From Marinoscillum sp. 108 (GTDB lineage: Bacteria > Bacteroidota > Bacteroidia > Cytophagales > Cyclobacteriaceae), in NCBI RefSeq assembly GCF_902506655.1, contig NZ_LR734808.1, positions 682,001 to 746,000 on the forward strand: DNA of 64,000 bases. The letters run 5' to 3'. How positions within the stretch are numbered: the stretch's first letter is position 1; every line of letters begins with the position of its first letter. This document shows positions 1-64,000 of the stretch, piece after piece. Made by a program: the position numbers and the translations under genes. The notes beneath the pieces are model-generated. The model saw only the letters and a list, made by a program, of their open reading frames with translations, had not been told where the DNA came from and searched no databases.

Positions 1-617
1 ACCTGAGCGGCATCCATGATGAGCACCTCACTGTCCCCGGTGAATGCCGGTCCGAACACATTGTGCGCTTGGAAGAACTTATTGGCACCCGCATGACAGA
101 CAATGACCTCTGGCTGGTACCAATCAATATTTTCCTTCACGCCTTCATACCAGATGGTATCACCGCACCAGTAGATGGTTTTTTCATTTTTGTGGCTCAA
201 CACAAACCCTGAAACCTCACCCATCAGGGGAAGAATGCTGCCGGTACCATGTTGGCCCTGGGTTTTTGAAAGCCTGATCCCACCTATGTCCACCTGATCC
301 TCTATCGGATGCACGGCCTGAAAACCCGCCGCCCGGATGGTCTCTGAGTCTTCCGGTTGGCAGTAGATGGGCAGGTCTTTGGGAATGATCGCCTGAGCCG
401 CTTCATCAAAGTGATCGGGGTGCAGGTGGGAGATGAGGACATAGTCCACGCCCTTCAGGATCTCCTCAGTACTCATGGGCAGTGGTACGGTGGGGTTTTT
501 GGCCTTTCCTGCAAAAGAGGGCTGTGTGCCTGCTTCGGCAAAATAAGGATCGATGAGAAAAGTGCTGCCCGCGTAATTGATTTTCAGGGTAGCATTTCGG
601 ATAAGTTGTAGTTCCAT
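1..617 (-). CDS. MBL-fold metal-dependent hydrolase (partial, 3' end outside window)
   Basis: Reverse-strand frame open from ATG at 617 to the window edge, 205 residues visible. It opens with a short beta-rich segment and carries the metallo-beta-lactamase metal motif HLHPDH at residues 64-69, then a later H and a GDTIWY segment typical of UlaG-like MBL hydrolases. Such enzymes are cytoplasmic dinuclear-metal hydrolases of esters, lactones or phosphodiesters; the substrate cannot be told. It is the last gene of a run after an AraC regulator and an isochorismatase-like hydrolase (59-base gap to the regulator stop). The C-terminus is missing only because the window stops. Family assignment is firm, function is not. 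Confidence 0.85.
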   Translation of the reverse strand, partial: MELQLIRNATLKINYAGSTFLIDPYFAEAGTQPSFAGKAKNPTVPLPMSTEEILKGVDYVLISHLHPDHFDEAAQAIIPKDLPIYCQPEDSETIRAAGFQAVHPIEDQVDIGGIRLSKTQGQHGTGSILPLMGEVSGFVLSHKNEKTIYWCGDTIWYEGVKENIDWYQPEVIVCHAGANKFFQAHNVFGPAFTGDSEVLIMDAAQ

Positions 618-676
618 AGACTTTTTTTGAAATCAAAGCTAGGAGCAGCGGCAGGCAGGGAGCCTATTCAAAATTG

Positions 677-1546
677 CTAATTTGCCTCGGTGCGCAAGAG
701 CGGGTAGAGGGAATTGGGCTCCTGCAGGCCCACCTTGTAGGCAATGTGCTCCAGGGTCATCTGGCCGGTTTTCAGGTATTCCTGAGCCTTGAGTATCCTG
801 ATATGGCGAATGAGCTGGTGCGGGGTGAGTCCGTACGCCTGCTTGAATACCCGAATGAAATGAAACTTGGACATGAAGACTTCCGCGCAGATGCGGTCCA
901 GCGTGAGGTCAGGATCGTTATACGCACTAAAGATCAGGTCCCGTCCGATGGCCACTCTCTTCGCCAGCTCTTTTTGGGTGGCCCTTTTCTGTGAAGGAAT
1001 GCGTTTGGTCACCTGTTGGTTTTGTGCGGAAAGCCTTTGAAGCAGCGAGCCGATGCCCGTGAGAAAATCTTCGGGACACAGTGAACGGTATTGATCCAAT
1101 AGCCCCTTCATGGCAGGATCCATGTAATAGAGGTGGTGTGGCCACTCCGCAGGCGCTTCACTTTCGGCAGGAGGATCCAGCAGCCGGTTGGGGCTGGTGC
1201 CCATGGCATGCATGAGCTGACGGTAGGTGCTGAGGCTCAGGTGAAGGTTTTGCACTTCTACGGCTTCATTCGCTTCGATGCGGTATTCGAAGGCCTCATA
1301 GGGATTGATGAGGCAGAGCGTCTGCTGGCAGATGCGCAGATGCTTCCCGCCGACGCTGAAGGTGGCTTCTCCCGGTGATTTCAGTGTGAACAGCGCAAAG
1401 GAGCTTTCAGGGACAGATTTTTCGTAAGTGCGGTAGCGCGATTGCACCAGCACATCCGGCCATTTCAGGTGCTGGCCATCTGGCGAGGGCTGGTTTCGCA
1501 ACCTGGAGATGGTCGACTGATCCGGAAATTGGCTGGCGAACATCAT
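677..1546 (-). CDS. AraC family transcriptional regulator
   Basis: 289 residues. The N-terminal ~170 residues form a cupin-like sensing part with no recognised ligand. The C-terminal ~95 residues are a double helix-turn-helix of the AraC/XylS type, with the first HTH around 'LDRICAEVFMSKFHFIRVFK' and the hallmark 'GLTPHQLIRHIRILKA' linker. The second HTH is shorter than usual: it ends soon after 'HIAYKVGLQEPNSLYPLLR', where the canonical phenylalanine-rich motif (GFxxxSxFxRxFK) is degenerate. The gene starts four bases after the stop of the isochorismatase-like gene, so both are co-transcribed. It probably controls its own operon, an inference from position only. Confidence 0.88.
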   Translation of the reverse strand: MMFASQFPDQSTISRLRNQPSPDGQHLKWPDVLVQSRYRTYEKSVPESSFALFTLKSPGEATFSVGGKHLRICQQTLCLINPYEAFEYRIEANEAVEVQNLHLSLSTYRQLMHAMGTSPNRLLDPPAESEAPAEWPHHLYYMDPAMKGLLDQYRSLCPEDFLTGIGSLLQRLSAQNQQVTKRIPSQKRATQKELAKRVAIGRDLIFSAYNDPDLTLDRICAEVFMSKFHFIRVFKQAYGLTPHQLIRHIRILKAQEYLKTGQMTLEHIAYKVGLQEPNSLYPLLRTEAN

Positions 1547-1550
1547 GAGG

Positions 1551-2147
1551 TCATGGGGTTACCACTTCGGGATCCTTCCATTGCTCCAGTACCTCTGCCG
1601 TGGTGGCGATGTGGGCAAACTCCCCGTTCAAACTGGCGATGGCCGTGTCGTGTATCAGCTGGGCACTAAAGAGCTGTCCGTCTTTCCCTTGCTTGCAAAA
1701 AGTAGCTGTGGCATCGTCTACCAGCGTGGTGTCAAACCCCAGGTTTCCGGCCATTCGGGTGGTGGTGGACACGCAGTGGTCTGTGGTGAGTCCCACGATG
1801 ACCAGTTTCGTGATGTGGGAACTCTCCAGTCGTTGCTGGAGGTCGGTGCCAATGAAGGCGCTGTTGACATTCTTTTCGATCACCGGCTCTCCGTCCAGAG
1901 GGGCCACCAGGGGATGGATGGCATTGCCCGGATGCGAAGGGTGCAGAGGTGATCCGGGTGTGGTGGAGCAGTGTTTAATGTGGAAAACAGGGAGCCGGCG
2001 GGCTCTCCATAGTTGCAGGAGCTCGGAGGCACGCTGCTCAGCTTCGGGGTTGTTTCGTTCTCCGCCCCAGTAGGCCAGGTCGTCAAAGGCCGACTGTATG
2101 TCGATGAGGAGCAGCGCCGGGCCGGGTGTGTTGGTTGGTGTGTTCAT
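1551..2147 (-). CDS. Isochorismatase-like cysteine hydrolase
   Basis: 198 residues from the ATG at 2147. An in-frame start at 2183 exists, but the family's beta-strand 1 (ALLLIDIQ) begins right after the shorter start, so that is preferred. The catalytic triad of the isochorismatase-like hydrolase superfamily is visible: Asp16 in LLLIDIQ, Lys92 in VIEKNVNSAF and nucleophile Cys125 in TTDHCVSTT. Members cleave amide or vinyl-ether bonds in small molecules (nicotinamidase, carbamoylases, isochorismatase). The FxGTxL(xx)L segment matches the common nicotinamidase-related subgroup. It is the first gene of a three-gene minus-strand operon with an AraC regulator and an MBL-fold hydrolase. Substrate unknown. 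Confidence 0.88.
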   Translation of the reverse strand: MNTPTNTPGPALLLIDIQSAFDDLAYWGGERNNPEAEQRASELLQLWRARRLPVFHIKHCSTTPGSPLHPSHPGNAIHPLVAPLDGEPVIEKNVNSAFIGTDLQQRLESSHITKLVIVGLTTDHCVSTTTRMAGNLGFDTTLVDDATATFCKQGKDGQLFSAQLIHDTAIASLNGEFAHIATTAEVLEQWKDPEVVTP

Positions 2148-2284
2148 TTGAAAGCAGTTGGTCAATGCCGATGAAACGGGCAATAAAAAGGCTGGGTTTC
2201 AGAAATGGGTGAATGAAAATGTCAGATGAGAGACGGTACCGTTGGTTAAAATACCCACTATTGGTGATTGCGGATCTTCTGTCG

Positions 2285-2319
2285 AATGATGAGATTCGAA
2301 TGAATTTAGTTTCATCATT
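2285..2319 (+). promoter_or_regulatory. Inverted repeat immediately before the start codon at 2320
   Basis: AATGATGA (2285-2292) and TCATCATT (2312-2319) are perfect inverted copies with a 19-base loop, the right arm touching the ATG. The transcript could fold the start region into a stem. A 10-base palindrome ACGGTACCGT lies upstream at 2233-2242 between the divergent genes. Function is inferred only. Confidence 0.3.
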
Positions 2320-3105
2320 ATGAGATACTTACTATCACTTTCATTTCTGACCTTATTCCTGGGTGTATCGGGTCAGTCAACCACTGAAGAATCGCTTCAG
2401 GTGGGGCAGTTGTATGAGTTTACTGCGTCAAAAATAGCAGCAATTACAGATCAAAAATATGTTGATGATGCCAATGGGCGGACTCCTTATGATGTTTCCT
2501 CCGGTTATATGGTAATCATCGATCATCTGAGCAATGACAGTGTTTACTACAGCTATCTCAATTTCAGTGATCAAAGTCTGTATAATACCTACAACACACC
2601 TGTCACCTGGGTGATGTCGAAAAAGGAGTTTAAAGAGATTACCAGACCACTTTATAGCCGATATAAGGGAGCCAAAGTAGGAGTCTATACCGTGCCATTT
2701 CGTCTGAGGGGAGTAGGTGGTGGGGGTGAACCTTTTGACTTTGAGTCCAGTCTTTCCCTGACTGCTAATTTGGTTTTTGGAGTGGGGTCAAGGAAGGAGA
2801 AGCATTCCACAGTAGATGGGTCGCTGGGTCTGGGGCTGACCAGTATAGGACTTGATTCTCTCAATAGCGAAGTGCCTGAAAATCGTACGGCTTCCGCTTT
2901 CACCCTCTCGATGGGGGTGGTCTTATGGCCCAATGAACACATCAATTTTGGAGCGTTCGTGGGGTGGGACAAGCTGGGTCTCAAGGACCGGTCTACCGAC
3001 TGGATTTATGACGGGAAAACCTGGCTGGGCCTGGGGATTAACATTGGCTTTGAAGCCCTGACCACCGACAAAAATGCCAAAATAGGAGGGAATGTAGGTA
3101 AGTGA
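2320..3105 (+). CDS. Secreted protein of unknown function, possible outer-membrane beta-barrel C-terminus
   Basis: 261 residues with a clear Sec signal peptide (about residues 1-18, cleavage near VSG-QS). The mature N-terminal half has no recognised domain. The C-terminal ~130 residues alternate polar and hydrophobic residues in strand-like stretches (SLSLTANLVFGVGS, SLGLGLTSIGL, AFTLSMGVVLW, INFGAFVGWDKLG, TWLGLGINIGFEAL), as in small Bacteroidota outer-membrane barrels. The gene stands alone, divergent from the isochorismatase operon. I do not recognise the family. It is real by signal peptide, codon pattern and length. Confidence 0.7.
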   Translation: MRYLLSLSFLTLFLGVSGQSTTEESLQVGQLYEFTASKIAAITDQKYVDDANGRTPYDVSSGYMVIIDHLSNDSVYYSYLNFSDQSLYNTYNTPVTWVMSKKEFKEITRPLYSRYKGAKVGVYTVPFRLRGVGGGGEPFDFESSLSLTANLVFGVGSRKEKHSTVDGSLGLGLTSIGLDSLNSEVPENRTASAFTLSMGVVLWPNEHINFGAFVGWDKLGLKDRSTDWIYDGKTWLGLGINIGFEALTTDKNAKIGGNVGK

Positions 3106-3181
3106 ATGCTTATTTAGGCATATGACGTGTCTGCTTGCAGACCGCAACACCACTTGGTGTTTGAGAAGGGACTGAGAGCGG

Positions 3182-3227
3182 AGGATTGCTTCGTCCCCCG
3201 ATAGTCATCGGGATACTCGCAATGACG
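3182..3227. repeat. Degenerate dispersed repeat unit (ATTGCTTCGT...CTCGCAATGACG)
   Basis: A 46-base element with an internal hairpin (CCCGAT-AGTC-ATCGGG). Its ends, ATTGCTTCGT and CTCGCAATGACG, match the core of the ATTCCGGT-type repeats found at 4.8-5.6, 9.8-10.1 and 42.8-42.9 kb when those are read on the opposite strand. It lies just after the stop of the gene at 2320-3105. Confidence 0.6.
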
Positions 3228-3277
3228 ATACTGGAGTCATCTGGAGGGGATAGGGTGTTTCGGTCAGTCGTGAGAAA

Positions 3278-4651
3278 TCACTTAATAAGGATAAGTGGTA
3301 ATTTCAAACAGATGGTATCTATCTTGTTTGAATGGAAATTGAAGTTCTCCTTCTTAAACCCTAAGACATGATCACCTCTTTTATAGCCTTTAAGATCAAT
3401 TATACATAGTAGTCCCCTTTCTCCATCATTTGGATGATTAAAATAGCCATATTGGATGGAGTCTCTGGGAATGAGTTGGTCATCTATCTTAAATTCTAGC
3501 CTACTTATCAATGCTTCCTTAATTTTGTTCGAATTGTCTTCTTTGATTTTTCTTAGCTCAGCTTTCAAAACTTTTTCAAGATGGTCAGTGGGTTTTTCAC
3601 CTTTCTTGTTTTCATTGATGACCCTTTGCATAGAATCCAGCTTGGGATTCTGGCTGATTATATCTTTTCTCCAAGAAAATATATTAACTAGTCCACTTTT
3701 TCTGACTGGGATTAAATTGGTATTTTTTTCGAGTAAATAATCATCAGAATCGGTATACCTCACAAATACCTCCAAAAAATCATCAAACAATTTCCTGCTC
3801 GGTATTGACAATGTTGTAATCGGATATGCAATAGGATTGGATCGGTGATACTCTTTATAGTCATCGTAGTAGTAAATCAAGTCAAAATAGACCTCAGTAT
3901 TACATTCCAATTTGTCCGGAAACTCAGGAAAAAATTTATTTGATTCAAACCGGCTCATTGGGGGGAGAAAACCTGAAATAATAATGTATGGAACTAATAA
4001 AAGCCCTACAGTTCTTTTGGCTACTCTCTTTGTGAAGCTCCGATATAAGGGCTCCCATAAAATTGACAAAGTCAATACCGAATTGGCCCTGATAAGTACT
4101 TTAGAAGTGAGAAGAAGTATTTTGCTAATCAAATCATCCGGAACATGTGCATTGGAGAAAAATCCAGGTTTTAGAAACTCCATGAACCCAAATACGCCGA
4201 TAAATATGAAAGCCATCAGTAGGAAAAAGTAATCGCTTAAAAGCGAAAGGTAAAGGACGTACAGAGTGAGTGAAATTGTAATGAAAATGCAATTAAGCAT
4301 GATTGGAAAAATGAGGCTTGCTACATAATCAAGTAATCTGACATACCTCAGCAACGAAGGGCTCACCGGGACCGAAGTTGTTAAATTTGCTTTATCTATC
4401 TGGTCACTTCTATATAAGCTCAATGCAGCTATCCAGAGTATACGAAGTACAAAATGAATTACCAGTGAGTGCTTTAATAGGTAAAATGAAATTATCATTG
4501 CCAAACCCATAAGTGTAGTATATGGGAAATACCTTTCATACATTATATCCGTACTCTTGTCAAAAATGTATTTATCAGCACTGAATATTACGGACAAAAG
4601 AATAGCCGTTACGATGAGTTCAAGCTGCCAATTATCATTTCTTCTTTTCAT
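3278..4651 (-). CDS. Multi-pass membrane protein of unknown function
   Basis: 457 residues. The N-terminal half holds about five hydrophobic segments (for instance LELIVTAILLSVIFSA, TLMGLAMIISFYLL, IMLNCIFITISLTLYVLYL, FFLLMAFIFIGVFGFMEFL, and VGLLLVPYIIISGFL). The C-terminal ~220 residues are soluble and charged, with a lysine/glutamate-rich helical stretch around residues 340-385. No domain is recognised. Base composition is AT-rich compared with the flanking metabolic genes and similar to the operon at 6630-9814, suggesting it belongs to the accessory stretch. It has no operon partner. Confidence 0.65.
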   Translation of the reverse strand: MKRRNDNWQLELIVTAILLSVIFSADKYIFDKSTDIMYERYFPYTTLMGLAMIISFYLLKHSLVIHFVLRILWIAALSLYRSDQIDKANLTTSVPVSPSLLRYVRLLDYVASLIFPIMLNCIFITISLTLYVLYLSLLSDYFFLLMAFIFIGVFGFMEFLKPGFFSNAHVPDDLISKILLLTSKVLIRANSVLTLSILWEPLYRSFTKRVAKRTVGLLLVPYIIISGFLPPMSRFESNKFFPEFPDKLECNTEVYFDLIYYYDDYKEYHRSNPIAYPITTLSIPSRKLFDDFLEVFVRYTDSDDYLLEKNTNLIPVRKSGLVNIFSWRKDIISQNPKLDSMQRVINENKKGEKPTDHLEKVLKAELRKIKEDNSNKIKEALISRLEFKIDDQLIPRDSIQYGYFNHPNDGERGLLCIIDLKGYKRGDHVLGFKKENFNFHSNKIDTICLKLPLILIK

Positions 4652-4780
4652 TTGATAAATATTACGATAGACGGTATATAAATCTAAAATAAATGACCTA
4701 TTCTGGAAAGTAAAGACCTACGGTATTTCGTGTTTAAAAATGAAATGAGAGTCGCAGACAGCCGTGTCGTATGTCATCCT

Positions 4781-4998
4781 GAGCAGGCGGTTGCAGACCG
4801 TCATCGCTGCGCTCGTCCAAAACGGGAATGACGGAGCGGGAAAGGAAGGTCATTCCGGTTTCTGAGGTACGAAGAAGACCGGAATCTCATCCATCATACC
4901 CCCTCATCATCAAAGATTCCGGTATTTGTCCATCGCTACGCTTGTCCAAAACCGGATGACGTTATGGAAAGTGCGAGGCGCGAAGCAATACCGGAATC
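4781..4998. repeat. Cluster of ATTCCGGT/ACCGGAAT hairpin repeats, left of the GIY-YIG gene
   Basis: The 410-base gap 4652-5061 holds no gene. It contains four units of a dispersed palindromic family: a partial one at 4801-4833, a full unit at 4851-4886 (ends CATTCCGGT and ACCGGAATC around a TTTCTGAGG...GAAGAAG core), one at 4915-4961 with the alternative core TTTGTCCATCGCTACGCTTG, and a right half at 4972-4998. Units alternate orientation and core type, as in REP-like clusters. Confidence 0.85.
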
Positions 4999-5061
4999 TA
5001 CCAAACCAGAATCGGCTTTTATTACGTGTCAGGAATATTGAAATCTATTTATCTTAATTAG

Positions 5062-5364
5062 ATGAAAACCAAGGGTGGCTATGTGTATATCATTGCCAAT
5101 AAAAACAGAACCGTCTTATATACTGGTGTTACAAATAATCTCTACTCAAGAGTATATGAGCATAAGACAGGTATAGGATCTGTATTTACAAGCAAATACA
5201 AATGTACCGATCTATTATATTTTCAGTTTTATGATACAATCATTGGGGCCATTGAACAGGAAAAACGAATGAAGAAATGGAAGCGATCATTCAAAGAAAG
5301 CCTCATCAATTCGATGAACCCAACTTGGAGGGATCTGTTTGATGAAATTGAGGATATGCAGTAA
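5062..5364 (+). CDS. Stand-alone GIY-YIG endonuclease domain protein
   Basis: 100 residues, essentially one GIY-YIG nuclease domain of the COG2827/YhbQ type. Visible are the GIY-equivalent YVYI, the YIG-equivalent YTGVTNN, the catalytic arginine in LYSRVYEHK and the metal-binding glutamate in IEQEKRMKKWKR. Single-domain members cut DNA at branched or single-stranded sites; cellular roles are mostly unknown. It lies exactly between two clusters of the same palindromic repeat (4781-4998 and 5393-5561), 63 bases from the nearest unit on the left and 28 on the right. That arrangement is like a REP sequence flanking its own nuclease gene and suggests the repeat as substrate (inference). Base use is AT-rich. 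Confidence 0.9.
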   Translation: MKTKGGYVYIIANKNRTVLYTGVTNNLYSRVYEHKTGIGSVFTSKYKCTDLLYFQFYDTIIGAIEQEKRMKKWKRSFKESLINSMNPTWRDLFDEIEDMQ

Positions 5365-5392
5365 AGTACTATGGTTTGGAGTGTTTCCCCTT

Positions 5393-5605
5393 CGTCATTC
5401 CGGTTTGCGAGGCACGAAGCAATACCGGAATCTCATCCATCATACCCCCTCATCATCAAAGATTCCGGTATTTGTCCATCGCTGCGCTTGTCCAAAACCG
5501 GAATGACGCAGCGGGAAAGGAAGGTCATTCCGGTTTCTGAGGCACGAAGAAGACCGGAATCTTCAACTGTGTGATGGTTCGACAGGCTCACCATGACAGG
5601 TTGAA
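5393..5605. repeat. Cluster of ATTCCGGT/ACCGGAAT hairpin repeats, right of the GIY-YIG gene
   Basis: Three full units at 5393-5433, 5461-5508 and 5524-5561. They share the stem ATTCCGGT/ACCGGAAT; the first and third have a GAGGCACGAAG core, the middle one a TTTGTCCATCGCTGCGCTTG core. About 58 bases from 5425 to 5482 are nearly identical to 4878-4936 left of the nuclease gene. A second repeat type, GTTCGACAGGCTCACCATG, follows at about 5577-5605. Apparent reading frames here are repeat artefacts. From 5606 to 5836 nothing else is recognisable apart from the upstream region of the HU-like gene. Confidence 0.88.
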
Positions 5606-5836
5606 GGACAGGCAAGTAGGAAGATCGAAATTTTACCACCACATTTTTTTCAGGGGACTATTGCATCGTTACAAGAAATATTTTTAATTAGTCGAGCTTT
5701 TTCTGGAACGTGGCCTACACCTGTATACGGCCTGTGTAAAGCAAAGGCAAAATCCAGCGAATACCCTATACCAGTAGTGAGCGGTTCGGAAGTGTTTGAG
5801 TGAGTTGAGTTATTTTTTTCACTAAACATTTTTTTT

Positions 5837-6274
5837 ATGGCACTTAAATTTTCGGTGGTTGCGCGTAAGAACCCCAGTGACCCCAATGCTCCTTTCAAGT
5901 ATTATCCACAGCCTGTGACCAGCGGCGAGTCTGGTTTCAAAAGTATGGCGCGGAAAATCCAGAAGAATACCGGTCAAAACTATGCCGACGTGATCGGTGT
6001 ATTGGCGGCTCTTGAAGACCTGCTGCCCGATGAGATCAAAAATGGCAATATCATCCGGCTGGGGGATATTGGCAGCTTCTATCCCAGGTACAAGAGCGTA
6101 CCGAGTGAAAGGGCAGAAGATGTGACCAGCAGGAACATTGAGCATGTGAATATCATGTTCAGGTCCAACAAGGAATTTCTGGAGCAACTCAACACCACGT
6201 TGGCGTTTGAAAAGGTAGATGCCGGGAGCGTAAAAGCTGCCGATGAGGAGGTTCCGGAAGAGACGGAAAGCTGA
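5837..6274 (+). CDS. HU family DNA-binding protein (HU-HIG type)
   Basis: 145 residues. The body (about 1-120) matches the Bacteroidota-specific HU-like domain: it opens with LKFSVVARKNP, contains a helical part with VIGVLAALEDLLPDEIKNG, then the strand IIRLGDIGSFYPRYKS and the short DNA-arm region AEDVTSRNIEHVNIMFR. A glutamate-rich acidic tail ends it. These proteins bind and bend DNA and are often present in many copies per genome. It is monocistronic, with a strong terminator directly behind. Its place beside the repeat clusters and the ABC-3C-like operon may be incidental. Start at 5837 agrees with the family N-terminus. Confidence 0.9.
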   Translation: MALKFSVVARKNPSDPNAPFKYYPQPVTSGESGFKSMARKIQKNTGQNYADVIGVLAALEDLLPDEIKNGNIIRLGDIGSFYPRYKSVPSERAEDVTSRNIEHVNIMFRSNKEFLEQLNTTLAFEKVDAGSVKAADEEVPEETES

Positions 6275-6286
6275 TCCTCATGATTC

Positions 6287-6322
6287 ACCGCCATCTTCTG
6301 AAAAAAGATGGCGGTCTTTTTG
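6287..6322 (+). terminator. Rho-independent terminator of the HU-like gene
   Basis: ACCGCCATCTT (6287-6297) pairs with AAGATGGCGGT (6305-6315) and is followed by CTTTTTG. It begins 12 bases after the HU-like stop codon. Confidence 0.85.
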
Positions 6323-6380
6323 AAAAACATGGCCATCTTTTCGAAAAACATCACCGTCTTTTCAGAAAAGATGGCCGTCT
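6306..6380 (+). repeat. Imperfect ~21-base tandem repeats forming nested terminator hairpins
   Basis: Four successive units of the pattern ATGGCC(A/G)TCTTTTCGAAAAAC follow one another, starting inside the first terminator. Units two and four are inverse-complementary (GGCCATCTTTTC at ~6331 with GAAAAGATGGCC at ~6365), making a second large hairpin that ends in TCTTTTTT. The 21-base period makes an antisense frame look like heptad repeats, which is an artefact. The rest of the 6275-6629 gap is the promoter region of the next operon. Confidence 0.7.
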
Positions 6381-6553
6381 TTTTTGGGTTCGTTGGTAGG
6401 GGCTGATTCTGGAGTGATTGGAGACGTATTTCGGGAACTTGGTGATTGCTTTTTAGCACTGAGGAGTTAAGAAAAAAGGTATTGGAAGATGAGAGGGTAA
6501 ACGTGTGCATCAAATGAATCGAGGCAATTACTGCAAATTTTTCATAAAAAGGC

Positions 6554-6591
6554 TTAATTGCAATTAATTTACCATAATTATGGTATTGCAA
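6554..6591 (+). promoter_or_regulatory. Twin perfect palindromes upstream of the ABC-3C-like operon (candidate operator)
   Basis: TTAATTGCAATTAA (6554-6567) and TACCATAATTATGGTA (6570-6585) are perfect palindromes two bases apart, and a further TTGCAA follows at 6585-6590. They end about 40 bases before the first start codon at 6630, where an operator or promoter would lie. No regulator gene is adjacent, so the binding protein would be an operon product or encoded elsewhere. The symmetry is seen; its function is inferred. Confidence 0.55.
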
Positions 6592-6629
6592 GTAAGTGAG
6601 ATTAAGTTAACCTTTAAGGAATTTAGCCA

Positions 6630-6821
6630 ATGGATTTTATGGATCAGGATGATTTGAAACTAATCGGAATAATTGCTTCAATTGTAATTGGGTTGTTGGG
6701 AGCTGGGTGGTTCGTAAATAAAAACTCCAATAACAAATCAAATAAATCTAAGCAAAAGAACATCTCCATTAATGGCAACAATAATAGAATAGTGGGTGCA
6801 GATGACAATTCAGGCAAATAA
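6630..6821 (+). CDS. Small single-TM protein with Asn/Gly-rich motif; putative membrane half of a split effector
   Basis: 63 residues. Residues ~11-29 form one transmembrane helix (LIGIIASIVIGLLGAGWFV), followed by an Asn/Lys/Ser-rich basic linker. The last ~20 residues carry QKNISING and NRIVG and DNS. The next protein begins with the same pattern (QKNIDIGG, NKIVG, DNS). The stop codon overlaps the next start as TAATG, so the two are translationally coupled. ABC-3C systems normally have an effector domain, often membrane-spanning, fused to a C-terminal domain; here the membrane piece seems to be a separate gene. The shared motif and coupling are seen; the effector role is inference. Not recognisable on its own. 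Confidence 0.7.
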   Translation: MDFMDQDDLKLIGIIASIVIGLLGAGWFVNKNSNNKSNKSKQKNISINGNNNRIVGADDNSGK

Positions 6822-7390
6822 TGGTTAATCAAAAAAACATTGATATTGGTGGAGATGGGAATAAAATAGTAGGTGGTAATGACAACTCTACAACTAATAA
6901 TATTACTATACAGCCCAGTGGAAAGCTTTCATCACTATTTAGTAAGCTTAAAGAGCAATTTGAAGAAGGAGAAAAAATAAGTAATATCTCAAATGACCTA
7001 ATCAGATATACCAGCGATAGAGATATAATTGGTCTTGAAGAGAAGCTGAAATTAGCACAAAAACAACATCTTTTTGAGGACTTTTCATGGTTGAAGCAAG
7101 AATTTCATAAAAAGCTGTTACTCTATCAGGAATATGCCCCAGCACAAGAAATATTTGCGTTCATATTGGCAATAGTTCTGGATAGGTATCGAAATATAAT
7201 AAGGCCAATGCTTCAATCGGGCAGCAGTGAATCAGATGTTTTAAGGTCAATTTCTCAAGAAGTCACACGACCAATATTAGATCTTATCCATCAAGAGGGT
7301 TGTGATGACATTATTGGAATTTCATCTACTGAAATTGAGGGAATGTTTCATTATTTGACAGGAACCTGTCATATAAAATGGGCTGTATGA
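6821..7390 (+). CDS. ABC-three-component system C-terminal-domain (CTD-like) protein
   Basis: 189 residues. Residues 1-35 are an Asn/Gly/Asp-rich strand-like segment (QKNIDIGG, NKIVGG, DNS, NNITI) also present at the end of the upstream small membrane protein. The rest is helical and resembles the C-terminal domain of ABC-3C effector proteins, including an LxEEKxxLAQ-like helix, YAPAQEIFAFILAIV and the terminal FHYLTGTCHIKW signature. In that system class the CTD links the effector to the middle component and SMC-like ATPase. Start overlaps the previous stop by one base and its end overlaps the next gene by 13 bases. It lacks a catalytic or TM effector domain of its own, fitting a split arrangement. 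AT-rich like its partners. Confidence 0.72.
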   Translation: MVNQKNIDIGGDGNKIVGGNDNSTTNNITIQPSGKLSSLFSKLKEQFEEGEKISNISNDLIRYTSDRDIIGLEEKLKLAQKQHLFEDFSWLKQEFHKKLLLYQEYAPAQEIFAFILAIVLDRYRNIIRPMLQSGSSESDVLRSISQEVTRPILDLIHQEGCDDIIGISSTEIEGMFHYLTGTCHIKWAV

Positions 7391-7905
7391 TTGTATATCA
7401 AAAGGCATATGATCTCTACCATACGGTGTACAGGCTAATTAAACTATTAGCTCACTTTAGGGGAGACGGTGACATTGAGATTGATAGGCTTAGAATTTGG
7501 GATTATTACGTTCTCTTTCCTAATAGAATGAGGGCAATAAAGCATAAAAAATCGGAAAAGGATATAAAAGCAATCATCCATCAATACATCCTTAGGCCTG
7601 AAAATCCCTACGAACCTCTTCATAATGATCGGAAGACTTTTGAAAAAATCAAACCTTATCAACTTACCGCAATTAAATGCCTTGCATCATATGGTATGAT
7701 TAATAAAGATTACTTAAACAATAATCGAATTACATCTATTTCAAGAGATTTCTTCTCGAAGTATGATGAGGACTTTAAGAATTTAAGTATCCAAGAGGAA
7801 AATGCTATAAAACTCTTGACCTCTCATTATTATAAAATATCTCTATTTGGACCTTATGGTTTGAAGGCCAAAACAGGTTTATTAGAAAGTAAATATGATG
7901 CATAA
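7378..7905 (+). CDS. ABC-three-component system middle component
   Basis: 175 residues, cytoplasmic, helical. The N-terminal part has the pattern of ABC-3C middle components: a helix YQKAYDLYHTVYRLIKLLAHF, then the characteristic 'IDRLRIWDYYVLFPNRM' (general form hxRLrhhDFYhhFP), followed by a winged-helix-like section with KIKPYQLTAIKCLASYGMI. Middle components are thought to bridge the ATPase and the effector. It overlaps the upstream gene by 13 bases and the ATPase gene by 11 bases, so the four genes form one operon. A start a few codons later (the internal Met at residue 4) is possible. Family-level call is good; exact subfamily is not decidable by eye. Confidence 0.8.
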   Translation: MGCMIVYQKAYDLYHTVYRLIKLLAHFRGDGDIEIDRLRIWDYYVLFPNRMRAIKHKKSEKDIKAIIHQYILRPENPYEPLHNDRKTFEKIKPYQLTAIKCLASYGMINKDYLNNNRITSISRDFFSKYDEDFKNLSIQEENAIKLLTSHYYKISLFGPYGLKAKTGLLESKYDA

Positions 7906-9814
7906 CAACCTCTTTCTAAATAGAATGATAATCCATACTTTGAATGGACAGATTGCATATGATGAAGAATATCACAAAGGGATTAACATCATAAGAGGAG
8001 ATAACAGTAGTGGTAAATCTACAATTACCCATTTTATATTCTATGTATTGGGAGGAGCATTCAATGACTGGGTTAAAGAAGCTAAGAAATGTCAATCAGT
8101 AACAGCTGAGGTTGAGTTAAATGGAGCAGTTGTTACTATTAAGAGGAATATAGTTTTAAATGAATTGGGAAAGGCAAACGATAAGGAAGGAATCTATTTC
8201 TTTTGGGGTAGTTACCAAAAGTCATTAACTCAAAATGATAGCTGGCAAAAATTCAATTTTAATACAACTACTGAAAGGAAAAGCTTCTCCAACGTTCTTT
8301 TTGAAAATTTGGATTTACCTATTGTCAAAGGTGAGAATAATATCACCTTTCATCAAGTGCTTAGACTTCTCTATTTAGATCAAGAGTCCCCAACAAGTTC
8401 ACTTTTTTATTATGAACCATTTGACTCTTCACTAACTAGAGAAACTGTATCCGACTTATTGCTAGGTGTTTACAATCAAGAGCTTTATGACAAACAGCAA
8501 AGAGAAATAGAAGCTGACAGAGAATATGATGATGTGCGAAAGGAGATTAAAATTATCAAACAATTTATTACTAATCCACTGGATCTTGTTCCCAGTAATG
8601 TGGTAACTGCGATCGATAATAAAGAAAAAGAAGTAAGTGAAATAGAAGAGCAAATTATCGGTCTACGAGAGGAAAGCAAACGTCTCAGATATACTCAAAA
8701 AACACAGCTGGAATTTGAAGTATTGAATACTGAATCAATTGGGCAAAGAGAAAAAGTAAATAGACTAAAAAAAGAGATTGCTTCTTTCAGATATGAAATT
8801 GAAGATACTAATTTCTTCATTGAAGCTCTTGAAAATAAAAGGAATGCAATTAAGAAATCAATCAAAACGCGTGATCTATTAGGTGAATTTCCTCTTGAAT
8901 ATTGCCCAGAATGTTTGTCTGACTTATCTAATCACGAGGAAGAAGAAGATAGGTGTAAGTTGTGCAAGCAGAAAATTGATCAAACATTTGGAATTTCTCA
9001 GGCTCGAAAAATTGAACAAGAGCTCAGCTTTCAGATAAAGGAATCTAGGACGCTTGTGATTAAAAAGGAGAGACAATTAATTGATATAGAGGCAAACTAT
9101 GATGCTGAACAGGTAAAATTTCATCAGCTTCAGAGGAGAGTTAATCAAGCCTTAGGCGATGTTCGCTCTCATAGAGAAGAAAAACTCGATTCACTTTATG
9201 TAGAGAAAGGCTTCGTAGAAGGTGAGATTGTTCAGTTGAGAACGTTGCTGGAGAATGCAGAGATCTATCAGAAACTTGTTAATCGAGAGGCTGAATTAAA
9301 GTCTGAATTGGAAGTTCTGTCAAGAACTATATCAACTTTAAAAAACAATCGAGAAAGATTGAAATCAGATATTAATAGGGCTATCGAGAAAAAAGGAACA
9401 TATCTACTTAATAATGACCTTAGAAGACAGTCTGATTTTTATGAAGCAAAGGAGTTTCATATTGACTATGGAAATAACATTGCCTTTATTTCTGATAAAG
9501 ACGCCAAATATTCGGCCAGTTCAAGCTTTTATCTAAAGGCTTCAGCTCGATTCTCTATTTTTCTAGCGTCCTTAGAAATTCCAAATATGCGGTATCCACG
9601 TTTCATTTTTAGTGATAATATGGAGGACAAGGGAATTGAAGAAGAAAGAGCACAAAACTTTCAGAGAATAATAATTGCGGAGTCTGAAAAATTTAATAAA
9701 GATGATTATCAGGTTATTTACACCACTTCTTTTATTCCTAATGAGTTAAATAATACTGCCTACTGTGTTGGTGATTATTATACCGAAAGTAACCCCAGTT
9801 TAAAGAATGTCTAG
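7895..9814 (+). CDS. SMC/Rad50-like ABC ATPase of an ABC-three-component system
   Basis: 639 residues. Walker A is GDNSSGKST (residues 35-43). Two long coiled-coil stretches (about 195-330 and 365-495) flank a zinc-hook-like CPEC...CKLC pair (about 335-358). The C-terminal ATPase lobe has a signature region 'YLKASARFSIFLASL' (~545-560) and an atypical Walker B, RFIFSDNMEDKG (~567-578). The last 60 residues complete the lobe. This layout, smaller than Rad50, is that of ABC-3C ATPases, predicted to sense invading or damaged nucleoprotein. It is the last and largest gene of the operon. No adjacent Mre11-like nuclease is present, arguing against a true Rad50. It ends four bases before a repeat unit. 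Confidence 0.85.
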   Translation: MMHNNLFLNRMIIHTLNGQIAYDEEYHKGINIIRGDNSSGKSTITHFIFYVLGGAFNDWVKEAKKCQSVTAEVELNGAVVTIKRNIVLNELGKANDKEGIYFFWGSYQKSLTQNDSWQKFNFNTTTERKSFSNVLFENLDLPIVKGENNITFHQVLRLLYLDQESPTSSLFYYEPFDSSLTRETVSDLLLGVYNQELYDKQQREIEADREYDDVRKEIKIIKQFITNPLDLVPSNVVTAIDNKEKEVSEIEEQIIGLREESKRLRYTQKTQLEFEVLNTESIGQREKVNRLKKEIASFRYEIEDTNFFIEALENKRNAIKKSIKTRDLLGEFPLEYCPECLSDLSNHEEEEDRCKLCKQKIDQTFGISQARKIEQELSFQIKESRTLVIKKERQLIDIEANYDAEQVKFHQLQRRVNQALGDVRSHREEKLDSLYVEKGFVEGEIVQLRTLLENAEIYQKLVNREAELKSELEVLSRTISTLKNNRERLKSDINRAIEKKGTYLLNNDLRRQSDFYEAKEFHIDYGNNIAFISDKDAKYSASSSFYLKASARFSIFLASLEIPNMRYPRFIFSDNMEDKGIEEERAQNFQRIIIAESEKFNKDDYQVIYTTSFIPNELNNTAYCVGDYYTESNPSLKNV

Positions 9815-10120
9815 GATTCCGGTTTTGGCAAGCGTAGCGATGGCCAAATACCGGAATTTTTTTAGAGTGGTCTCCCGCCAAGCTTCCCATTCTCAGTCAC
9901 TAATGCAGCTGCAGGTCTGTAGCGCCAGAGAATAAACCCCAAATCGCCCATCTGAACCTGTCATGGTGAGCTCCATCGAACCTGTCATGGTGAGCCTGTC
10001 GAACCATTAGACAGGAGCAGATTCCGGTCTTCTTCGTGCCTCAGAAACCGGAATGACGTTCTTTTCCCGCTCCGTCATCCGGTTTTGGACAATGCGTAGC
10101 GATGGCCAAATACCGGAATC
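9814..10120. repeat. Repeat cluster closing the right side of the island
   Basis: The gap 9815-10165 holds three units of the ATTCCGGT/ACCGGAAT family: 9814-9858 (core TTTGGCAAGCGTAGCGATGG), 10020-10058 (core CTTCTTCGTGCCTCAG) and 10073-10120. Between them lie two copies of the second repeat type (CCTGTCATGGTGAGC at ~9956 and ~9980, the latter continuing to CTGTCGAACCATT). The first unit overlaps the stop codon region of the ATPase gene. No gene is seen here. Confidence 0.85.
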
Positions 10121-10165
10121 TTTGCAGCCTAATTGACAAAAACGACCAGAGTCAGATTTTTGACT

Positions 10166-11587
10166 TCAATCCTCATAAATTCCAGCCTTTTCTCCATTAT
10201 ACAGGTCCAGGTCTGTTTTGTCTGAGTGCAGGTCGTAGCTGGCGGACTTTTGCCAAAATTTGTAGCCTATATCACTCCAAACCTTTGGAATGGTAGGCTG
10301 AGGCGCATCGGTATAGTCTGCCACCCAGAGCGGGTATTGACCAAATTTCTCATTGGTCAGGTACTGATCACCAAAGCTTGGGTCGGTGTAGATAATGGGT
10401 TTTCTACCTGACAGGCGCTCCACATGACGAAGAAAAATATAGAGATCCACCTGCAGCTGTAAGGGGTCCACTTCAAAATCAGTAGGTATGCTCTCCGGCT
10501 CAATGTCCAGTATGGGCCCAATGTCGGTGCTGGTCAGCTCACCAAGAGTTGTGACAAAGTGTTCGGCCTGATCTATAGGATCCTGTGACGCGTCATAAAA
10601 GTGATAGGCGCCGCGAATGAGGCCTTTTTCTGTGATCAGGTTCCAGTTGGTATGAAAGTCCGGGTCCACATAGGACTTGCCCTGTGTGGCTTTGCAAATC
10701 ACAAAAGAAAGCAAGTCGCGCTTGCTGACCGCCTGTAGGAGGTCGCCATTCCACCGGGACACATCAATGCCCCGCTGAGTGGCTTGACGGGACCGACTGG
10801 TGGTGTTTTGTCTGGAAGCCAATGACTCCAGATGGCCGTTCAGTGAGTCCAGTCTGTACCCCAACTGATCCTGCTTGTAATCAACCAGTGACAGGGCCCT
10901 CCTGTGGTGGGTGGACTGATAATGAATGTAGATAAACAGGCAGAGGAAGGCGGAGAGGATCGACACCCAGACAGAGAGGATGTTCCAGTTGACCTCACTG
11001 GTCTTTTTTTCTTTATTCAAAGGCTTCTTTTCGGCTATGAGCTGCCCTATGGCACTTGATACGAGCAGTGATCCGGTGCATGTAGAGAGGATCGCATCAA
11101 ACTGGTCGGTATCAAACCTGATGCCCTGATAAACAGTGTTCTTTTTGGTATCCAGGATTTTGTGAGGGTTATCCGTGTAGTCACCTTTGGCATTCAATAC
11201 AATGGGGCCATTTTGGTTTTTGGGATCTATGAAGGCATCCTGTATGAAAAACATGGACTTGTCCCGAGTAGTCTTCCCCCTGCTGATGGAGAGGTAACCC
11301 TCGCGATGCAGGTATTTGAGGAAGGAGATCAATTCAGAAAACTGACTTACTTGCGCTGCTTTTTTCGTTTCGTCATTGAAGAGCTCATTGGTCAAAAAGA
11401 GTACGGCAAATCCCTCGCTAGCCTGAATGATCAGCGCCCGACCTTCGGCCTCTTTGAAGAAAACAGTTTCTAGCCAGCCAGCTATGGGCTGATCAGCAGC
11501 AGGGGGTAACTCCGAAAGACTTTTTACCCAGGATTTTTCCAGATCAGTTAGTTCACGCATGGGTTTGGAATTCATAGATGAGGACAC
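10166..11587 (-). CDS. Membrane-anchored GH25 lysozyme-like muramidase
   Basis: Up to 473 residues; a start at 11575 (MNSKPMREL) is equally likely and shortens the overlap with the gene before it. Residues ~1-195 form an unrecognised cytoplasmic domain, ~200-222 a single TM helix (VWVSILSAFLCLFIYIHY), and ~270-473 a GH25 domain. GH25 hallmarks are RGIDVSRWNGD near residue 270 and the catalytic DIEPE near 352; the tail WQKSASY...DLDLYNG is also typical. GH25 enzymes cleave the MurNAc-GlcNAc bond of peptidoglycan. The topology places the muramidase on the periplasmic side while the N-terminal domain stays inside, an unusual design. Last gene of a minus-strand cluster with unknown proteins. Confidence 0.82.
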   Translation of the reverse strand: MSSSMNSKPMRELTDLEKSWVKSLSELPPAADQPIAGWLETVFFKEAEGRALIIQASEGFAVLFLTNELFNDETKKAAQVSQFSELISFLKYLHREGYLSISRGKTTRDKSMFFIQDAFIDPKNQNGPIVLNAKGDYTDNPHKILDTKKNTVYQGIRFDTDQFDAILSTCTGSLLVSSAIGQLIAEKKPLNKEKKTSEVNWNILSVWVSILSAFLCLFIYIHYQSTHHRRALSLVDYKQDQLGYRLDSLNGHLESLASRQNTTSRSRQATQRGIDVSRWNGDLLQAVSKRDLLSFVICKATQGKSYVDPDFHTNWNLITEKGLIRGAYHFYDASQDPIDQAEHFVTTLGELTSTDIGPILDIEPESIPTDFEVDPLQLQVDLYIFLRHVERLSGRKPIIYTDPSFGDQYLTNEKFGQYPLWVADYTDAPQPTIPKVWSDIGYKFWQKSASYDLHSDKTDLDLYNGEKAGIYED

Positions 11588-11888
11588 AAATGGAGAGTAG
11601 TGTGCTACACAGGCTAAACAGAAACAGCCAATCTGTCAAGGGTCTGAGTCGGTGCTGGCCTGGTTTTCTCAGACTCAGGTAGGCCGATATGGAGGTGAGT
11701 AGATAGCATCCTGCCGTGAGATAGAAGAATTCATCCACCCAATAGAGGGCACTTTTGTCGGTAACCTGGAAAAGGGTCAGAACGATGAGACAAACGCCAA
11801 TGAGGGCAATGGAGCCATTGAAAATGTCGCTCATGAGTTCTTCTGATACAATGGTTTTTTTGGTTTTATCTTTCATGGCTATCAACAT
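11553..11888 (-). CDS. Small membrane protein, three to four TM segments
   Basis: 111 residues at most (a second start, MKDKTKK, lies four codons in). Hydrophobic segments: about residues 25-44 (GSIALIGVCLIVLTLF), 50-70 (FFYLTAGCYLLTSISAYL) and 88-106 (LFLFSLCSTLLSICVLIY). No family recognised. Its ATG overlaps the stop of the upstream 485-residue protein gene as TAATG, and its end overlaps the GH25 gene, so all three are translationally coupled. Position next to a membrane-anchored muramidase suggests a partner or holin-like role; this is inference without sequence support. Confidence 0.72.
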   Translation of the reverse strand: MLIAMKDKTKKTIVSEELMSDIFNGSIALIGVCLIVLTLFQVTDKSALYWVDEFFYLTAGCYLLTSISAYLSLRKPGQHRLRPLTDWLFLFSLCSTLLSICVLIYEFQTHA

Positions 11889-13345
11889 TATGAGTTAGCA
11901 GGGCTGTCAGAGTCAGCGGCAGGCGGAGCGGTGGTTACGCTTTTTTCTGCCAGGTGGCGTTTTTGCCACATCTTGATCAGGTCTGATTTCACAAGTTTCT
12001 TGATGTAAAAGTGTACTGGTGAGCCCACGATGGTGGCTCCGTCTGTGATTGATTTGATGTAATTGTCAAAAGCATTCATGAGTGAGTTGATGTCCATCAC
12101 CTGATTGCTGCCATGGTCTATTTTTTCCAGTCCTTTCATTACCGTCTGTATTTTGGCATTCTGAATGGATAAGAGCTGATTTCCCTGTCGCGCGTCATCC
12201 GCTCCAGTAGCGACGGTGGACGTATCGGCATCTTTATTCGTGGCTTGCAATACCGCGTTGATGGCCTCCGGGTCGGGCTGCATGATCCGGTTAACCCCCA
12301 TATCAATTTTACTTGATGAAATGCTGGGAATGGCTCCCATGGTGATCAGGCTTACATGCGAAGATACCTGCTGAGTGCTCAGCGTTTTCTTCACCTCGCT
12401 GAGGGTGCTTTCATTTACACCAAACCCACCGGAGAGGTTTTCGAGCCATCCGCCAAGTTGCAGTTTCTCTTGCAGGGAGGCTATTTTCTCTTCTGCCGGT
12501 CCATCCGAGTCAGTATTAAGGATATGTACCATACCAACGAAGCTGGATCCGTAGGCTGCTCCTGATATAATGGACAAACCCGGTGATGGACTTTCTGAAG
12601 TGGATGGTTTGGAGTTAGCTGGCCCTGAGGCCAGGTCATTCGTATCAATGGGATCACCTTTTCCCACGGTAGCATTCCAGATAGACACAGCCTTCTGCAG
12701 ATCCAGAACCAACGGCTCGATCAAAGTCACATTTCTGTGCATACAGCAGGCCGTAATGATCAGCGTGCCGGAAATGCTGTGATTGCGGTGTTGTTGTTGG
12801 ATCTGACTCGTGGCCTGTTTGGCCAAATCGGCGGCACCTTTTCCCAGGTCGCTATTCGCTTCTTTCACATAAGTTTCAATATTGGACAGGGTATCGTCTT
12901 CCAGGTTACCCCCGAAAGAGAAGTATTGTGCGTCCAATTTCATGGACTCATAAGCCAATGGCTGCTGGGTGATGGTAGACTTGACAAAATCCACCGGACT
13001 TTCGATGTGACTTTGTTTCAATTCCGCTAACTGTTCCCTCACCTTCTGAATACTCGTCTCATTTTTGAGACGAGTATTCAGGTACCCCGTTGCGGCCTGC
13101 GAGATTTGCGGGTCAAGCGCCTTCATTTCACTTTTCAGGTCCGAAACATCGACATTCATGTCCAGCAACTCATTGAGCGTCATGGCCAGGCTGCGCTTCA
13201 TCATGATCAGGGAATTCATTTTATCCTGTGCGGCATCAATGGCCTGATTCAGTGTGGCTACCTGATCCAGGGAATCGAGCACCTGGGTATCCACCACAGC
13301 GCCTAGCGTGAGTGAGGGATGGTCGTAGGGGATTGAGGTTGGCAT
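11888..13345 (-). CDS. Unassigned protein, paralog of the 14495-16009 product
   Basis: 485 residues without signal peptide. It shares its whole length pattern with the 504-residue protein two genes upstream: the start MPTSIPYD, a helical NSLIMMKRSLAMT segment (~45-57), ESPVDFVKS (~115), a His-rich HRNHSISGTLIIT (~187), SGAAYGSSFVGMVHILNT (~255), GGFGVNES (~305), a conserved TMGAIPSI (~335) and a C-terminal VMDINSLMNAFDNYI helix. N- and C-terminal helical parts flank a strand-rich centre; the tail is Ala/Ser/Pro-rich. I do not recognise the family. Co-transcribed with the small membrane protein and muramidase genes. Two copies in one cluster suggest a two-component assembly, which is speculation. 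Confidence 0.75.
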   Translation of the reverse strand: MPTSIPYDHPSLTLGAVVDTQVLDSLDQVATLNQAIDAAQDKMNSLIMMKRSLAMTLNELLDMNVDVSDLKSEMKALDPQISQAATGYLNTRLKNETSIQKVREQLAELKQSHIESPVDFVKSTITQQPLAYESMKLDAQYFSFGGNLEDDTLSNIETYVKEANSDLGKGAADLAKQATSQIQQQHRNHSISGTLIITACCMHRNVTLIEPLVLDLQKAVSIWNATVGKGDPIDTNDLASGPANSKPSTSESPSPGLSIISGAAYGSSFVGMVHILNTDSDGPAEEKIASLQEKLQLGGWLENLSGGFGVNESTLSEVKKTLSTQQVSSHVSLITMGAIPSISSSKIDMGVNRIMQPDPEAINAVLQATNKDADTSTVATGADDARQGNQLLSIQNAKIQTVMKGLEKIDHGSNQVMDINSLMNAFDNYIKSITDGATIVGSPVHFYIKKLVKSDLIKMWQKRHLAEKSVTTAPPAADSDSPANS

Positions 13346-13389
13346 GATATTTTGGTTTGAACTTGTACGGGAATCCCAAGCTGTTTTTA

Positions 13390-13830
13390 TTACTTCTGAT
13401 TGAGTACAGGAAAGGGTTGCAAACCAGCTTTGGCTCTTATTGCATTTACCTGTGAAAGAAAGGTTTGATAATTGGGGAGTAGTACCAAATCCTGATTTCG
13501 TATGGGAACATACCCTCCATTTAGATCAAAGAGTCCAATTTGATTTTCCTTTATTGCGGCTTCAATGGCTGCTGGCTTGGTTTGATAGATTCTGACGCTA
13601 TCAAAGTAGAACTTACCGTTATCTAACCACCCACCTAGTACCTGAGCGTGTGTTTGAGCATGAGCAAGAGCTTTTGCTAAGCCCTCTTGCCCGAAGCAAT
13701 CCTGAGTGTCTGAGTACGCTACGCAATAGCCAACTACTGGTTTATCTAGCCCATAAGTATAGATTGTAAATCCAGCTGCACTGCTTGGTTTTTGGCTTAT
13801 TTGCCAAATTTGATCAATTAAACTAGCCAT
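13390..13830 (-). CDS. Small protein of unknown function
   Basis: 146 residues, no signal peptide or TM helix. The sequence has an N-terminal strand segment (GFTIYTYG...VGYCVAYSDTQDCFG), a helix (LAKALAHAQTHAQVLGGWL) and a middle strand (KFYFDSVRIYQ). No family recognised. It lies between the NCxSW-type putative hydrolase and the 485-residue paralog in the same direction, 44 bases before the latter, and is preceded by the duplicated 50-base leader described at 13850-13899. Length, codon pattern and placement make it a real gene; function cannot be suggested. Confidence 0.68.
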   Translation of the reverse strand: MASLIDQIWQISQKPSSAAGFTIYTYGLDKPVVGYCVAYSDTQDCFGQEGLAKALAHAQTHAQVLGGWLDNGKFYFDSVRIYQTKPAAIEAAIKENQIGLFDLNGGYVPIRNQDLVLLPNYQTFLSQVNAIRAKAGLQPFPVLNQK

Positions 13831-13849
13831 GATATATAAATTTTTAATG

Positions 13850-13899
13850 TTGCCTACTCTATTCTCCAGTTTTCGGCTTCCCTGGTTCTTTGATGTTGG
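13850..13899 (-). repeat. Duplicated ~50-base intergenic leader, copy 2
   Basis: Nearly identical to 14410-14459 (TTGCCTACTCTATT, then CCAGTTTTCGGCTTCCCTGG, then TTTGATGTT; one indel and a few substitutions). Each copy lies just upstream of the start of a cluster gene on the minus strand (20 bases before ATG 13830 here). It may be a leader, processing site or remnant of segmental duplication. Confidence 0.75.
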
Positions 13900-13945
13900 T
13901 AGAATTATTTGAAGAACATTGCCGGATTGCCATAAGCGTTCCCAT

Positions 13946-14389
13946 TCAGTCGGTCAATAGAATGCGCATGCAGTAGGATTGGCCTAGTTTTGAGGTCCAT
14001 GAGTACACTTTTTGACCGTTGATGGTCACGAGTTTGCGTATGGCTGCATGAGTGGTCACCCCATTTGCGTCAAACCAGACGGCCACTTTCTTGTTGACAT
14101 CACCTGCGGTGCAAGATTTCAAACCCAATGCCTGATAATAGGCAATAGGGTTCGCAGGAGGGTTGTTCCAGGCGTTGGTTACGCCATGAGACCATGAGAT
14201 ACAGTTATAGGCTGCGTTCTGGTCACCTATAATCGCCAGGTTGGGATCTTCCTGGAGGGAAGAGAAGAAACCGGGAGTGCTTACTCCACCAATTTGAATG
14301 CTCGTGCCGGCAATCAATGTTCGCTGTGCAGGAGTAGGTATTTGAGAGGCCACAGGTTCTGCTGTGGGTGCTATGAGTGGTAATGCCAT
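13946..14389 (-). CDS. Putative papain/NlpC-like cysteine hydrolase (NCxSW type, DUF7689-like)
   Basis: 147 residues. The central motif YNCISWSHGVTNAWNNPP resembles the NCIAWAxGxxxxWW motif of DUF7689-type proteins, where the Cys at the start of a helix looks like a papain-fold nucleophile. A later VTTHAAIRKLV strand would supply the histidine and the following strand KVYSWTSKLG the rest of the site. The N-terminal ~35 residues are Pro/Thr/Ala-rich with no clear signal peptide. If active it could cleave peptide or amide bonds, for example in peptidoglycan, in line with the GH25 muramidase of the same cluster. The motif is seen; enzymatic activity is inferred and family membership moderately sure. 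Confidence 0.6.
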   Translation of the reverse strand: MALPLIAPTAEPVASQIPTPAQRTLIAGTSIQIGGVSTPGFFSSLQEDPNLAIIGDQNAAYNCISWSHGVTNAWNNPPANPIAYYQALGLKSCTAGDVNKKVAVWFDANGVTTHAAIRKLVTINGQKVYSWTSKLGQSYCMRILLTD

Positions 14390-14409
14390 GAGTTTTAGAA
14401 TGATTAATT

Positions 14410-14459
14410 TTGCCTACTCTATTTCCAGTTTTCGGCTTCCCTGGTTATTTGATGTTTGG
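14410..14459 (-). repeat. Duplicated ~50-base intergenic leader, copy 1
   Basis: Partner of 13850-13899. It lies between the stop of the 504-residue protein gene (14495) and the ATG of the putative cysteine hydrolase (14389), 21 bases before that start. Sequence similarity between the copies stops sharply at both ends. Confidence 0.75.
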
Positions 14460-14494
14460 AGGTGAAATTGCTTTTTCACCTCCGGTGGATTGAC

Positions 14495-16009
14495 TTATGA
14501 GCCAGAGGATGAGGCGTCAGACGAACTGTCACCTGAGCCAGCCCCGGAAGAGCTACTGCTGTCTCCGCTATCATCTCCACTTCCCAATGCATTATTCATT
14601 TTGTTTGGGTGGTACTTCTTCAGCCATGCACCGGCCAGTTCGCTTTTGGTGATGGGCTTTAGATAGTAGTTGATAGGGACACCTATGTTTCCGGCCAAAC
14701 ACTTGTTGATGTAGTCCTGCATGGCATCCATCATGGAGTTGGTGTCCAGGATTTGATTGCTCTTTTTGTCTGAATCGCTCAAAGCACTTAGTGCGCTGGT
14801 GATTCCCGCGCTCTTCATGGCAATCATCTGCTGGCCTGTTCTGGCTGCCTCTGCAGACGAACTAATGGTGTTCATTTCGTCAGTGGTGGCACCTTGAAGG
14901 GTCTGCACGCCTTTCAGAGGATCGTCGTTCATGTTGAATTCCTTCACAAACATGTCCACCGAATTGGCCTTAATGGATGGGATGGAACCCATGACGGTGA
15001 GTGTGCAGTGGGAGGTTACATTTTGGGTGCTCAAAAGGTTTTTGGCATCATTGGAAAAACTACTGTCCACACCAAATCCACCTGTTTCATGTGCCCACCA
15101 GCCGCCAACTTCAAACTGACCCTGAATGGACTCAGCCACAGAATACATCCGCTGAGAAGAATCCGTCTCGGTGGTATTCAGCACGTGCACCATCCCGACA
15201 AAGCAGGAACCAAATGTGGCACCAGAAAGGAGTTGCAGTTTGTTTTCACCCTGCGAGTCCTTTGCCATCATAGTTTCGATGATGCTGGCAATGCTCATCA
15301 CATTGAGTTGATCTTTGGGGAATTCCTGATTCCAGACTCTGATGGCCTTGTCTACATCCAGTATATAAGGGGCCAGCAGTAAAGCATCTTTGTGGGTACA
15401 GTTGATGCTGATCACCAGTGTTCCTGCGATGCTGTGGTTTTGATGCTGACTACTTACCTGTTGTTGTACAGAAGATTTTACCGTACCGGTACCGGACTCG
15501 TATCCGCCAAACAGACTGAGTGAATCACTCACAAACCCTGCGATCGTGGAAGCGTGTGCGTCAGAAGATTGCTCGTTTTTGTCGAACCCAAAGTACTGGC
15601 AGTTCATTTTCAATGAATCTGCTGCCAGAGGCATTTTCTTGATTTGGGACTTGTTGTAGTCCATAGGGCTTTCCACGCTGCTGTTGATCATTGCTATTTT
15701 GGCTCTGAGCGGCTGAATTTTTTGTTCTGCGGCCAGTTTTACCTGCGCATAATTGATGGCAGCCTGCTGGATGCTCTGGCCTACTTTTACAGATTCCTGA
15801 ACCAACTGATCTGCATCGATATTCATGTTGAGCATATCCTGAATGGTCATATCCAGGCTTCTCTTCATGGCGATGAGTGAGTTGAGTTCATCTTCGGCCG
15901 CATTCACGGGGGCTTCAGCTTGGCTTATTTGCTCAATATTAGTGAGCTTTTCCAGTGTCACGATGTTACCCAACACCAGTGATGGATCGTATGGAATTGT
16001 CGTTGGCAT
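14495..16009 (-). CDS. Unassigned protein, paralog of the 11888-13345 product
   Basis: 504 residues, first gene of the cluster. It begins MPTTIPYDPSLVLGNIV and follows the same order of conserved blocks as its paralog: NSLIAMKRSLDMT, ESPMDYNKSQI, QNHSIAGTLVIS, SGATFGSCFVGMVHVLNT, GGFGVDSS, TVMGSIPSI, ILDTNSMMDAMQDYI and a final KPITKSELAGAW. The tail of about 40 residues is almost only Gly, Ser and Asp, like a flexible linker. No signal peptide, so cytoplasmic or exported by a non-Sec route. Family not recognised. The region upstream (16010-16245) holds no gene and should contain the cluster promoter. Confidence 0.78.
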   Translation of the reverse strand: MPTTIPYDPSLVLGNIVTLEKLTNIEQISQAEAPVNAAEDELNSLIAMKRSLDMTIQDMLNMNIDADQLVQESVKVGQSIQQAAINYAQVKLAAEQKIQPLRAKIAMINSSVESPMDYNKSQIKKMPLAADSLKMNCQYFGFDKNEQSSDAHASTIAGFVSDSLSLFGGYESGTGTVKSSVQQQVSSQHQNHSIAGTLVISINCTHKDALLLAPYILDVDKAIRVWNQEFPKDQLNVMSIASIIETMMAKDSQGENKLQLLSGATFGSCFVGMVHVLNTTETDSSQRMYSVAESIQGQFEVGGWWAHETGGFGVDSSFSNDAKNLLSTQNVTSHCTLTVMGSIPSIKANSVDMFVKEFNMNDDPLKGVQTLQGATTDEMNTISSSAEAARTGQQMIAMKSAGITSALSALSDSDKKSNQILDTNSMMDAMQDYINKCLAGNIGVPINYYLKPITKSELAGAWLKKYHPNKMNNALGSGDDSGDSSSSSGAGSGDSSSDASSSGS

Positions 16010-16245
16010 AGTATTGTAGTTAGATTGTTTTTTACTTACTCTTTTGAAGGCTTTTCAGTGTCCGCCATTTCAAAGCGACCGCTCTTGCTGTCGAATTGTA
16101 AGTCCTAAAGTATGCTGGGGCAAAAACCCATTTAGAAAAAATGGTACGAGTGCGGTGAGAATGGGCACGAGATGTTATATTCACGGAATAAGAACCAACG
16201 GCGCCCGGGATATATCATTCCTAAAGGGCGACTAATCGCTACACC

Positions 16246-16665
16246 ATGAAAACAACCAAACCAACAGCTACAGAACTTTATTATCAGAAAATCGCAGGCC
16301 CTCTGTATCCATTTTGTGACAATGCATTAGTCCATTTTAAGGATATAGGAGGAGGCAAGAAGAAAGCTTTCATCAATGCCTACCTGCCTACATTGGTAGA
16401 AGATAAGATCACCGTTTCCATTCATGACGAGCAGCAGATCAGAAATACTGAGGTAGAGCGTCAATTGAGCAAAGGACCACTAATAGGAACCTTGATCACC
16501 CTCACGTATAAATCTCAAAAGGGAACAGGCAGCTACTACCTGTGGCAAATAGCCTTCACCTATGAGAGTAAATACCCTGTGGGTGTAGAGGATGTGGTGC
16601 TGGTAGATACAGACCCAGAGACCTCACGGGGTACAGTCACTACGGTGAAGGATCCCGGCACCTGA
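16246..16665 (+). CDS. Small protein of unknown function
   Basis: 139 residues, no signal peptide. The middle is strand-rich (VHFKDIGGGKKKAFINAYLP, KITVSIHDEQQI, LIGTLITLTYKSQKGTGSYYLWQIAFTYES) with a polar threonine-rich end. No family recognised. It starts divergently from the 504-residue paralog gene and ends 11 bases before the histidine kinase gene, so it may share a transcript with the kinase/regulator pair. It could also belong functionally with the unknown cluster across the divergent promoter. Function cannot be suggested. Confidence 0.65.
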   Translation: MKTTKPTATELYYQKIAGPLYPFCDNALVHFKDIGGGKKKAFINAYLPTLVEDKITVSIHDEQQIRNTEVERQLSKGPLIGTLITLTYKSQKGTGSYYLWQIAFTYESKYPVGVEDVVLVDTDPETSRGTVTTVKDPGT

Positions 16666-16676
16666 TCTCAATAAAG

Positions 16677-18437
16677 GTGGTTACACTTTTGGTTTTTTTG
16701 ATGCTTTTGTTCGCTGATGATCAGGAGCCTCCAACAAGCCTTCATCGGAAGGCCTTAAGTTTTCTTGAGGAGGATTGTGAGCGTGAAGCGTCGTGTGTTC
16801 AGGTACAGGAGTTGACAGTGCTGTTTCAGAATGGTGATTTCGACAAAGCCTATGAAATTCTGATCCCCGAATTTGATCATTGCACGGGTGAAAAGTGCTT
16901 TTTGCTGTCGGTCCTGAAGGCGAAGATCTTCTACGAGAAATCCTTGATCAAACAGGCTATAAATGAGTACAAAGTGTCATTGGACCTGAGAGATAAACTT
17001 CCACCTTCCTATCGTGAGGATTTTGCCATAGAACCTGTGATGGCCAGTTTGCTTCTGGAAGAAGAAGCTTTTTTAACCGCCATTCAGTATTTAAGGCCCT
17101 GGGTGGAGCGGTATTCAGCAAGTGAGAATAAGGATCAGTTTGGTGATTATTATCACAATCTGGGTATAGCTTATCTGCACCTGAAGAAGTTTGACAGCTC
17201 GGCATTCTACTTTAACAGGAGCATTGAGATTGAAATGGAAATGGCCGATACGCTGGGTCTTGCCATTTCTTATATGGACATTGCCAATTTGTACTACGAG
17301 CAATACATGGATGATCAGGCCATTCCTTATTTTCAGAAAGGTCTGGAATATGCACTACTCGCTCAGGAGCCAGACGTGCTTCGAAATGCCTACCTGAACA
17401 TGGCGGTGGTGGAAGAGAACCGCGGAGACTTGCAAAGAGCGCTCAGCTACCGCAAGGATTTTGAAAAAGTACAAAACACCCTCTGGAATCGTGATAAGGT
17501 ATGGGAGATGGCTGAAAAGGAGAAAATATATGAAATTGGTTTGAAGGAGCGTGAAATTACGATCCTAGAGCAGAAGGAACTGGTAAAGAATGCGGAACTC
17601 TCCCGGCAACGATGGCAAATCAAAGCTTACCTGATCGCTTCCGTCTTCCTATTCATTTTGGCAGGTGTGGTAGGCGTTGGGTATCGGATTGTAAGCCATT
17701 CCAATAAACAAATCACGGAACAGAAACGGGTGCTGGAACAGATGGATACAGCAAAGAACCGATTATTTTCCATAGTGGCCCATGACCTGAAGGCTCCCGT
17801 AAGATCCCTGCAACGTTCTCAACAAAAAATGGCAGCTGCTGCCAGTGCCCAAGACAAAGAAACATTATTGGCACTTGCTTCAGTAAATGGCCATCTGCTG
17901 AATGCCACTCAGAACTTATTGAACAACCTGCTGCAGTGGTCACTTGATCAAACCAATCAGGTTCACCTGATGAGAGAATCAATCGAACCAGGACGTCTGA
18001 TAGAGCAGGTGTTGTACGATTATGAGCCCATGTTTCAGGAGAAGGGGATCGATCTTGAGACTGATTTTGTAAGCGGATCTATGGTGTTGGTGGATATTCA
18101 AAGCATGAAGGTGGTGTTTAGAAACCTGTTGGATAATGCACTTAAGTTTACCCCAAAGGGAGGAAGAGTACATATTGCTACATCAACTCGCGGAGATATG
18201 GTCAGAATAGCCATAGAGGACACTGGCTGCGGGATGGAGCAAGAGGTTGTTGATCGTTTGTTTGAAATCAGTCAGGCGAAAATTCAGACAGGAACGGATG
18301 GTACAACAGGTACCGGGCTTGGAATGATCCTGTGTCAGGCCTTTGTCTCACGAAATGGGGGAACCATTGAGGTGGAAAGTCAGGTTGGAAAGGGGACCAT
18401 TATAACGTTGAATCTACCCAGGATAGCGGAGACCTAA
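16677..18437 (+). CDS. TPR-containing sensor histidine kinase
   Basis: 586 residues from a GTG start that gives a signal peptide (VVTLLVFLMLLFADD); the next ATG, at 16699, is in a different frame. Periplasmic part about 20-310 holds TPR repeats (for example DYYHNLGIAYLHLKKFDSSAFY, AISYMDIANLYYEQYMD), then a coiled coil, a TM helix (~316-338), and a HisKA domain with IVAHDLKAPVRSL (phospho-acceptor His ~368). The HATPase domain shows NLLDNALKFTPKGG (N box ~482), DTGCGM and GTGLGM (G boxes). It senses an unknown signal and passes phosphate to the LytTR regulator encoded two bases downstream. The GTG start is not fully certain. Confidence 0.88.
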   Translation: MVTLLVFLMLLFADDQEPPTSLHRKALSFLEEDCEREASCVQVQELTVLFQNGDFDKAYEILIPEFDHCTGEKCFLLSVLKAKIFYEKSLIKQAINEYKVSLDLRDKLPPSYREDFAIEPVMASLLLEEEAFLTAIQYLRPWVERYSASENKDQFGDYYHNLGIAYLHLKKFDSSAFYFNRSIEIEMEMADTLGLAISYMDIANLYYEQYMDDQAIPYFQKGLEYALLAQEPDVLRNAYLNMAVVEENRGDLQRALSYRKDFEKVQNTLWNRDKVWEMAEKEKIYEIGLKEREITILEQKELVKNAELSRQRWQIKAYLIASVFLFILAGVVGVGYRIVSHSNKQITEQKRVLEQMDTAKNRLFSIVAHDLKAPVRSLQRSQQKMAAAASAQDKETLLALASVNGHLLNATQNLLNNLLQWSLDQTNQVHLMRESIEPGRLIEQVLYDYEPMFQEKGIDLETDFVSGSMVLVDIQSMKVVFRNLLDNALKFTPKGGRVHIATSTRGDMVRIAIEDTGCGMEQEVVDRLFEISQAKIQTGTDGTTGTGLGMILCQAFVSRNGGTIEVESQVGKGTIITLNLPRIAET

Positions 18438-18439
18438 AT

Positions 18440-19186
18440 ATGGAAAAAATAAGAGTTTTGATCATTGAAGATGAGGCCGACCAGGCCGATGAGCTTAAGG
18501 TGTTTCTGGAAAAGGGAGGGTATTCAGTTTGCGGGATAGCTGATAACCTGACAGAGGGACTTGGCCTCTTTTATGCATTGAAGCCTGACCTGGTTGTGGC
18601 CGATATCTATTTGAAGGGCAATCCGGAGGGTATTTCCTTTGCAGAAAGAATGGGTGAGAACATGAATACCGCCAGACCATTGATTTTTCTCACCCAGCAT
18701 GCAGATTTTGAGACATTTAGACAGGCTAAACTTGTGTCCCCTTACAGCTATCTCCTGAAGCCTTTCAATCCATTGGAGCTCCAGTATGCCATAGAACTGG
18801 CCATGGAGAAATTCGCTTCGCAACCTGGAGGGCTAAGTATAAAAGAGAATGCCCTTTTGATGGAGGAGAGTCTGTTTGTCAAGCATAAGCAGTCATTGAT
18901 TAAAATTCCCATCTCCAATATTGAATATGTGGAAGTGGATGGAAAGTACTGTAAAATCAATGCCAGAGAAGGAAGTTTTTTGGTTCAGCTTTCTTTGGTG
19001 AAAATGGAAGAAAAATTACAAGCTTATCACTTTTTAAGAATTCACAGAAACTATATCATCAACCTTAATGAGATCAGACAAATACATCTCACGGATAATC
19101 AGGTGATTTTGAACGGAGAAAGGGCACTTCCGGTGAGCCATACCTATAAGGACATACTGATGAAGCGCTTTGATGTACTGAGGTAA
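18440..19186 (+). CDS. LytTR family response regulator
   Basis: 248 residues. The receiver domain (1-120) has the acidic pair Glu10/Asp11, phospho-acceptor Asp55 in LVVADIYLKG, and the Lys of YLLKPFNP near 113. The LytTR DNA-binding domain (about 145-248) includes IEYVEVDGKYCKI and the typical FLRIHRNYIINL. It starts two bases after the histidine kinase stop codon, so the two make a cognate pair. LytTR regulators in this phylum usually control a few target promoters with paired direct repeats; no such site is evident next to the operon. Stand-alone TPR-kinase/LytTR pairs are common in Bacteroidota. Confidence 0.92.
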   Translation: MEKIRVLIIEDEADQADELKVFLEKGGYSVCGIADNLTEGLGLFYALKPDLVVADIYLKGNPEGISFAERMGENMNTARPLIFLTQHADFETFRQAKLVSPYSYLLKPFNPLELQYAIELAMEKFASQPGGLSIKENALLMEESLFVKHKQSLIKIPISNIEYVEVDGKYCKINAREGSFLVQLSLVKMEEKLQAYHFLRIHRNYIINLNEIRQIHLTDNQVILNGERALPVSHTYKDILMKRFDVLR

Positions 19187-19256
19187 GTACTAATCATTTA
19201 TGAGCCTGAGCGCTTCATGGACAGTGCAAGCCACATCTAGTTTTTCGACTGATGAA

Positions 19257-19592
19257 CTACCCCTTCCTTACAAACTCCGACTTGAGGGACATGGCGCCAA
19301 AGCCGTCAATCTTGCAGTCGATGTTGTGGTCACCGTCGGTCAGTCTGATGTTTTTCACCTTCGTTCCTGCTTTGATGGCTTTGGGAGCTCCCTTCACCGG
19401 CAGGTCTTTGATGACTACTACAGTATCACCATCCTCGAGCACATTGCCATTGGCATCTTTGATCACGGAGGTGTCAGCGGCTGCTTCAGCCTGCGGATCC
19501 CATTCATGTCCACACTCAGGACACATCAGGAGCGTATCAGAAGGGTAGGCGTATGGCGACTTGCAGGCGGGACATGGAGGGAATTCAGACAT
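19257..19592 (-). CDS. yjdM: YjdM/PhnA-like zinc-ribbon protein
   Basis: 111 residues from ATG 19592; a longer frame from 19616 adds eight residues with no family match. The N-terminus holds a four-cysteine zinc ribbon (CPAC...CPEC with HEWDP directly after), followed by the conserved DGDTVVVIKDLPVKG strand pair and the closing GHN-like DGDHNIDCKIDGFGAMSLKSEFVRK. This is the full PhnA family layout (the historical name; it is not a phosphonoacetate hydrolase). The cellular role is unknown. It stands alone, convergent with the LytTR regulator gene and upstream of nothing obvious. Confidence 0.92.
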   Translation of the reverse strand: MSEFPPCPACKSPYAYPSDTLLMCPECGHEWDPQAEAAADTSVIKDANGNVLEDGDTVVVIKDLPVKGAPKAIKAGTKVKNIRLTDGDHNIDCKIDGFGAMSLKSEFVRKG

Positions 19593-19681
19593 AAGAACGA
19601 TTATTTGAAAGCGCAAAGGTAAACTTTTAGGCGACCTAATGGGGGTTTAGATGCTGAGTTAAGAATAATCGTTGGTGAGAC

Positions 19682-20062
19682 TTATTCGGATTTAATCTTC
19701 ATTAGAGGTAGGAGTGGGATGGTTTCGATCAGCTCCAGAGACTGTACCATACTTACTGTTTTGTTTTTATACTTTAAGAAATGCTCGGTTTTGAGATGCG
19801 ACTGATAGGCAGATTCACTGGCATAGATTTCTAAAATTGTGAAACGGTTTGGTCGGTCTTTTTCTGACACAGCATATAGTGTCAACACACCTGGTTCTAA
19901 AGCAAGAGAGGCTTCAATCTCCTCTTTTAATAGCGCCTTGTAATCCTCCAGGTGGATGGAGTCGATCACGAGTTGGGCAAGGCGTACTTTATGACTTTGA
20001 CCCTGAACAGGTAAATAAGATGCGCAGAATAAGAGAAAACCAGTAAGGATTAGGCTTTTCAT
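19682..20062 (-). CDS. Periplasmic antibiotic biosynthesis monooxygenase (ABM) domain protein
   Basis: 126 residues with signal peptide (1-~21, cleavage near VQG-QS). The mature protein is a single ABM dimeric ferredoxin-like fold: VRLAQLVIDSIHLEDYKALLKEEI, EPGVLTLYAVSEKDRPNRFTILEIYASESAYQSHLKTEHF and a final SLELIETIPL. The pattern matches YgiN-like quinol or aldehyde-acting monooxygenases that use no cofactor. It is the last gene of the oxidoreductase cluster, 57 bases after the large molybdenum subunit gene. Periplasmic placement fits the TAT-exported molybdenum enzyme. Substrate unknown. Confidence 0.85.
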   Translation of the reverse strand: MKSLILTGFLLFCASYLPVQGQSHKVRLAQLVIDSIHLEDYKALLKEEIEASLALEPGVLTLYAVSEKDRPNRFTILEIYASESAYQSHLKTEHFLKYKNKTVSMVQSLELIETIPLLPLMKIKSE

Positions 20063-20119
20063 TGACAGGTGTTTTTATTTAAGGTTGGAGCATACTCATT
20101 AAGTATTCAAGACACACGA

Positions 20120-22384
20120 TTAGCCCAAAGCAACACCTTCCTTGAGAAAAGGCTGGTGATAATAACGTTTGCCGGATGACTTGTACAGGGCATTGGCCAC
20201 CGCACCAAAGATGGGAGGGAAGGGTGGCTCCCCCAATCCTGTTGGATCAATTTCATTTTTGACAAAATGGACATCAATGGATTCAGGTGCTTCATTCATC
20301 CTGATCATTCGGTATCGGTCGAAGTTGGTTTTTTCTGGTACCCCATTTCTGAAGGTCATCTCTCCATAAAACGCATTGCCAATTCCGTCAATGATGGCAC
20401 CCTCAGCCATGTTGGCTGCTGCATCCGGATTTACTACTATGCCACAGTCAAGTGCACAGGTGACCTTCTTTACCTTCAGTTTTCCATTCTCCCGGCTTAA
20501 CTCCAGCACATGAGCGGCATAGCTGTTGTGGCAAAAATAGGCCGCTACCCCACGATGAACCCCCGGCCGTGGTTGGCTCAAGTTAGATTGATCCCGTACA
20601 AGCTCAAGCACTCCAGCATATCGGTCTGCTTCGTAATCATTTTGTTCGCCCACAGGATTGTGTTTAGCACGGGTAAGCAAATCCAATCGGAATTGAATAG
20701 GATCTTGCCCGGCTGCTTCGGCTACTTCATCCAGAAATGATTGCTCAGCTCCTCCCAAAAAATTTGATCTTGGAGCCCTGAATGCCCCAATGGTGATATT
20801 AGAGTTAACAGACCATTCCTCTGCAAGGTAATGATCCACAGCCCCGGCAGGAAATCTGTTGGCTGCTCCTCGTCCAAGCGGGCTTTCGGGTATCCCACCT
20901 GCTTTTACATGGTATGCAACTAGTTGGTTGTTTTCATCCAATGCAGCTCGATAGGTAGCCATGTAGGTGGGGCGGTATACACCAAAAGTCATGTCGTCTT
21001 CTCGCATGTAAACAAGCTTGACGGGACGATTTACTTTCTGACTAATCACCGCAGCTTCCACCATATAGTGACCGTAAGCACGCCTGCCGAATCCGCCGCC
21101 CATGCGCGTCATGACGATCTCTATTTTATCCAGGGGCAGTCCGAGTCTGGCGGAAAGTGTGCCTTCGATCAGCTCGGGAGCCTGAATGGGTGCACTAATG
21201 ATGGCCCTCTCGGCGGTCACATCCGCCACACAGTTGATTGGCTCCATTGGGTTGTGAGCCAGAAACGGTGCAGTGTAGGTTCTTTCAATGACTTTGGCAG
21301 CCGAGGTGAAGGCCTTGTCCGGGTCGCCATCCTTACGGAGCAGGGTGCAAGGCCTTGACGCTCTTTCCTGCATAGCTGTCAGGTGACTGTCACTGTTTTC
21401 AAGGCCGGCTGGAACCTCTCTTGTTTGTTTATTACCAAAAGCATCTACCGAAAAGGAGTATGAATCAAAAGGTTCCCATTCAACTTGCAATGCTTTTTTG
21501 GCATTCATCACCTCCCAAGTGCTATTGCCTACAATAGCGACCAATTCAGGGAATGTATTGGTGTCAAAGTAATTCTGCACATAATCATCCTGAAAGGTTT
21601 TGAAGGAAAACACTTCTTTGATCCCGGGCATGTCTTTCACAGAATCTGCATTGAATGATTTTAACTTCATCCCGAAGGCAGGAGGATGCACAATCATGGC
21701 TGTGAGCATTCCTTCCTGATTGATATCGAGGCTATACATTGGCGTACCAGTGACAATCTTTCTGGCGTCTACATTTTTCTTTGAATTGCCCACGATGGTG
21801 AAGTCTTTCACTTCCTTAAGTTGTACTTCGGCAGGTGTTGGGAGTTTGGAAGCGGCTGAGACCAACTCGCCATATGTGGCAGACTGGCCAGAAGCTTCAT
21901 GCTTTACTGTAGCTGATGCGGTAGTTATTTCTTCAAGCGGAACTCCCCAGGCATTGGCTGCAGCCTGTTTGAGCATTTGCCTGGCGGTGGCTCCTGCCAT
22001 TCTCAAGACATTCCAGCTCCGACGGATCCCCTGACTCCCGCCGGTGAACTGGCGATCATACAGGCTGGTGTTGAAAGGAGCCATTTCCACGATTACCTTT
22101 TCCCAATCCATGTCCAGTTCCTCAGCCACGATCATAGGCATAGAGGTTTTCACATTCTGGCCAAACTCCGGGTTCGGACACATAATGGTAGTCACTCCGT
22201 TTTCACCAATCTTCAGGTAGGCGTTGAGATCAAACCACTCATCGGACATTGCCAATACCTCAGCTTCTTTGATGCCAGGGCCACAGCTGGCCAGCCAGCT
22301 AAAGCTGATCATCAGTCCGCCACCTGCTAAAGCGGAGGTCTTGATAAATGCGCGTCTGCCAACTTTGGTTTTTAGAAGGGTCAT
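20120..22384 (-). CDS. iorB: IorB-like molybdopterin-binding aldehyde/isoquinoline oxidoreductase large subunit
   Basis: 754 residues from ATG 22384, ten bases after the small subunit stop; a longer frame to 22465 would overlap that gene. A twin-arginine signal GRRAFIKTS at the N-terminus is followed by LASC, so this looks like a TAT-exported lipoprotein. The body is the xanthine-dehydrogenase-family molybdenum subunit in the IorB arrangement: GGSQGIRRSW near residue 100, the FGRR loop (MGGGFGRRAYG), AFRAPRSNF and the C-terminal GIGNAFYGEMTF and GLGEPPFPPIFGAVANA. It oxidises aldehydes or N-heterocycles with water; no FAD subunit or cytochrome is encoded nearby. The symbol reflects family resemblance only. 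Confidence 0.88.
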   Translation of the reverse strand: MTLLKTKVGRRAFIKTSALAGGGLMISFSWLASCGPGIKEAEVLAMSDEWFDLNAYLKIGENGVTTIMCPNPEFGQNVKTSMPMIVAEELDMDWEKVIVEMAPFNTSLYDRQFTGGSQGIRRSWNVLRMAGATARQMLKQAAANAWGVPLEEITTASATVKHEASGQSATYGELVSAASKLPTPAEVQLKEVKDFTIVGNSKKNVDARKIVTGTPMYSLDINQEGMLTAMIVHPPAFGMKLKSFNADSVKDMPGIKEVFSFKTFQDDYVQNYFDTNTFPELVAIVGNSTWEVMNAKKALQVEWEPFDSYSFSVDAFGNKQTREVPAGLENSDSHLTAMQERASRPCTLLRKDGDPDKAFTSAAKVIERTYTAPFLAHNPMEPINCVADVTAERAIISAPIQAPELIEGTLSARLGLPLDKIEIVMTRMGGGFGRRAYGHYMVEAAVISQKVNRPVKLVYMREDDMTFGVYRPTYMATYRAALDENNQLVAYHVKAGGIPESPLGRGAANRFPAGAVDHYLAEEWSVNSNITIGAFRAPRSNFLGGAEQSFLDEVAEAAGQDPIQFRLDLLTRAKHNPVGEQNDYEADRYAGVLELVRDQSNLSQPRPGVHRGVAAYFCHNSYAAHVLELSRENGKLKVKKVTCALDCGIVVNPDAAANMAEGAIIDGIGNAFYGEMTFRNGVPEKTNFDRYRMIRMNEAPESIDVHFVKNEIDPTGLGEPPFPPIFGAVANALYKSSGKRYYHQPFLKEGVALG

Positions 22385-22394
22385 AGTAGGGGAG

Positions 22395-22850
22395 TTAAAG
22401 GTTAGAGGCGGTTTTAATAGCAGCTTTGATTCGTACATAGGTTCCACATCGGCAAATATTCCCACTCATGGCTCCTTCAATTTCCTCATCTGTCGGCTTG
22501 GGGTTGGATTGGAGGAGTGCTGCTGCGCTCATGATCTGCCCCGACTGGCAGTATCCGCATTGTGGCACATCGTGCTGCATCCAGGCCTGTTGTACAGGGT
22601 GGTTGGCGCCTTCAGAGAGTCCTTCGATGGTGGTGATTTCGTTGTTGCCGACTGCAGAAACGGGCAACATACAAGATCTGGTGGCCATTCCGTTGAGATG
22701 AATGGTGCATGCACCACACTGAGCAATTCCACATCCGTATTTAGTGCCAACAAGATTGAGGTGGTCTCTGAGCACCCATAAGATGGGAGTAGCCGGGTCC
22801 ACATCTACCTGTCGCTCCTGACCATTGATTGTTAGTGCGAATTTTGCCAT
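22395..22850 (-). CDS. iorA: IorA-like [2Fe-2S] small subunit of the molybdenum oxidoreductase
   Basis: 151 residues, the usual length. The N-terminal plant-type ferredoxin domain has [15 protein letters not shown] and the fourth Cys in [11 protein letters not shown]. The C-terminal helical domain carries the second cluster's ligands in [13 protein letters not shown] and GNICRCGTY. It passes electrons from the molybdenum site of the IorB-like subunit. No signal peptide, so it must travel with the TAT-bearing partner. Encoded directly upstream of that subunit (ten-base spacing). Subunit identity is firm; the name iorA follows family architecture, not proven substrate. Confidence 0.9.
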
Positions 22851-22985
22851 ATTTCTGGATGTTAATGTTTGAAATTATTGCTTTATAATTTACAGAATCT
22901 TGAGCACAGATACGAAGTACATCAAGTATTCAATTTTTAACGGTGAGTTTGTTTGCAATCACATGCCCTAACTCCACGTTCCTAT

Positions 22986-23471
22986 TCATTCACCTCGATA
23001 CTCTTCATCGCTAACGGGGCTCAGCCATTCAGTAGGCCCATTCACACGGCTGGTAATGGCCACCTGTACGAATTCACTGTCCGGGCTTGCTCCATGCCAG
23101 TGAGGTAAGTTGGCCGGACATTTGACCACATCACCTTTGCGTAAAATCTTTTTCGAACTTCCTTGCTCCTGATAATATCCTTCACCCTCAAGTGTCAGGA
23201 TGATTTGTCCATTGGGGTGTGAGTGCCAGTTTGTTCGTGAACCAGGCTCAAAAGTGACACTTCCAACAGCATTCTGGTTAACACTATCGGCAACTACCAG
23301 AACATCCAACCAGGCGTTGCCATGAAAGTGGTCGCTCTCAAGTCTCACCCCTTTAGAAAAGATCTTTGCTCTGGATGGCTTCATCTCAATGTCTCGTGAT
23401 TCACTCTGATCAATGCAGGAACCCATGATTGCTATCAAGCAGATAAAGGGTAGATACTTAATGTTCATCAT
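22986..23471 (-). CDS. Cupin-domain lipoprotein
   Basis: 161 residues with a lipoprotein signal (lipobox MGSC near residue 18). One cupin domain follows: motif 1 is GSRTNWHSHPNGQIILTLEG, with two His and a Gln where many cupins have Glu, and motif 2 is GDVVKCPANLPHWHGA. This is the pattern of small manganese or iron cupins annotated as (R)-mandelonitrile-lyase-like or carboxymuconolactone-decarboxylase partner cupins. It overlaps the upstream decarboxylase-like gene by 14 bases. Periplasmic, with an unknown role in the cluster's oxidation pathway. Confidence 0.87.
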   Translation of the reverse strand: MMNIKYLPFICLIAIMGSCIDQSESRDIEMKPSRAKIFSKGVRLESDHFHGNAWLDVLVVADSVNQNAVGSVTFEPGSRTNWHSHPNGQIILTLEGEGYYQEQGSSKKILRKGDVVKCPANLPHWHGASPDSEFVQVAITSRVNGPTEWLSPVSDEEYRGE

Positions 23472-24204
23472 TTCTATGGTTGGTTATCACTTCTTCTAAG
23501 ACTTGCTGTGCCGCCAGTGCTTCTTTCTCGCCAATGTGTTTATGGATTATGTTCAGAGCTTCACCGAGTTGGTTGGAAGATAAGCCAACCTTCAGGCAGA
23601 TACCGAAATGCCCCCGGAGCATGGGTTCCAGTCCTCCAAGGGTACTAAGGACGGAAATAGTGACTAACTCACGCGCATGGTAGCTGAGCACATCTCTTTC
23701 AAAAATATCTGCAAAGAGATGTTCTTTCAGGAACACATCCATTTCTGGCGAAAACTCTTGATAAGCTGGTTTTGGTCCAAGTTTGGCTTTTGTAAGTTTC
23801 TCCAGAGTTTCGACTCCACGGGTATACTTGTCAGGGGAATCCGGGATAGGGGAAGCTGCATTTCCCCAGGTATCTTCGATTCCCTTCTCCTTTCTTTCAT
23901 CCAGTACTGTCATAAAGGTACGTAGCCCCATTATGCTTCGCGGAAAACCACAGTACGCATATAGATGAACGATCACTTCTTTGATTTCATTGATCGTGAG
24001 TCCGGCATCCAGCCCGCTCGATAAGGCGTCTCTTAGTTGGAGGAGATCGCCTTTGGCCGTAAGAGACGAAATGATCACAATTTGCTCCTGACTTACTGAT
24101 AGTGCATTGGCTCTATTTCCATTTTCAACGGTCTGGCCGGAAGAAAAATTTGAGGCGAGAGCTGATCCTGCAAACATGACAAGCTTTAAGATTTTTAGAA
24201 TCAT
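23458..24204 (-). CDS. Carboxymuconolactone decarboxylase (AhpD-fold) family protein, two domains
   Basis: 248 residues with a likely signal peptide (1-~24). Two CMD/AhpD-like helical repeats: the first with SLTAKGDLLQLRDAL, GLTINEIKEVIVHLYAYCGFPR (residues ~45-110), the second with YHARELVTISVLSTLGGLEPMLRGHFGICLKVGLS (~180-215). The CxxC redox motif of true AhpD is absent; the AYCGFPR form is that of gamma-carboxymuconolactone-decarboxylase relatives. It is coupled with the cupin lipoprotein gene by overlap. The pair is a recurring combination in Bacteroidota redox clusters. Substrate unknown. Confidence 0.87.
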   Translation of the reverse strand: MILKILKLVMFAGSALASNFSSGQTVENGNRANALSVSQEQIVIISSLTAKGDLLQLRDALSSGLDAGLTINEIKEVIVHLYAYCGFPRSIMGLRTFMTVLDERKEKGIEDTWGNAASPIPDSPDKYTRGVETLEKLTKAKLGPKPAYQEFSPEMDVFLKEHLFADIFERDVLSYHARELVTISVLSTLGGLEPMLRGHFGICLKVGLSSNQLGEALNIIHKHIGEKEALAAQQVLEEVITNHRNDEH

Positions 24205-24216
24205 TGGTTTATCTCA

Positions 24217-25685
<1,469 letters not shown>

Positions 25686-25696
25686 AAAGTTTGGTA

Positions 25697-26143
25697 TTAA
25701 TGTTCAATTTGATGAGTATCACGGACACTGCTGAAAGTGAGGTCCAAAAGTTGCCAGCTGTCTGATTGTTTCTGGTAAACCTCCGTAGCTGTAAACTCAT
25801 TGGACACATCGTTGCCACGCACGTGTGCTTCCAGTGTGATGCGACTCCATACAATGACTGTGTTGCCAAAGCGCTTGACATCCACATCATGCACGATGGT
25901 GTTTTTATACCAAATGCTTCCACTCTCAATGATTTCCAGTTCCCGGTCCTTTTTCCAGGATCCGCTCATGTGTACAAACTTGGATTCCTCGTGAAACAAC
26001 GATGCCAGCTCTTCCACATTTTTATCGGCCATCCATGCCCATTTTTGTTTGGATAAGTTGATCATCTCGGTATCGTCACTTTGGGCATATGTCCATAGAG
26101 TGGTGCCCAGGATCATCGCCAGGCAGATCAAAAGTTTCTTCAT
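25697..26143 (-). CDS. SnoaL/DUF4440-like periplasmic protein B
   Basis: 148 residues from ATG 26143, where a good signal peptide begins (MKKLLICLAMILGTTLWTYA); a longer frame from 26167 is less likely. NTF2-like fold with QKWAWMADKNVEELASLFHEESKFVHMSGSW and ESGSIWYKNTIVHDVDVKRFGNTVIVWSRITL. It is a tandem paralog of the following gene, 11 bases apart, so a local duplication. It is the first gene of the oxidoreductase cluster and faces the divergent AraC regulator at 26324. Role inferred only from the neighbourhood. Confidence 0.87.
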   Translation of the reverse strand: MKKLLICLAMILGTTLWTYAQSDDTEMINLSKQKWAWMADKNVEELASLFHEESKFVHMSGSWKKDRELEIIESGSIWYKNTIVHDVDVKRFGNTVIVWSRITLEAHVRGNDVSNEFTATEVYQKQSDSWQLLDLTFSSVRDTHQIEH

Positions 26144-26239
26144 TTGAATGGTGTTTAAGTGTCGCATCTAGTTTGGGTTTAGTGTTTGAATCGACTATGC
26201 AATTTTACGAGTTGATTCTATGGAAGTTAGTAGATACAT

Positions 26240-26253
26240 TACGGTTATCCGTA
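26240..26253. promoter_or_regulatory. Inverted repeat in the divergent promoter region (candidate AraC site)
   Basis: TACGG-TTAT-CCGTA lies between the divergent SnoaL-like gene (starts 26143) and AraC gene (starts 26324). It is the clearest symmetric element in this 180-base gap and a plausible operator, though AraC proteins more often use direct repeats. Confidence 0.35.
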
Positions 26254-26323
26254 CCATAATCACTGATTGAGCTACACATATTCCTCTAGGTGATGTAGTT
26301 TAGAATTCGTAAAAGCACATGAT

Positions 26324-27220
26324 ATGAGCGATCAGAAAAATTTCGATAGTATCAAAGCCTACAATGATTTTAATAATCATCCCACTTTACACCCGCTGGT
26401 GAGTGTTCTTGATTTTTCCAAGGCCAACCCCAGACACGGGTACAAAATGTCTTTTGGGATCTATTCCATTTTCCTGAAGGATGTAAAATGCGGGGATCTT
26501 GTGTACGGCAAGAATACGTACGACTATCAGGAGGGTACGCTGGTTTTTGTGGGGCCGGGTCAGGTGGTGGATGTGAGCAACAAAACAGATATTTATCAGC
26601 CGTCAGGTAGGGGGTTAACCTTTCATCCCGATTTGATATTAGGAACCCCATTGGCCAGACAAATTGACGAGTACGGTTTTTTCTCTTACAACCTGAGCGA
26701 GGCGCTGCACCTCTCGCCGGAGGAGCAACAGACCATCGTGGACTGCTTCCTGAAAATTGAAAATGAATTGAAACGGCCGGTAGATAAGCACAGCAGAAAG
26801 TTGATCGCCTCCAATATTGGGTTGCTTCTGGACTACTGTGAGCGCTTCTATGATCGACAGTTCATTACCAGAGCGCACGTGAACAACGGCATTCTGGGAA
26901 GGTTTGAAGAATCCCTGAATAATTACTTCGCTTCGGAAAAGCCCTATTCGTTAGGTCTTCCTTCTGTAAGCTACTTTGCTGATGAGCTGCACCTTTCTGT
27001 CAATTATTTTGGAGATATGATCAAGAAGGAGACAGGCCGATCTGCGCAGGAATCCATTCAGACGAAGTTGATCGAGATTGCCAAAGACAAGATTTTCGGG
27101 TCAGAAAAATCTGTTAAGGAAATCGCATTCGAACTGGGCTTCAAATACCCACAGCACTTCTCCCGGTTATTCAAAAAACGCGTGGGCTACACACCACAGG
27201 AATATAGGCAATTGAACTGA
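26324..27220 (+). CDS. AraC family transcriptional regulator, divergent to the oxidoreductase cluster
   Basis: 298 residues. Residues ~40-185 form the cupin-like N-terminal domain of the Bacteroidota-type AraC regulators (GYKMSFGIYSIFLK, GTLVFVGPGQV). The C-terminal double HTH (about 200-298) has LPSVSYFADELHLSVNYFGDMIKKETG and the classic VKEIAFELGFKYPQHFSRLFKKRVGYTPQEYR. It reads away from the eight-gene oxidoreductase cluster across a 180-base gap, which makes it the likely regulator of that cluster. The effector molecule may be the cluster's substrate, an inference from position. Confidence 0.93.
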   Translation: MSDQKNFDSIKAYNDFNNHPTLHPLVSVLDFSKANPRHGYKMSFGIYSIFLKDVKCGDLVYGKNTYDYQEGTLVFVGPGQVVDVSNKTDIYQPSGRGLTFHPDLILGTPLARQIDEYGFFSYNLSEALHLSPEEQQTIVDCFLKIENELKRPVDKHSRKLIASNIGLLLDYCERFYDRQFITRAHVNNGILGRFEESLNNYFASEKPYSLGLPSVSYFADELHLSVNYFGDMIKKETGRSAQESIQTKLIEIAKDKIFGSEKSVKEIAFELGFKYPQHFSRLFKKRVGYTPQEYRQLN

Positions 27221-27307
27221 CCAACAATGTCGTATATCTGGTTTGTACCGGAATGCGAAATTTGATTTCAAGTTTCCAAGTAAATTGTAGCAAAACCCTT
27301 TGAAAGA

Positions 27308-27721
27308 ATGCCAGACATTGAGATTTTTGCCGGGATGACCGGAGTAAAGTCTTTTATAATCGCCATAATTATCCTTGCCAATATGGGAAGTGCGCTGGTG
27401 ACTCCTTTGGTCTATCTGGATTTTGAGATGCGCAGAGATTACATCTCCCGGGTGCTGTGTGTAGAGCGAAAGCAACCCATCACTGTATGTGGGGGGAGTT
27501 GCTACCTGGCTGCACAGCTGGACAAAGCCCAGGAGCATCAGGAAAAATCCAAACAACTCACTCCCAAAAGTTTTACCTTCTTCTTTTCAGAAACCAGGCA
27601 CATCGAGTGGGAGGTTGATCAACTGGCACTCGCTCAGGATTTAACTTTTTCACATCTAAGTGAGGACTTTCCCAAATCACGTTTGGCGTTCGATATATTT
27701 CATCCACCCCGGATAGGATAA
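27308..27721 (+). CDS. Small membrane protein with CxxxC motif, copper-cluster associated
   Basis: 137 residues; a start at 27335 (MTGVKSFIIAI) gives a cleaner signal/TM helix. After the N-terminal hydrophobic segment comes LVYLDFEMRRDYISRVLCVERKQPITVCGGSCYLAAQL. It matches the Bacteroidota family whose members read roughly ...DYI.EVLC.NKDKP...C.GKCYL...L and lie beside metal-handling genes. The cysteine trio looks like a metal- or redox-active site. It precedes the MbnP, MbnH and CDVCGC-barrel genes in the same direction, 107 bases upstream, and is likely part of the same copper-related unit. Function unproven. Confidence 0.75.
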   Translation: MPDIEIFAGMTGVKSFIIAIIILANMGSALVTPLVYLDFEMRRDYISRVLCVERKQPITVCGGSCYLAAQLDKAQEHQEKSKQLTPKSFTFFFSETRHIEWEVDQLALAQDLTFSHLSEDFPKSRLAFDIFHPPRIG

Positions 27722-27828
27722 ACTCAATCCCCCATTTATTGTAGTTTTTGGAGTCTTCCAGGGCATGGTTATGTCATGTCCGTCAGGCTCCCATATCCAA
27801 TTTTACCATTTAAGAATTATCGAAAGCG

Positions 27829-28692
27829 ATGAAAATATTGAAACTGATGGCGATGGTTTCGCTAACAACGCTGCTATGGTCTTGCGGCAGTGATGATGAG
27901 GTTAATCCTGATGAGTTTGGCACCTTTCAGCTGTATTTTGAAAATAAGGTGGGTGCCAATAGCATCACGCTGAGAGCCCCTGGTTCTACCGACTATGATT
28001 ACGAAACTTCCGACGGGGAGCCATTCAACCTTTCCAGTCTCGGGTATTATGTGAGCAAAATCACTTTGGAGGGCCCAAATGGCGAGTACTTTCAGGATGA
28101 AATAAGTGTGAATGCTGATGAAGCGAAAGGATACTACCTCCTGAAGGAGAGCAACTCCATTTCACGCAATATTCTACTGGAAAAGGTGCCTGCCGGCACT
28201 TACGATCGGATCACTTTTACCATAGGGGTAGAGGAAGACGGAATGAAAGAAGGGGCCGCAGGTGGCGTATTGGATCCTGCTGCCGGAGCCTGGTTTTGGA
28301 ATTGGAATGCAGGTTATATCGGGCTGATGATGGAAGGTACTGCAGAGCATTCAGGTCAGGCTTACGTAGACCATGGAAATGGAGTAGAGGTGCTTGAAAA
28401 GACCTTTGGTTTCCATGTAGGTGGTTGGAAGGATGTAACTGATAATGAGAATTTTGTCAATAATATCAAGACAATCACTTTAGAGTTTGGGACCACTGTC
28501 ACGGTGAACCCGCACCTATCTCCATTGGCACATCTGATCACAGATGTGCTGAAGGTATTGGACGGAGCAGAAGTGGATTTTAGCACGACCTATTCTATCC
28601 ATTCCCCAAAAGGAGGTAAGGTGTTGGCTGATCAGCTTTTGAATGCTTTTAGTGTACATCACGTGCACCAGAGTACCAGTAGTCATGATTGA
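27829..28692 (+). CDS. mbnP: MbnP family copper-binding lipoprotein
   Basis: 287 residues with a lipoprotein signal (lipobox LWSC, Cys19). The mature body matches MbnP: FQLYFENKVGANSITL at the start, FNLSSLGYYVSKITL, VPAGTYDRITFTIGVEE, the conserved tryptophan segment AWFWNWNAGYIGLMMEG, and FGFHVGG. In the characterised methanotroph MbnP, a tryptophan is oxidised to kynurenine by MbnH and takes part in copper binding; the W-rich segment here could supply it. The end is His-rich (SVHHVHQST...SHD). The next gene, encoding the MbnH-like enzyme, starts inside its last codons. Outer-membrane or periplasmic lipoprotein. Confidence 0.88.
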   Translation: MKILKLMAMVSLTTLLWSCGSDDEVNPDEFGTFQLYFENKVGANSITLRAPGSTDYDYETSDGEPFNLSSLGYYVSKITLEGPNGEYFQDEISVNADEAKGYYLLKESNSISRNILLEKVPAGTYDRITFTIGVEEDGMKEGAAGGVLDPAAGAWFWNWNAGYIGLMMEGTAEHSGQAYVDHGNGVEVLEKTFGFHVGGWKDVTDNENFVNNIKTITLEFGTTVTVNPHLSPLAHLITDVLKVLDGAEVDFSTTYSIHSPKGGKVLADQLLNAFSVHHVHQSTSSHD

Positions 28693-29734
28693 TCTCTTGA
28701 AAAAGTACCCGGCATACAGCTGGGTACTTCTTTTGATTTTAGGGAGTTGTAGCGGAGAAAGCATAGATCCCGGGGAGGAGTTCTACAAGTTCGAAAAGCC
28801 TGCGCATTTCCCCGAGCCTACATATACCTTTGAAAACAACCCGGTAACCAAAGAAGGTTTTGAATTGGGGCGGCGCCTTTTTTTTGACCCTATTCTTTCG
28901 AGAGACAAAAGTGTGTCCTGCAACAATTGTCATCAACAGTCGCGCGCATTTGCAGACATGCCTCTGCACGGCATGAGCATTGGGGTGGACAATCAGGCAG
29001 GCTTTCGAAATGCGCCCATGCTGGCGAACCTGGCTTTCATGAGAGAGTTCTTTTGGGATGGCGGGGTAAGCCATCTGGATTTCGTGCCAATTAATGCGAT
29101 CGAGTCGGATGTGGAAATGGATGAGTCTCTGGCCAATGTGGTGAGCAAGCTCAATCAGGATGATCGATACCCCGGATTGTTCAAAGAAGCCTTTGGCGTG
29201 GATGAGGTCACTTCTCCTTATCTGTTGTATGCGCTTTCTCAGTTTACCCTCCTGATGGTATCTGCTAATTCCAGGTATGACCAATACATCCTTGGAAAAG
29301 GTGAGCTGTCTACGGAGGAGCTTGAGGGGATGCAGCTATTCGATCAGAAATGTGCTACTTGTCATTCTGGAGAACTGTTCACAGATTTTTCCTATAAAAA
29401 CAATGGACTCAGTAGTTCATTCAAAGATCTTGGTCGTGGGGCAATTACCGAGGATGAGGCGGACTATGGGAAGTTTAGGGTACCAAGTCTGAGGAATGCG
29501 GAGATCACTGCCCCGTACATGCATAATGCCCGGTTTTCTACCCTGGAAGAAGTGCTGAATCATTACGAGCAGGGAATTAAAGGCTCGCCTACATTGGATC
29601 CCATTTTCATGGAAGATGGCAAGGTGAAGGGGATTGCACTTACGGAGGACGAAAAAATAAAGATCATTTCATTTATCAAAACATTAACGGACAGAGACCT
29701 GATCTCGGATCCAAAATTTCAAAATCATGACTAA
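28685..29734 (+). CDS. mbnH: MbnH/MauG-type di-haem cytochrome c peroxidase family lipoprotein
   Basis: 349 residues from ATG 28685, overlapping the MbnP gene by 8 bases; a longer frame from 28643 is rejected because the lipoprotein signal (LLLILGSC) begins at the shorter start. Two haem c sites are visible: CNNCHQ (about residue 78) and CATCHS (about residue 224), with distal/axial regions FWDGGVSHLDF and FRVPSLRNAEITAPYMHNARF, as in bacterial cytochrome c peroxidases and MauG. Together with MbnP upstream this is the MbnP-MbnH arrangement, so tryptophan oxidation of MbnP is the likely job. Periplasmic. Confidence 0.88.
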   Translation: MIDLLKKYPAYSWVLLLILGSCSGESIDPGEEFYKFEKPAHFPEPTYTFENNPVTKEGFELGRRLFFDPILSRDKSVSCNNCHQQSRAFADMPLHGMSIGVDNQAGFRNAPMLANLAFMREFFWDGGVSHLDFVPINAIESDVEMDESLANVVSKLNQDDRYPGLFKEAFGVDEVTSPYLLYALSQFTLLMVSANSRYDQYILGKGELSTEELEGMQLFDQKCATCHSGELFTDFSYKNNGLSSSFKDLGRGAITEDEADYGKFRVPSLRNAEITAPYMHNARFSTLEEVLNHYEQGIKGSPTLDPIFMEDGKVKGIALTEDEKIKIISFIKTLTDRDLISDPKFQNHD

Positions 29735-30668
29735 ACACCTTTACCTATTCATTTTGGCCGTTATGCTGAGCCTGAGCGGTCGGGCCTGCGATGTTTGCGG
29801 ATGCAGCTTGTCGGGGCTTTATTTTGGTTTTCTACCCAACCAGAACACTCATTTTGTGGGTGTAAAATATAGCCATGCCTCCTTTAGTGCGTCGATCGAT
29901 AACGATGGGTATTACTATGAAGATGAACATTCAGAAGATACCTATCAGCGCTATGACCTGATGGGCAGGTTCAGCCTCGCAGAGCGCTTTCAGGTGCGCT
30001 ACCTGATGCCCTACATGATCAATAATATGGAGGGTTCTCATCAAACTGTACACTCTGAGGGAGTAGGTGATCCGGTAGTGGTCATTTACTATTCACCGTT
30101 CAATACCGGGAATGATTTCAGTCGGGCGATCATGCATTCGCTGAATGTGGGCGCAGGACTGAAGGTGCCTGTGGGTGAATTTGATAAAGAAGATAACGGG
30201 GAGCTGGTCAATCGTAATTTTCAGCTCGGATCAGGAAGCCTTGATTATGTACTTTCTGCTAATTATACCATTCGTCATGGAAATCTTGGGATCAATGCAG
30301 AGACCTCTTTTAAGATGAATACCCCCAACACTCAGGCCTATCGTTTCGGCAATCAATTTAACCTGAGTGGGAATGCCTTCTACTACCTTGAAATGAAGAA
30401 GGTCTCACTGGTTCCGTTTGCAGGGGTCTATTATGAGGCTGCGGATCGGCATAAATATCATGACATCATAGAGGCCAATACCGGGGGTAGTTCTCTCCTG
30501 GGTACTTTTGGTGTTCAGCTTTTTGCCGGAAGGGTGACTACCAATGTTCAGTATCAGGTGCCCCTCATACAATCTTTCAACACCGATGACTTTGCTGAGA
30601 TTGAAGGCGGAAACAGGCTCACAGTGGGGCTCTACTACAGCTTTTCATTCAAAAACAACCAAATGTAA
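29727..30668 (+). CDS. Outer-membrane beta-barrel protein with CDVCGC motif
   Basis: 313 residues. A signal peptide ends just before RACDVCGCSLSGLYFGFLP, a metal-like CxxCxC motif found in Bacteroidota porin-like proteins beside MbnP/MbnH genes. The remainder is a series of amphipathic strands (HFVGVKYSHASFSAS, FQVRYLMPYMINN, SLNVGAGLKVPVGEF, LVPFAGVYYEAADRH), ending with LTVGLYYSFSF, consistent with an outer-membrane barrel. It overlaps the MbnH-like gene by 8 bases. Suggested role: copper or copper-complex passage across the outer membrane, an inference from motif and neighbours. Confidence 0.82.
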   Translation: MTKHLYLFILAVMLSLSGRACDVCGCSLSGLYFGFLPNQNTHFVGVKYSHASFSASIDNDGYYYEDEHSEDTYQRYDLMGRFSLAERFQVRYLMPYMINNMEGSHQTVHSEGVGDPVVVIYYSPFNTGNDFSRAIMHSLNVGAGLKVPVGEFDKEDNGELVNRNFQLGSGSLDYVLSANYTIRHGNLGINAETSFKMNTPNTQAYRFGNQFNLSGNAFYYLEMKKVSLVPFAGVYYEAADRHKYHDIIEANTGGSSLLGTFGVQLFAGRVTTNVQYQVPLIQSFNTDDFAEIEGGNRLTVGLYYSFSFKNNQM

Positions 30669-30689
30669 GAGGAGGATGATCCCTTAGCA

Positions 30690-30711
30690 GACTGCCCTCA
30701 TTGGGGCGGTC
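30690..30711. terminator. Hairpin between convergent genes
   Basis: GACTGCCCT (30690-30698) pairs with GGGGCGGTC (30703-30711), with two G-T wobbles and a CATT loop, between the barrel gene (+) and the decarboxylase gene (-), overlapping the latter's stop. There is no T-run, so it may be a weak or bidirectional terminator. Confidence 0.4.
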
Positions 30712-32125
30712 ACAGCACGACGGATTGGATGCCCTGAATCACCTGATTCATCTCTTCTTTCACGATTTGAACATCCGCAGCGGTTGTTCGCCAATTGACT
30801 AGTGCTGCCCTGATACCGGCCCTGCCATTGAAGGACGTGGGGGTCATGAATACTTTTCCTCCATCATTGAGTTTGGACAAGAAGGTATTCACATCTGCCT
30901 CGCTGCCATTTTTCAGAGTAAAACAGACAGTATTCAGGCGAGTGGGTGCCAGTAGTTCAAAGGCCTCACTGTCCGCTATGAATTGTCCCAGCTCCTGAGC
31001 CATGTCGATGGTGCGCTCTACGATCTCCCGATACCCCTCCTTGCCATATGCAACAAGGCTAAACCATGCCGCCAGGGCCTTGAAGCGCCTCGAGTTTTCC
31101 GGAAGAAAATTGAGGTAGTTGAAATTTTCGTTCGGGTCTCCCAGGTAGGGGGCGTTGGAGTTTTGAAAAGTGTCCACCTGATGCAATGTGTGCTCTTTTC
31201 GGGTAAAGAAAAAAGCGCTCTCATACGGCACATTGAGCCACTTGTGACCATCTATGGTAATGCTGTCTGCACGTTCCCAGCCTTCAATGAGGTGCTTGTG
31301 CTTGGGACTGACGGCTGCAAATCCGCCGAAAGCCGCATCGATATGCCACCAAAAGTCGTGTTTCTCCCTGAGTGCGGAGATCGCTTTCATGTCGTCAAAG
31401 TCCACGGTATTGACGGTGCCACCACTGGAGATCAGAATGAAGGGCTCACCGTCGAGCTGATGGATGGCCTCTTCCAGCTTGCTGATGTCGATCGCCTCAC
31501 GCGTGGGGTTGATGGTGGGTATCCTGGTCACCTGGCTACTGCCGATCCCCAGCATGGAGAGGGCTTTGATGGAAGAGGAGTGTGGCACTGCCGAGAGTAT
31601 GTGGATGGGCCTGGAAATACCCGATTTAGCAATGTCATAACCTTGCTTTCCACCCACCCACTGCCGGGCAGCTCCCAGACAGGTGAAGTTGGACATGGTG
31701 GCTCCGGTGACGAACCCACCCATAAAGTCATCGGGCAGATCGAATAACTCCAGCAGAAGCCGGATGGTTTCGAACTCTACGATCGCTGAGACATCCCCAT
31801 GGCCCTTGGTGGTCTGGGTGTTTTGGTCATAGATGGTGGCCAGGAGATCACCCATGAGCGCAGCAGGAGTAGAACCGCCGGTGACAAAGCCCCAGTACCG
31901 TGGCCCGGATGAGGCGACCATTAAGGATTCAAAGCGGTTGATGAACTCATACAACGCTCCTTCGCCACCCACCCCAGATGTGCTTAGGGTCCTTTCCGCA
32001 GGTGGATCAAAAGACACTGAGGTGGGCGTTTGATCCAAATTGGACAAGTAAGTCAATCCTTGTAACAGGGTGTCGCTCAGGAGTTTATTGAGGGTGAGCA
32101 AATCTTCTTTCAGGATAGTATTCAT
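30710..32125 (-). CDS. PLP-dependent group II decarboxylase
   Basis: 471 residues from ATG 32125; the frame is open to 32176 but the family N-terminus fits the later start. Fold type I PLP enzyme of the aromatic amino acid / glutamate decarboxylase group: GGSTPAALMGDLLATIYDQN, FVTGATMSNFTCLGAARQW (cofactor cradle), WWHIDAAFGGFAAV with the Asp binding the pyridine, and SITIDGHKWLNVPYE with the Schiff-base Lys. Substrate amino acid cannot be fixed by eye. The MocR-type regulator gene lies 54 bases upstream in the same direction, so the pair may be regulated by PLP or an amino compound. Confidence 0.9.
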   Translation of the reverse strand: MNTILKEDLLTLNKLLSDTLLQGLTYLSNLDQTPTSVSFDPPAERTLSTSGVGGEGALYEFINRFESLMVASSGPRYWGFVTGGSTPAALMGDLLATIYDQNTQTTKGHGDVSAIVEFETIRLLLELFDLPDDFMGGFVTGATMSNFTCLGAARQWVGGKQGYDIAKSGISRPIHILSAVPHSSSIKALSMLGIGSSQVTRIPTINPTREAIDISKLEEAIHQLDGEPFILISSGGTVNTVDFDDMKAISALREKHDFWWHIDAAFGGFAAVSPKHKHLIEGWERADSITIDGHKWLNVPYESAFFFTRKEHTLHQVDTFQNSNAPYLGDPNENFNYLNFLPENSRRFKALAAWFSLVAYGKEGYREIVERTIDMAQELGQFIADSEAFELLAPTRLNTVCFTLKNGSEADVNTFLSKLNDGGKVFMTPTSFNGRAGIRAALVNWRTTAADVQIVKEEMNQVIQGIQSVVL

Positions 32126-32179
32126 GGTTGGATGTGTTTTAGACCTAAAATTTATTTTCGTTTCATAATGCTCCAATAA

Positions 32180-33601
32180 TCAAAGCGTTGCAGCCAGGCT
32201 GCCCAGCTTTTTGAGGGCCTGATCTACCGCCTCGTCAAAAGGTTTGCCGAAGCTGATTCGGAAGTAGTTTTTATAATCAGCCCGGGCGAAGAACATCTGA
32301 CCCGGAGCTATGACAATGCCTGCTTTAACGCCCACCTGGTAGAGTTTCAGTGCGTTTTTATTCTTGGAAAGCTCCAGCCAAAGGACGAATCCGCCCTGAG
32401 GATTAGAACTCGCGATTTTTCCCGGGAAGTAATCGAAGATGGCCCGCTTATACTGCAGGTGCTGTGTTTTGAGGGCACTTCTGAGTTTTTTCAGATAAAA
32501 ATCATACCGGCCATGGGTCAGGAAGTGGGCAATAACTGCCTGGCTGATGGAGGAAGTGGAGATGTTGGTGACATATTTTCGCTGGACAAATTCCTCGTGA
32601 AACCGGCCCGGAATGCACCAGCCCACACGAAAACCCGGAGCGAGGGTTTTGGAAAAGGAGGAGCAGTAAATGACCCATCCGTCTTCATCAAAGCTTTTGC
32701 AATTTTTGGGTCGCGGTTCTGAAAAGTAGAGCTCCCCGTAGATGTCATCCTCTATGATAGGAATCTGATGCTCAGTGGCCATGGCCACCAGGCGCTGCTT
32801 GTTTTCATCAGGAACCAATGAGCCGGTGGGGTTATTGAAGTTGGGTATCACCACAATGGCTTTAAGGTCCTGATGATGTATGACTTGCTCCAGGTCATCG
32901 AGGGAGATACCGGTGGTCGGGTCAGCAGGGATTTCTACGATTTTCAGTTTTAGGTGCTGGATCAGTTGTAACAATCCATAATAAACCGGGCTCTCCAGTG
33001 CAATCGTATCTCCGGGCTTGGTGAGTATGCTCAGACTGAGGGCAATGGCCTCCATGCATCCATTGGTGATAACCACCTCACTTTCAGCTATGACGCAGCC
33101 CCAGTTCAATCCAAACTGGCAGATGCTTCGCTTGAGTCCCGGATGACCGGTGGTGTTTTCATAAGCAGTAGCTGCCCGGGGGTCGTTCAGGTAGCTCTTT
33201 TGAATGCTCTTCTTGAGGCCACCGATAGGTAAAAGCTCGGTAGAGGGTACTGCGGTACTCAGATCGAGATGGTCCGGGTGGGAGAGTTTGGTGGCTAAAA
33301 ATTCCAGGATCAGGGCCTGGTTGGAAACCTCACAGGCATCTTCGTTTAGCAGCTGACTGCTTGGTGGCTCTGAGTCCTGGAGGTGATACCTGACATAGTA
33401 GCCCGATTTTGGTCGGCATTCGATTAACCCTTCCGACTCCAGGTGGTAGTAAGCTTTGAATACGCTCGCATTGCTGACACCCAGCTCACGACTTGTCTGC
33501 CGGATGGATTGTAGCCGGTCCCCGGTTCGAAGTGAACCCAGCCTGATGGCGTCCCGAATATTATCGGCGATGGCTTCATATTTAAATCTGTTTTCCTGCA
33601 T
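32180..33601 (-). CDS. MocR/PdxR-type GntR regulator with aminotransferase domain
   Basis: 473 residues. The N-terminal winged helix (residues ~8-75) has LRTGDRLQSIRQTSRELGVS and LESEGLIECRPKSGYYV. The remaining ~370 residues form a fold type I aminotransferase domain with VVITNGCMEAIALSL, VIPNFNNPTGSLVP, IIEDDIYGELYF and the PLP lysine in YCSSFSKTLAPGFRVGW. This architecture defines MocR-family regulators, which use PLP or PLP-amino acid adducts as signals. It lies directly upstream of the PLP-dependent decarboxylase in the same direction, suggesting control of that gene. It could be an active aminotransferase as well. Confidence 0.93.
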   Translation of the reverse strand: MQENRFKYEAIADNIRDAIRLGSLRTGDRLQSIRQTSRELGVSNASVFKAYYHLESEGLIECRPKSGYYVRYHLQDSEPPSSQLLNEDACEVSNQALILEFLATKLSHPDHLDLSTAVPSTELLPIGGLKKSIQKSYLNDPRAATAYENTTGHPGLKRSICQFGLNWGCVIAESEVVITNGCMEAIALSLSILTKPGDTIALESPVYYGLLQLIQHLKLKIVEIPADPTTGISLDDLEQVIHHQDLKAIVVIPNFNNPTGSLVPDENKQRLVAMATEHQIPIIEDDIYGELYFSEPRPKNCKSFDEDGWVIYCSSFSKTLAPGFRVGWCIPGRFHEEFVQRKYVTNISTSSISQAVIAHFLTHGRYDFYLKKLRSALKTQHLQYKRAIFDYFPGKIASSNPQGGFVLWLELSKNKNALKLYQVGVKAGIVIAPGQMFFARADYKNYFRISFGKPFDEAVDQALKKLGSLAATL

Positions 33602-33860
33602 ACGAACAGTTGGGTTTTTCTAGATATAAACCAGGACAGATCAAAATAAACGAATGCTGAGCGCTTGTGGATACCTGAACCCCTTAAAACTCAACTGATC
33701 CGGTCAAATTATTCAAAACTGTAACTGTTTGATGTGTGTGTCATGGTGATGGAAACGAACATGCCATAAAAATGCTCCCGTTGTAAATGATGGGTTTTGA
33801 TCTTACCTTTAGTGATCAGTCTGGTATGAACTGAAACTGTTTTAACCCAACCACATCGCC

Positions 33861-34682
33861 ATGGAAAGTGCCGTCAATTTTTTGTCATTTATCAGTTTGA
33901 TTTATGTGATCTTACCCATTCTGTTTCTGATCGGACTGGGGATCTACCTGGCGGCAGGCAAGCCGGTGCCCTCTTCCGGATATGAAAAAATCATCGAGAT
34001 CAGCAAATGGTATATCGTGTCGGTGGCACTTGTTTTCTCTGGAAATCTGGTGAAGGATGGTTTTACCGAAAGGGAAACAGGGATCAAGGAGATGCAGGTT
34101 TACGACAAGTATGTGGACCTGATCCTGGAGGCAGACAACATAGAGAAGAGGTGGAAGCTGGCGGAGTACTTTGCGACCGTCACACCCACAGATCGCCTGA
34201 GGGAGCGATGGGTAGAGTATCAGGGCAAGCTGCAGGACGACTATGATGAGTATAAGAAACTGTTGGCAGACGAGCAGAAACTTGAAAAACTGGACACCTC
34301 TGCGACAGATCCCGAGTCGGCATTGGAAATCATTCAACGTCAGAAAGCCGTGTATGAGCGGCCTCTCGTCTCTAAGGAGCCCACACCTTTTCGGGTGGAT
34401 ATTTTCTACCTGGAAGAAACGATGGCGAGCCGTGACTCCAAAGGAAAGGCGAACCAGCTGGCTCAGCAACTGGCCTCCACAGGGTACCTCGTCAAGGTGA
34501 AGAAGCTGACCACAGCTAAAAATGCTGAAGCAGGCTACCGGGTGAAAAACAACCAAATCCGCAGTGAGGCGTCAGAACTGGATGTAGCCTCGGGCGTCAA
34601 TGCCCTCATTGGCGGGGAGTATGAAATAATAACCATCAGCTACAAAACCCCCAATTACATCAGTGTTTTTGTGGTTGATTGA
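33861..34682 (+). CDS. Membrane-anchored protein of unknown function
   Basis: 273 residues. Two TM helices (about 10-31, LIYVILPILFLIGLGIYLA, and 50-63, WYIVSVALVFSGNLV), then a long charged helical region (~70-180) and a C-terminal ~85-residue domain with FRVDIFYLEET...SKGKANQLAQQLASTGYLVKVKKLT. The last part has the look of an alpha/beta module like the LytR C-terminal or SPOR-like domains, but this is not certain. The next gene in the same direction is a DUF4407 membrane protein 203 bases away; both have TM plus coiled-coil layouts. No function can be given. Confidence 0.7.
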   Translation: MESAVNFLSFISLIYVILPILFLIGLGIYLAAGKPVPSSGYEKIIEISKWYIVSVALVFSGNLVKDGFTERETGIKEMQVYDKYVDLILEADNIEKRWKLAEYFATVTPTDRLRERWVEYQGKLQDDYDEYKKLLADEQKLEKLDTSATDPESALEIIQRQKAVYERPLVSKEPTPFRVDIFYLEETMASRDSKGKANQLAQQLASTGYLVKVKKLTTAKNAEAGYRVKNNQIRSEASELDVASGVNALIGGEYEIITISYKTPNYISVFVVD

Positions 34683-34885
34683 GGGTACTAAGAGGTTTGC
34701 ATTCACATATCGATCGCTTGATGGTGACAACCTCGGAAAGGGCGGAGGCTATACAACTTCCAAGCATTATTTATCGCAACACCGGTAAATCAGCCCTGGT
34801 GGGAGCAAGGGAGTGCAGCAGTACCACGCTTTTAAAAACCCAGCTGGCACGATAACATTGTTTAAAACTCGTCGTTCAATGGTTC

Positions 34886-35938
34886 ATGAACAGGTTAAAA
34901 GTGTTTTTCTGGTTATGCGCCGGAGCAAATAGAGAGATCTTATCCAATTGTCCTTCTGAGTCGAGTAAATATGTGGGAATAGGGGCCACCATATTCTTCA
35001 CAGGCATTTTTGCAGCGCTGGCCGGAGGCTATGCACTCTTCACCGTCTTTGACAGCTATTGGCTGGCCGCAGGCTTTGGCATTCTGTGGGGGCTCATGAT
35101 CTTCAACCTGGACCGGTTCATTGTTTCCAGCATGCGCAAGAATGGCCAGCCCCAGCAGGAATGGCTGCAGGTGCTCCCCAGGCTGGTGCTGGCGCTGGTC
35201 ATCTCCATCGTGATCGCCAAACCTCTGGAGCTCAAGATTTTTGAAAAGGAAGTCGACAGCGAGATCACCTCCATGATGCAGGAGGACCTGGCCCTGAAAG
35301 AACTGACCGTGAAGGAGCGCTTCTCGGCCACCAGAGCGCGACTCAGTGCGGAGGTCCAATCACTCAAGGACGAAATACTGGCCAAAACAGCGAGCAGAAA
35401 TGAACTCCGCCAAATCGCCCGGGAAGAGGCAGATGGCACGGGCGGCACTCAGCAGCGAAATGCCGGACCGATCTACCAAATCAAAAAGGCAGATGCCGAC
35501 AGGGTAGATGCCGAACTGCAGGCGCTCATCGCCACCAACACTCCACAGATTGCTGAAAAAGAACAGGCCATCACCGAGCTGAATACAAGGGAGCAGACAG
35601 AACTCTCCGCCACCGAAGCGGGACAACTGACCGGGCTGGCCTCACGGATAGAGGCACTGGACCGCCTGACCACTAAGAGTTCAGCCATCAATGTGGCCAA
35701 TTGGTTTGTGATGCTGCTATTTCTGGTGGTGGAAACAGCGCCTATTTTCGTGAAACTGATCTCCCAGCGCGGGCCCTATGATTATGTGCTCAAAACCGAA
35801 GAATATGGCTTTGAGGCCTTCCACTATGAGGACCTGGCCAAGGTGAATGCCACGATCAAGAATCGTTCTTCTAAACTCACCAGCGAAGAGGCTGAGTATG
35901 TGAACAGCCGGTTGCAGCTGGGGTTGGATAGGTCATAG
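34886..35938 (+). CDS. DUF4407 domain membrane protein
   Basis: 350 residues, the DUF4407 family over its full length. N-terminus MNRLKVFFWLCAGANREILSNCPSESSKYVGIGATIFFTG is typical. Three TM helices lie in the first ~115 residues, including the signature WGLMIFNLDRFIVSSMRK, then a coiled-coil domain (~120-265), then a final TM helix (~270-290, NWFVMLLFLVVETAPIFVKL) and a conserved tail. Function unknown across the family. The 203-base gap before it has no recognisable element. Confidence 0.92.
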   Translation: MNRLKVFFWLCAGANREILSNCPSESSKYVGIGATIFFTGIFAALAGGYALFTVFDSYWLAAGFGILWGLMIFNLDRFIVSSMRKNGQPQQEWLQVLPRLVLALVISIVIAKPLELKIFEKEVDSEITSMMQEDLALKELTVKERFSATRARLSAEVQSLKDEILAKTASRNELRQIAREEADGTGGTQQRNAGPIYQIKKADADRVDAELQALIATNTPQIAEKEQAITELNTREQTELSATEAGQLTGLASRIEALDRLTTKSSAINVANWFVMLLFLVVETAPIFVKLISQRGPYDYVLKTEEYGFEAFHYEDLAKVNATIKNRSSKLTSEEAEYVNSRLQLGLDRS

Positions 35939-36007
35939 GGTGCTGCTTAGCACAGTTCTCATAAGTTATAAAGACATCCTACAATAAAGGCCTGATGACC
36001 CCTGACG

Positions 36008-37459
36008 CTATTCAGGGAGGATGGTCACAATGACCCTTTTGTACCTCGACAGCTGAGGCTCGCCTCTATCCGTCACCTTCACTATGAAGTGGGCAGTTTC
36101 CTGCTGATCTACTTTCGGCGCTGTGAAATATGCCAGGTGCACATTCTCAGCACCGTTCACCTCTATTGATTTTTTGTAAGTACCAGCCTCGGGATAGTGA
36201 TACCATAGAAAACTGAAACTATCTCCATCGGGGTCTGTGGTGTCAAAGGCATCCAGCGTAAAGCCGGCACCGGATTTCACCGTGATTTGCTCGGGATGGG
36301 TCAATACAGGCACAGGCGGGTGATTGGCTGCCTCATACGACATGAAGCACCAATCCATGCGGGCAGCAAAGTCATTTTGAAAATCATCGCGCCAGCGCCA
36401 TAGCGTGACCTTATCGTCGGAAAAAGTAACACTGTCTGGCTTTACTGAGCGACCATATTCGTTGGGCAGGTAGGGGGTGTAGCGGTCGATGGCATTGGTC
36501 CAGATGGCTCTGGTCTCAGGTGCTATGGTGACGATGGAGCCGCCTTCCTTGGTCTTGGAAAAATCAGGCTGATAAAGTTCATAGCGACCACCCCAGCCAC
36601 CCCACTCGGGATGCTCGGGTTCGTTGAGCCCATTGGGGATCAAGGAGAGAAATGCTGGCGTATCACCTTCTACACCCCAGGCCACATCAGGATATGCTGC
36701 CCCCAAAGGGCCATGATTTTGCTGGATGTTTTGAGCGATCCAGCGATTGCTGATGGTGGTGTTGTCAATGCCCTGCACATAACTATTGATTCCTGTCCAG
36801 GTGGCGCTGCCATAGTCATCGCCGGGACTCACGATGTAGAACAGGTCGGGAAAATTATTCCTGATCCAGATGCCACTGTCATCCTGATCAGAGATGGTGT
36901 AGACCCTGAGTCTCGAAACGTATTTTTTGACTTCAGCTTCTGTTTTGGTTTTTCGGATTTTGTACAATGCCTGAGCGAGGGTATTGGCACCTCCCCAGGT
37001 GGAGATCCATAGTGGGCGATCATCTTCCTGCTCCAGTATTTTGATGATCCACTCTGACCCTTCAGAGTCCATTCCATCACCTACACCTTCCATGCCGTAC
37101 CTGGGCAAACCTTCCTTGACCATCGTCGAGAGTGTTTGAGTCTCAGGAAACCCGGCCTCATGTTTTAGAAGGTTGGGTCGTATTTCACCATAAGCATCAA
37201 TGATTTTATGAATAGATGCCGGATTTACTTCAGAAGTGTGCCAGCAGGAAGTGGTCGCAATGATTCCCTGGATGTCTATTTGATTGGCGTACAAAAACAA
37301 GCGCACCAGTGATTGGCTGTCATCAGGATCAGCTTCTATGTCAGTGAGTATAATTACCCTGTTTTTTTGATAATCCTGAGCATACAGTGTTTGTGAAACA
37401 AGGAGTAGCGAAAACGCGCAAAGCGATAAAACAGCCCTTGGGATTTGAAGAAACATCAT
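36008..37459 (-). CDS. DUF1593 nucleoside-hydrolase-like secreted protein
   Basis: 483 residues with signal peptide (1-~27, cleavage near LYA-QD). The main domain (about 30-330) is DUF1593, related to the inosine-uridine nucleoside hydrolases: the calcium-site motif VIILTDIEADPDDSQSLVR is intact and WISTWGGANTLAQAL and AAYPDVAWGVEGDTPAFL are characteristic. The C-terminal ~90 residues form an Ig/PKD-like domain (PPVPVLTHPEQITVKSGAGFTLDAFDTTDPDGDSFSF). Secreted members are linked with polysaccharide use (Sde182-like). It is monocistronic, with its own promoter region upstream of 37459. Confidence 0.9.
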   Translation of the reverse strand: MMFLQIPRAVLSLCAFSLLLVSQTLYAQDYQKNRVIILTDIEADPDDSQSLVRLFLYANQIDIQGIIATTSCWHTSEVNPASIHKIIDAYGEIRPNLLKHEAGFPETQTLSTMVKEGLPRYGMEGVGDGMDSEGSEWIIKILEQEDDRPLWISTWGGANTLAQALYKIRKTKTEAEVKKYVSRLRVYTISDQDDSGIWIRNNFPDLFYIVSPGDDYGSATWTGINSYVQGIDNTTISNRWIAQNIQQNHGPLGAAYPDVAWGVEGDTPAFLSLIPNGLNEPEHPEWGGWGGRYELYQPDFSKTKEGGSIVTIAPETRAIWTNAIDRYTPYLPNEYGRSVKPDSVTFSDDKVTLWRWRDDFQNDFAARMDWCFMSYEAANHPPVPVLTHPEQITVKSGAGFTLDAFDTTDPDGDSFSFLWYHYPEAGTYKKSIEVNGAENVHLAYFTAPKVDQQETAHFIVKVTDRGEPQLSRYKRVIVTILPE

Positions 37460-37611
37460 GTCGTAGTTGATTGATATAAAACATCAGGATGAGCTTGCCT
37501 CGGAACGTCCCTTTGGCCATCAGCTCAGTGAAGCGAAGTAAATGAAATGTGACAATAAAAACAATCGATTGCGTGAATGATCATTGAAATTTTGTCACGT
37601 CCTGCTTTAGC

Positions 37612-38520
37612 TTAGAATTGCTCAGCTGTGAGCTCCCGATTGATGACTGCACCTGTGAGGTTTCCGGTATATACCGCTGTGGCCACTGAGCGCATCATGG
37701 CCGAATTGTCACCACATGCGTAAACACCGCCGATGGTAGTTTCCTGTAAATCATTCACTTTGATGTATCCAGGTTCAGTGAGTTCGCAGCCCATCGATAG
37801 CGGTATGTCCGAGTGTTGTTTGAAGGGAAGGGCCGCGTATAATGCCCGAAAATCTGATTGCCTCCCGTCTTTGAAAAGCACATTTTGGATTTGCCCGTTT
37901 TGATGCGCTATTTCGTCAATTTCAGTTTCTACGATCTCGATTTTGTTTCGGTCCAGTGTGGCCATTTGGGTAGCTTCAAAATCAGCTTTCCCTGAAGTCA
38001 GGATGGTGAGGTTGTCGGTCAGGTTATTCACCAGACCCGCCAGGTGAAAGGCCCTTTCGCCATTGGCCATAATCCCGGTCTTTTGGTTGCGAAACTCATA
38101 ACCGTGACAATAGGGACAATGGACGACGGAAATGCCCCAGCATTCTGCAAAACCCTTGATGTCAGGCATGATGTCTTTGATGCCTGTAGCAAAGACTAGC
38201 TTCCTGGCATGAAACACTTCGGCAGTTTGAGTGGTGATGGTGAAACCGCTTTTGGTTTTCATTCCGCTGACAGCAAGTCCGTTGAGGAACTTTACAGTCG
38301 GATATTTCAAAACCTGTGATTTGGCCCTGGACGAGAGCTCTCCCGGAGTAACTCCATCCTGTGTTATGAAATTATGAGAGTAGGGTGTTTGCCGATTGCA
38401 GGCAAATCCACTGTCAATGATCAATACGTTGCGTAAGGAGCGACCCAATGCCATGGCGGCAGAAAGGCCTGCATAACTGCCGCCTATGATGATCACATCT
38501 GAAGTTTCATGCTTGTTCAT
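37612..38520 (-). CDS. Thioredoxin-reductase-like FAD/NAD(P) oxidoreductase
   Basis: 302 residues. The FAD-binding motif is VIIGGSYAGLSAAMALGRSL (residues 9-28), the redox pair CPYC sits near residue 135 in VVHCPYCHGYEFR, and the C-terminal FAD motif is GVYACGDNSAMM. This matches the short thioredoxin-reductase-like group often next to regulators (TrxB-like, for example gliotoxin-reductase-type). The NAD(P)-binding GxGxxA motif is altered (GIMANGERAFH), so pyridine nucleotide use may differ. It has no obvious redox partner gene nearby; the partner is unknown. Confidence 0.9.
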   Translation of the reverse strand: MNKHETSDVIIIGGSYAGLSAAMALGRSLRNVLIIDSGFACNRQTPYSHNFITQDGVTPGELSSRAKSQVLKYPTVKFLNGLAVSGMKTKSGFTITTQTAEVFHARKLVFATGIKDIMPDIKGFAECWGISVVHCPYCHGYEFRNQKTGIMANGERAFHLAGLVNNLTDNLTILTSGKADFEATQMATLDRNKIEIVETEIDEIAHQNGQIQNVLFKDGRQSDFRALYAALPFKQHSDIPLSMGCELTEPGYIKVNDLQETTIGGVYACGDNSAMMRSVATAVYTGNLTGAVINRELTAEQF

Positions 38521-39006
38521 ATCACTAAATTCTATTTATGCAATAGAAGAGTACTCGACAAGCGCAGCGAGACGCCCTGCTGCTATTCTATCATTGTCTC
38601 TTTTATGCAATATTGTTGCGTTTATACTTTGGTAAAGATCAGTATTTGCAACAACATTGCAAGAACAAAGTCCGGTAATTTTTAAGAAGAGATAATATTT
38701 CTTTGACGGAATGGCTTCAATGTCTCCAATAATGGGTTGATCCGAATTTTCGAACTTCAGGAGAACTGTTATAACACACTTGAACTTTAGAACTGAACAG
38801 GGTTTTTTGACATTAAATTTTAACAAAACAAACTGGATAATCACAAGCCGGTAGCAGATTTTCTGGGGAGCCACACCTGGTGGCTCCCTTGCTTATGTGT
38901 GGGTAATGTCATGAAGGTGCAACTCACTCAGAAACGTAAATTCAGCTTTCACAGGGTAGGGTTATTATCCCTCTGATCTTTATAAGTGAAATAACCTCTA
39001 ATCAAT
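38521..39006. other. 486-base intergenic region with one strong hairpin
   Basis: No convincing gene. A Cys/Leu/Lys-rich 112-residue frame (38536-38874, minus strand) has no domain or good start. The clear structure is a perfect 9-base stem GGGAGCCAC / GTGGCTCCC at 38866-38888 followed by TTGCTT. The promoter of the large YHYH gene should be in 38890-39006. Confidence 0.55.
38866..38888. terminator. Perfect GGGAGCCAC/GTGGCTCCC hairpin
   Basis: Nine perfect base pairs with a five-base loop and a weakly T-rich 3' side. A related hairpin (GGGGAGTCAC...GTGCTCCCC) follows the YHYH gene at 41616-41641, so the two bracket that gene. It could be a terminator for leftward or rightward transcripts or part of a small repeat. 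Confidence 0.45.
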
Positions 39007-41487
39007 ATGTTGAAAAGAAGTGCCTTTCTGCTACTCACTATCATAGGATTTACAGTACAAGCTCAGAACGTAGATGTCTTTGGTCCACAGCCTTTTCGTG
39101 AGATTTTGGATAACGAGTTCCCAATCAATTCATGGACTCCATCGGCACCTTCTGCGGTAAAAAACCTCCAGTACTTTTTGTTACTGGACGCAGAAACAAA
39201 GTCGAATGTAGTCACCCTGTCAGATGACAACTCCACCCTTGCAATATCTTCGGTAGGTGACGTTATACACACCTACGGAACTGTATTAAGAGGTGTATTA
39301 CAGATCGTAGATATTAACTCCGATACGGATGATGATTTCGCTAATAAGTATCGAATGGTTCCTTTATTGCATAGCTATTTTGCACTCAATTACTCATCCG
39401 GGAGCTCAGAGGTTTTCGCTGTGGATGTGGGCTCTTACTATGTGGAGGAAGCCACAGGGAGCGGATACCTTGTGGTGGAATTTGATGGGACTCCGGATGC
39501 GGTGATACTGAGTGCTTCCGGCCAGTATACCTACAATGGTACTACTGGTCTTCAGGAAGAAAACTCGAGCTGGACGCGACAGTGGTTCGTATTGGACAAT
39601 GGAAAACTCTCTTTAACGGGGGATGAAGCTGACGCCACTACTTTTTTCATGGCCGATGCTCGTGATCTGATCGATAACATAATTGACGATGGGTCGGATT
39701 TTGACCCCTCGGGCATAGATTGGCAAACCAACCCCTTTGCGGCGTATCCGGAAGGCCTTTGGAAATATGAAGAAAGTGATTTTAATGGCTCATTTCTGAT
39801 GGACGTGGACGAAGCTTATATGCCGCAGTTTGGTGATCATGAGAGCACACTTGATGCCGCTGTGGAAGCCCTCAATGAGATCGAAAGCACGCTGACCACC
39901 AACGGTGAATCCCTGCGTTATGACAAGGAGGTGTATCTGACTTTCCGTGAAAACCTGCTCTCAAGGACCCTCTCATTAACAGATATCTATAATGGCCGAC
40001 TCAATGAACGGTTGGTAGCTTATGTGTATTTTACCAATGCAGCCGATGATTCTGGCGCGCATCATCCCTTTATGGTGATCGCCTCACATAATATTTCAGA
40101 TAGCCCAAATTACTTGATTGACGTGTCGCGACCTCCGGGAGATGGATCCGGTGGGGGCTATGCAGAACAATCAATCACCCGAAACGCAGTGTTGGGCTAT
40201 TTTCTAATCAAAATACCTCTGAAAGATTATGGGGTAATCGATCAGTTAACGGACAATGACCTGAGTCCTTATGGAATACTGGCAGATGAGCTGGATACTG
40301 ATCCTTCGGACTATGATGTGTATAACTATGTAGGTCCAAGCTCCCAGGCCATCGCCATTGATGGTGTGGTTGTCTACCCTGGGTATAACAACAATCTACG
40401 CTTTGCTGCCGAAGATGGTGAGATCACCAGTACCGGGATTCACGTTGGAAGGGGAATGGGATTACACTATCATGCAGATGGACATGGTTTTAACCAAAAC
40501 GGGCTTAATCTTTATAATCTGGCAGATTATGAGGGGAAGAATCACCCACCAATGATTGGGTTTGGTTATGATGGCCTTGTGATGTTTGGTCGGTATGAAG
40601 AAGGTTATGCCTCCATGGCGGGTTATGGTGAGGCACTGGATGATTATGGAGGACACGACCATGATGGATTTGGGTATCATTACCATGCTTTTTCAAAATC
40701 CTTTGAAGCCCAGGGACCAGTAGGAGGTGAGCCCATACCTTTCACACAACATTTTTTCAATGTGGGTGCCTGGCGAGGTAATATCAACGGCATCCCTGGT
40801 TTTTTGGAGGTAACTCCACAGCAGCTGAAGAATGAGGACATAGGCAGATATGCCGGAGCCTCCTATGAGTCGGGCGAACCAGGCCCTGGCTCGGTAGAGG
40901 TAGAGGCCTGCGAAAGTTATGTGTGGGAGGGAACGACCTACACCACTTCAGGTACCTATACAGTTACATTGACCAACGCCTCAGGTGGGGACAGTCTGGT
41001 GACGCTGGAACTTACCATTTGGGAAGAACCTGTTGTCTTGGTGACCGCAAGCGATGGAGTGCTCATGGCAGAAGAGCAGGAGGGAGTGACTTATCAATGG
41101 TATGATTGTGAAAAAGATGCTTCAATTGAAAATCAAACCAATTCATCATTTACCCCGATGGGACCCGGGAGTTTTGCCGTGAATGTTTCAAATGGTCCCT
41201 GCTCTGTCTTATCGGCATGTGTGGAGGTAGATGAGACGATTCTCAGTACCGAACCAGCCAATGGGATATTGGTTTACCCCAATCCGGTAACCACCGACTT
41301 TCGGATTTTGGGCATTTCTGAGCCAACCCGGGTCACGGTGATGAGCATCTCCGGTCAGATCATTTCACAAATCACTGACATCAACTCTGACACGGATATC
41401 CCAGTCCCCAAACCTCCGGGGGTTTACCTGATTAAGATTGATCTGGGAGATAAAGTACTTCTGAAGAGAATAATCACGACTTTCTAA
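39007..41487 (+). CDS. Large YHYH-domain protein secreted by T9SS
   Basis: 826 residues. Signal peptide 1-19 (TVQA-QN). Residues ~20-440 are an unrecognised Asp/Ser-rich secreted region. About 450-590 is a YHYH domain: LHYHADGHGFN, PPMIGFGYDGLVMFGRYEEG and the final GGHDHDGFGYHYHAFS with the His-rich motif that gives the family its name, probably a metal site. Residues ~650-740 hold Ig-like repeats and ~750-826 a type A T9SS sorting domain (LVYPNPVTTDFRI...GVYLIKIDLGDKVLLKRII). It is exported to the surface or medium. Function of YHYH proteins is unknown. Confidence 0.88.
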   Translation: MLKRSAFLLLTIIGFTVQAQNVDVFGPQPFREILDNEFPINSWTPSAPSAVKNLQYFLLLDAETKSNVVTLSDDNSTLAISSVGDVIHTYGTVLRGVLQIVDINSDTDDDFANKYRMVPLLHSYFALNYSSGSSEVFAVDVGSYYVEEATGSGYLVVEFDGTPDAVILSASGQYTYNGTTGLQEENSSWTRQWFVLDNGKLSLTGDEADATTFFMADARDLIDNIIDDGSDFDPSGIDWQTNPFAAYPEGLWKYEESDFNGSFLMDVDEAYMPQFGDHESTLDAAVEALNEIESTLTTNGESLRYDKEVYLTFRENLLSRTLSLTDIYNGRLNERLVAYVYFTNAADDSGAHHPFMVIASHNISDSPNYLIDVSRPPGDGSGGGYAEQSITRNAVLGYFLIKIPLKDYGVIDQLTDNDLSPYGILADELDTDPSDYDVYNYVGPSSQAIAIDGVVVYPGYNNNLRFAAEDGEITSTGIHVGRGMGLHYHADGHGFNQNGLNLYNLADYEGKNHPPMIGFGYDGLVMFGRYEEGYASMAGYGEALDDYGGHDHDGFGYHYHAFSKSFEAQGPVGGEPIPFTQHFFNVGAWRGNINGIPGFLEVTPQQLKNEDIGRYAGASYESGEPGPGSVEVEACESYVWEGTTYTTSGTYTVTLTNASGGDSLVTLELTIWEEPVVLVTASDGVLMAEEQEGVTYQWYDCEKDASIENQTNSSFTPMGPGSFAVNVSNGPCSVLSACVEVDETILSTEPANGILVYPNPVTTDFRILGISEPTRVTVMSISGQIISQITDINSDTDIPVPKPPGVYLIKIDLGDKVLLKRIITTF

Positions 41488-41615
41488 TCTTTCGGTCTTT
41501 CGGGATTGACCTGAGAAAATCTTATTAACCATTAGCGGATGGTTGATTTGATCATGTGGCTTTAGTGAAGGTGTGAAAGGTAGATTCAGAATAAGTGTGG
41601 TGGCAGCTGATTTAT

Positions 41616-41641
41616 GGGGAGTCACAGCCGATGTGCTCCCC
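41616..41641. terminator. Hairpin after the YHYH gene
   Basis: GGGGAGTCAC and GTGCTCCCC form an imperfect stem in the 328-base gap 41488-41815. The first six to nine bases resemble the hairpin at 38866-38888. Confidence 0.4.
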
Positions 41642-41690
41642 ATGCTTTGTTATGCCCGGTTGCGAATTCCAGGTTCAATCGGGTTGTGAT

Positions 41691-41828
41691 TTAGTCGACC
41701 AACTCATTCAGTCTGGACCAGCGGTCTTCTGGTATAGTTGAAACACCAACAAACTGAAATTTTCCGAACACGCTGTCCGGGGCATTTTGCTTCACCTCAT
41801 TAAACAGTTGGTGCTTTAATCCAATTCC
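41691..41828 (-). pseudogene. Short coding-like remnant without start codon
   Basis: On the minus strand an in-frame stretch reads HQLFNEVKQNAPDSVFGKFQ and FVGVSTIPEDRWSRLNELVD before a TAA at 41693-41691. The amino-acid composition is protein-like, but the frame is closed by a TGA just upstream and has no ATG. It directly follows and overlaps the end of the gene at 41816-42529 in another frame, so it could be a frameshifted C-terminal extension of that gene or a decayed duplicate. Confidence 0.35.
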
Positions 41829-42529
41829 TCAAGTAGTTGGGAATTTGCTTTCATTATTTTTGATTCCAGGTTATACAAATCTTCCAGTACTGGCATGAGC
41901 CCTTTTTGCGCTCCGCTGTAAACCAGTTGTACGGCACTTTCACTTGTTTTTAAGTAAGTTTCGATCAGCGCATTGACGGTTCCCAGCTTTTCAACCAGCG
42001 CAATGTCCATCTCCGTAATAGTGCCTGTGGCTTTGGCAAGATCCCATGACTGATTATTCAAGTCAGGTATTTTAAGCTCTACATTTCCCAACCCCAATAC
42101 CTGTAGGGTGCCCGCTTCCAGCTTGAGGTCAAATACGCTGTTATCTAGAATTAATACACGATCACCACCTTCTTGCACTACCTGTACAGTGTGATATTCC
42201 TTTTGTCCAAAAAGTAAAGCAGTTTTAAAAAAATCAACCAGTTTGGAGTTATTGTTTACATCAAAATCCAAGTCGGATGTTGAAACCGCTAGCAGGAGAT
42301 TTTGGTTTGAATATAGTTTTTGCAAAAGGTCTCCACGATAGGTATGAGACTGTCTGATCAGTGAATCATTCCTTTGTACCTCCTTAAGAATGGATTTTTC
42401 AACCTTCACAAGATTGGCATTTAATGCGGAAGATTCGCGCCAACCATTTAATACCAAAGCAAGAATTACGGCAAAAACGACGGAAACAAACTCTAGAATT
42501 AATTGCTGTTTATTGATCTTATTTTTCAT
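41816..42529 (-). CDS. DUF6090-like single-pass membrane protein
   Basis: 237 residues. The N-terminus QQLILEFVSVVFAVILALVLNGWRE is the hallmark of a widespread Bacteroidota family of single-TM proteins. The rest is a helical extracytoplasmic domain with ESALNANLVKVEKSILKEVQRNDSLI and VQVVQEGGDRVLIL. Function unknown. Monocistronic on the minus strand; the 432-base gap upstream holds a terminator and two repeat units. A coding-like remnant in another frame overlaps its 3' end and runs beyond it, see 41691-41828. Confidence 0.8.
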   Translation of the reverse strand: MKNKINKQQLILEFVSVVFAVILALVLNGWRESSALNANLVKVEKSILKEVQRNDSLIRQSHTYRGDLLQKLYSNQNLLLAVSTSDLDFDVNNNSKLVDFFKTALLFGQKEYHTVQVVQEGGDRVLILDNSVFDLKLEAGTLQVLGLGNVELKIPDLNNQSWDLAKATGTITEMDIALVEKLGTVNALIETYLKTSESAVQLVYSGAQKGLMPVLEDLYNLESKIMKANSQLLEELD

Positions 42530-42722
42530 GGTTTAACTATTTCGCTCATGATCCTAATACTCTGCTAGTTCAGTGTTTTCAAAAGTAAGCTGGGTTTCAT
42601 TCAGATGGTCAAATATGTGTGAGGTGTCATAATAGCTCATCTGAGATCAAATATGCAGTTTCGTATCTGAAGCCCAGAGTAGTACTAAACTAGTGAATTT
42701 TCTAATACCCTCACCCAGACAT

Positions 42723-42750
42723 AAAAAAGGCGCCATTTGGCGCCTTTTTA
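42723..42750. terminator. Bidirectional rho-independent terminator
   Basis: AAAAAAGGCGCC-ATTT-GGCGCCTTTTTA is a perfect hairpin with A- and T-runs on both sides. It lies after the SRPBCC-VOC gene (minus strand, ends 42962) beyond the two repeat units. Confidence 0.85.
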
Positions 42751-42811
42751 GGTTAGCTGACTCAACGAGATTATTAAGAATAAAACGCCCTCATAACCCC
42801 TGACCATCAAT

Positions 42812-42926
42812 GGATTCCGGTATTCGTTCTGCGCTATGCTCGGTCCGAAACCGGATGACGTTAAGGGATTGAACGAACTAGTATCGTTCATTCCGGTTTG
42901 CAAGGCACGAAGCAATACCGGAATCT
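42812..42926. repeat. Two ATTCCGGT/ACCGGAAT repeat units
   Basis: Units at 42812-42859 (core TATTCGTTCTGCGCTATGCT) and 42886-42926 (core GCAAGGCACGAAGCAAT) in the gap 42530-42961. They belong to the family that flanks the GIY-YIG gene, 37 kb away, showing the family is dispersed. The rest of the gap holds the terminator at 42723 and nothing else recognisable. Confidence 0.85.
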
Positions 42927-42961
42927 CATCCGATGCAGTGTCCTTTAGCGACTCGCTGCGC

Positions 42962-43927
42962 TCAAACAGGCTGGTAATTGATCATCCAGTTGATGCCGTA
43001 CTTGTCCTGAAATGACCCGAAGTACGCACCCCAGAACATATCTTTCATGCCCATCTCCACTTCGCCTCCTGCTGACAGCTCGTTGAAAAGCCGGTCGGCT
43101 TCTTCTTTGGAGTCAGGTTCCAGGTGGATGTGCATGTTATTGCCGGCGTTTACTTTGAATCCCATGCTCTCCGGAGCATCTGTCGCCATCAGTCGGTGAC
43201 CACCCAATATCGTCAACTCCACGTGGATGATCAGTTTCTTGGTGGCCTCATCCATTGGGGGCTGGCCCGGGAAACTAAAATCTTCGAATCGCTGTAATCC
43301 GCGTCCGGTAAACTCTCCTCCAAACACTTTTTGATAGAACCGGAAGACCTCTTCTGTATTTCCGGGGAAGTTCAGATAGGTGGCTACACCAGCCTTGTTG
43401 GTGACCTTGTTTTCCTTGCGTAGTTTGAACTGTGTACTGATGTAGTAATCCAGGTTTTCCATGCCCATGGCCAATCCTTCTTTGAAGCCCATTTCTACAA
43501 TTTTTTCCAGGTCTTCGAGGCTTTTATAGGTGATGGTGATAGTCACCAATGTGCTGTCACCTTCGAAATCTGCGAAGACATTGTGCCAGTGAGAGCCCGG
43601 ATGGATGTTATTGATCTTCCCATCACTGTCACAAAAAGCGTCCGTTGCTTCATAGCTTTCCTGGGGGTTCACACTGCTGTAGTCTGCCCGGCACCAGTGG
43701 ATGTCGCCCTTAGGTCCTTCCATGTAATACAGCCAATATCCACCTTCCCTGAAGTCCATGGTCTTGGTGTTGCATTTGTAGGGTTTGGGCGCCCACCACT
43801 GGTCGAGGATCTCGGCGGTGGTCCAGGCTTTCCAGACCACATCACGTGGTGCATCAAACTGGCGCTTTATGTGCATGGTGTTGTTGGACTTATCCACGGT
43901 AAAGTCCATGAAAAGAGTAGGGTTCAT
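42962..43927 (-). CDS. SRPBCC (AHSA1-like) - VOC glyoxalase fusion protein
   Basis: 321 residues. Residues 1-~165 are an AHSA1-type START/Bet v1-like domain: IKRQFDAPRDVVWKAWTTAEILDQWWAP opens it and GFKEGLAMGMENLDYYI closes it. Residues ~175-321 are a PhnB-like VOC domain: GVATYLNFPGNTEEVFRFYQKVFGG, DATDAPES-type strand and a final WGAYFGSFQDKYGINWMINY. The two domains are normally separate genes in many bacteria. The ArsR-type regulator gene lies 23 bases upstream in the same direction, the usual partner of AHSA1 genes. Ligands unknown. Confidence 0.9.
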   Translation of the reverse strand: MNPTLFMDFTVDKSNNTMHIKRQFDAPRDVVWKAWTTAEILDQWWAPKPYKCNTKTMDFREGGYWLYYMEGPKGDIHWCRADYSSVNPQESYEATDAFCDSDGKINNIHPGSHWHNVFADFEGDSTLVTITITYKSLEDLEKIVEMGFKEGLAMGMENLDYYISTQFKLRKENKVTNKAGVATYLNFPGNTEEVFRFYQKVFGGEFTGRGLQRFEDFSFPGQPPMDEATKKLIIHVELTILGGHRLMATDAPESMGFKVNAGNNMHIHLEPDSKEEADRLFNELSAGGEVEMGMKDMFWGAYFGSFQDKYGINWMINYQPV

Positions 43928-43950
43928 TTGTTTTAATGTTTGGTGTTCAA

Positions 43951-44295
43951 TTAATTTTTGTTGCTTTTGAGTTGAGCCAGGTATTGATCCAGGTTGTCAA
44001 ATCGGTTTTCCATGATTTGCCTGAACTGCTCCAGCCATTTTTCTATGTCTTTCATCTTGTTCACATTGAGGTGGTAGTGAATTTCTCTTCCTTGCTGCTC
44101 CTGCGTGACCACTTCGCATTCCACCAGCACTTTGAGGTGCTTGGATACTGCCTGTCGGCTGGTGTCGAAGTGCTCCGCAATGGCATTGGGTGTCAGGGCG
44201 CTCACCGCCAGCAAGAAAATGATGGCCCTGCGTGTAGGGTCTGCGATGGCCTGGAAAACATCGCGTCGTGTAGATTTATGCTTATCTGCTACCAT
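43951..44295 (-). CDS. ArsR-family HTH transcriptional regulator
   Basis: 114 residues from ATG 44295; the frame is open to 44331 but the family N-terminus (DVFQAIADPTRRAII) fits the later start. Winged helix with ALTPNAIAEHFDTSRQAVSKHLKVL as recognition region and the wing VTQEQQGREIHYHLN. No cysteine metal site of the CxC type is present, so it belongs to the autorepressor group paired with SRPBCC proteins. It heads a two-gene operon with the fusion protein downstream. Confidence 0.92.
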   Translation of the reverse strand: MVADKHKSTRRDVFQAIADPTRRAIIFLLAVSALTPNAIAEHFDTSRQAVSKHLKVLVECEVVTQEQQGREIHYHLNVNKMKDIEKWLEQFRQIMENRFDNLDQYLAQLKSNKN

Positions 44296-44420
44296 ATGGT
44301 TGCTAATATACGTGCAACTTTTTGGTTGCACAAATAATGGGAGAGATTTTATTTAAAGACAAGCCAGAATCAACCGCGCTAAATAGGAGAGGCGTATCAC
44401 TTTTGAGGGTCCTGTCTCAA

Positions 44421-47400
44421 CTAGTTTTGCTCGCTGCCATAGGTGGAAGGGGAGCAATGAAACATTTCCTGAAACGATTTGTAGAAGTAAGACCGGCTAT
44501 TGAAGCCCGTCATATAGATAATTTCGGATACGTTGTACTCTGAGTTGGTTAGCAAAAAAGCTGCTTTCTTGAGCCGGTACTGATTGATCAGTGCGTGTGG
44601 TGTTTGTCCCGTAAGGGCCCTCACTTTCTTATAGAGAGAGGTTTTGCTCATCCCCAGGTGGTTGGCGAGGTGCTGTGCATCCAGTTGAGGATCATTCATC
44701 TGATCTTTGATAAACTGATCCATGAGTTGGAAAAATTCATCGTCTTTGGCACCTATCCCAAACGAGGCAAACTCCTTTTCATGAGGGGTGTAAGCATCAA
44801 ATTTCTTTTTAAGCACTTCGCGGGTGCTGATGAGCTTTTCGATCCTGACCTTCAGGTGATCGGGATGAAAGGGCTTGGGAATGTAAGCGTCTGCTCCGGC
44901 TTGCAGGCCTTCTATGCGTTCCTCCATTTGTCCCTTGGCCGTGAGCAGGATGACCGGAACGTGGCTGATTTCTATTTTCGTTTTGATGGCTTCACAGAGT
45001 TCGTAGCCACTCATCTCTGGCATGATCACATCACTGATCACCAGGTCAATTTTCCGGCTGGCCAGGATGCTGAGGGCTTCTTTTGCCCTGGTGCAGGAGG
45101 TGACGTTGTATTGATGTGAGAGCAGGTCTTTCAGCAGGTTCAGAATCTGTACGTTATCATCTACGATCAGCAGGTTATGCTCGTGGCGCTCCAGACTGAT
45201 GTTGATCAATTCCTGATCGAGGCTGTCTTTATGATAAAATTCGGCCTGTACGTGTTCATGGAGGCGGGTAAGCATGGCATGGTCGACCGTGTCCTCTGCC
45301 ACTTGCTCTTGTGTCGGCAGGCTGGCAGGAAGCCAAAAGGTAAAGTCGGTGCCTTCGCCAGGCTGACTTTGGACAGAAATGTCGCCATGGTGAAGGTTGA
45401 TCAGCTTTTTGGTCAGGGACAGACCTATGCCCACACTGTTGGTGCTTCCTTCCTCTTTCTCATGATGCAGGCTGGTAAACCGCTCAAACACGCGGGCAAG
45501 CTCATGCTCCTGAATGCCCATGCCATTGTCCTTGACACTGAAGTAGATTTTCTCTTGCTCGGCCCATAGTTTAATGGCTACTTTACCACCCCGATCCGTG
45601 TATTTGAGTGCGTTACTCACCAGGTTGATAAGGATTTTCTCCAAAATATCCGAGTCTACCTGAGCATAGAGCTCCTCGGGTGCTTCATAGGTAAGAATGA
45701 TCTCTTTTTCCAGTGCATACTGCCTGAAGGATTGCAACAGCTCTTCGGCAAAAGCAATGATGTTGATGGCGCGAATGTTCAGTTGTTCCTTGCCCATCTC
45801 CACTTTTCTGAACTGGATGAGTTCCTGAATGAGCTTTTGTAGCCGCAGGGAGTTTCGGTAGATGGTTTGGATGGGCGTGTGGAGTGCCGGTTTCTCTTTG
45901 GTCTTCTCCAGCAGGGAGACTGCTGGTCCCAGGATCAGTGTGAGCGGAGTCCGAAACTCATGGGCTATGTCAGTGAAAAATTCCAGTTTGTATTTTTGGA
46001 TGGATTCAGCTTGTTCTTTTTTCAGGCGTTCTATTTCCAGGGCCTTTTTGCGCTTCGATCGATTCCTTGATAGCTGTATCAGCCCAATTTGGGACAAGAC
46101 CGCCATAATCACATAAATGGTATAAGCCGTATTGGTAGCCCAAAAGGGCGGATCAATGGTAATGAGTACCGTACGCTCATGTGGGTTCCAATCTCCGTTT
46201 TCATTGGAGTTGTTCAAATGGAGTTGGTATTCCCCCGGAGGAATGTTGGTCAGGTTGATCATGGATTGTTTGCCAATGATGTTCCAATCATTGTCGAAGC
46301 CCTCCAGAAAATAACGGTAGCTACATCGCTGCTTATGCCAGTAATCCAGGGTAGTGAACCTGAGGCTGAGAAAATTCTGGTCATAATTGAGGTGAATTTC
46401 CTTCTGCAGATCAATATGAGTCTGTAAAATGCCCGTGCTGTCGCCTGGGGCAATGCGCACATTGGATACCAGTAAGTCCGTGATGGCCAGGCGAGGGAAA
46501 GCCGTGCTGGTATCCGTCTTGTTTGGATCCACAATGTCGATGCCTTTGGTGCCTCCGAAATAGAGCTGATGGTTTCCTTTCAGCTGAAAATAGGCTCCAT
46601 CGGTGTATTCGTAGTTCAGCAGACCATCTGTCCAGTTGAAGTTCTTGAAAGTATTGGCATTGGGCGAAAAGGCAAAAAGGCCATTGTTGCTGGACAGCCA
46701 GAGTCTGCCGGACTGGTCCTGTAATATTCCGTGAATGGTGTTGTTGGCCAGTCCGTCACTTTGGGTGTATTGATCTACCGTGAAATTACTCAGGTTCACC
46801 TGATTAAGTCCACCGCTGGTACCTACCCAGAGCTTGTTTTGTTGGTCGATGTACAGGCTCAGGATGTCGTTGTTACTCAGGGCATACCGACTGGTTTCGT
46901 CAGCTTGCAGGTTGTGGGTAAACTTTCGGGTGAGGGTGTTGTAGCGATACAGGCCTCCGTTTCGTGTGCCAAACCACAGGATGTTGGGTTCTTCTGAGGT
47001 AATGGTGTAGACGATATTACTTCGGATAGAGATTTCACCGGGAGTGTTCTTTTGGTCAGGAGAGATACTATAAGATTCGTTTAGCCGATATGCTCCGGTA
47101 CTGGTTTTCTCAATATCCATATAGATAATGCCATACCCACTGGTGCCCAGCCACAAATGTCCATAGGCATCGAAGAATACCTTGTATACCGATCCGAAAT
47201 AGAGGTCTTCCGGCTGATTGGTAAAGTCCCGGGGGAAATGAAGGATCCGGCCCGTGCGCTGCTCGATCATGTCCACACCCTCACTATCCAGCCCAAGCCA
47301 GATATTGCCATGTTTGTCAGGAGTGATGGAAAGCACAGTATTACCGTTGAGCCCGTTGCTTTTATTTAGCACCCTGGTTTCGCTTCGGTCTGGTGAGATG

Positions 47401-48542
47401 ATGTTGAGTCCACCGCTTCTTGTGCCGGCGTAGAGCTGATTGTTCGGGTCGATGTAAATCGATCTCACAATGCTATTAGAAAGCTTTCCATCAGCAGGGC
47501 TGCCTTCACTAATGGGATAAAATGAGCGCTCTTTGGTGAGGTATTTGTAAACCCCGTCACCGTCGGTACCCAGCCACAGGATGCCTTGCTTGGAGGTGTG
47601 AAGGGAGAAAATTTTCAACTTTCGCTTACTGAGGCTGGGGATCATCCCGCTGAGCGAACGGTGTGTGATCTGATCATCGGCCAGACTGACTTCCAGCAGC
47701 TGACCATCATCCGTACCTAGCAGCAGCCGGTTGCCATCACTACTGCTGCCTACCCCTGTTATCTGTGCAGATTGGGTATTGATCTCAAATGAATTCGCGA
47801 CCCGATTCTGATACAATTCTTTGATGATGAGTCGATCTATGGACGGCTGATAGAGGTAGAAGTAGCGCTGGTTGAGGCTCACAAACTGGTGAAACCAAAC
47901 CTTGGGTGACCACTCCAGATCGTAACTCACCACAGGCTTTCCATAAGTGTGCGAGTACAGTTTGCCTTCACCATTTGATAAGTAAAGTGTGTTTTGAAAA
48001 GCGCCAACACTGTGGATGTTTTGTCCTACTTGCTCATCAATGGCTATTTTCTCGAAGCGATCGGCTTGCTGGTTGTATTGGGCCACGCCCCAGCCTACAA
48101 GACTTATGTACAAGGTGGAGTCTTCGGATAAGGTGGCTTTCAGGTTATTTTCAAGAAAAGGCAGGTCCTTGAGGTCATTGAAGTAGCGGTGAAAGTGATC
48201 CAGTTGATGATCGTACCGATTGATGCCATCATGGGTGACAATCCACAGGTTGCCAAATTTGTCTTCCAGGATTTGCCGAACCACGTTGTTGCTAAGGGAG
48301 TGCTCATCTTCTGCAATAGGTTTGTAGCTGATGATTTCATTCCCATCATAGCGATTGAGGCCATCCCACGTACCAAACCATACATAGTCCAGATGATCCA
48401 TGTAGATGGCGTTGATGGCGCTATTGGATAGTCCCGATTTCTTGTCTACATGTTGCAGTGGCCATTCCGTTTGACCCTTGGTTTCGAGACCAAAGATCAG
48501 GACCAGCATCAAGCCAAGGGTTAGATGTTTCGTCTTTCGCAT
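44421..48542 (-). CDS. Hybrid two-component system sensor-regulator (HTCS) of the PUL
   Basis: 1373 residues from ATG 48542, where a signal peptide (HLTLGLMLVLIFGLETKG) begins; the frame is open to 48668 but that part lacks coding character. Order: two beta-propellers of Reg_prop repeats (~25-690, many WFGTWDG/WVGTSGG motifs), a Y_Y_Y domain (~700-775), one TM helix (~785-805), HisKA with DIAHEFRTPLTLILGP, HATPase with NLVSNALKYTDRGG and GIGLSLTKKL, a receiver with LLIVDDN and DVIMPEMSGYE, and a C-terminal AraC HTH. HTCS proteins bind the oligosaccharide in the periplasm and activate the adjacent PUL, here divergent at 48736. Confidence 0.95.
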   Translation of the reverse strand: MRKTKHLTLGLMLVLIFGLETKGQTEWPLQHVDKKSGLSNSAINAIYMDHLDYVWFGTWDGLNRYDGNEIISYKPIAEDEHSLSNNVVRQILEDKFGNLWIVTHDGINRYDHQLDHFHRYFNDLKDLPFLENNLKATLSEDSTLYISLVGWGVAQYNQQADRFEKIAIDEQVGQNIHSVGAFQNTLYLSNGEGKLYSHTYGKPVVSYDLEWSPKVWFHQFVSLNQRYFYLYQPSIDRLIIKELYQNRVANSFEINTQSAQITGVGSSSDGNRLLLGTDDGQLLEVSLADDQITHRSLSGMIPSLSKRKLKIFSLHTSKQGILWLGTDGDGVYKYLTKERSFYPISEGSPADGKLSNSIVRSIYIDPNNQLYAGTRSGGLNIISPDRSETRVLNKSNGLNGNTVLSITPDKHGNIWLGLDSEGVDMIEQRTGRILHFPRDFTNQPEDLYFGSVYKVFFDAYGHLWLGTSGYGIIYMDIEKTSTGAYRLNESYSISPDQKNTPGEISIRSNIVYTITSEEPNILWFGTRNGGLYRYNTLTRKFTHNLQADETSRYALSNNDILSLYIDQQNKLWVGTSGGLNQVNLSNFTVDQYTQSDGLANNTIHGILQDQSGRLWLSSNNGLFAFSPNANTFKNFNWTDGLLNYEYTDGAYFQLKGNHQLYFGGTKGIDIVDPNKTDTSTAFPRLAITDLLVSNVRIAPGDSTGILQTHIDLQKEIHLNYDQNFLSLRFTTLDYWHKQRCSYRYFLEGFDNDWNIIGKQSMINLTNIPPGEYQLHLNNSNENGDWNPHERTVLITIDPPFWATNTAYTIYVIMAVLSQIGLIQLSRNRSKRKKALEIERLKKEQAESIQKYKLEFFTDIAHEFRTPLTLILGPAVSLLEKTKEKPALHTPIQTIYRNSLRLQKLIQELIQFRKVEMGKEQLNIRAINIIAFAEELLQSFRQYALEKEIILTYEAPEELYAQVDSDILEKILINLVSNALKYTDRGGKVAIKLWAEQEKIYFSVKDNGMGIQEHELARVFERFTSLHHEKEEGSTNSVGIGLSLTKKLINLHHGDISVQSQPGEGTDFTFWLPASLPTQEQVAEDTVDHAMLTRLHEHVQAEFYHKDSLDQELINISLERHEHNLLIVDDNVQILNLLKDLLSHQYNVTSCTRAKEALSILASRKIDLVISDVIMPEMSGYELCEAIKTKIEISHVPVILLTAKGQMEERIEGLQAGADAYIPKPFHPDHLKVRIEKLISTREVLKKKFDAYTPHEKEFASFGIGAKDDEFFQLMDQFIKDQMNDPQLDAQHLANHLGMSKTSLYKKVRALTGQTPHALINQYRLKKAAFLLTNSEYNVSEIIYMTGFNSRSYFYKSFQEMFHCSPSTYGSEQN

Positions 48543-48567
48543 ACCTTCTGTCCTCCCCAGTATATTT

Positions 48568-48647
48568 TGTGTCCAAAATAGTAAGAAAAAACCGCTTTGG
48601 AGTGCACTTGCACCATAGTAAACACAATATGAACCATAGAGGACACA
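48568..48647. promoter_or_regulatory. Divergent PUL promoter region with two inverted repeats
   Basis: The 193-base gap between HTCS and GH130 contains half-sites TGTGTCC (48568-48574) and GGACACA (48641-48647) in inverted orientation, and between them GTGCA-CT-TGCAC (48602-48613). These are candidate sites for the HTCS output domain. Symmetry is seen, binding is inferred. Confidence 0.35.
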
Positions 48648-48735
48648 TCCCAAATTCCTTATTATCAATTTGGCAAAGAATACGATCCTAAAGACGTCAT
48701 TACTGGATCATTGGCAATAATTCATTTAAAAAATT

Positions 48736-49782
48736 ATGGATATAACAAACAGGTTCTCTGAGAATCCCATCCTGACACCTAAAATGGTGAAACCCAGCAC
48801 TCCATCCGTAGGGATAGAGTGCTTGCTGAACCCCGGAGTATTCCGGTTTCAGGGTAAGGTGTGGCTTCTCGTGCGTGTGGCAGAGCGACCAGAACAGCAG
48901 GAGGGTACCACCACCTTGCCTATTTATAACCAGGCTGGTCAGTTGGAGTTGATGACCTTTAGAAATGACGATCCTAAGTTTGATGATAGTGACAAACGAG
49001 TATTTGAGTATGATGGAGCTCATTACCTATCCACCCTTTCACACCTAAGGCTTCTATCGAGTCATGATGGTATTCACTTCTCAGAGGATCCTGAATATGG
49101 ACCCATTTTCCCGCTAGGTGAGCAGGAAACTTTCGGGATAGAAGATTGCCGGGTGTCGCAGATCGGTGATACCTACTATCTCACATATACCAAAGTATCA
49201 CCTACAGGAGTTGGGGTGGGCCTTATTACTACCACGGACTGGAAACACTTTGACAGAAAGGGAATGATTTTCCCCGCTCATAATAAGGATTGTGCATTGT
49301 TCGAAGAGCGCATCGGGGGCAAATATTTCGCCTTGCACAGGCCAAGTAGCCCTAGTATAGGCGGCAATTACATCTGGATCGCTCAGTCCCCGGATCTCGA
49401 GCACTGGGGGCATCATCAGTGCATAGCGACCACTCGGGCGGGATACTGGGACAGTGCCCGGGTAGGAGCTGGCGCAGCACCCATTAAAACAGAAGCTGGC
49501 TGGCTGGAAATCTATCACGGAGCTAACGAGAACCATCGCTATTGTCTGGGGGCTCTATTGCTGGATCTCCAGGATCCTGGTCGGGTGTTGGCCAGGAGTG
49601 AAGAGCCCATTATGGAGCCGGTGGCCGGGTATGAGCAAACGGGCTTTTTTGGGAACGTGGTATTCACCAATGGCCACCTGGTGGAGGGTGATACGGTGAC
49701 GATCTACTATGGTGCCAGTGATGAAGTGATTTGTGGCGCACAATTGTCAATTAAAGAAGTATTAAAATCATTGGGAAGGTAG
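48736..49782 (+). CDS. GH130 beta-mannoside phosphorylase or hydrolase
   Basis: 348 residues, typical GH130 length, five-bladed propeller family. Visible hallmarks: NPILTP near the N-terminus, RVAERP, ETFGIEDCRVSQIGDTYYLTYT with the catalytic Asp, HNKDCALFEERIGGKYFALHRP, the WDSARVGAGAAPIKTEAGWLEIYHGA stretch and ARSEEPIMEPVAGYEQTGFFGNVVFTNG. GH130 enzymes phosphorolyse or hydrolyse beta-mannosides (beta-1,4 or beta-1,2); which one cannot be settled by eye. No signal peptide, so it works in the cytoplasm on sugars brought in by the MFS permease encoded one base downstream. First gene of the PUL operon. Confidence 0.92.
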   Translation: MDITNRFSENPILTPKMVKPSTPSVGIECLLNPGVFRFQGKVWLLVRVAERPEQQEGTTTLPIYNQAGQLELMTFRNDDPKFDDSDKRVFEYDGAHYLSTLSHLRLLSSHDGIHFSEDPEYGPIFPLGEQETFGIEDCRVSQIGDTYYLTYTKVSPTGVGVGLITTTDWKHFDRKGMIFPAHNKDCALFEERIGGKYFALHRPSSPSIGGNYIWIAQSPDLEHWGHHQCIATTRAGYWDSARVGAGAAPIKTEAGWLEIYHGANENHRYCLGALLLDLQDPGRVLARSEEPIMEPVAGYEQTGFFGNVVFTNGHLVEGDTVTIYYGASDEVICGAQLSIKEVLKSLGR

Positions 49783-49783
49783 T

Positions 49784-51103
49784 ATGAAAGGGTTATTTAA
49801 GATATTAGAAAAGCCGGTACGGGAGTTTGCGTTCTTCAAAGAGCAACCTAAAGCGATGCGGGTATTACTCTCCACCAACATGATCTATGCGTTCGTGTTG
49901 CCGGTAATAGAGATTTTTGTGGGTGCTTACATCATGCGCAGTTCGGATGATCCAAAAATTGTAGCCCTCTATCAGCTCACCGTTTACACCGGTATCCCGT
50001 TTACCTTTCTGGTGAATGGATATTTGCTCAGATGGTTTCGCATTAGCAACCTCTATAGCTTCGGTATGCTCCTGAGCGGGATATCCATGTTTCTCATGAT
50101 GGGATTGGAGACCCTATCCTTTACAGGAGTCGGCGCTGCGGGTTTTTTGATGGGTGCTTCTTTTGGGTTTTTCTGGGCCAATAGAGATTACCTGGCTTTG
50201 GGAACCACCAAAGATCAAAACAGAAATTACTACTATGGATTGGAGACGTTTTTTTATACGCTCACGGCCATTATAGTCCCGCTGCTGGTGGGTTGGTTTC
50301 TGGGAGCCGCCAATCGAAATGGCTGGTTTGGGGGCAGCATGTCTGTCAGCTATCAGATGGTAACCGTCGTGGTGGTCATACTTACCATTCTGGCCAGTGT
50401 GGTTGTCCATAGGGATCGGTTTAAGAACCCCGAGCAAAATAGGTTTTTGTATTTCAGGTTTGATAAACTCTGGAATAAGCTCATGGGACTTGCGGGTCTC
50501 AAAGGGATGGTGCAGGGATACCTGGTGACCGCACCGGCCATTCTCATCATGAGGCTAGTGGGCGATGAAGGTTCGTTGGGTTTGATTCAGGGAGTGAGCG
50601 GGGCCTTCACGGCCATCATGCTCTATCTCATTGGGAGGATGACCAAACCGAAGCACAGGATTGCCATCCTCTCTGCCGGACTGATCATATTTACTTTTGG
50701 TACACTGGTGAACGGCTTGATGTTTTCTTCCGTGGGGGTGATGGTTTTTGTGCTTTGCAAAGTGCTTTTTCAGCCCCTGCATGACATTGCTTACTTCCCC
50801 ATCCAGATGCGAGTGATTGACGTGGTGTCGGCACGTGAAAAACGAAATGAATTCGCTTATATCTTCAACCATGAATTTGGGCTTTACCTCGGACGCTTTT
50901 TTGGATTGGGGTTGTTTATTGTCCTGGCCACCTATGTGTCTGAGACCTTTGCGCTGAAGTATTCACTGATCGTGGTGGCACTGCTGCAATTGCTGTCTAT
51001 CCCGCTGGCCAAACACATCACAAAGCAGGCGGATTTATATGAGCAATCTGAAGTGAAGACCGAAGTACAAGAAGAAATTCCATTGGCAGTAGCGATAAAA
51101 TAA
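49784..51103 (+). CDS. MFS oligosaccharide permease
   Basis: 439 residues with about twelve hydrophobic helices. The N-terminal part reads MRVLLSTNMIYAFVLPVIEIFVGAYIM, then FFWANRDYLALGTTKDQNRNYYYGLETFFYTL, a signature of a Bacteroidota MFS group found next to GH130 genes. It follows GH130 by one base and its stop overlaps the next start (TAATG). Likely imports the disaccharide or short oligosaccharide that GH130 then splits. Substrate is inferred from neighbours only. Confidence 0.88.
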   Translation: MKGLFKILEKPVREFAFFKEQPKAMRVLLSTNMIYAFVLPVIEIFVGAYIMRSSDDPKIVALYQLTVYTGIPFTFLVNGYLLRWFRISNLYSFGMLLSGISMFLMMGLETLSFTGVGAAGFLMGASFGFFWANRDYLALGTTKDQNRNYYYGLETFFYTLTAIIVPLLVGWFLGAANRNGWFGGSMSVSYQMVTVVVVILTILASVVVHRDRFKNPEQNRFLYFRFDKLWNKLMGLAGLKGMVQGYLVTAPAILIMRLVGDEGSLGLIQGVSGAFTAIMLYLIGRMTKPKHRIAILSAGLIIFTFGTLVNGLMFSSVGVMVFVLCKVLFQPLHDIAYFPIQMRVIDVVSAREKRNEFAYIFNHEFGLYLGRFFGLGLFIVLATYVSETFALKYSLIVVALLQLLSIPLAKHITKQADLYEQSEVKTEVQEEIPLAVAIK

Positions 51104-52824
51104 TGAACATGAAGAGTATCAAAATAACCGTATTAGTTCTATTGGTGGCTTTGGGCGGATGCCGTCCGGAGGTGAAAAAAGTGAGCCAGGTGGCTATCAG
51201 CAAGGTCAAAGACATGCCGAGCCAGCCAAGGCCTTACAAGCAGTTGAAATGGAGGGAGAAAGCCATCAATTTTGATCAGTACGTATTCGATAGCAACCAG
51301 CGTGGGGAGTTCATGCCGCTAATTTGGCTGGACTCCTCTAATCGAAATGTCGATCAAACAACTTTTGGTCTATATACGGTGATTGGCGATGTGCGCCAGG
51401 GGTATCAGGCTCACCCGGACTTTCATGAATCACTCACGTCACTGGGTGCACTGATGAGTGCCGGACTTTCTGGTATTGATAAAACCAATCAGAACGGTTT
51501 CAATTTTGTGAAAATGTCACAGAATTACTTCAATAGTGATACGGGATGGAATATCATGATGAACAACACCAATCCTGATGTCGCGATGCTCGGTGGTGGG
51601 TATGGACGGGACTGGTGGTACGATGTGTATCCCAATGTGCTGTACTATGCCGTGAGTCACCTTTTTCCGGGAGTAGAGGGTGCAGAAGAGATTCAGCGCT
51701 CCATCGCTGAGCAGTTCTTTAAAGCAGATTCTGTTCTCAACGGAAACTATGAATATTCTTATTTTGATTATGCAGCCATGCGTGGCGTTAATAACCACAT
51801 TCCACCCCAGGAGGATGCGGCAGCAGGACATGCCTATGTGTTATTGAGTGCCTATCAACAGTTTGGTGATGAAAAATACCTGGAGGGTGCCAAGTCGGCG
51901 ATCAGTGCGCTGGCTAATCAAACAGAGAGTCGGTTTTACGAAGTGTTGCTCCCATTTGGAGCCTATGTGGCGGCGCGTCTCAATGCGGAGCATGGTACTG
52001 AGTACGATGTGCTGCAGCTCCTCAACTGGTCGTTTGATGGATGCAAAGCGGGGAAAGGACGCACCGGCTGGGGCGTCATTGCTGATCAGTGGGGGCCTTA
52101 TGACGTTCATGGTTTGCAAGGGAGTATAATTGATGGGGGTGGCTACGCGTTTCTGATGAATACCCACAGCATGGCCTGGCCTTTGGTGCCGATGGTGAGG
52201 TATCAACCACAATATGCCAGAACTATCGGCAAATGGATGCTCAATGCTTCCAATTCAGCCAGGCTTTTTTACCCATACGAGATTGATGACAAACACCAGT
52301 GGTTGCCAAAAAAGAAAGGGCTGACCAAGAACGTTATTGCCTATGAGGGATTGAGAAAGGTGGATGCTTATGGCAAAGAAGAGCTGGCAGGAGTAGAACC
52401 GGTGGCTTTGGGAGATGGCCCAAACTGGGTACCCGGTCAGCCGGAAGAATCGATGTTTAGCCTCTACAGTTCGGCATACGCCGGAATCTACGGTGCCATC
52501 ATCAACGAGACCAATGTGGATCAGGTGCTTAGATTAAACTGCCTGGCCACTGACTTTTACAGAGCCGATGCTTATCCGACATATCTCTATTATAATCCTT
52601 ACCAACAAGCTCAGGAGATCAATTTTGAGTGGGATAATGAAGAGCCAGTGGATTTGTACGACGCACTTACACACACCAAAGTAGCAGCGGGTATTTCCGG
52701 GTACGGCAAGTTTACCATAGCCCCAGATGAGTCAGCGCTCATAGTGGTACTCCCACAGGGTGCAGAAGTGACAGAACAGGATGGAATTTATAGGTGCAAC
52801 GGAAAAATAGTGGCCTATCAGTGA
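51103..52824 (+). CDS. PUL lipoprotein with an alpha/alpha-toroid-like domain (candidate glycosidase/lyase)
   Basis: 573 residues. Lipoprotein signal with lipobox LGGC (Cys ~20). The mature protein begins with MPSQPRPYKQLKWREKA, then helical hairpins, RDWWYDVYPNVLYYA (~165-180), AAAGHAYVLLSAYQQFGDEKYLEGA, PFGAYVAARLNAEHGTEYD and WGVIADQWGPYDVHGLQG, followed by a small beta domain at the C-terminus (EEPVDLYDALTHTKV...SALIVVLPQG). This order recurs in the 1028-residue protein at 58609, so they are paralogous enzymes. Toroid fold plus PUL context suggests polysaccharide cleavage; I do not recognise a named GH or PL family. Conserved Asp/Glu candidates are in DWWY, NAE and WGxxDV. Confidence 0.8.
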   Translation: MNMKSIKITVLVLLVALGGCRPEVKKVSQVAISKVKDMPSQPRPYKQLKWREKAINFDQYVFDSNQRGEFMPLIWLDSSNRNVDQTTFGLYTVIGDVRQGYQAHPDFHESLTSLGALMSAGLSGIDKTNQNGFNFVKMSQNYFNSDTGWNIMMNNTNPDVAMLGGGYGRDWWYDVYPNVLYYAVSHLFPGVEGAEEIQRSIAEQFFKADSVLNGNYEYSYFDYAAMRGVNNHIPPQEDAAAGHAYVLLSAYQQFGDEKYLEGAKSAISALANQTESRFYEVLLPFGAYVAARLNAEHGTEYDVLQLLNWSFDGCKAGKGRTGWGVIADQWGPYDVHGLQGSIIDGGGYAFLMNTHSMAWPLVPMVRYQPQYARTIGKWMLNASNSARLFYPYEIDDKHQWLPKKKGLTKNVIAYEGLRKVDAYGKEELAGVEPVALGDGPNWVPGQPEESMFSLYSSAYAGIYGAIINETNVDQVLRLNCLATDFYRADAYPTYLYYNPYQQAQEINFEWDNEEPVDLYDALTHTKVAAGISGYGKFTIAPDESALIVVLPQGAEVTEQDGIYRCNGKIVAYQ

Positions 52825-52843
52825 TTTTGATAAAACCGATTAA

Positions 52844-55800
52844 TTGAAGATGATGAAGCTATACAAACAACTCTTTTTGATGTGCCTGACCTTCGGGGTA
52901 CTTCAGGTATCTGCCCAACAGCGGATATCCGGAAAGGTGACCGATGAGCAGGGACTTGGGGTGATTGGCGCCAGCGTTTTTGTGGAGAACACTACATACG
53001 GCACCATCACGGATATCGAAGGGAACTTTGCGTTCAGTGTACCTGATTCCTTGTCGGAATCAAACCTGATGTTCTCTTTTATCGGATACCATACCGAGAA
53101 GCGCCCCATCAGTGGCCGGTCGCAGATCAATGTGCAGCTATCACTGGACAATAAGCAACTGGAAGAGGTAATCGTAGTGGGTTACAGTACCCAGACCAAA
53201 GGTGATGTGACCGGGGCATTGAATACGGTAAAAGGGAAGGACCTCAATAGTCTACCGGTAGCCGGTATAGATCAGGCCTTGCAGGGGCGTGCTCCGGGTG
53301 TGAACATCTCACAGGTCACTGGAGCCCCTGGCGAAGGGGTATCCGTAAGGATCCGGGGAATTGGCTCACTCAATAGCAGCAATGATCCACTCTATGTGGT
53401 GGATGGAGTGCCTACACGTGAGGTGTTGAGTATCCTTTCACCCCAGGATATTGAAGAAATCACCATTCTCAAAGATGCTTCTGCTGCGGCATTGTATGGC
53501 TCCAGGGCCAACAATGGGGTCGTTTTGATTACCACAAAAAAGGGAAGCAAGGACAGATCCTCCATTACCATCAACTCTCAGGTAGGAGTGCAGATGCATG
53601 GGAAGCTTACAGAGATGACCAATCGGGATCAATACGTGGAAATGTACAATGAAGCCGCGACCAACGACAATGCGTTCGTTTCAGATGATCTGTTCAAAAG
53701 GGACCTGATCCCACTGGACTATGCCGCTTCACAGCCGGACATAGATCAAATGGAGGCCATTTTCCGGGAGGCCCTGATTCAGAACTATGGAATCACTGCC
53801 AGTGGCGGCAACGAGAAAAGTCAGTATATGCTGTCTGTCACCTACTTTGACCAGGAAGGTATCATTATAGGAAGTGACTATGATAGACTGACGGGTCGCA
53901 TCAACCTGAACACAGAGGTGAAACCATGGTTTACGACCGGAGTTAACCTGAACATCGCACGCTCACACACGAGCAGCATTGGTAGTTCGGGAGATGGTGC
54001 GGGCGGCAACGGTGGCAGTATCGTACGGTATGCTTATTTCAGGACCCCGGCCATTCCCATATATGATGAAGAGGGCAACTACACAGATTTGCCGGAATAT
54101 CCCAGCTTCTTCGGTGATGGTTACAACCCCGTAGGACTGGCCAACTATGCAGATAACAAGATGACCACCGATCGGTATTTCGGTAAAGTATTCGGCGTGT
54201 TGGATCTTGGAGATCACCTGACATTGACCACCAATTTTGGATTTGATTCCGAAAGTGGGCTCCGTAGGAGGTTTGATAGAAACTGGGGATCTAATGACCG
54301 GATTAACAATCCAAACAGGCTTTTGGTCGCGAATACCAGTGCGGTTACCTGGACCAACAATAACGTGCTGCAGTTTAAGAAATCTTTCGGACTGCATGAC
54401 TTCAATGCACTACTGGGTACTGAAGCCATTAAATCCCAGGGCTATTTCTCCAATCAGACTGGCAGGGATTTCCCGGATCAGGATCCAAACCTTACTTACC
54501 TGGGTAACGGCCAGGGGACAGCAGCTGTCAGCGAGGGCCGATATGCTTATACGCTCCTTTCTTTCTTTGGCAAGGTGGACTATGATTTTGACAGCCGCTA
54601 TCAGTTGAGCGGTTCCTTTCGCAGGGATGGTTCGTCACGGTTTGCCTCAGAAAACAAATGGGGAACGTTCTACGCCGTATCCGGTGGGTGGAATTTACAC
54701 AACGAAGCATTTTTAAGTGATGTTGACTTCTTCAGCCAGCTCAAGCTGCGGGTGGGATATGGAGAAATTGGAAATCAGGAGATCGGCAATTACGCCTATT
54801 CAGATCAGATTCAGCCAAACTACAATTATCCTTATACATCAGCACCATCTGATGGGTACTCGGTCACCCAGCTGGGCAACACTGAGGTGAAGTGGGAGTC
54901 TAGCCGTCAGTACAACGCCGGGGTTGATTTTGAGATCAATCAGGGTGTGCTCTACGGCTCTCTGGACTACTTCCATAAGCTCACCACCGATATGCTGGTG
55001 AAAGAGCCCAATCCTCCTAGTGCCGGGTATTCAGACCCAGCCTGGGTGAATAATGGAGAAATCCTCAACCAGGGACTGGAACTGCTGGTGGGCGTCAGGA
55101 AAACGATGGCAGATTTTGGTTACAACTTTTCAGGTAATGTGGCCCTGCTGCACAATGAAGTAAAAAGCCTCGATGGATTTATCTCCGGAGGCGCCATCGG
55201 GTCGGGTAATTACACCACCCGGACCGAAGTAGGCCAGTCCATCGGATCGTTCTATATGCTGGAGATGGAAGGGATCTTCCAAAATGAGCTGGACATTGCC
55301 ACCAGTGCCTTTCAGGGGAACAACATTCATCCCGGAGATGTCAAATACAAGGATCAGGATGGCAATAACTTTATAGATGAAAATGATCGGGTGCATGCTG
55401 GTAGCCCTATTCCAAAGGTGACGGCTGGGTTAAACCTGTCTGTGAGCTACAAAAACCTTGATCTGATAGCCTTCTTTCAGGGCGCCTATGGTTTTGATAT
55501 CTACAATGTGGCCTTTCACGACATTGAAGGGTTCTACCGACCCTTTAACCTCACCAAGGACTATTATGACAACCGCTGGACAGGAGAGGGCACGACCAAT
55601 GAGTACCCAAGGGCGTCATGGAGCGGGTCAAACAACAACGTACGGATTTCCACACGCTTTTTGCGTGATGGGTCTTACACCCGTCTGAAAAACCTACAGC
55701 TGGGCTACAATTTCCCTCAGCCTATCACCGAAAAGCTCAAGCTCAATCGCCTGAGGGTATATGTGTCTGCACAAAACCTACTGACCATCACAGGTTACTC

Positions 55801-55927
55801 TGGACTAGACCCTGAGATGACCACCAGTGACAATGCCACTGGTGAGGGCGATTTGGCCAGAGGGATTGACTGGGGCACATATCCTACGGCACGCTCATTC
55901 AATTTTGGAGTCAATCTATCTTTCTAA
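52844..55927 (+). CDS. SusC-like TonB-dependent outer-membrane transporter
   Basis: 1027 residues. Signal peptide (to VSA-QQ), carboxypeptidase-regulatory-like domain (RISGKVTDEQGLGVIGASVFV...GNFAFSVP), then the SusC plug: LEEVIVVGYSTQTKGDVTGAL, PGVNISQVTGAPGEGVSVRIRG, DPLYVVDGVP and LKDASAAALYGSRANNGVVLITTKKG. A 22-strand barrel follows and ends in RSFNFGVNLSF. It forms a pedal-bin importer with the SusD-like lipoprotein encoded 13 bases downstream and brings oligosaccharides released at the surface into the periplasm. Starts at 52844 and 52850 are both possible; the signal peptide is the same. Confidence 0.96.
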   Translation: MKMMKLYKQLFLMCLTFGVLQVSAQQRISGKVTDEQGLGVIGASVFVENTTYGTITDIEGNFAFSVPDSLSESNLMFSFIGYHTEKRPISGRSQINVQLSLDNKQLEEVIVVGYSTQTKGDVTGALNTVKGKDLNSLPVAGIDQALQGRAPGVNISQVTGAPGEGVSVRIRGIGSLNSSNDPLYVVDGVPTREVLSILSPQDIEEITILKDASAAALYGSRANNGVVLITTKKGSKDRSSITINSQVGVQMHGKLTEMTNRDQYVEMYNEAATNDNAFVSDDLFKRDLIPLDYAASQPDIDQMEAIFREALIQNYGITASGGNEKSQYMLSVTYFDQEGIIIGSDYDRLTGRINLNTEVKPWFTTGVNLNIARSHTSSIGSSGDGAGGNGGSIVRYAYFRTPAIPIYDEEGNYTDLPEYPSFFGDGYNPVGLANYADNKMTTDRYFGKVFGVLDLGDHLTLTTNFGFDSESGLRRRFDRNWGSNDRINNPNRLLVANTSAVTWTNNNVLQFKKSFGLHDFNALLGTEAIKSQGYFSNQTGRDFPDQDPNLTYLGNGQGTAAVSEGRYAYTLLSFFGKVDYDFDSRYQLSGSFRRDGSSRFASENKWGTFYAVSGGWNLHNEAFLSDVDFFSQLKLRVGYGEIGNQEIGNYAYSDQIQPNYNYPYTSAPSDGYSVTQLGNTEVKWESSRQYNAGVDFEINQGVLYGSLDYFHKLTTDMLVKEPNPPSAGYSDPAWVNNGEILNQGLELLVGVRKTMADFGYNFSGNVALLHNEVKSLDGFISGGAIGSGNYTTRTEVGQSIGSFYMLEMEGIFQNELDIATSAFQGNNIHPGDVKYKDQDGNNFIDENDRVHAGSPIPKVTAGLNLSVSYKNLDLIAFFQGAYGFDIYNVAFHDIEGFYRPFNLTKDYYDNRWTGEGTTNEYPRASWSGSNNNVRISTRFLRDGSYTRLKNLQLGYNFPQPITEKLKLNRLRVYVSAQNLLTITGYSGLDPEMTTSDNATGEGDLARGIDWGTYPTARSFNFGVNLSF

Positions 55928-55940
55928 AAAGACAGCAACT

Positions 55941-57425
55941 ATGAGAGCATTCACAAGAATATTTCAAATAATTATCCTCACAGCAGCCGTTTCTGGATGC
56001 GCTGATTTTCTGGAAGAGGACATGCAGGGCACCTATTCCAATAGTACCTTTTACAAGACTGGCGATCATGCGGAGTTGGCCCTTACGGGTGTTTACAACA
56101 TCACTTCCTTTTCAAATACCAACAACAACTTATGGGTGTTTGGAGATGTGGCATCTGACGATGCAGTGAAAGGGGGATTAGCGGGTGACCAAAATGACAT
56201 TCAGTTTATTGAAGAGTTCACTTATCAGCCGAGCAATTCCTATTTGGAAAACCTATGGCGACATTACTATGAGGGCATTACCCGGGCCAATTACTTACTG
56301 GGAAGTTTGCCCGGCATAGAGATGGATGCGGACCGCAAGGAGGTCATTAAAGGTGAAGCACTATTTCTAAGGTCTTATTTTTATTTCCACCTGGTGAATA
56401 TTTACGGTGACATTCCCTTGAAGCTAAAACCGCCGGTCACCAAGGATCAGGTACACGTACCACTTAGTACGGTTTCTGCGATTTACGCACAACTTGATAG
56501 TGACCTGGAGGTGGCCGCCACATTGCTCCCGGTGAAAAATGATGTGGGACGAGTATCCAAAGGAGGCGCCTTGGGCTTGCTGGCCAAGATAAGACTGTTT
56601 CAGGAAGATTATGAAGGTGCTTTAGAGGCTATCGCCGATATTGAAGATCTGGGAATCTATGAGTTGCAAGCCGTTTATAGAGACAATTTCACTTTAGGAA
56701 ATCAGGACAACAAAGAATCACTTTTCGAGGTACAGCACCTCTCAGGTGCCTCCCCAAAATTAGGTTCGGTTTTGAACCAATATTTTGCCCCACAGGCTGA
56801 AGGCGGATACTATTTCAATTCACCTACCCAGGATTTTGTAGATGATTTTGAAAAGACCACCGCCGAAGTGGTAGACCCACGATTGGATTATTCTGTCGGC
56901 CGTGCCGGACAGACCTGGCTCAACGGTGAGCCATTTGACCCTACCTGGTCTTCCACCGGATATATCGTCAAAAAACATCTGCAGCCACTCTCCGAGGTGC
57001 CCAAAGGCACCAAAGGCGATGGCGGCCTCAACTATGTATTTATGCGCTATGCGGAGGTGTTGCTCATGAAAGCCGAGGCTTTGAATGAATCTGCATCTCC
57101 GGCACAAGCCCTTGTACCACTCAATGCAGTCCGCAAGCGGGCCCGGGAGAGCTATCTGTACGACGAAACATTAGCCGGGTTTGGGAGTGTGCCTGCGGGA
57201 CTTTTACCAGATGTGGTTACTACAGATCGTTCTCAGGTAAGGGAGGCTATTCGACACGAGCGCAGGGTAGAACTGGGCCTGGAGTTTCACCGGTACTACG
57301 ACCTGATGCGCTATGGCAAGAGTGTGGCCGAAGCGGCACTTTCAGATACAGATTTCAACTATGAAAGCAATCGATATTTCACCATACCGCTTTCAGAAAC
57401 AGACATTAATCAATCAATTAATTAA
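55941..57425 (+). CDS. SusD/RagB-like glycan-binding lipoprotein
   Basis: 494 residues from ATG 55941; an earlier in-frame start lies within the SusC gene and is rejected because the lipoprotein signal (lipobox VSGC) starts here. SusD features: DFLEEDMQGTYSNSTFYKTGDHAELALTGVYN, NLWRHYYEGITRANYLLGSL, KGEALFLRSYFYFHLVNIYGDIPL (TPR-type helices) and the C-terminal RHERRVELGLEFHRYYDLMRYGK. It is the lid of the SusC pore and binds the PUL glycan at the cell surface. Confidence 0.95.
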   Translation: MRAFTRIFQIIILTAAVSGCADFLEEDMQGTYSNSTFYKTGDHAELALTGVYNITSFSNTNNNLWVFGDVASDDAVKGGLAGDQNDIQFIEEFTYQPSNSYLENLWRHYYEGITRANYLLGSLPGIEMDADRKEVIKGEALFLRSYFYFHLVNIYGDIPLKLKPPVTKDQVHVPLSTVSAIYAQLDSDLEVAATLLPVKNDVGRVSKGGALGLLAKIRLFQEDYEGALEAIADIEDLGIYELQAVYRDNFTLGNQDNKESLFEVQHLSGASPKLGSVLNQYFAPQAEGGYYFNSPTQDFVDDFEKTTAEVVDPRLDYSVGRAGQTWLNGEPFDPTWSSTGYIVKKHLQPLSEVPKGTKGDGGLNYVFMRYAEVLLMKAEALNESASPAQALVPLNAVRKRARESYLYDETLAGFGSVPAGLLPDVVTTDRSQVREAIRHERRVELGLEFHRYYDLMRYGKSVAEAALSDTDFNYESNRYFTIPLSETDINQSIN

Positions 57426-57450
57426 AACAATTCTAAACACAATAATCTAA

Positions 57451-58533
57451 ATGAAGATGAATATGAAAACGAACATTAAACATGCGATGTGGCTGCTTAC
57501 ATTGGCCGCAACATCTATTTTCGTAGCTTGCTCTGATGGAGATGATCCGGAGGTAGTGGTGGATAAGACAGAACTCAATGCTACCATACAGGAGGCGACT
57601 GATTTGCTGGCGAACTCTCAGGAGGGTACAGCAGAGGGGCAGTTTCAGCTTGGCGCCAAAGCCGAGTTGCAAACGGCTGTAGATTTGGCTCAGCAGGTTT
57701 CGGATAGTGAGACTGTTACCCAGGTGCAGGTAGACAATGCCAACACCGCTTTGGAGCAGGCCATTGTTACCTTTGAAGGCAAAGAAGTGGTGGCCATTGA
57801 GCCTGATGCACTGGTAGGACACTGGACATTCGACGAGGGCACTGGCTCTTCCACTACAGACTATTCAGGAAATGAGCGGGATGGAACACTATCTGCAGGT
57901 CATGCCAACTGGGGAGCAGGTACGCCTGAATGGGTGACTGACCGATACGGCAATGCGGCCAAGGCACTACACTTTGATAAAGGTGCGAACGTAGAGATTC
58001 CTTACGCCACAGCGCTCAATCCTCAGCAAATGAGTATCACTTTGTGGGTAAAAGGTGATGTAGTAGATCCTATATGGGCCAATAACTACATGATCTCAAT
58101 GAACAGATGGAATGGTTACAAATTCCAGTTGCAGGAAGCCAATAAGGCATTCATGACTGTGAAAGCCAATGTTGACGGCAACCCGGTTTACTACGACAGA
58201 GACAATGAGTCTCCAACCCTTGATCAGGATGTTTGGTATCATTTGGCTGTAACTTTTGGTGGTGGCGAGATGACCTTCTACATCAATGGTACGGAAGTGA
58301 AGAAGTGGGATAATACGCCTGGCACGGCCATTTCCATTGCTGATGCACCGGTTAATCTGACCATCGGACAGGATTTGCCTACTGGCACTTATTCTTCAGA
58401 TGACACCAGTCCATATTACGTAGATTGGGGTGGATACTTTAAAGGTACGCTGGATGAAATCCGTATTTACAATAAAGTACTTTCTGCCACTCAGGTGGGT
58501 TCTATTTATGACCTGGAAAAACCATTAGACTAA
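57451..58533 (+). CDS. LamG-domain surface glycan-binding lipoprotein
   Basis: 360 residues. Lipobox FVAC (Cys ~27). Residues ~38-110 form a FIVAR-like helical module (ELNATIQEATDLLANSQEG, LQTAVDLAQQVSD, VDNANTALEQAIVTFEG) that probably acts as a spacer. Residues ~118-355 are a LamG/concanavalin-like domain (GHWTFDEGTGSSTTDYSGNERDG, MSITLWVKGDV, WYHLAVTFGGGEMTFYINGTEV, GTLDEIRIYNKVLSATQV). Position right after SusD is that of a surface glycan-binding protein (SusE/F-like). A strong terminator follows. Confidence 0.88.
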   Translation: MKMNMKTNIKHAMWLLTLAATSIFVACSDGDDPEVVVDKTELNATIQEATDLLANSQEGTAEGQFQLGAKAELQTAVDLAQQVSDSETVTQVQVDNANTALEQAIVTFEGKEVVAIEPDALVGHWTFDEGTGSSTTDYSGNERDGTLSAGHANWGAGTPEWVTDRYGNAAKALHFDKGANVEIPYATALNPQQMSITLWVKGDVVDPIWANNYMISMNRWNGYKFQLQEANKAFMTVKANVDGNPVYYDRDNESPTLDQDVWYHLAVTFGGGEMTFYINGTEVKKWDNTPGTAISIADAPVNLTIGQDLPTGTYSSDDTSPYYVDWGGYFKGTLDEIRIYNKVLSATQVGSIYDLEKPLD

Positions 58534-58570
58534 ATAGTAAAAGCTCAGGTGTTGTAATAAATAAGTAATC

Positions 58571-58598
58571 ATAAAAGGGCAGTTAATCTGCCCTTTTA
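58571..58598 (+). terminator. Rho-independent terminator inside the PUL
   Basis: ATAAAAGGGCAG-TTAA-CTGCCCTTTTAT forms a near-perfect hairpin with A- and T-runs. It separates GH130-to-LamG from the last gene (start 58609), so the last gene is either made at a lower level by read-through or has its own promoter. Confidence 0.85.
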
Positions 58599-58608
58599 TG
58601 TATTCAAA

Positions 58609-61600
58609 ATGATTGATTTTATGAAATACGGCATGTTCCTCATAAGCTGTTTGGTGTCACTGACCGTGAGTCAGGCGCAGCAGCAAATCAGTATACCACG
58701 CATCGATCAGATGCCCGATTGGCCGCAGCCTTATCAGATGCGGGACTGGAAGCAGGTGGCGGTCAAATACGACAGCCTGGTGTTTGCCCGGACTTCCGGG
58801 GAGCATATGCCTTTCCTCTCAGTGGGGAGTGCTGGGGTCAATTACCCCGAATTGCAGCCCATTTTCATGGATAGTTATGTAGGCTCATCCAGCCATGGAA
58901 CACAGCGAGAGGCCATCAATATTATTCCTGCTGTAATAGGAGCTACTCTGGTAGGCGCAGATAAGACCACTCAGTTTGGAACGGATTGGGTCACCAAGGT
59001 GCGGGATTTTTATAACCTCAAAAACGAGGAATTGGTATACCTCAATGGCCCATCAGACCGCTCAGGCCATGACTGGTGGTATGAAACGATGCCCAATGTG
59101 TTTTTCTACCAGTTGTACGATCTGTACCCGGATACACCCGGTTTTGCTGAGCACTTTCTGTCTGTCGCCAATCGATGGGCAGACGCAGTGGAGGCCATGG
59201 GTGCGGACATTGCGCCCTGGAAAGTGCCCTATATGAACTACAGGGCCTGGAACCTAAAAGAAATGAAACCTCTCAATGAAGGGGTAAAAGAACCGGAAGC
59301 CGCCGGAGCCATTGCGTGGCTACTCTATCAGGCCTATCATCAGACCGGAGACCAGCGTTATCGACACGGAGCGGAAGCTGCCCTTGATTTTCTGAATGAA
59401 CTCACGAACAACCCTTCGTATGAATTGCAGTTGCCATATGGCGTGCTCACTGCCGCCAGGATGAATGCAGAACTAGGAGCTGAATATGACCTGGAGAAGA
59501 TGATCGGGTGGTGTTTTGATCGGGGCGACCTGCGTGGATGGGGTAGTATAGTGGGTTCCTGGGGTGGCATGGACGTTTCGGGACTAATCGGTGAGGCCAA
59601 TGATCAGGGAAATGATTATGCCTTTATCATGAATGGATTTCAACAAGCGGCAGCCTTGGCCCCGCTGGTCAAATACGACAAGCGCTATGCCAAAGCCATG
59701 GCCAAATGGATTCTTAACGTCGCAAATGCCAGCCGACTCTTCTATTCCACTTATTTGCCTGAAAATCAGCAGTCTGATTATGACTGGTGCACCACCAACG
59801 ATCCTGATGCGGTCGTTGCCTATGAGGCAATCAAAGAGCTGTGGCAGGGTACTGCACTCTATGCGCGTGGTGACTCTAAAGATGCCGGGTGGGCGTCTAC
59901 CAATCTGGGCCTTTACGGATCTTCACACGTGGGCTACCTGGGTGCATTGCTGGCGCCAACCAATGTGGAGGGCATCCTGACCATTGATGCCAATATCACG
60001 GATTTCTTCGTCGACGCTCCATTTCCCACCTATTTGGTCTATAACCCTCATGGAGAAAGCAAACAGGTGCAAATACAGGTAGGGGATCAGGCAAAGGATG
60101 TCTATGATGCCATCAGTGAGACTTTTATTCTGAATGAAGTGACCGGGACCAGCGAAGTGACCATCGGGCCGGGTGAAGTGCTGCTCATCTCTTATGTACC
60201 CTCAGGCGGCACGGTGGAAGAAAAACAAGGTCAGCTAACGGCAAATGACCAGGTTTTGGATTTTCACTATGGCTATGATTTTTCGGGAAAACTTCGGATC
60301 AAAGCACTTGCAGCCACGAGCGATCCGGCAGAATCAGGGGTTGCGGATACGATCTATTGCACGGTCCAGGGCGAATCAGTGCAGTATGAGTGGTATGTGG
60401 ATGATCAGCTGCAAACAAGCGATTCTGCAGCCTTTATTTGGACTCCCGGAGCGACTGGCGCGGCCAGTATTCGGGCAGTTGTAAGTGCAAATGGGAGGAT
60501 GGCACAGGACAGCCTATTGCTGGACGTGGTAGCACTGATCCCGGCTTACCCAGTGATTGATACACTGTTTGCAGATCAGAAATGGTACAAACCTGGAGAT
60601 GTTTTCTGGGTTGATGCTGAAGTACGCGACCCAAAAGGGCTCGATCTAACCCTGGATTGGACAGTGGACCATGCGACTATTCTGGAGCAAAATGAAAGTC
60701 AGATCAAAGTTCAGGCTCCGTCTGAGGGTGGGGTCATTTCTATCACACTCTCCGCCAGCAATTATGACAAGCAAACCCAACAGACCTTACAGGTTTTGAT
60801 CACGAAGGATGCTATCCTTACTGCACCTTTGGTACACCTGCCACTCAATGGAAACCCTCAGGACGTGAGTATCAATCAATTCTCCACAAGTCTTCAAGGA
60901 GGTTCTTATGTGGCTGCACCAACAGCGCAGGCAGGAGAGGTGTTGGTACTTGCCGGCCAATCGGATGAGTTGGTTATCGCTAATCAACCAGCGTTGAATT
61001 TTGGAGATGCGGTCACCATCTCTTTTTGGGCATATTTCACTGATTTTGCACAAGAGCGATTTGTGATTTCACATGGAGGTTGGGAACAGCGGTGGAAGGT
61101 ATCCACCACGACAGATCAGCGCCTGAGATGGACGATAAATACCACGGCTGGCATCAAAGATTTGGATGCCTCTGTGATCCTGGAGAAATCCAAATGGTAC
61201 CATTTCACGGTGGTTTACGGGGATGGAGCCATGCAAATATTCTCCAATGGTGAGCTGGACACTTTCGTGGGCCACACCGGGCAGATCAATGCTGCTGAAG
61301 TAGGGGTTTCAATTGGTAAGCGCCTGCCAGGAGATGCACAGTATTACCTGAAAGGTCGGGTGGACGAAATAAGAATTTATAGTGAACCTGTAGGGCCAAC
61401 GCAGGCAGCCTTGCTTCCAGAGGAGTGGTATGAACAACCGCCGCTCAGCATCCGACAAGAACGATTTCATTTGTATCCGAATCCTGTCAGGGAGGGTGGT
61501 TTTGTGAATGTCCAGTTAGGCTCCATGCAGCACGTGATTTTGACAGATATGACTGGAAAAAGAGTGGCTGAATTAAAGGCAACAAGTACGTCAGATGGTA

Positions 61601-61695
61601 CCTTTCGCATCGATTTATCAATGATCAAAAGAGGTGTTTATTTATTGTATCCCGTCCAAGCCACAGGGGATTGTTACAAGCTCATCATCCAATGA
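58609..61695 (+). CDS. T9SS-secreted multidomain PUL protein: toroid-like enzyme + Ig-like + LamG + sorting domain
   Basis: 1028 residues; starts at 58609 and 58621 both precede the signal peptide (LISCLVSLTVSQA). Residues ~25-510 match the toroid-like domain of the 573-residue PUL lipoprotein, block by block (PYQMRDWKQVAVKYDSLVF, HDWWYETMPNVFFYQ, PYGVLTAARMNAELGAEYD, GWGSIVGSWGGMDVSGLIG, RLFYSTYL, PTYLVYNPHG). Residues ~540-735 are Ig/PKD-like, ~745-940 a LamG carbohydrate-binding domain, and ~950-1028 a type A T9SS sorting domain (LYPNPVREGG...GVYLLYPV). Exported by T9SS, it is probably the first enzyme to meet the polymer. Family not recognised; activity inferred. Confidence 0.82.
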   Translation: MIDFMKYGMFLISCLVSLTVSQAQQQISIPRIDQMPDWPQPYQMRDWKQVAVKYDSLVFARTSGEHMPFLSVGSAGVNYPELQPIFMDSYVGSSSHGTQREAINIIPAVIGATLVGADKTTQFGTDWVTKVRDFYNLKNEELVYLNGPSDRSGHDWWYETMPNVFFYQLYDLYPDTPGFAEHFLSVANRWADAVEAMGADIAPWKVPYMNYRAWNLKEMKPLNEGVKEPEAAGAIAWLLYQAYHQTGDQRYRHGAEAALDFLNELTNNPSYELQLPYGVLTAARMNAELGAEYDLEKMIGWCFDRGDLRGWGSIVGSWGGMDVSGLIGEANDQGNDYAFIMNGFQQAAALAPLVKYDKRYAKAMAKWILNVANASRLFYSTYLPENQQSDYDWCTTNDPDAVVAYEAIKELWQGTALYARGDSKDAGWASTNLGLYGSSHVGYLGALLAPTNVEGILTIDANITDFFVDAPFPTYLVYNPHGESKQVQIQVGDQAKDVYDAISETFILNEVTGTSEVTIGPGEVLLISYVPSGGTVEEKQGQLTANDQVLDFHYGYDFSGKLRIKALAATSDPAESGVADTIYCTVQGESVQYEWYVDDQLQTSDSAAFIWTPGATGAASIRAVVSANGRMAQDSLLLDVVALIPAYPVIDTLFADQKWYKPGDVFWVDAEVRDPKGLDLTLDWTVDHATILEQNESQIKVQAPSEGGVISITLSASNYDKQTQQTLQVLITKDAILTAPLVHLPLNGNPQDVSINQFSTSLQGGSYVAAPTAQAGEVLVLAGQSDELVIANQPALNFGDAVTISFWAYFTDFAQERFVISHGGWEQRWKVSTTTDQRLRWTINTTAGIKDLDASVILEKSKWYHFTVVYGDGAMQIFSNGELDTFVGHTGQINAAEVGVSIGKRLPGDAQYYLKGRVDEIRIYSEPVGPTQAALLPEEWYEQPPLSIRQERFHLYPNPVREGGFVNVQLGSMQHVILTDMTGKRVAELKATSTSDGTFRIDLSMIKRGVYLLYPVQATGDCYKLIIQ

Positions 61696-61735
61696 TGTTT
61701 GCAAGGATATATTGCAAGTCTAGTGTCAACACCTT

Positions 61736-62566
61736 TTAGTTGACTGATTGGTATTGAAGCTTCTGAAACTCTGAAACAGCTTTATTGAGATTAATTTGCG
61801 AGTAGTCTGTCGAGTGTGTGTCTTCCTTTTTCATTGATCTAAGCAGCTCAGTTGTGATACTATTTTTCCATTGAAGATTATCATAATACGGCATGCCCGG
61901 TATATCAAACGAATCAAACGTAAAAAAATACAGAAGAAGCAACTCGTGCCTATCGAGCTGGCAAAGGAAAAGGGCTTTGTAGTTCGAGCTTACAAGGTAT
62001 TTATTTTCATCAATAACTGACAATACGTTAAAAGCATACTGAACATAAGATTCAAGTATGACATATTCGGGTCTGTTTGGTAGGACCTTACCAATTAATT
62101 GGCAAACCCTTTTTGGGAAAATTTCGCTTCTTTCATCAACACTAGATTTTGATAGGTTTTTCCAAGAGTACACAAATAGTCCACTTAAATATTGAACCTC
62201 TTCTTTGATTAATTTGAGATTATCTTGTCGCGAGTTGAAATTATGAAAATCAGTTATTATCGAGGTTATTAAGCTTAAAGAGCGTTGTTCCAGCAAGATT
62301 TTTCTTTGATTTTCTAGTTCTGTCGCGGATATTACTTGCGCTTCAACTGACTTCTTGAGTTCTTCTAATTGAAGTCGATATTCCTTAATTTGATATATAA
62401 GAGCCGCAAATAAGACCATTGTACCTGCTAATGAGATCATTTCACCCGATACACTGATTTTTACAGAATCAATTGGTAGGTCGTTAATATTAAGAAAGGG
62501 TACAATGATACTTCCAATTAGAAAGCAAAGAGCAAGGGCAAGAAAGAGTTTATGATAATATTTCAC
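61736..62566 (-). CDS. AbiC-like membrane protein (putative phage abortive infection family)
   Basis: 276 residues. Two N-terminal TM helices (about 5-24 and 43-62), a coiled coil (~65-95, YRLQLEELKKSVEAQ), then a helical domain with DRHELLLLYFFTFDS near residue 205. This TM-TM-coiled-coil layout and the E-L-L-L-Y-F segment resemble the putative AbiC family (PF16872-type) found in abortive-infection loci. It stands alone between the PUL and the transglutaminase gene and is AT-rich compared with both, as expected for an acquired gene. Call rests on pattern memory and could be wrong. Confidence 0.5.
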   Translation of the reverse strand: MKYYHKLFLALALCFLIGSIIVPFLNINDLPIDSVKISVSGEMISLAGTMVLFAALIYQIKEYRLQLEELKKSVEAQVISATELENQRKILLEQRSLSLITSIITDFHNFNSRQDNLKLIKEEVQYLSGLFVYSWKNLSKSSVDERSEIFPKRVCQLIGKVLPNRPEYVILESYVQYAFNVLSVIDENKYLVSSNYKALFLCQLDRHELLLLYFFTFDSFDIPGMPYYDNLQWKNSITTELLRSMKKEDTHSTDYSQINLNKAVSEFQKLQYQSVN

Positions 62567-62683
62567 GAAGCAAATCTAAGCTGTGTGTATTTATTTACAA
62601 ATACCCCACTCGTTGGTGTTTGTTGGATAAACTCATTAAAAGAACTCAGACTTGTTTTTGATTGAGGTGATTGCAACCGTCAG

Positions 62684-63502
62684 CTAGATTTCCTCAATCC
62701 GCACTTCAAAGGTGAGGTTGGCTTTGCTGTCACCCCTGTAGGAGCCCTGTACAGGAAGGGTGTTTTCCGGCTTATAGCTGGAGCAGGCAGGAATGTAGTT
62801 TTCCATAGCCAGAAGACCAGCACTCGGATCCAGACCAATCCACCCGCCACCGGGTACCCAGGCTTCCACCCAGGCATGCAATTCGTGACCTTCCTTAAGT
62901 CCTGGGTTGAAGGCATAGCCACTTACAAAGCGCGCAGGAATGTTCAATTGGCGAAGCATTTGTATCATCATCCAGCTCAAGTCCCTGCAAGACCCACTGC
63001 GCTGCTCAAAACACACATTTGGTGGGAGTACATTTTCCGCATAGCGCTCATTGTGCTCCCAATCCGCATTGATTTCCTTTACCAGGTAGGAGAGGAAGGT
63101 GACCATGTTGCCGCCAGATAGTTCACGAATCTCCGTAATCCAGGCCACCAGCTCCGGGTTCAGATCTACTTTCCCTAAATAGAGCTGCAAAGCGGTCTGA
63201 TGGTCTTTATGTGGGTCTTCTTCCACGAGAAAATCAAATGGATTGAGTGCGGAGGTTTCCACCTCCATTTCGATGCTGATCTCCAGTTTTTCGATCTGAA
63301 AGTTGAACCAGCATTGATGAAAAGGGTTATTTTCAGCATCCAGCCTAAAAGCCAACCCTGAAGGAGCTGGGTCTACATGGATGCGGAAATCCCTCAGCTT
63401 AAAATAGTTTCTCTGAGAGGGGTAAAAGTACAAGTGATGAGGCTCAGCGAAAACCAAATTTGAGTATTCATATAACGTGCGATGACTTATTTTGAGCTTC
63501 AT
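62684..63502 (-). CDS. Transglutaminase-like family protein
   Basis: 272 residues. N-terminal bacterial transglutaminase-like beta domain (LKISHRTLYEYSNLVFAEPHHLYFYP), then the transglutaminase-like core with nucleophile Cys in RSGSCRDLSWMMIQMLR, His in HELHAWVEAWVPGGGW and Asp in IGLDPSAG. These cytoplasmic proteins occur next to alpha-E and ATP-grasp proteins in a set thought to make or modify a peptide-like product. The alpha-E gene is directly upstream (22 bases), confirming the set. Confidence 0.93.
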   Translation of the reverse strand: MKLKISHRTLYEYSNLVFAEPHHLYFYPSQRNYFKLRDFRIHVDPAPSGLAFRLDAENNPFHQCWFNFQIEKLEISIEMEVETSALNPFDFLVEEDPHKDHQTALQLYLGKVDLNPELVAWITEIRELSGGNMVTFLSYLVKEINADWEHNERYAENVLPPNVCFEQRSGSCRDLSWMMIQMLRQLNIPARFVSGYAFNPGLKEGHELHAWVEAWVPGGGWIGLDPSAGLLAMENYIPACSSYKPENTLPVQGSYRGDSKANLTFEVRIEEI

Positions 63503-63524
63503 GTTAATGTCTTTACCAGACAGT

Positions 63525-64000
63525 TTACTGAGATTGAGATTGATCCATCAGGTTAGGCCTGATTTTGAAATACTGTTCGTAGACCGCAGTGGAAATGTCG
63601 TTGATCCGTCCCTGCAGCTTGTCCAGGTATTCGTGCAGTCCAAACTCGAAGACATCATTGATATCTGCAAACTCCAAATCGGCACGAAGGTTTCCGATTT
63701 CCTTCTCAGCTAAATTTGTGTATCCTCTTTTGGCATCCGAGATCTCGTGCAGACAGTTCTCTGCATTGACGAGGCAAAAGAGAATCGATCGCGGAAAGTA
63801 GGAGTTGAGCACCAGATAATTCACGATATTTCCAGGTTCTATTTTGCCATACATCTGCTTGTAAGCATTCAGAGCACTTACCGATTTCAATAGCGCGTTC
63901 CAATGCAGAAAATCCAGCGGTGATCCGATCTCTTCCACCGAAGGGAGCAGGACATGGTATTTTACGTCGAGTATTCTGGAGGTCTTATCCGCTCTCTCTA
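63525..64000 (-). CDS. Alpha-E domain protein (partial, 5' end outside window)
   Basis: About 158 C-terminal residues are visible; the frame is open to the window edge, with ERADKTSRILDVKYHVLLPS before the internal methionine-like codons, which is the normal family start region. Helical repeats typical of the alpha-E family follow: WNALLKSVSALNAYKQMYG, VNYLVLNSYFPRSILFCL and the R-rich final helix. It forms an operon with the transglutaminase-like gene. A circularly permuted ATP-grasp gene is expected just beyond the window edge, an inference from the known gene set. Confidence 0.88.
   Translation of the reverse strand, partial: ERADKTSRILDVKYHVLLPSVEEIGSPLDFLHWNALLKSVSALNAYKQMYGKIEPGNIVNYLVLNSYFPRSILFCLVNAENCLHEISDAKRGYTNLAEKEIGNLRADLEFADINDVFEFGLHEYLDKLQGRINDISTAVYEQYFKIRPNLMDQSQSQ

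Follow-up and report, generated by a model that had tools for sequence, protein, structure and literature searches.

A putative Lamassu/ABC-3C-class operon in which a separate membrane effector and a CTD9 adaptor share a paired terminal motif

If an operon resembles an ABC-three-component (ABC-3C) system and its effector is a gene of its own, what connects the effector to the rest of the system? The question is raised by the operon at 6630..9814 (+ strand) of the window, i.e., the whole stretch of 64,000 nucleotides that was analysed. Checking of open reading frames confirmed four overlapping genes (6630-6821, 6821-7390, 7378-7905 and 7895-9814, all on the + strand; overlaps of 1, 13 and 11 bases), as a first, sequence-only reading had reported. 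The overlap of 13 bases is present between the ORFs, but the third gene probably starts at 7387 (ATGA, an overlap of 4 bases, not 13), because homologous middle components begin with M(I/L)(V/I/L)Y. The genes had also been described as AT-rich, and with 33.5% GC (window mean 46.3, sd 3.3) the operon is indeed the lowest-GC stretch of 3185 nt in the window, sampled every 200 nt. The first gene (6630..6821, +) encodes a 63-aa protein with one TM helix by hydropathy, the candidate membrane effector. Because nine close relatives (L008-L016) retain a small ORF of 55-60 aa with the identical 1-base overlap, this ORF behaves as a gene. The second gene (6821..7390, +) encodes an adaptor of 189 aa, a solo C-terminal domain without an enzymatic N-terminal part (CTD9 domain at residues 71-187, 7031..7381, +), the third the middle component MC5 (7387..7905, +, from the probable start; the ORF opens at 7378), and the fourth (7895..9814, +) an SMC-like, LmuB-type ATPase of 639 aa. 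The ATPase displays Walker A (GDNSSGKS) at residue 35, a zinc-hook-like CxxC pair (CPEC and CKLC) at 337 and 354, and FIFSDN at the place where Walker B is expected; the altered Walker B noted before is thus present, as are the other features then listed (TM stretch, the end TGTCHIKW, RLRIWDYYVLFP, Walker A and CxxC hook).

The proposed ABC-3C affiliation was upheld by profile matches of the three larger proteins: the adaptor matched the ABC-3C C-terminal domain CTD9 (PF20285, 4.7e-31; score 108.1, cut-off 27.9 bits), the middle component MC5 (PF20291, 3.1e-38), and the ATPase LmuB of PADLOC (7.7e-39), which together with Walker A and the CxxC pair marks it as an SMC/Rad50-like ATPase of the ABC-3C type. 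These matches place the operon in the Lamassu/ABC-3C class, with a putative defence role. An SMC-like ATPase and a middle component are shared with Lamassu type II/DdmABC and with ABC-3C, and the C-terminal domain resembles the C-terminal region of LmuA in an AlphaFold model made from 61 of the 77 short-form sequences described below (an earlier model from six sequences had a mean pLDDT of 64; residues 3-28 of the protein have a pLDDT <50). This region of LmuA was the best structural match in a second comparison over 352 Foldseek chains; the first Foldseek pass with the model gave no match better than E 2.6, and by sequence none of the solved structures was a convincing relative of CTD9, MC5 or the SMC protein. 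LmuA, as described (PMC10586767), carries effector and docking domain in one chain, whereas the CTD9 protein of the window consists of a motif and a helical domain alone, and the effector candidate, encoded by the gene upstream, is linked to it only by a paired motif. The CTD9 protein had no match among the PADLOC models at E up to 10 and, therefore, CTD9 systems may be missed or half-annotated by PADLOC.

The separation of the effector had been regarded as peculiar to this locus; it is real, but most loci of the CTD9 class are built in this way. When 395 genomes of the phylum were searched by profile, six CTD9 loci were retrieved, the window's own included, and the MC5 search hit the same six genomes. 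In all six, the protein encoded immediately upstream has at its end a motif that recurs at the head of the CTD9 protein, with letters that differ from locus to locus (e.g., FSQKAGNNSKQYMSKGDM / FKQNAGPNSEQYASEGTM and NIYNNGNIEKQVN / NVNNNGNIERQVN). A wider scan, from which 80 genome loci of 88 relatives and four viral contigs were kept, yielded 85 loci with the window: 77 in which a separate gene precedes that of a short CTD9 protein, six effector-CTD9 fusions, one TM-CTD9 fusion (L019) and one broken locus (L080). The conservation of the small TM gene and the existence of one natural fusion of the TM part answer the survey that the sequence-only reading had proposed as a check. An assembly or frameshift error was rejected as the source of the split, because 77 of the 85 loci display it. 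Judged by the titles of the records and the labels of the tree, the short form is spread over ten phyla; one Bacillota MAG, with a CTD9 identical to one from Bacteroidota, was left out of this count. Overlaps of 1 base (18 of the 77 split loci) and 4 bases (14) are found at the gene border, and the operons are mostly complete (82/84 loci have a middle ORF of 120-260 aa, and 71/84 have an ORF of 300 aa or more with a P-loop). A profile of the 1TM effector, run on 385 genomes, matched in 34 at E 0.05; the strong matches (four genomes) were CTD9 loci, in two of these four its motif part also hit the head of the CTD9 protein encoded at the locus, and the best match outside CTD9 loci (L111, 1.3e-4) looked unrelated. 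The CTD9 protein had no match in phage records, plasmid searches with two helical effectors and one TM effector gave none either, and a motif search in plasmids returned a single archaeal match at chance level (E 5, judged by annotation). The four loci on viral-collection contigs (L088-L091) likewise display the split and the paired motif. A genome of the window's genus (L093/L047) harbours a CTD9 system of only 31% identity with a different motif and a two-TM effector.

A separate membrane effector gene had been postulated correctly, but the link between the halves had been missed; it is supplied by the paired motif. At the window locus the tail of the 63-aa protein (QKNISINGNNNRIVGADDNS, residues 42-61; 6753..6812, +) is by local alignment a near-copy of the head of the CTD9 protein (QKNIDIGGDGNKIVGGNDNS, residues 4-23; 6830..6889, +, in the region of low pLDDT). 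This pair scores 70; among the 34 pairs of same-strand neighbours in the window, the runner-up reaches 28. Over the class the motif has a median of 20 residues, has no predicted fold and contains 15.3% N and 13.6% G (31 clusters counted). Because the 85 loci include near-copies, the 77 split loci were reduced to 34 clusters at 60% identity of the CTD9 domain. When the best-scoring candidate ORF upstream was taken for own and swapped pairs alike, own tail/head pairs had a mean of 61.6 against 29.8 for swapped pairs, and none of 20,000 permutations reached the observed sum (2094; largest permuted 1313). Own pairs exceeded all 200 composition-keeping shuffles in 33/34 clusters; with all 34 heads ranked against each tail, the own head came out on top for 20 tails, and in the reverse ranking of 34 tails the own tail did so for 25 heads. 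At the following gene border of these operons no pairing was seen (20.5 own, 20.1 swapped), and 472 ordinary adjacent same-strand pairs in these loci had a mean of 20.7 and a maximum of 45. The motif thus matches within loci and varies between them. Scores of at least 44 were obtained in 32/34 clusters and 72/77 loci when, as in the codon and Mantel tests and the TM counts below, each locus's best-scoring candidate was taken, which slightly favours own pairs. The remaining five loci are L031 (29, even after being given an earlier start), L073 (34), L064 (38), L053 (41) and L028 (42), among which L031 and L064 represent the two clusters below 44. In L064 a match scoring 106 lies at both N-termini and not in a tail/head arrangement: the gene at 3228-3848 and its upstream neighbour both have the motif N-terminally, and the 175-aa partner is without a Pfam match.

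Tail and head covary beyond the similarity of CTD9 and effector bodies (Mantel test, partial r 0.64, 0/5000). Identical motif residues share their codon in 195 of 416 cases (46.9%), when 43.7% are expected from independent draws; since codon sharing is near the independent expectation, the likeness of the two motifs is old and kept at the protein level. A recent duplication of motif DNA was rejected on the same ground.

Amyloid signalling has been described for NLRs and for filamentous bacteria, and HET-s is its counterpart in fungi. In the five loci with a helical protein in the upstream slot, that protein looks Bell-like. Published amyloid pairs join the C-terminus of a small effector with the N-terminus of a receptor encoded by an adjacent or overlapping gene (PMC7889193, PMC8086366, PMC12261475); the window operon has the same layout and, as in those NLR-associated systems (BASS/Bell), the pairs are locus-specific and the motif is sometimes present in two copies (effectors of L085 and L068). 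There, however, the receptor is an NLR (STAND NTPase), whereas the window operon has no NLR and the receptor arm is the SMC-based CTD9/MC5/LmuB of ABC-3C; the effector candidate of the window is one short TM protein. Against three amyloid peptides from the literature the window head scored only 24, 24 and 35. The EADs follow a similar principle, since they too couple exchangeable effectors homotypically to the core of a conflict system (PMC8195603), but EADs are small domains (9/12 helical in that text) and not short motifs without a predicted fold. The helical effector family was found in 2 of 395 genomes beyond the CTD9-positive ones. In one (L099) it adjoins an NB-ARC/TPR protein, an NLR, with a weak motif match (27; shuffled mean 22.1, maximum 43). 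In the other (L100, G202:C5:140500-148500) it adjoins a protein with the PIN domain of TPR-GreAB-C-PIN systems (PF20698, 1.4e-11), with a strong tail/head match (78, shuffled maximum 57) and a motif that resembles the window head (44). Because a protein of this type shares so strong a motif pair with the helical effector, the motif wiring is not limited to ABC-3C. Taken by its arrangement in the sequences, the paired motif has the anatomy of amyloid signalling, placed on an SMC-based sensor.

We consider it probable that, within a Lamassu/ABC-3C system with a separate effector, freed and clustered CTD9 templates the membrane effector via the motif. At rest CTD9 would be docked on LmuB/MC5, as is thought for the C-terminal domain of LmuA; sensing of DNA would free it, and freed CTD9 would self-associate, as reported for LmuA. 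Through homotypic stacking of the amyloid type, the clustered N-terminal motifs of CTD9 might then template the C-terminal tail of the TM protein, and the TM helices, once clustered, would break through the membrane and bring the infected cell to a halt. In this scheme we infer the docking, the release, the formation of amyloid and the killing. With a little less assurance we lean towards the broader view that a DNA sensor of the SMC type, and not an NLR, passes its alarm to a membrane effector by prion-like templating, and that CTD9 is an adaptor open to new pairings with TM, HetE-N, helical or enzymatic effectors across ten bacterial phyla, well beyond filamentous bacteria. A review of 2021 asks whether bacterial signalling amyloids exist in NLR-independent pathways (PMC7889193), and this class of operons would lend itself to a compact test, with only four genes, two peptides of 20 residues, and natural swaps and fusions. 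If the proposal is true, SMC-based immunity and amyloid cell-death signalling would join. Judged from the sequences, the operon belongs to ABC-3C and has the layout of amyloid signalling; what appears to be new is that a paired motif does the wiring in an SMC-based system. The literature searched, to which the founding papers did not belong, contained no paper with both 'Lamassu' and 'amyloid' and none with both 'ABC-3C' and 'amyloid'; the founding papers may contain an earlier mention or may tabulate solo CTD proteins with TM neighbours.

The strongest rival is a constitutive tether, i.e., a stable, non-amyloid beta contact that makes effector and CTD9 a two-chain LmuA, activated as in fused Lamassu without templating; it would explain the same pairing data, and we rate it as unlikely, though a serious competitor. 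The fused proteins bear on it most directly. In the six effector-CTD9 fusions the motif is absent before CTD9, as expected of a mere tether: their best score against any tail is 27-42, whereas heads of split loci reach a median of 58 against the tails of other loci, with a minimum of 30, so that the low end overlaps the scores of the fusions. Two of the fused N-terminal parts are alpha/beta hydrolases (L070, L086), three look protease-like by eye and are without a Pfam match (L050, L069, L075), and one looks HNH-like by eye (L078; HNH_2 0.017, below the cut-off). A Sulfitobacter plasmid (L095) also carries an esterase-like domain fused to CTD9. In the CTD9 tree the fused forms occupy three separate positions, and at two of these they group, with good support, with split sisters. 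Motif and separate effector thus tend to be gained and lost together. The TM-CTD9 fusion of L019, however, still has the motif, which as one case speaks mildly against a tether, and the two motif copies in L085 and L068, like the HetE-N, NLR and TPR-GreAB-C-PIN neighbours, favour a stacking signal.

Alternatively, the TM protein might be a non-toxic membrane anchor that fixes the sensor complex where foreign DNA enters, the effector being LmuB/MC5 or something unseen. The TM part is very short, and one TM segment was called for the upstream protein of 56/77 loci, two segments for 11 and no segment for the other 10 (in L061 and L062 only through the chosen start). We nevertheless find an anchor improbable, because enzymes and soluble domains of the death type occur in the same slot as well: a calcineurin-like phosphoesterase in L021 (5.6e-14), a HetE-N domain in L023 (1.6e-27) and the helical soluble proteins, and the parts fused to CTD9 are hydrolases or resemble, by eye, proteases and HNH proteins. 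In L046 and L054 the CTD9 domains are 76% identical and the motif is nearly the same, and a helical effector stands in one and two TM helices in the other; effector bodies are thus swapped behind a near-constant motif. That both termini are only N- and G-rich linkers, or that motif DNA was recently duplicated, is very improbable, for although the motifs are rich in these residues and swapped pairs already exceed ordinary adjacent genes, own pairs beat the shuffles in all clusters except one and codon identity is near the independent expectation.

Templating of the membrane effector by CTD9 is, therefore, the reading that we retain. As to the surroundings of the operon, a 146-nt inverted repeat (window 5457-5602 and 9979-10124, 88% complementary) flanks the operon and an HU-like gene; of the 33 matches to this element across the genome, some form pairs about 5 kb apart. 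Four terminator-like repeats with 21-nt spacing (AAAAGATGGCSGTCTTTTT type) lie 3' of the HU-like gene (window 6286-6384), and the operon is adjoined at 10166-11587 (- strand) by a gene for a protein with a C-terminal GH25 lysozyme domain (8e-36).
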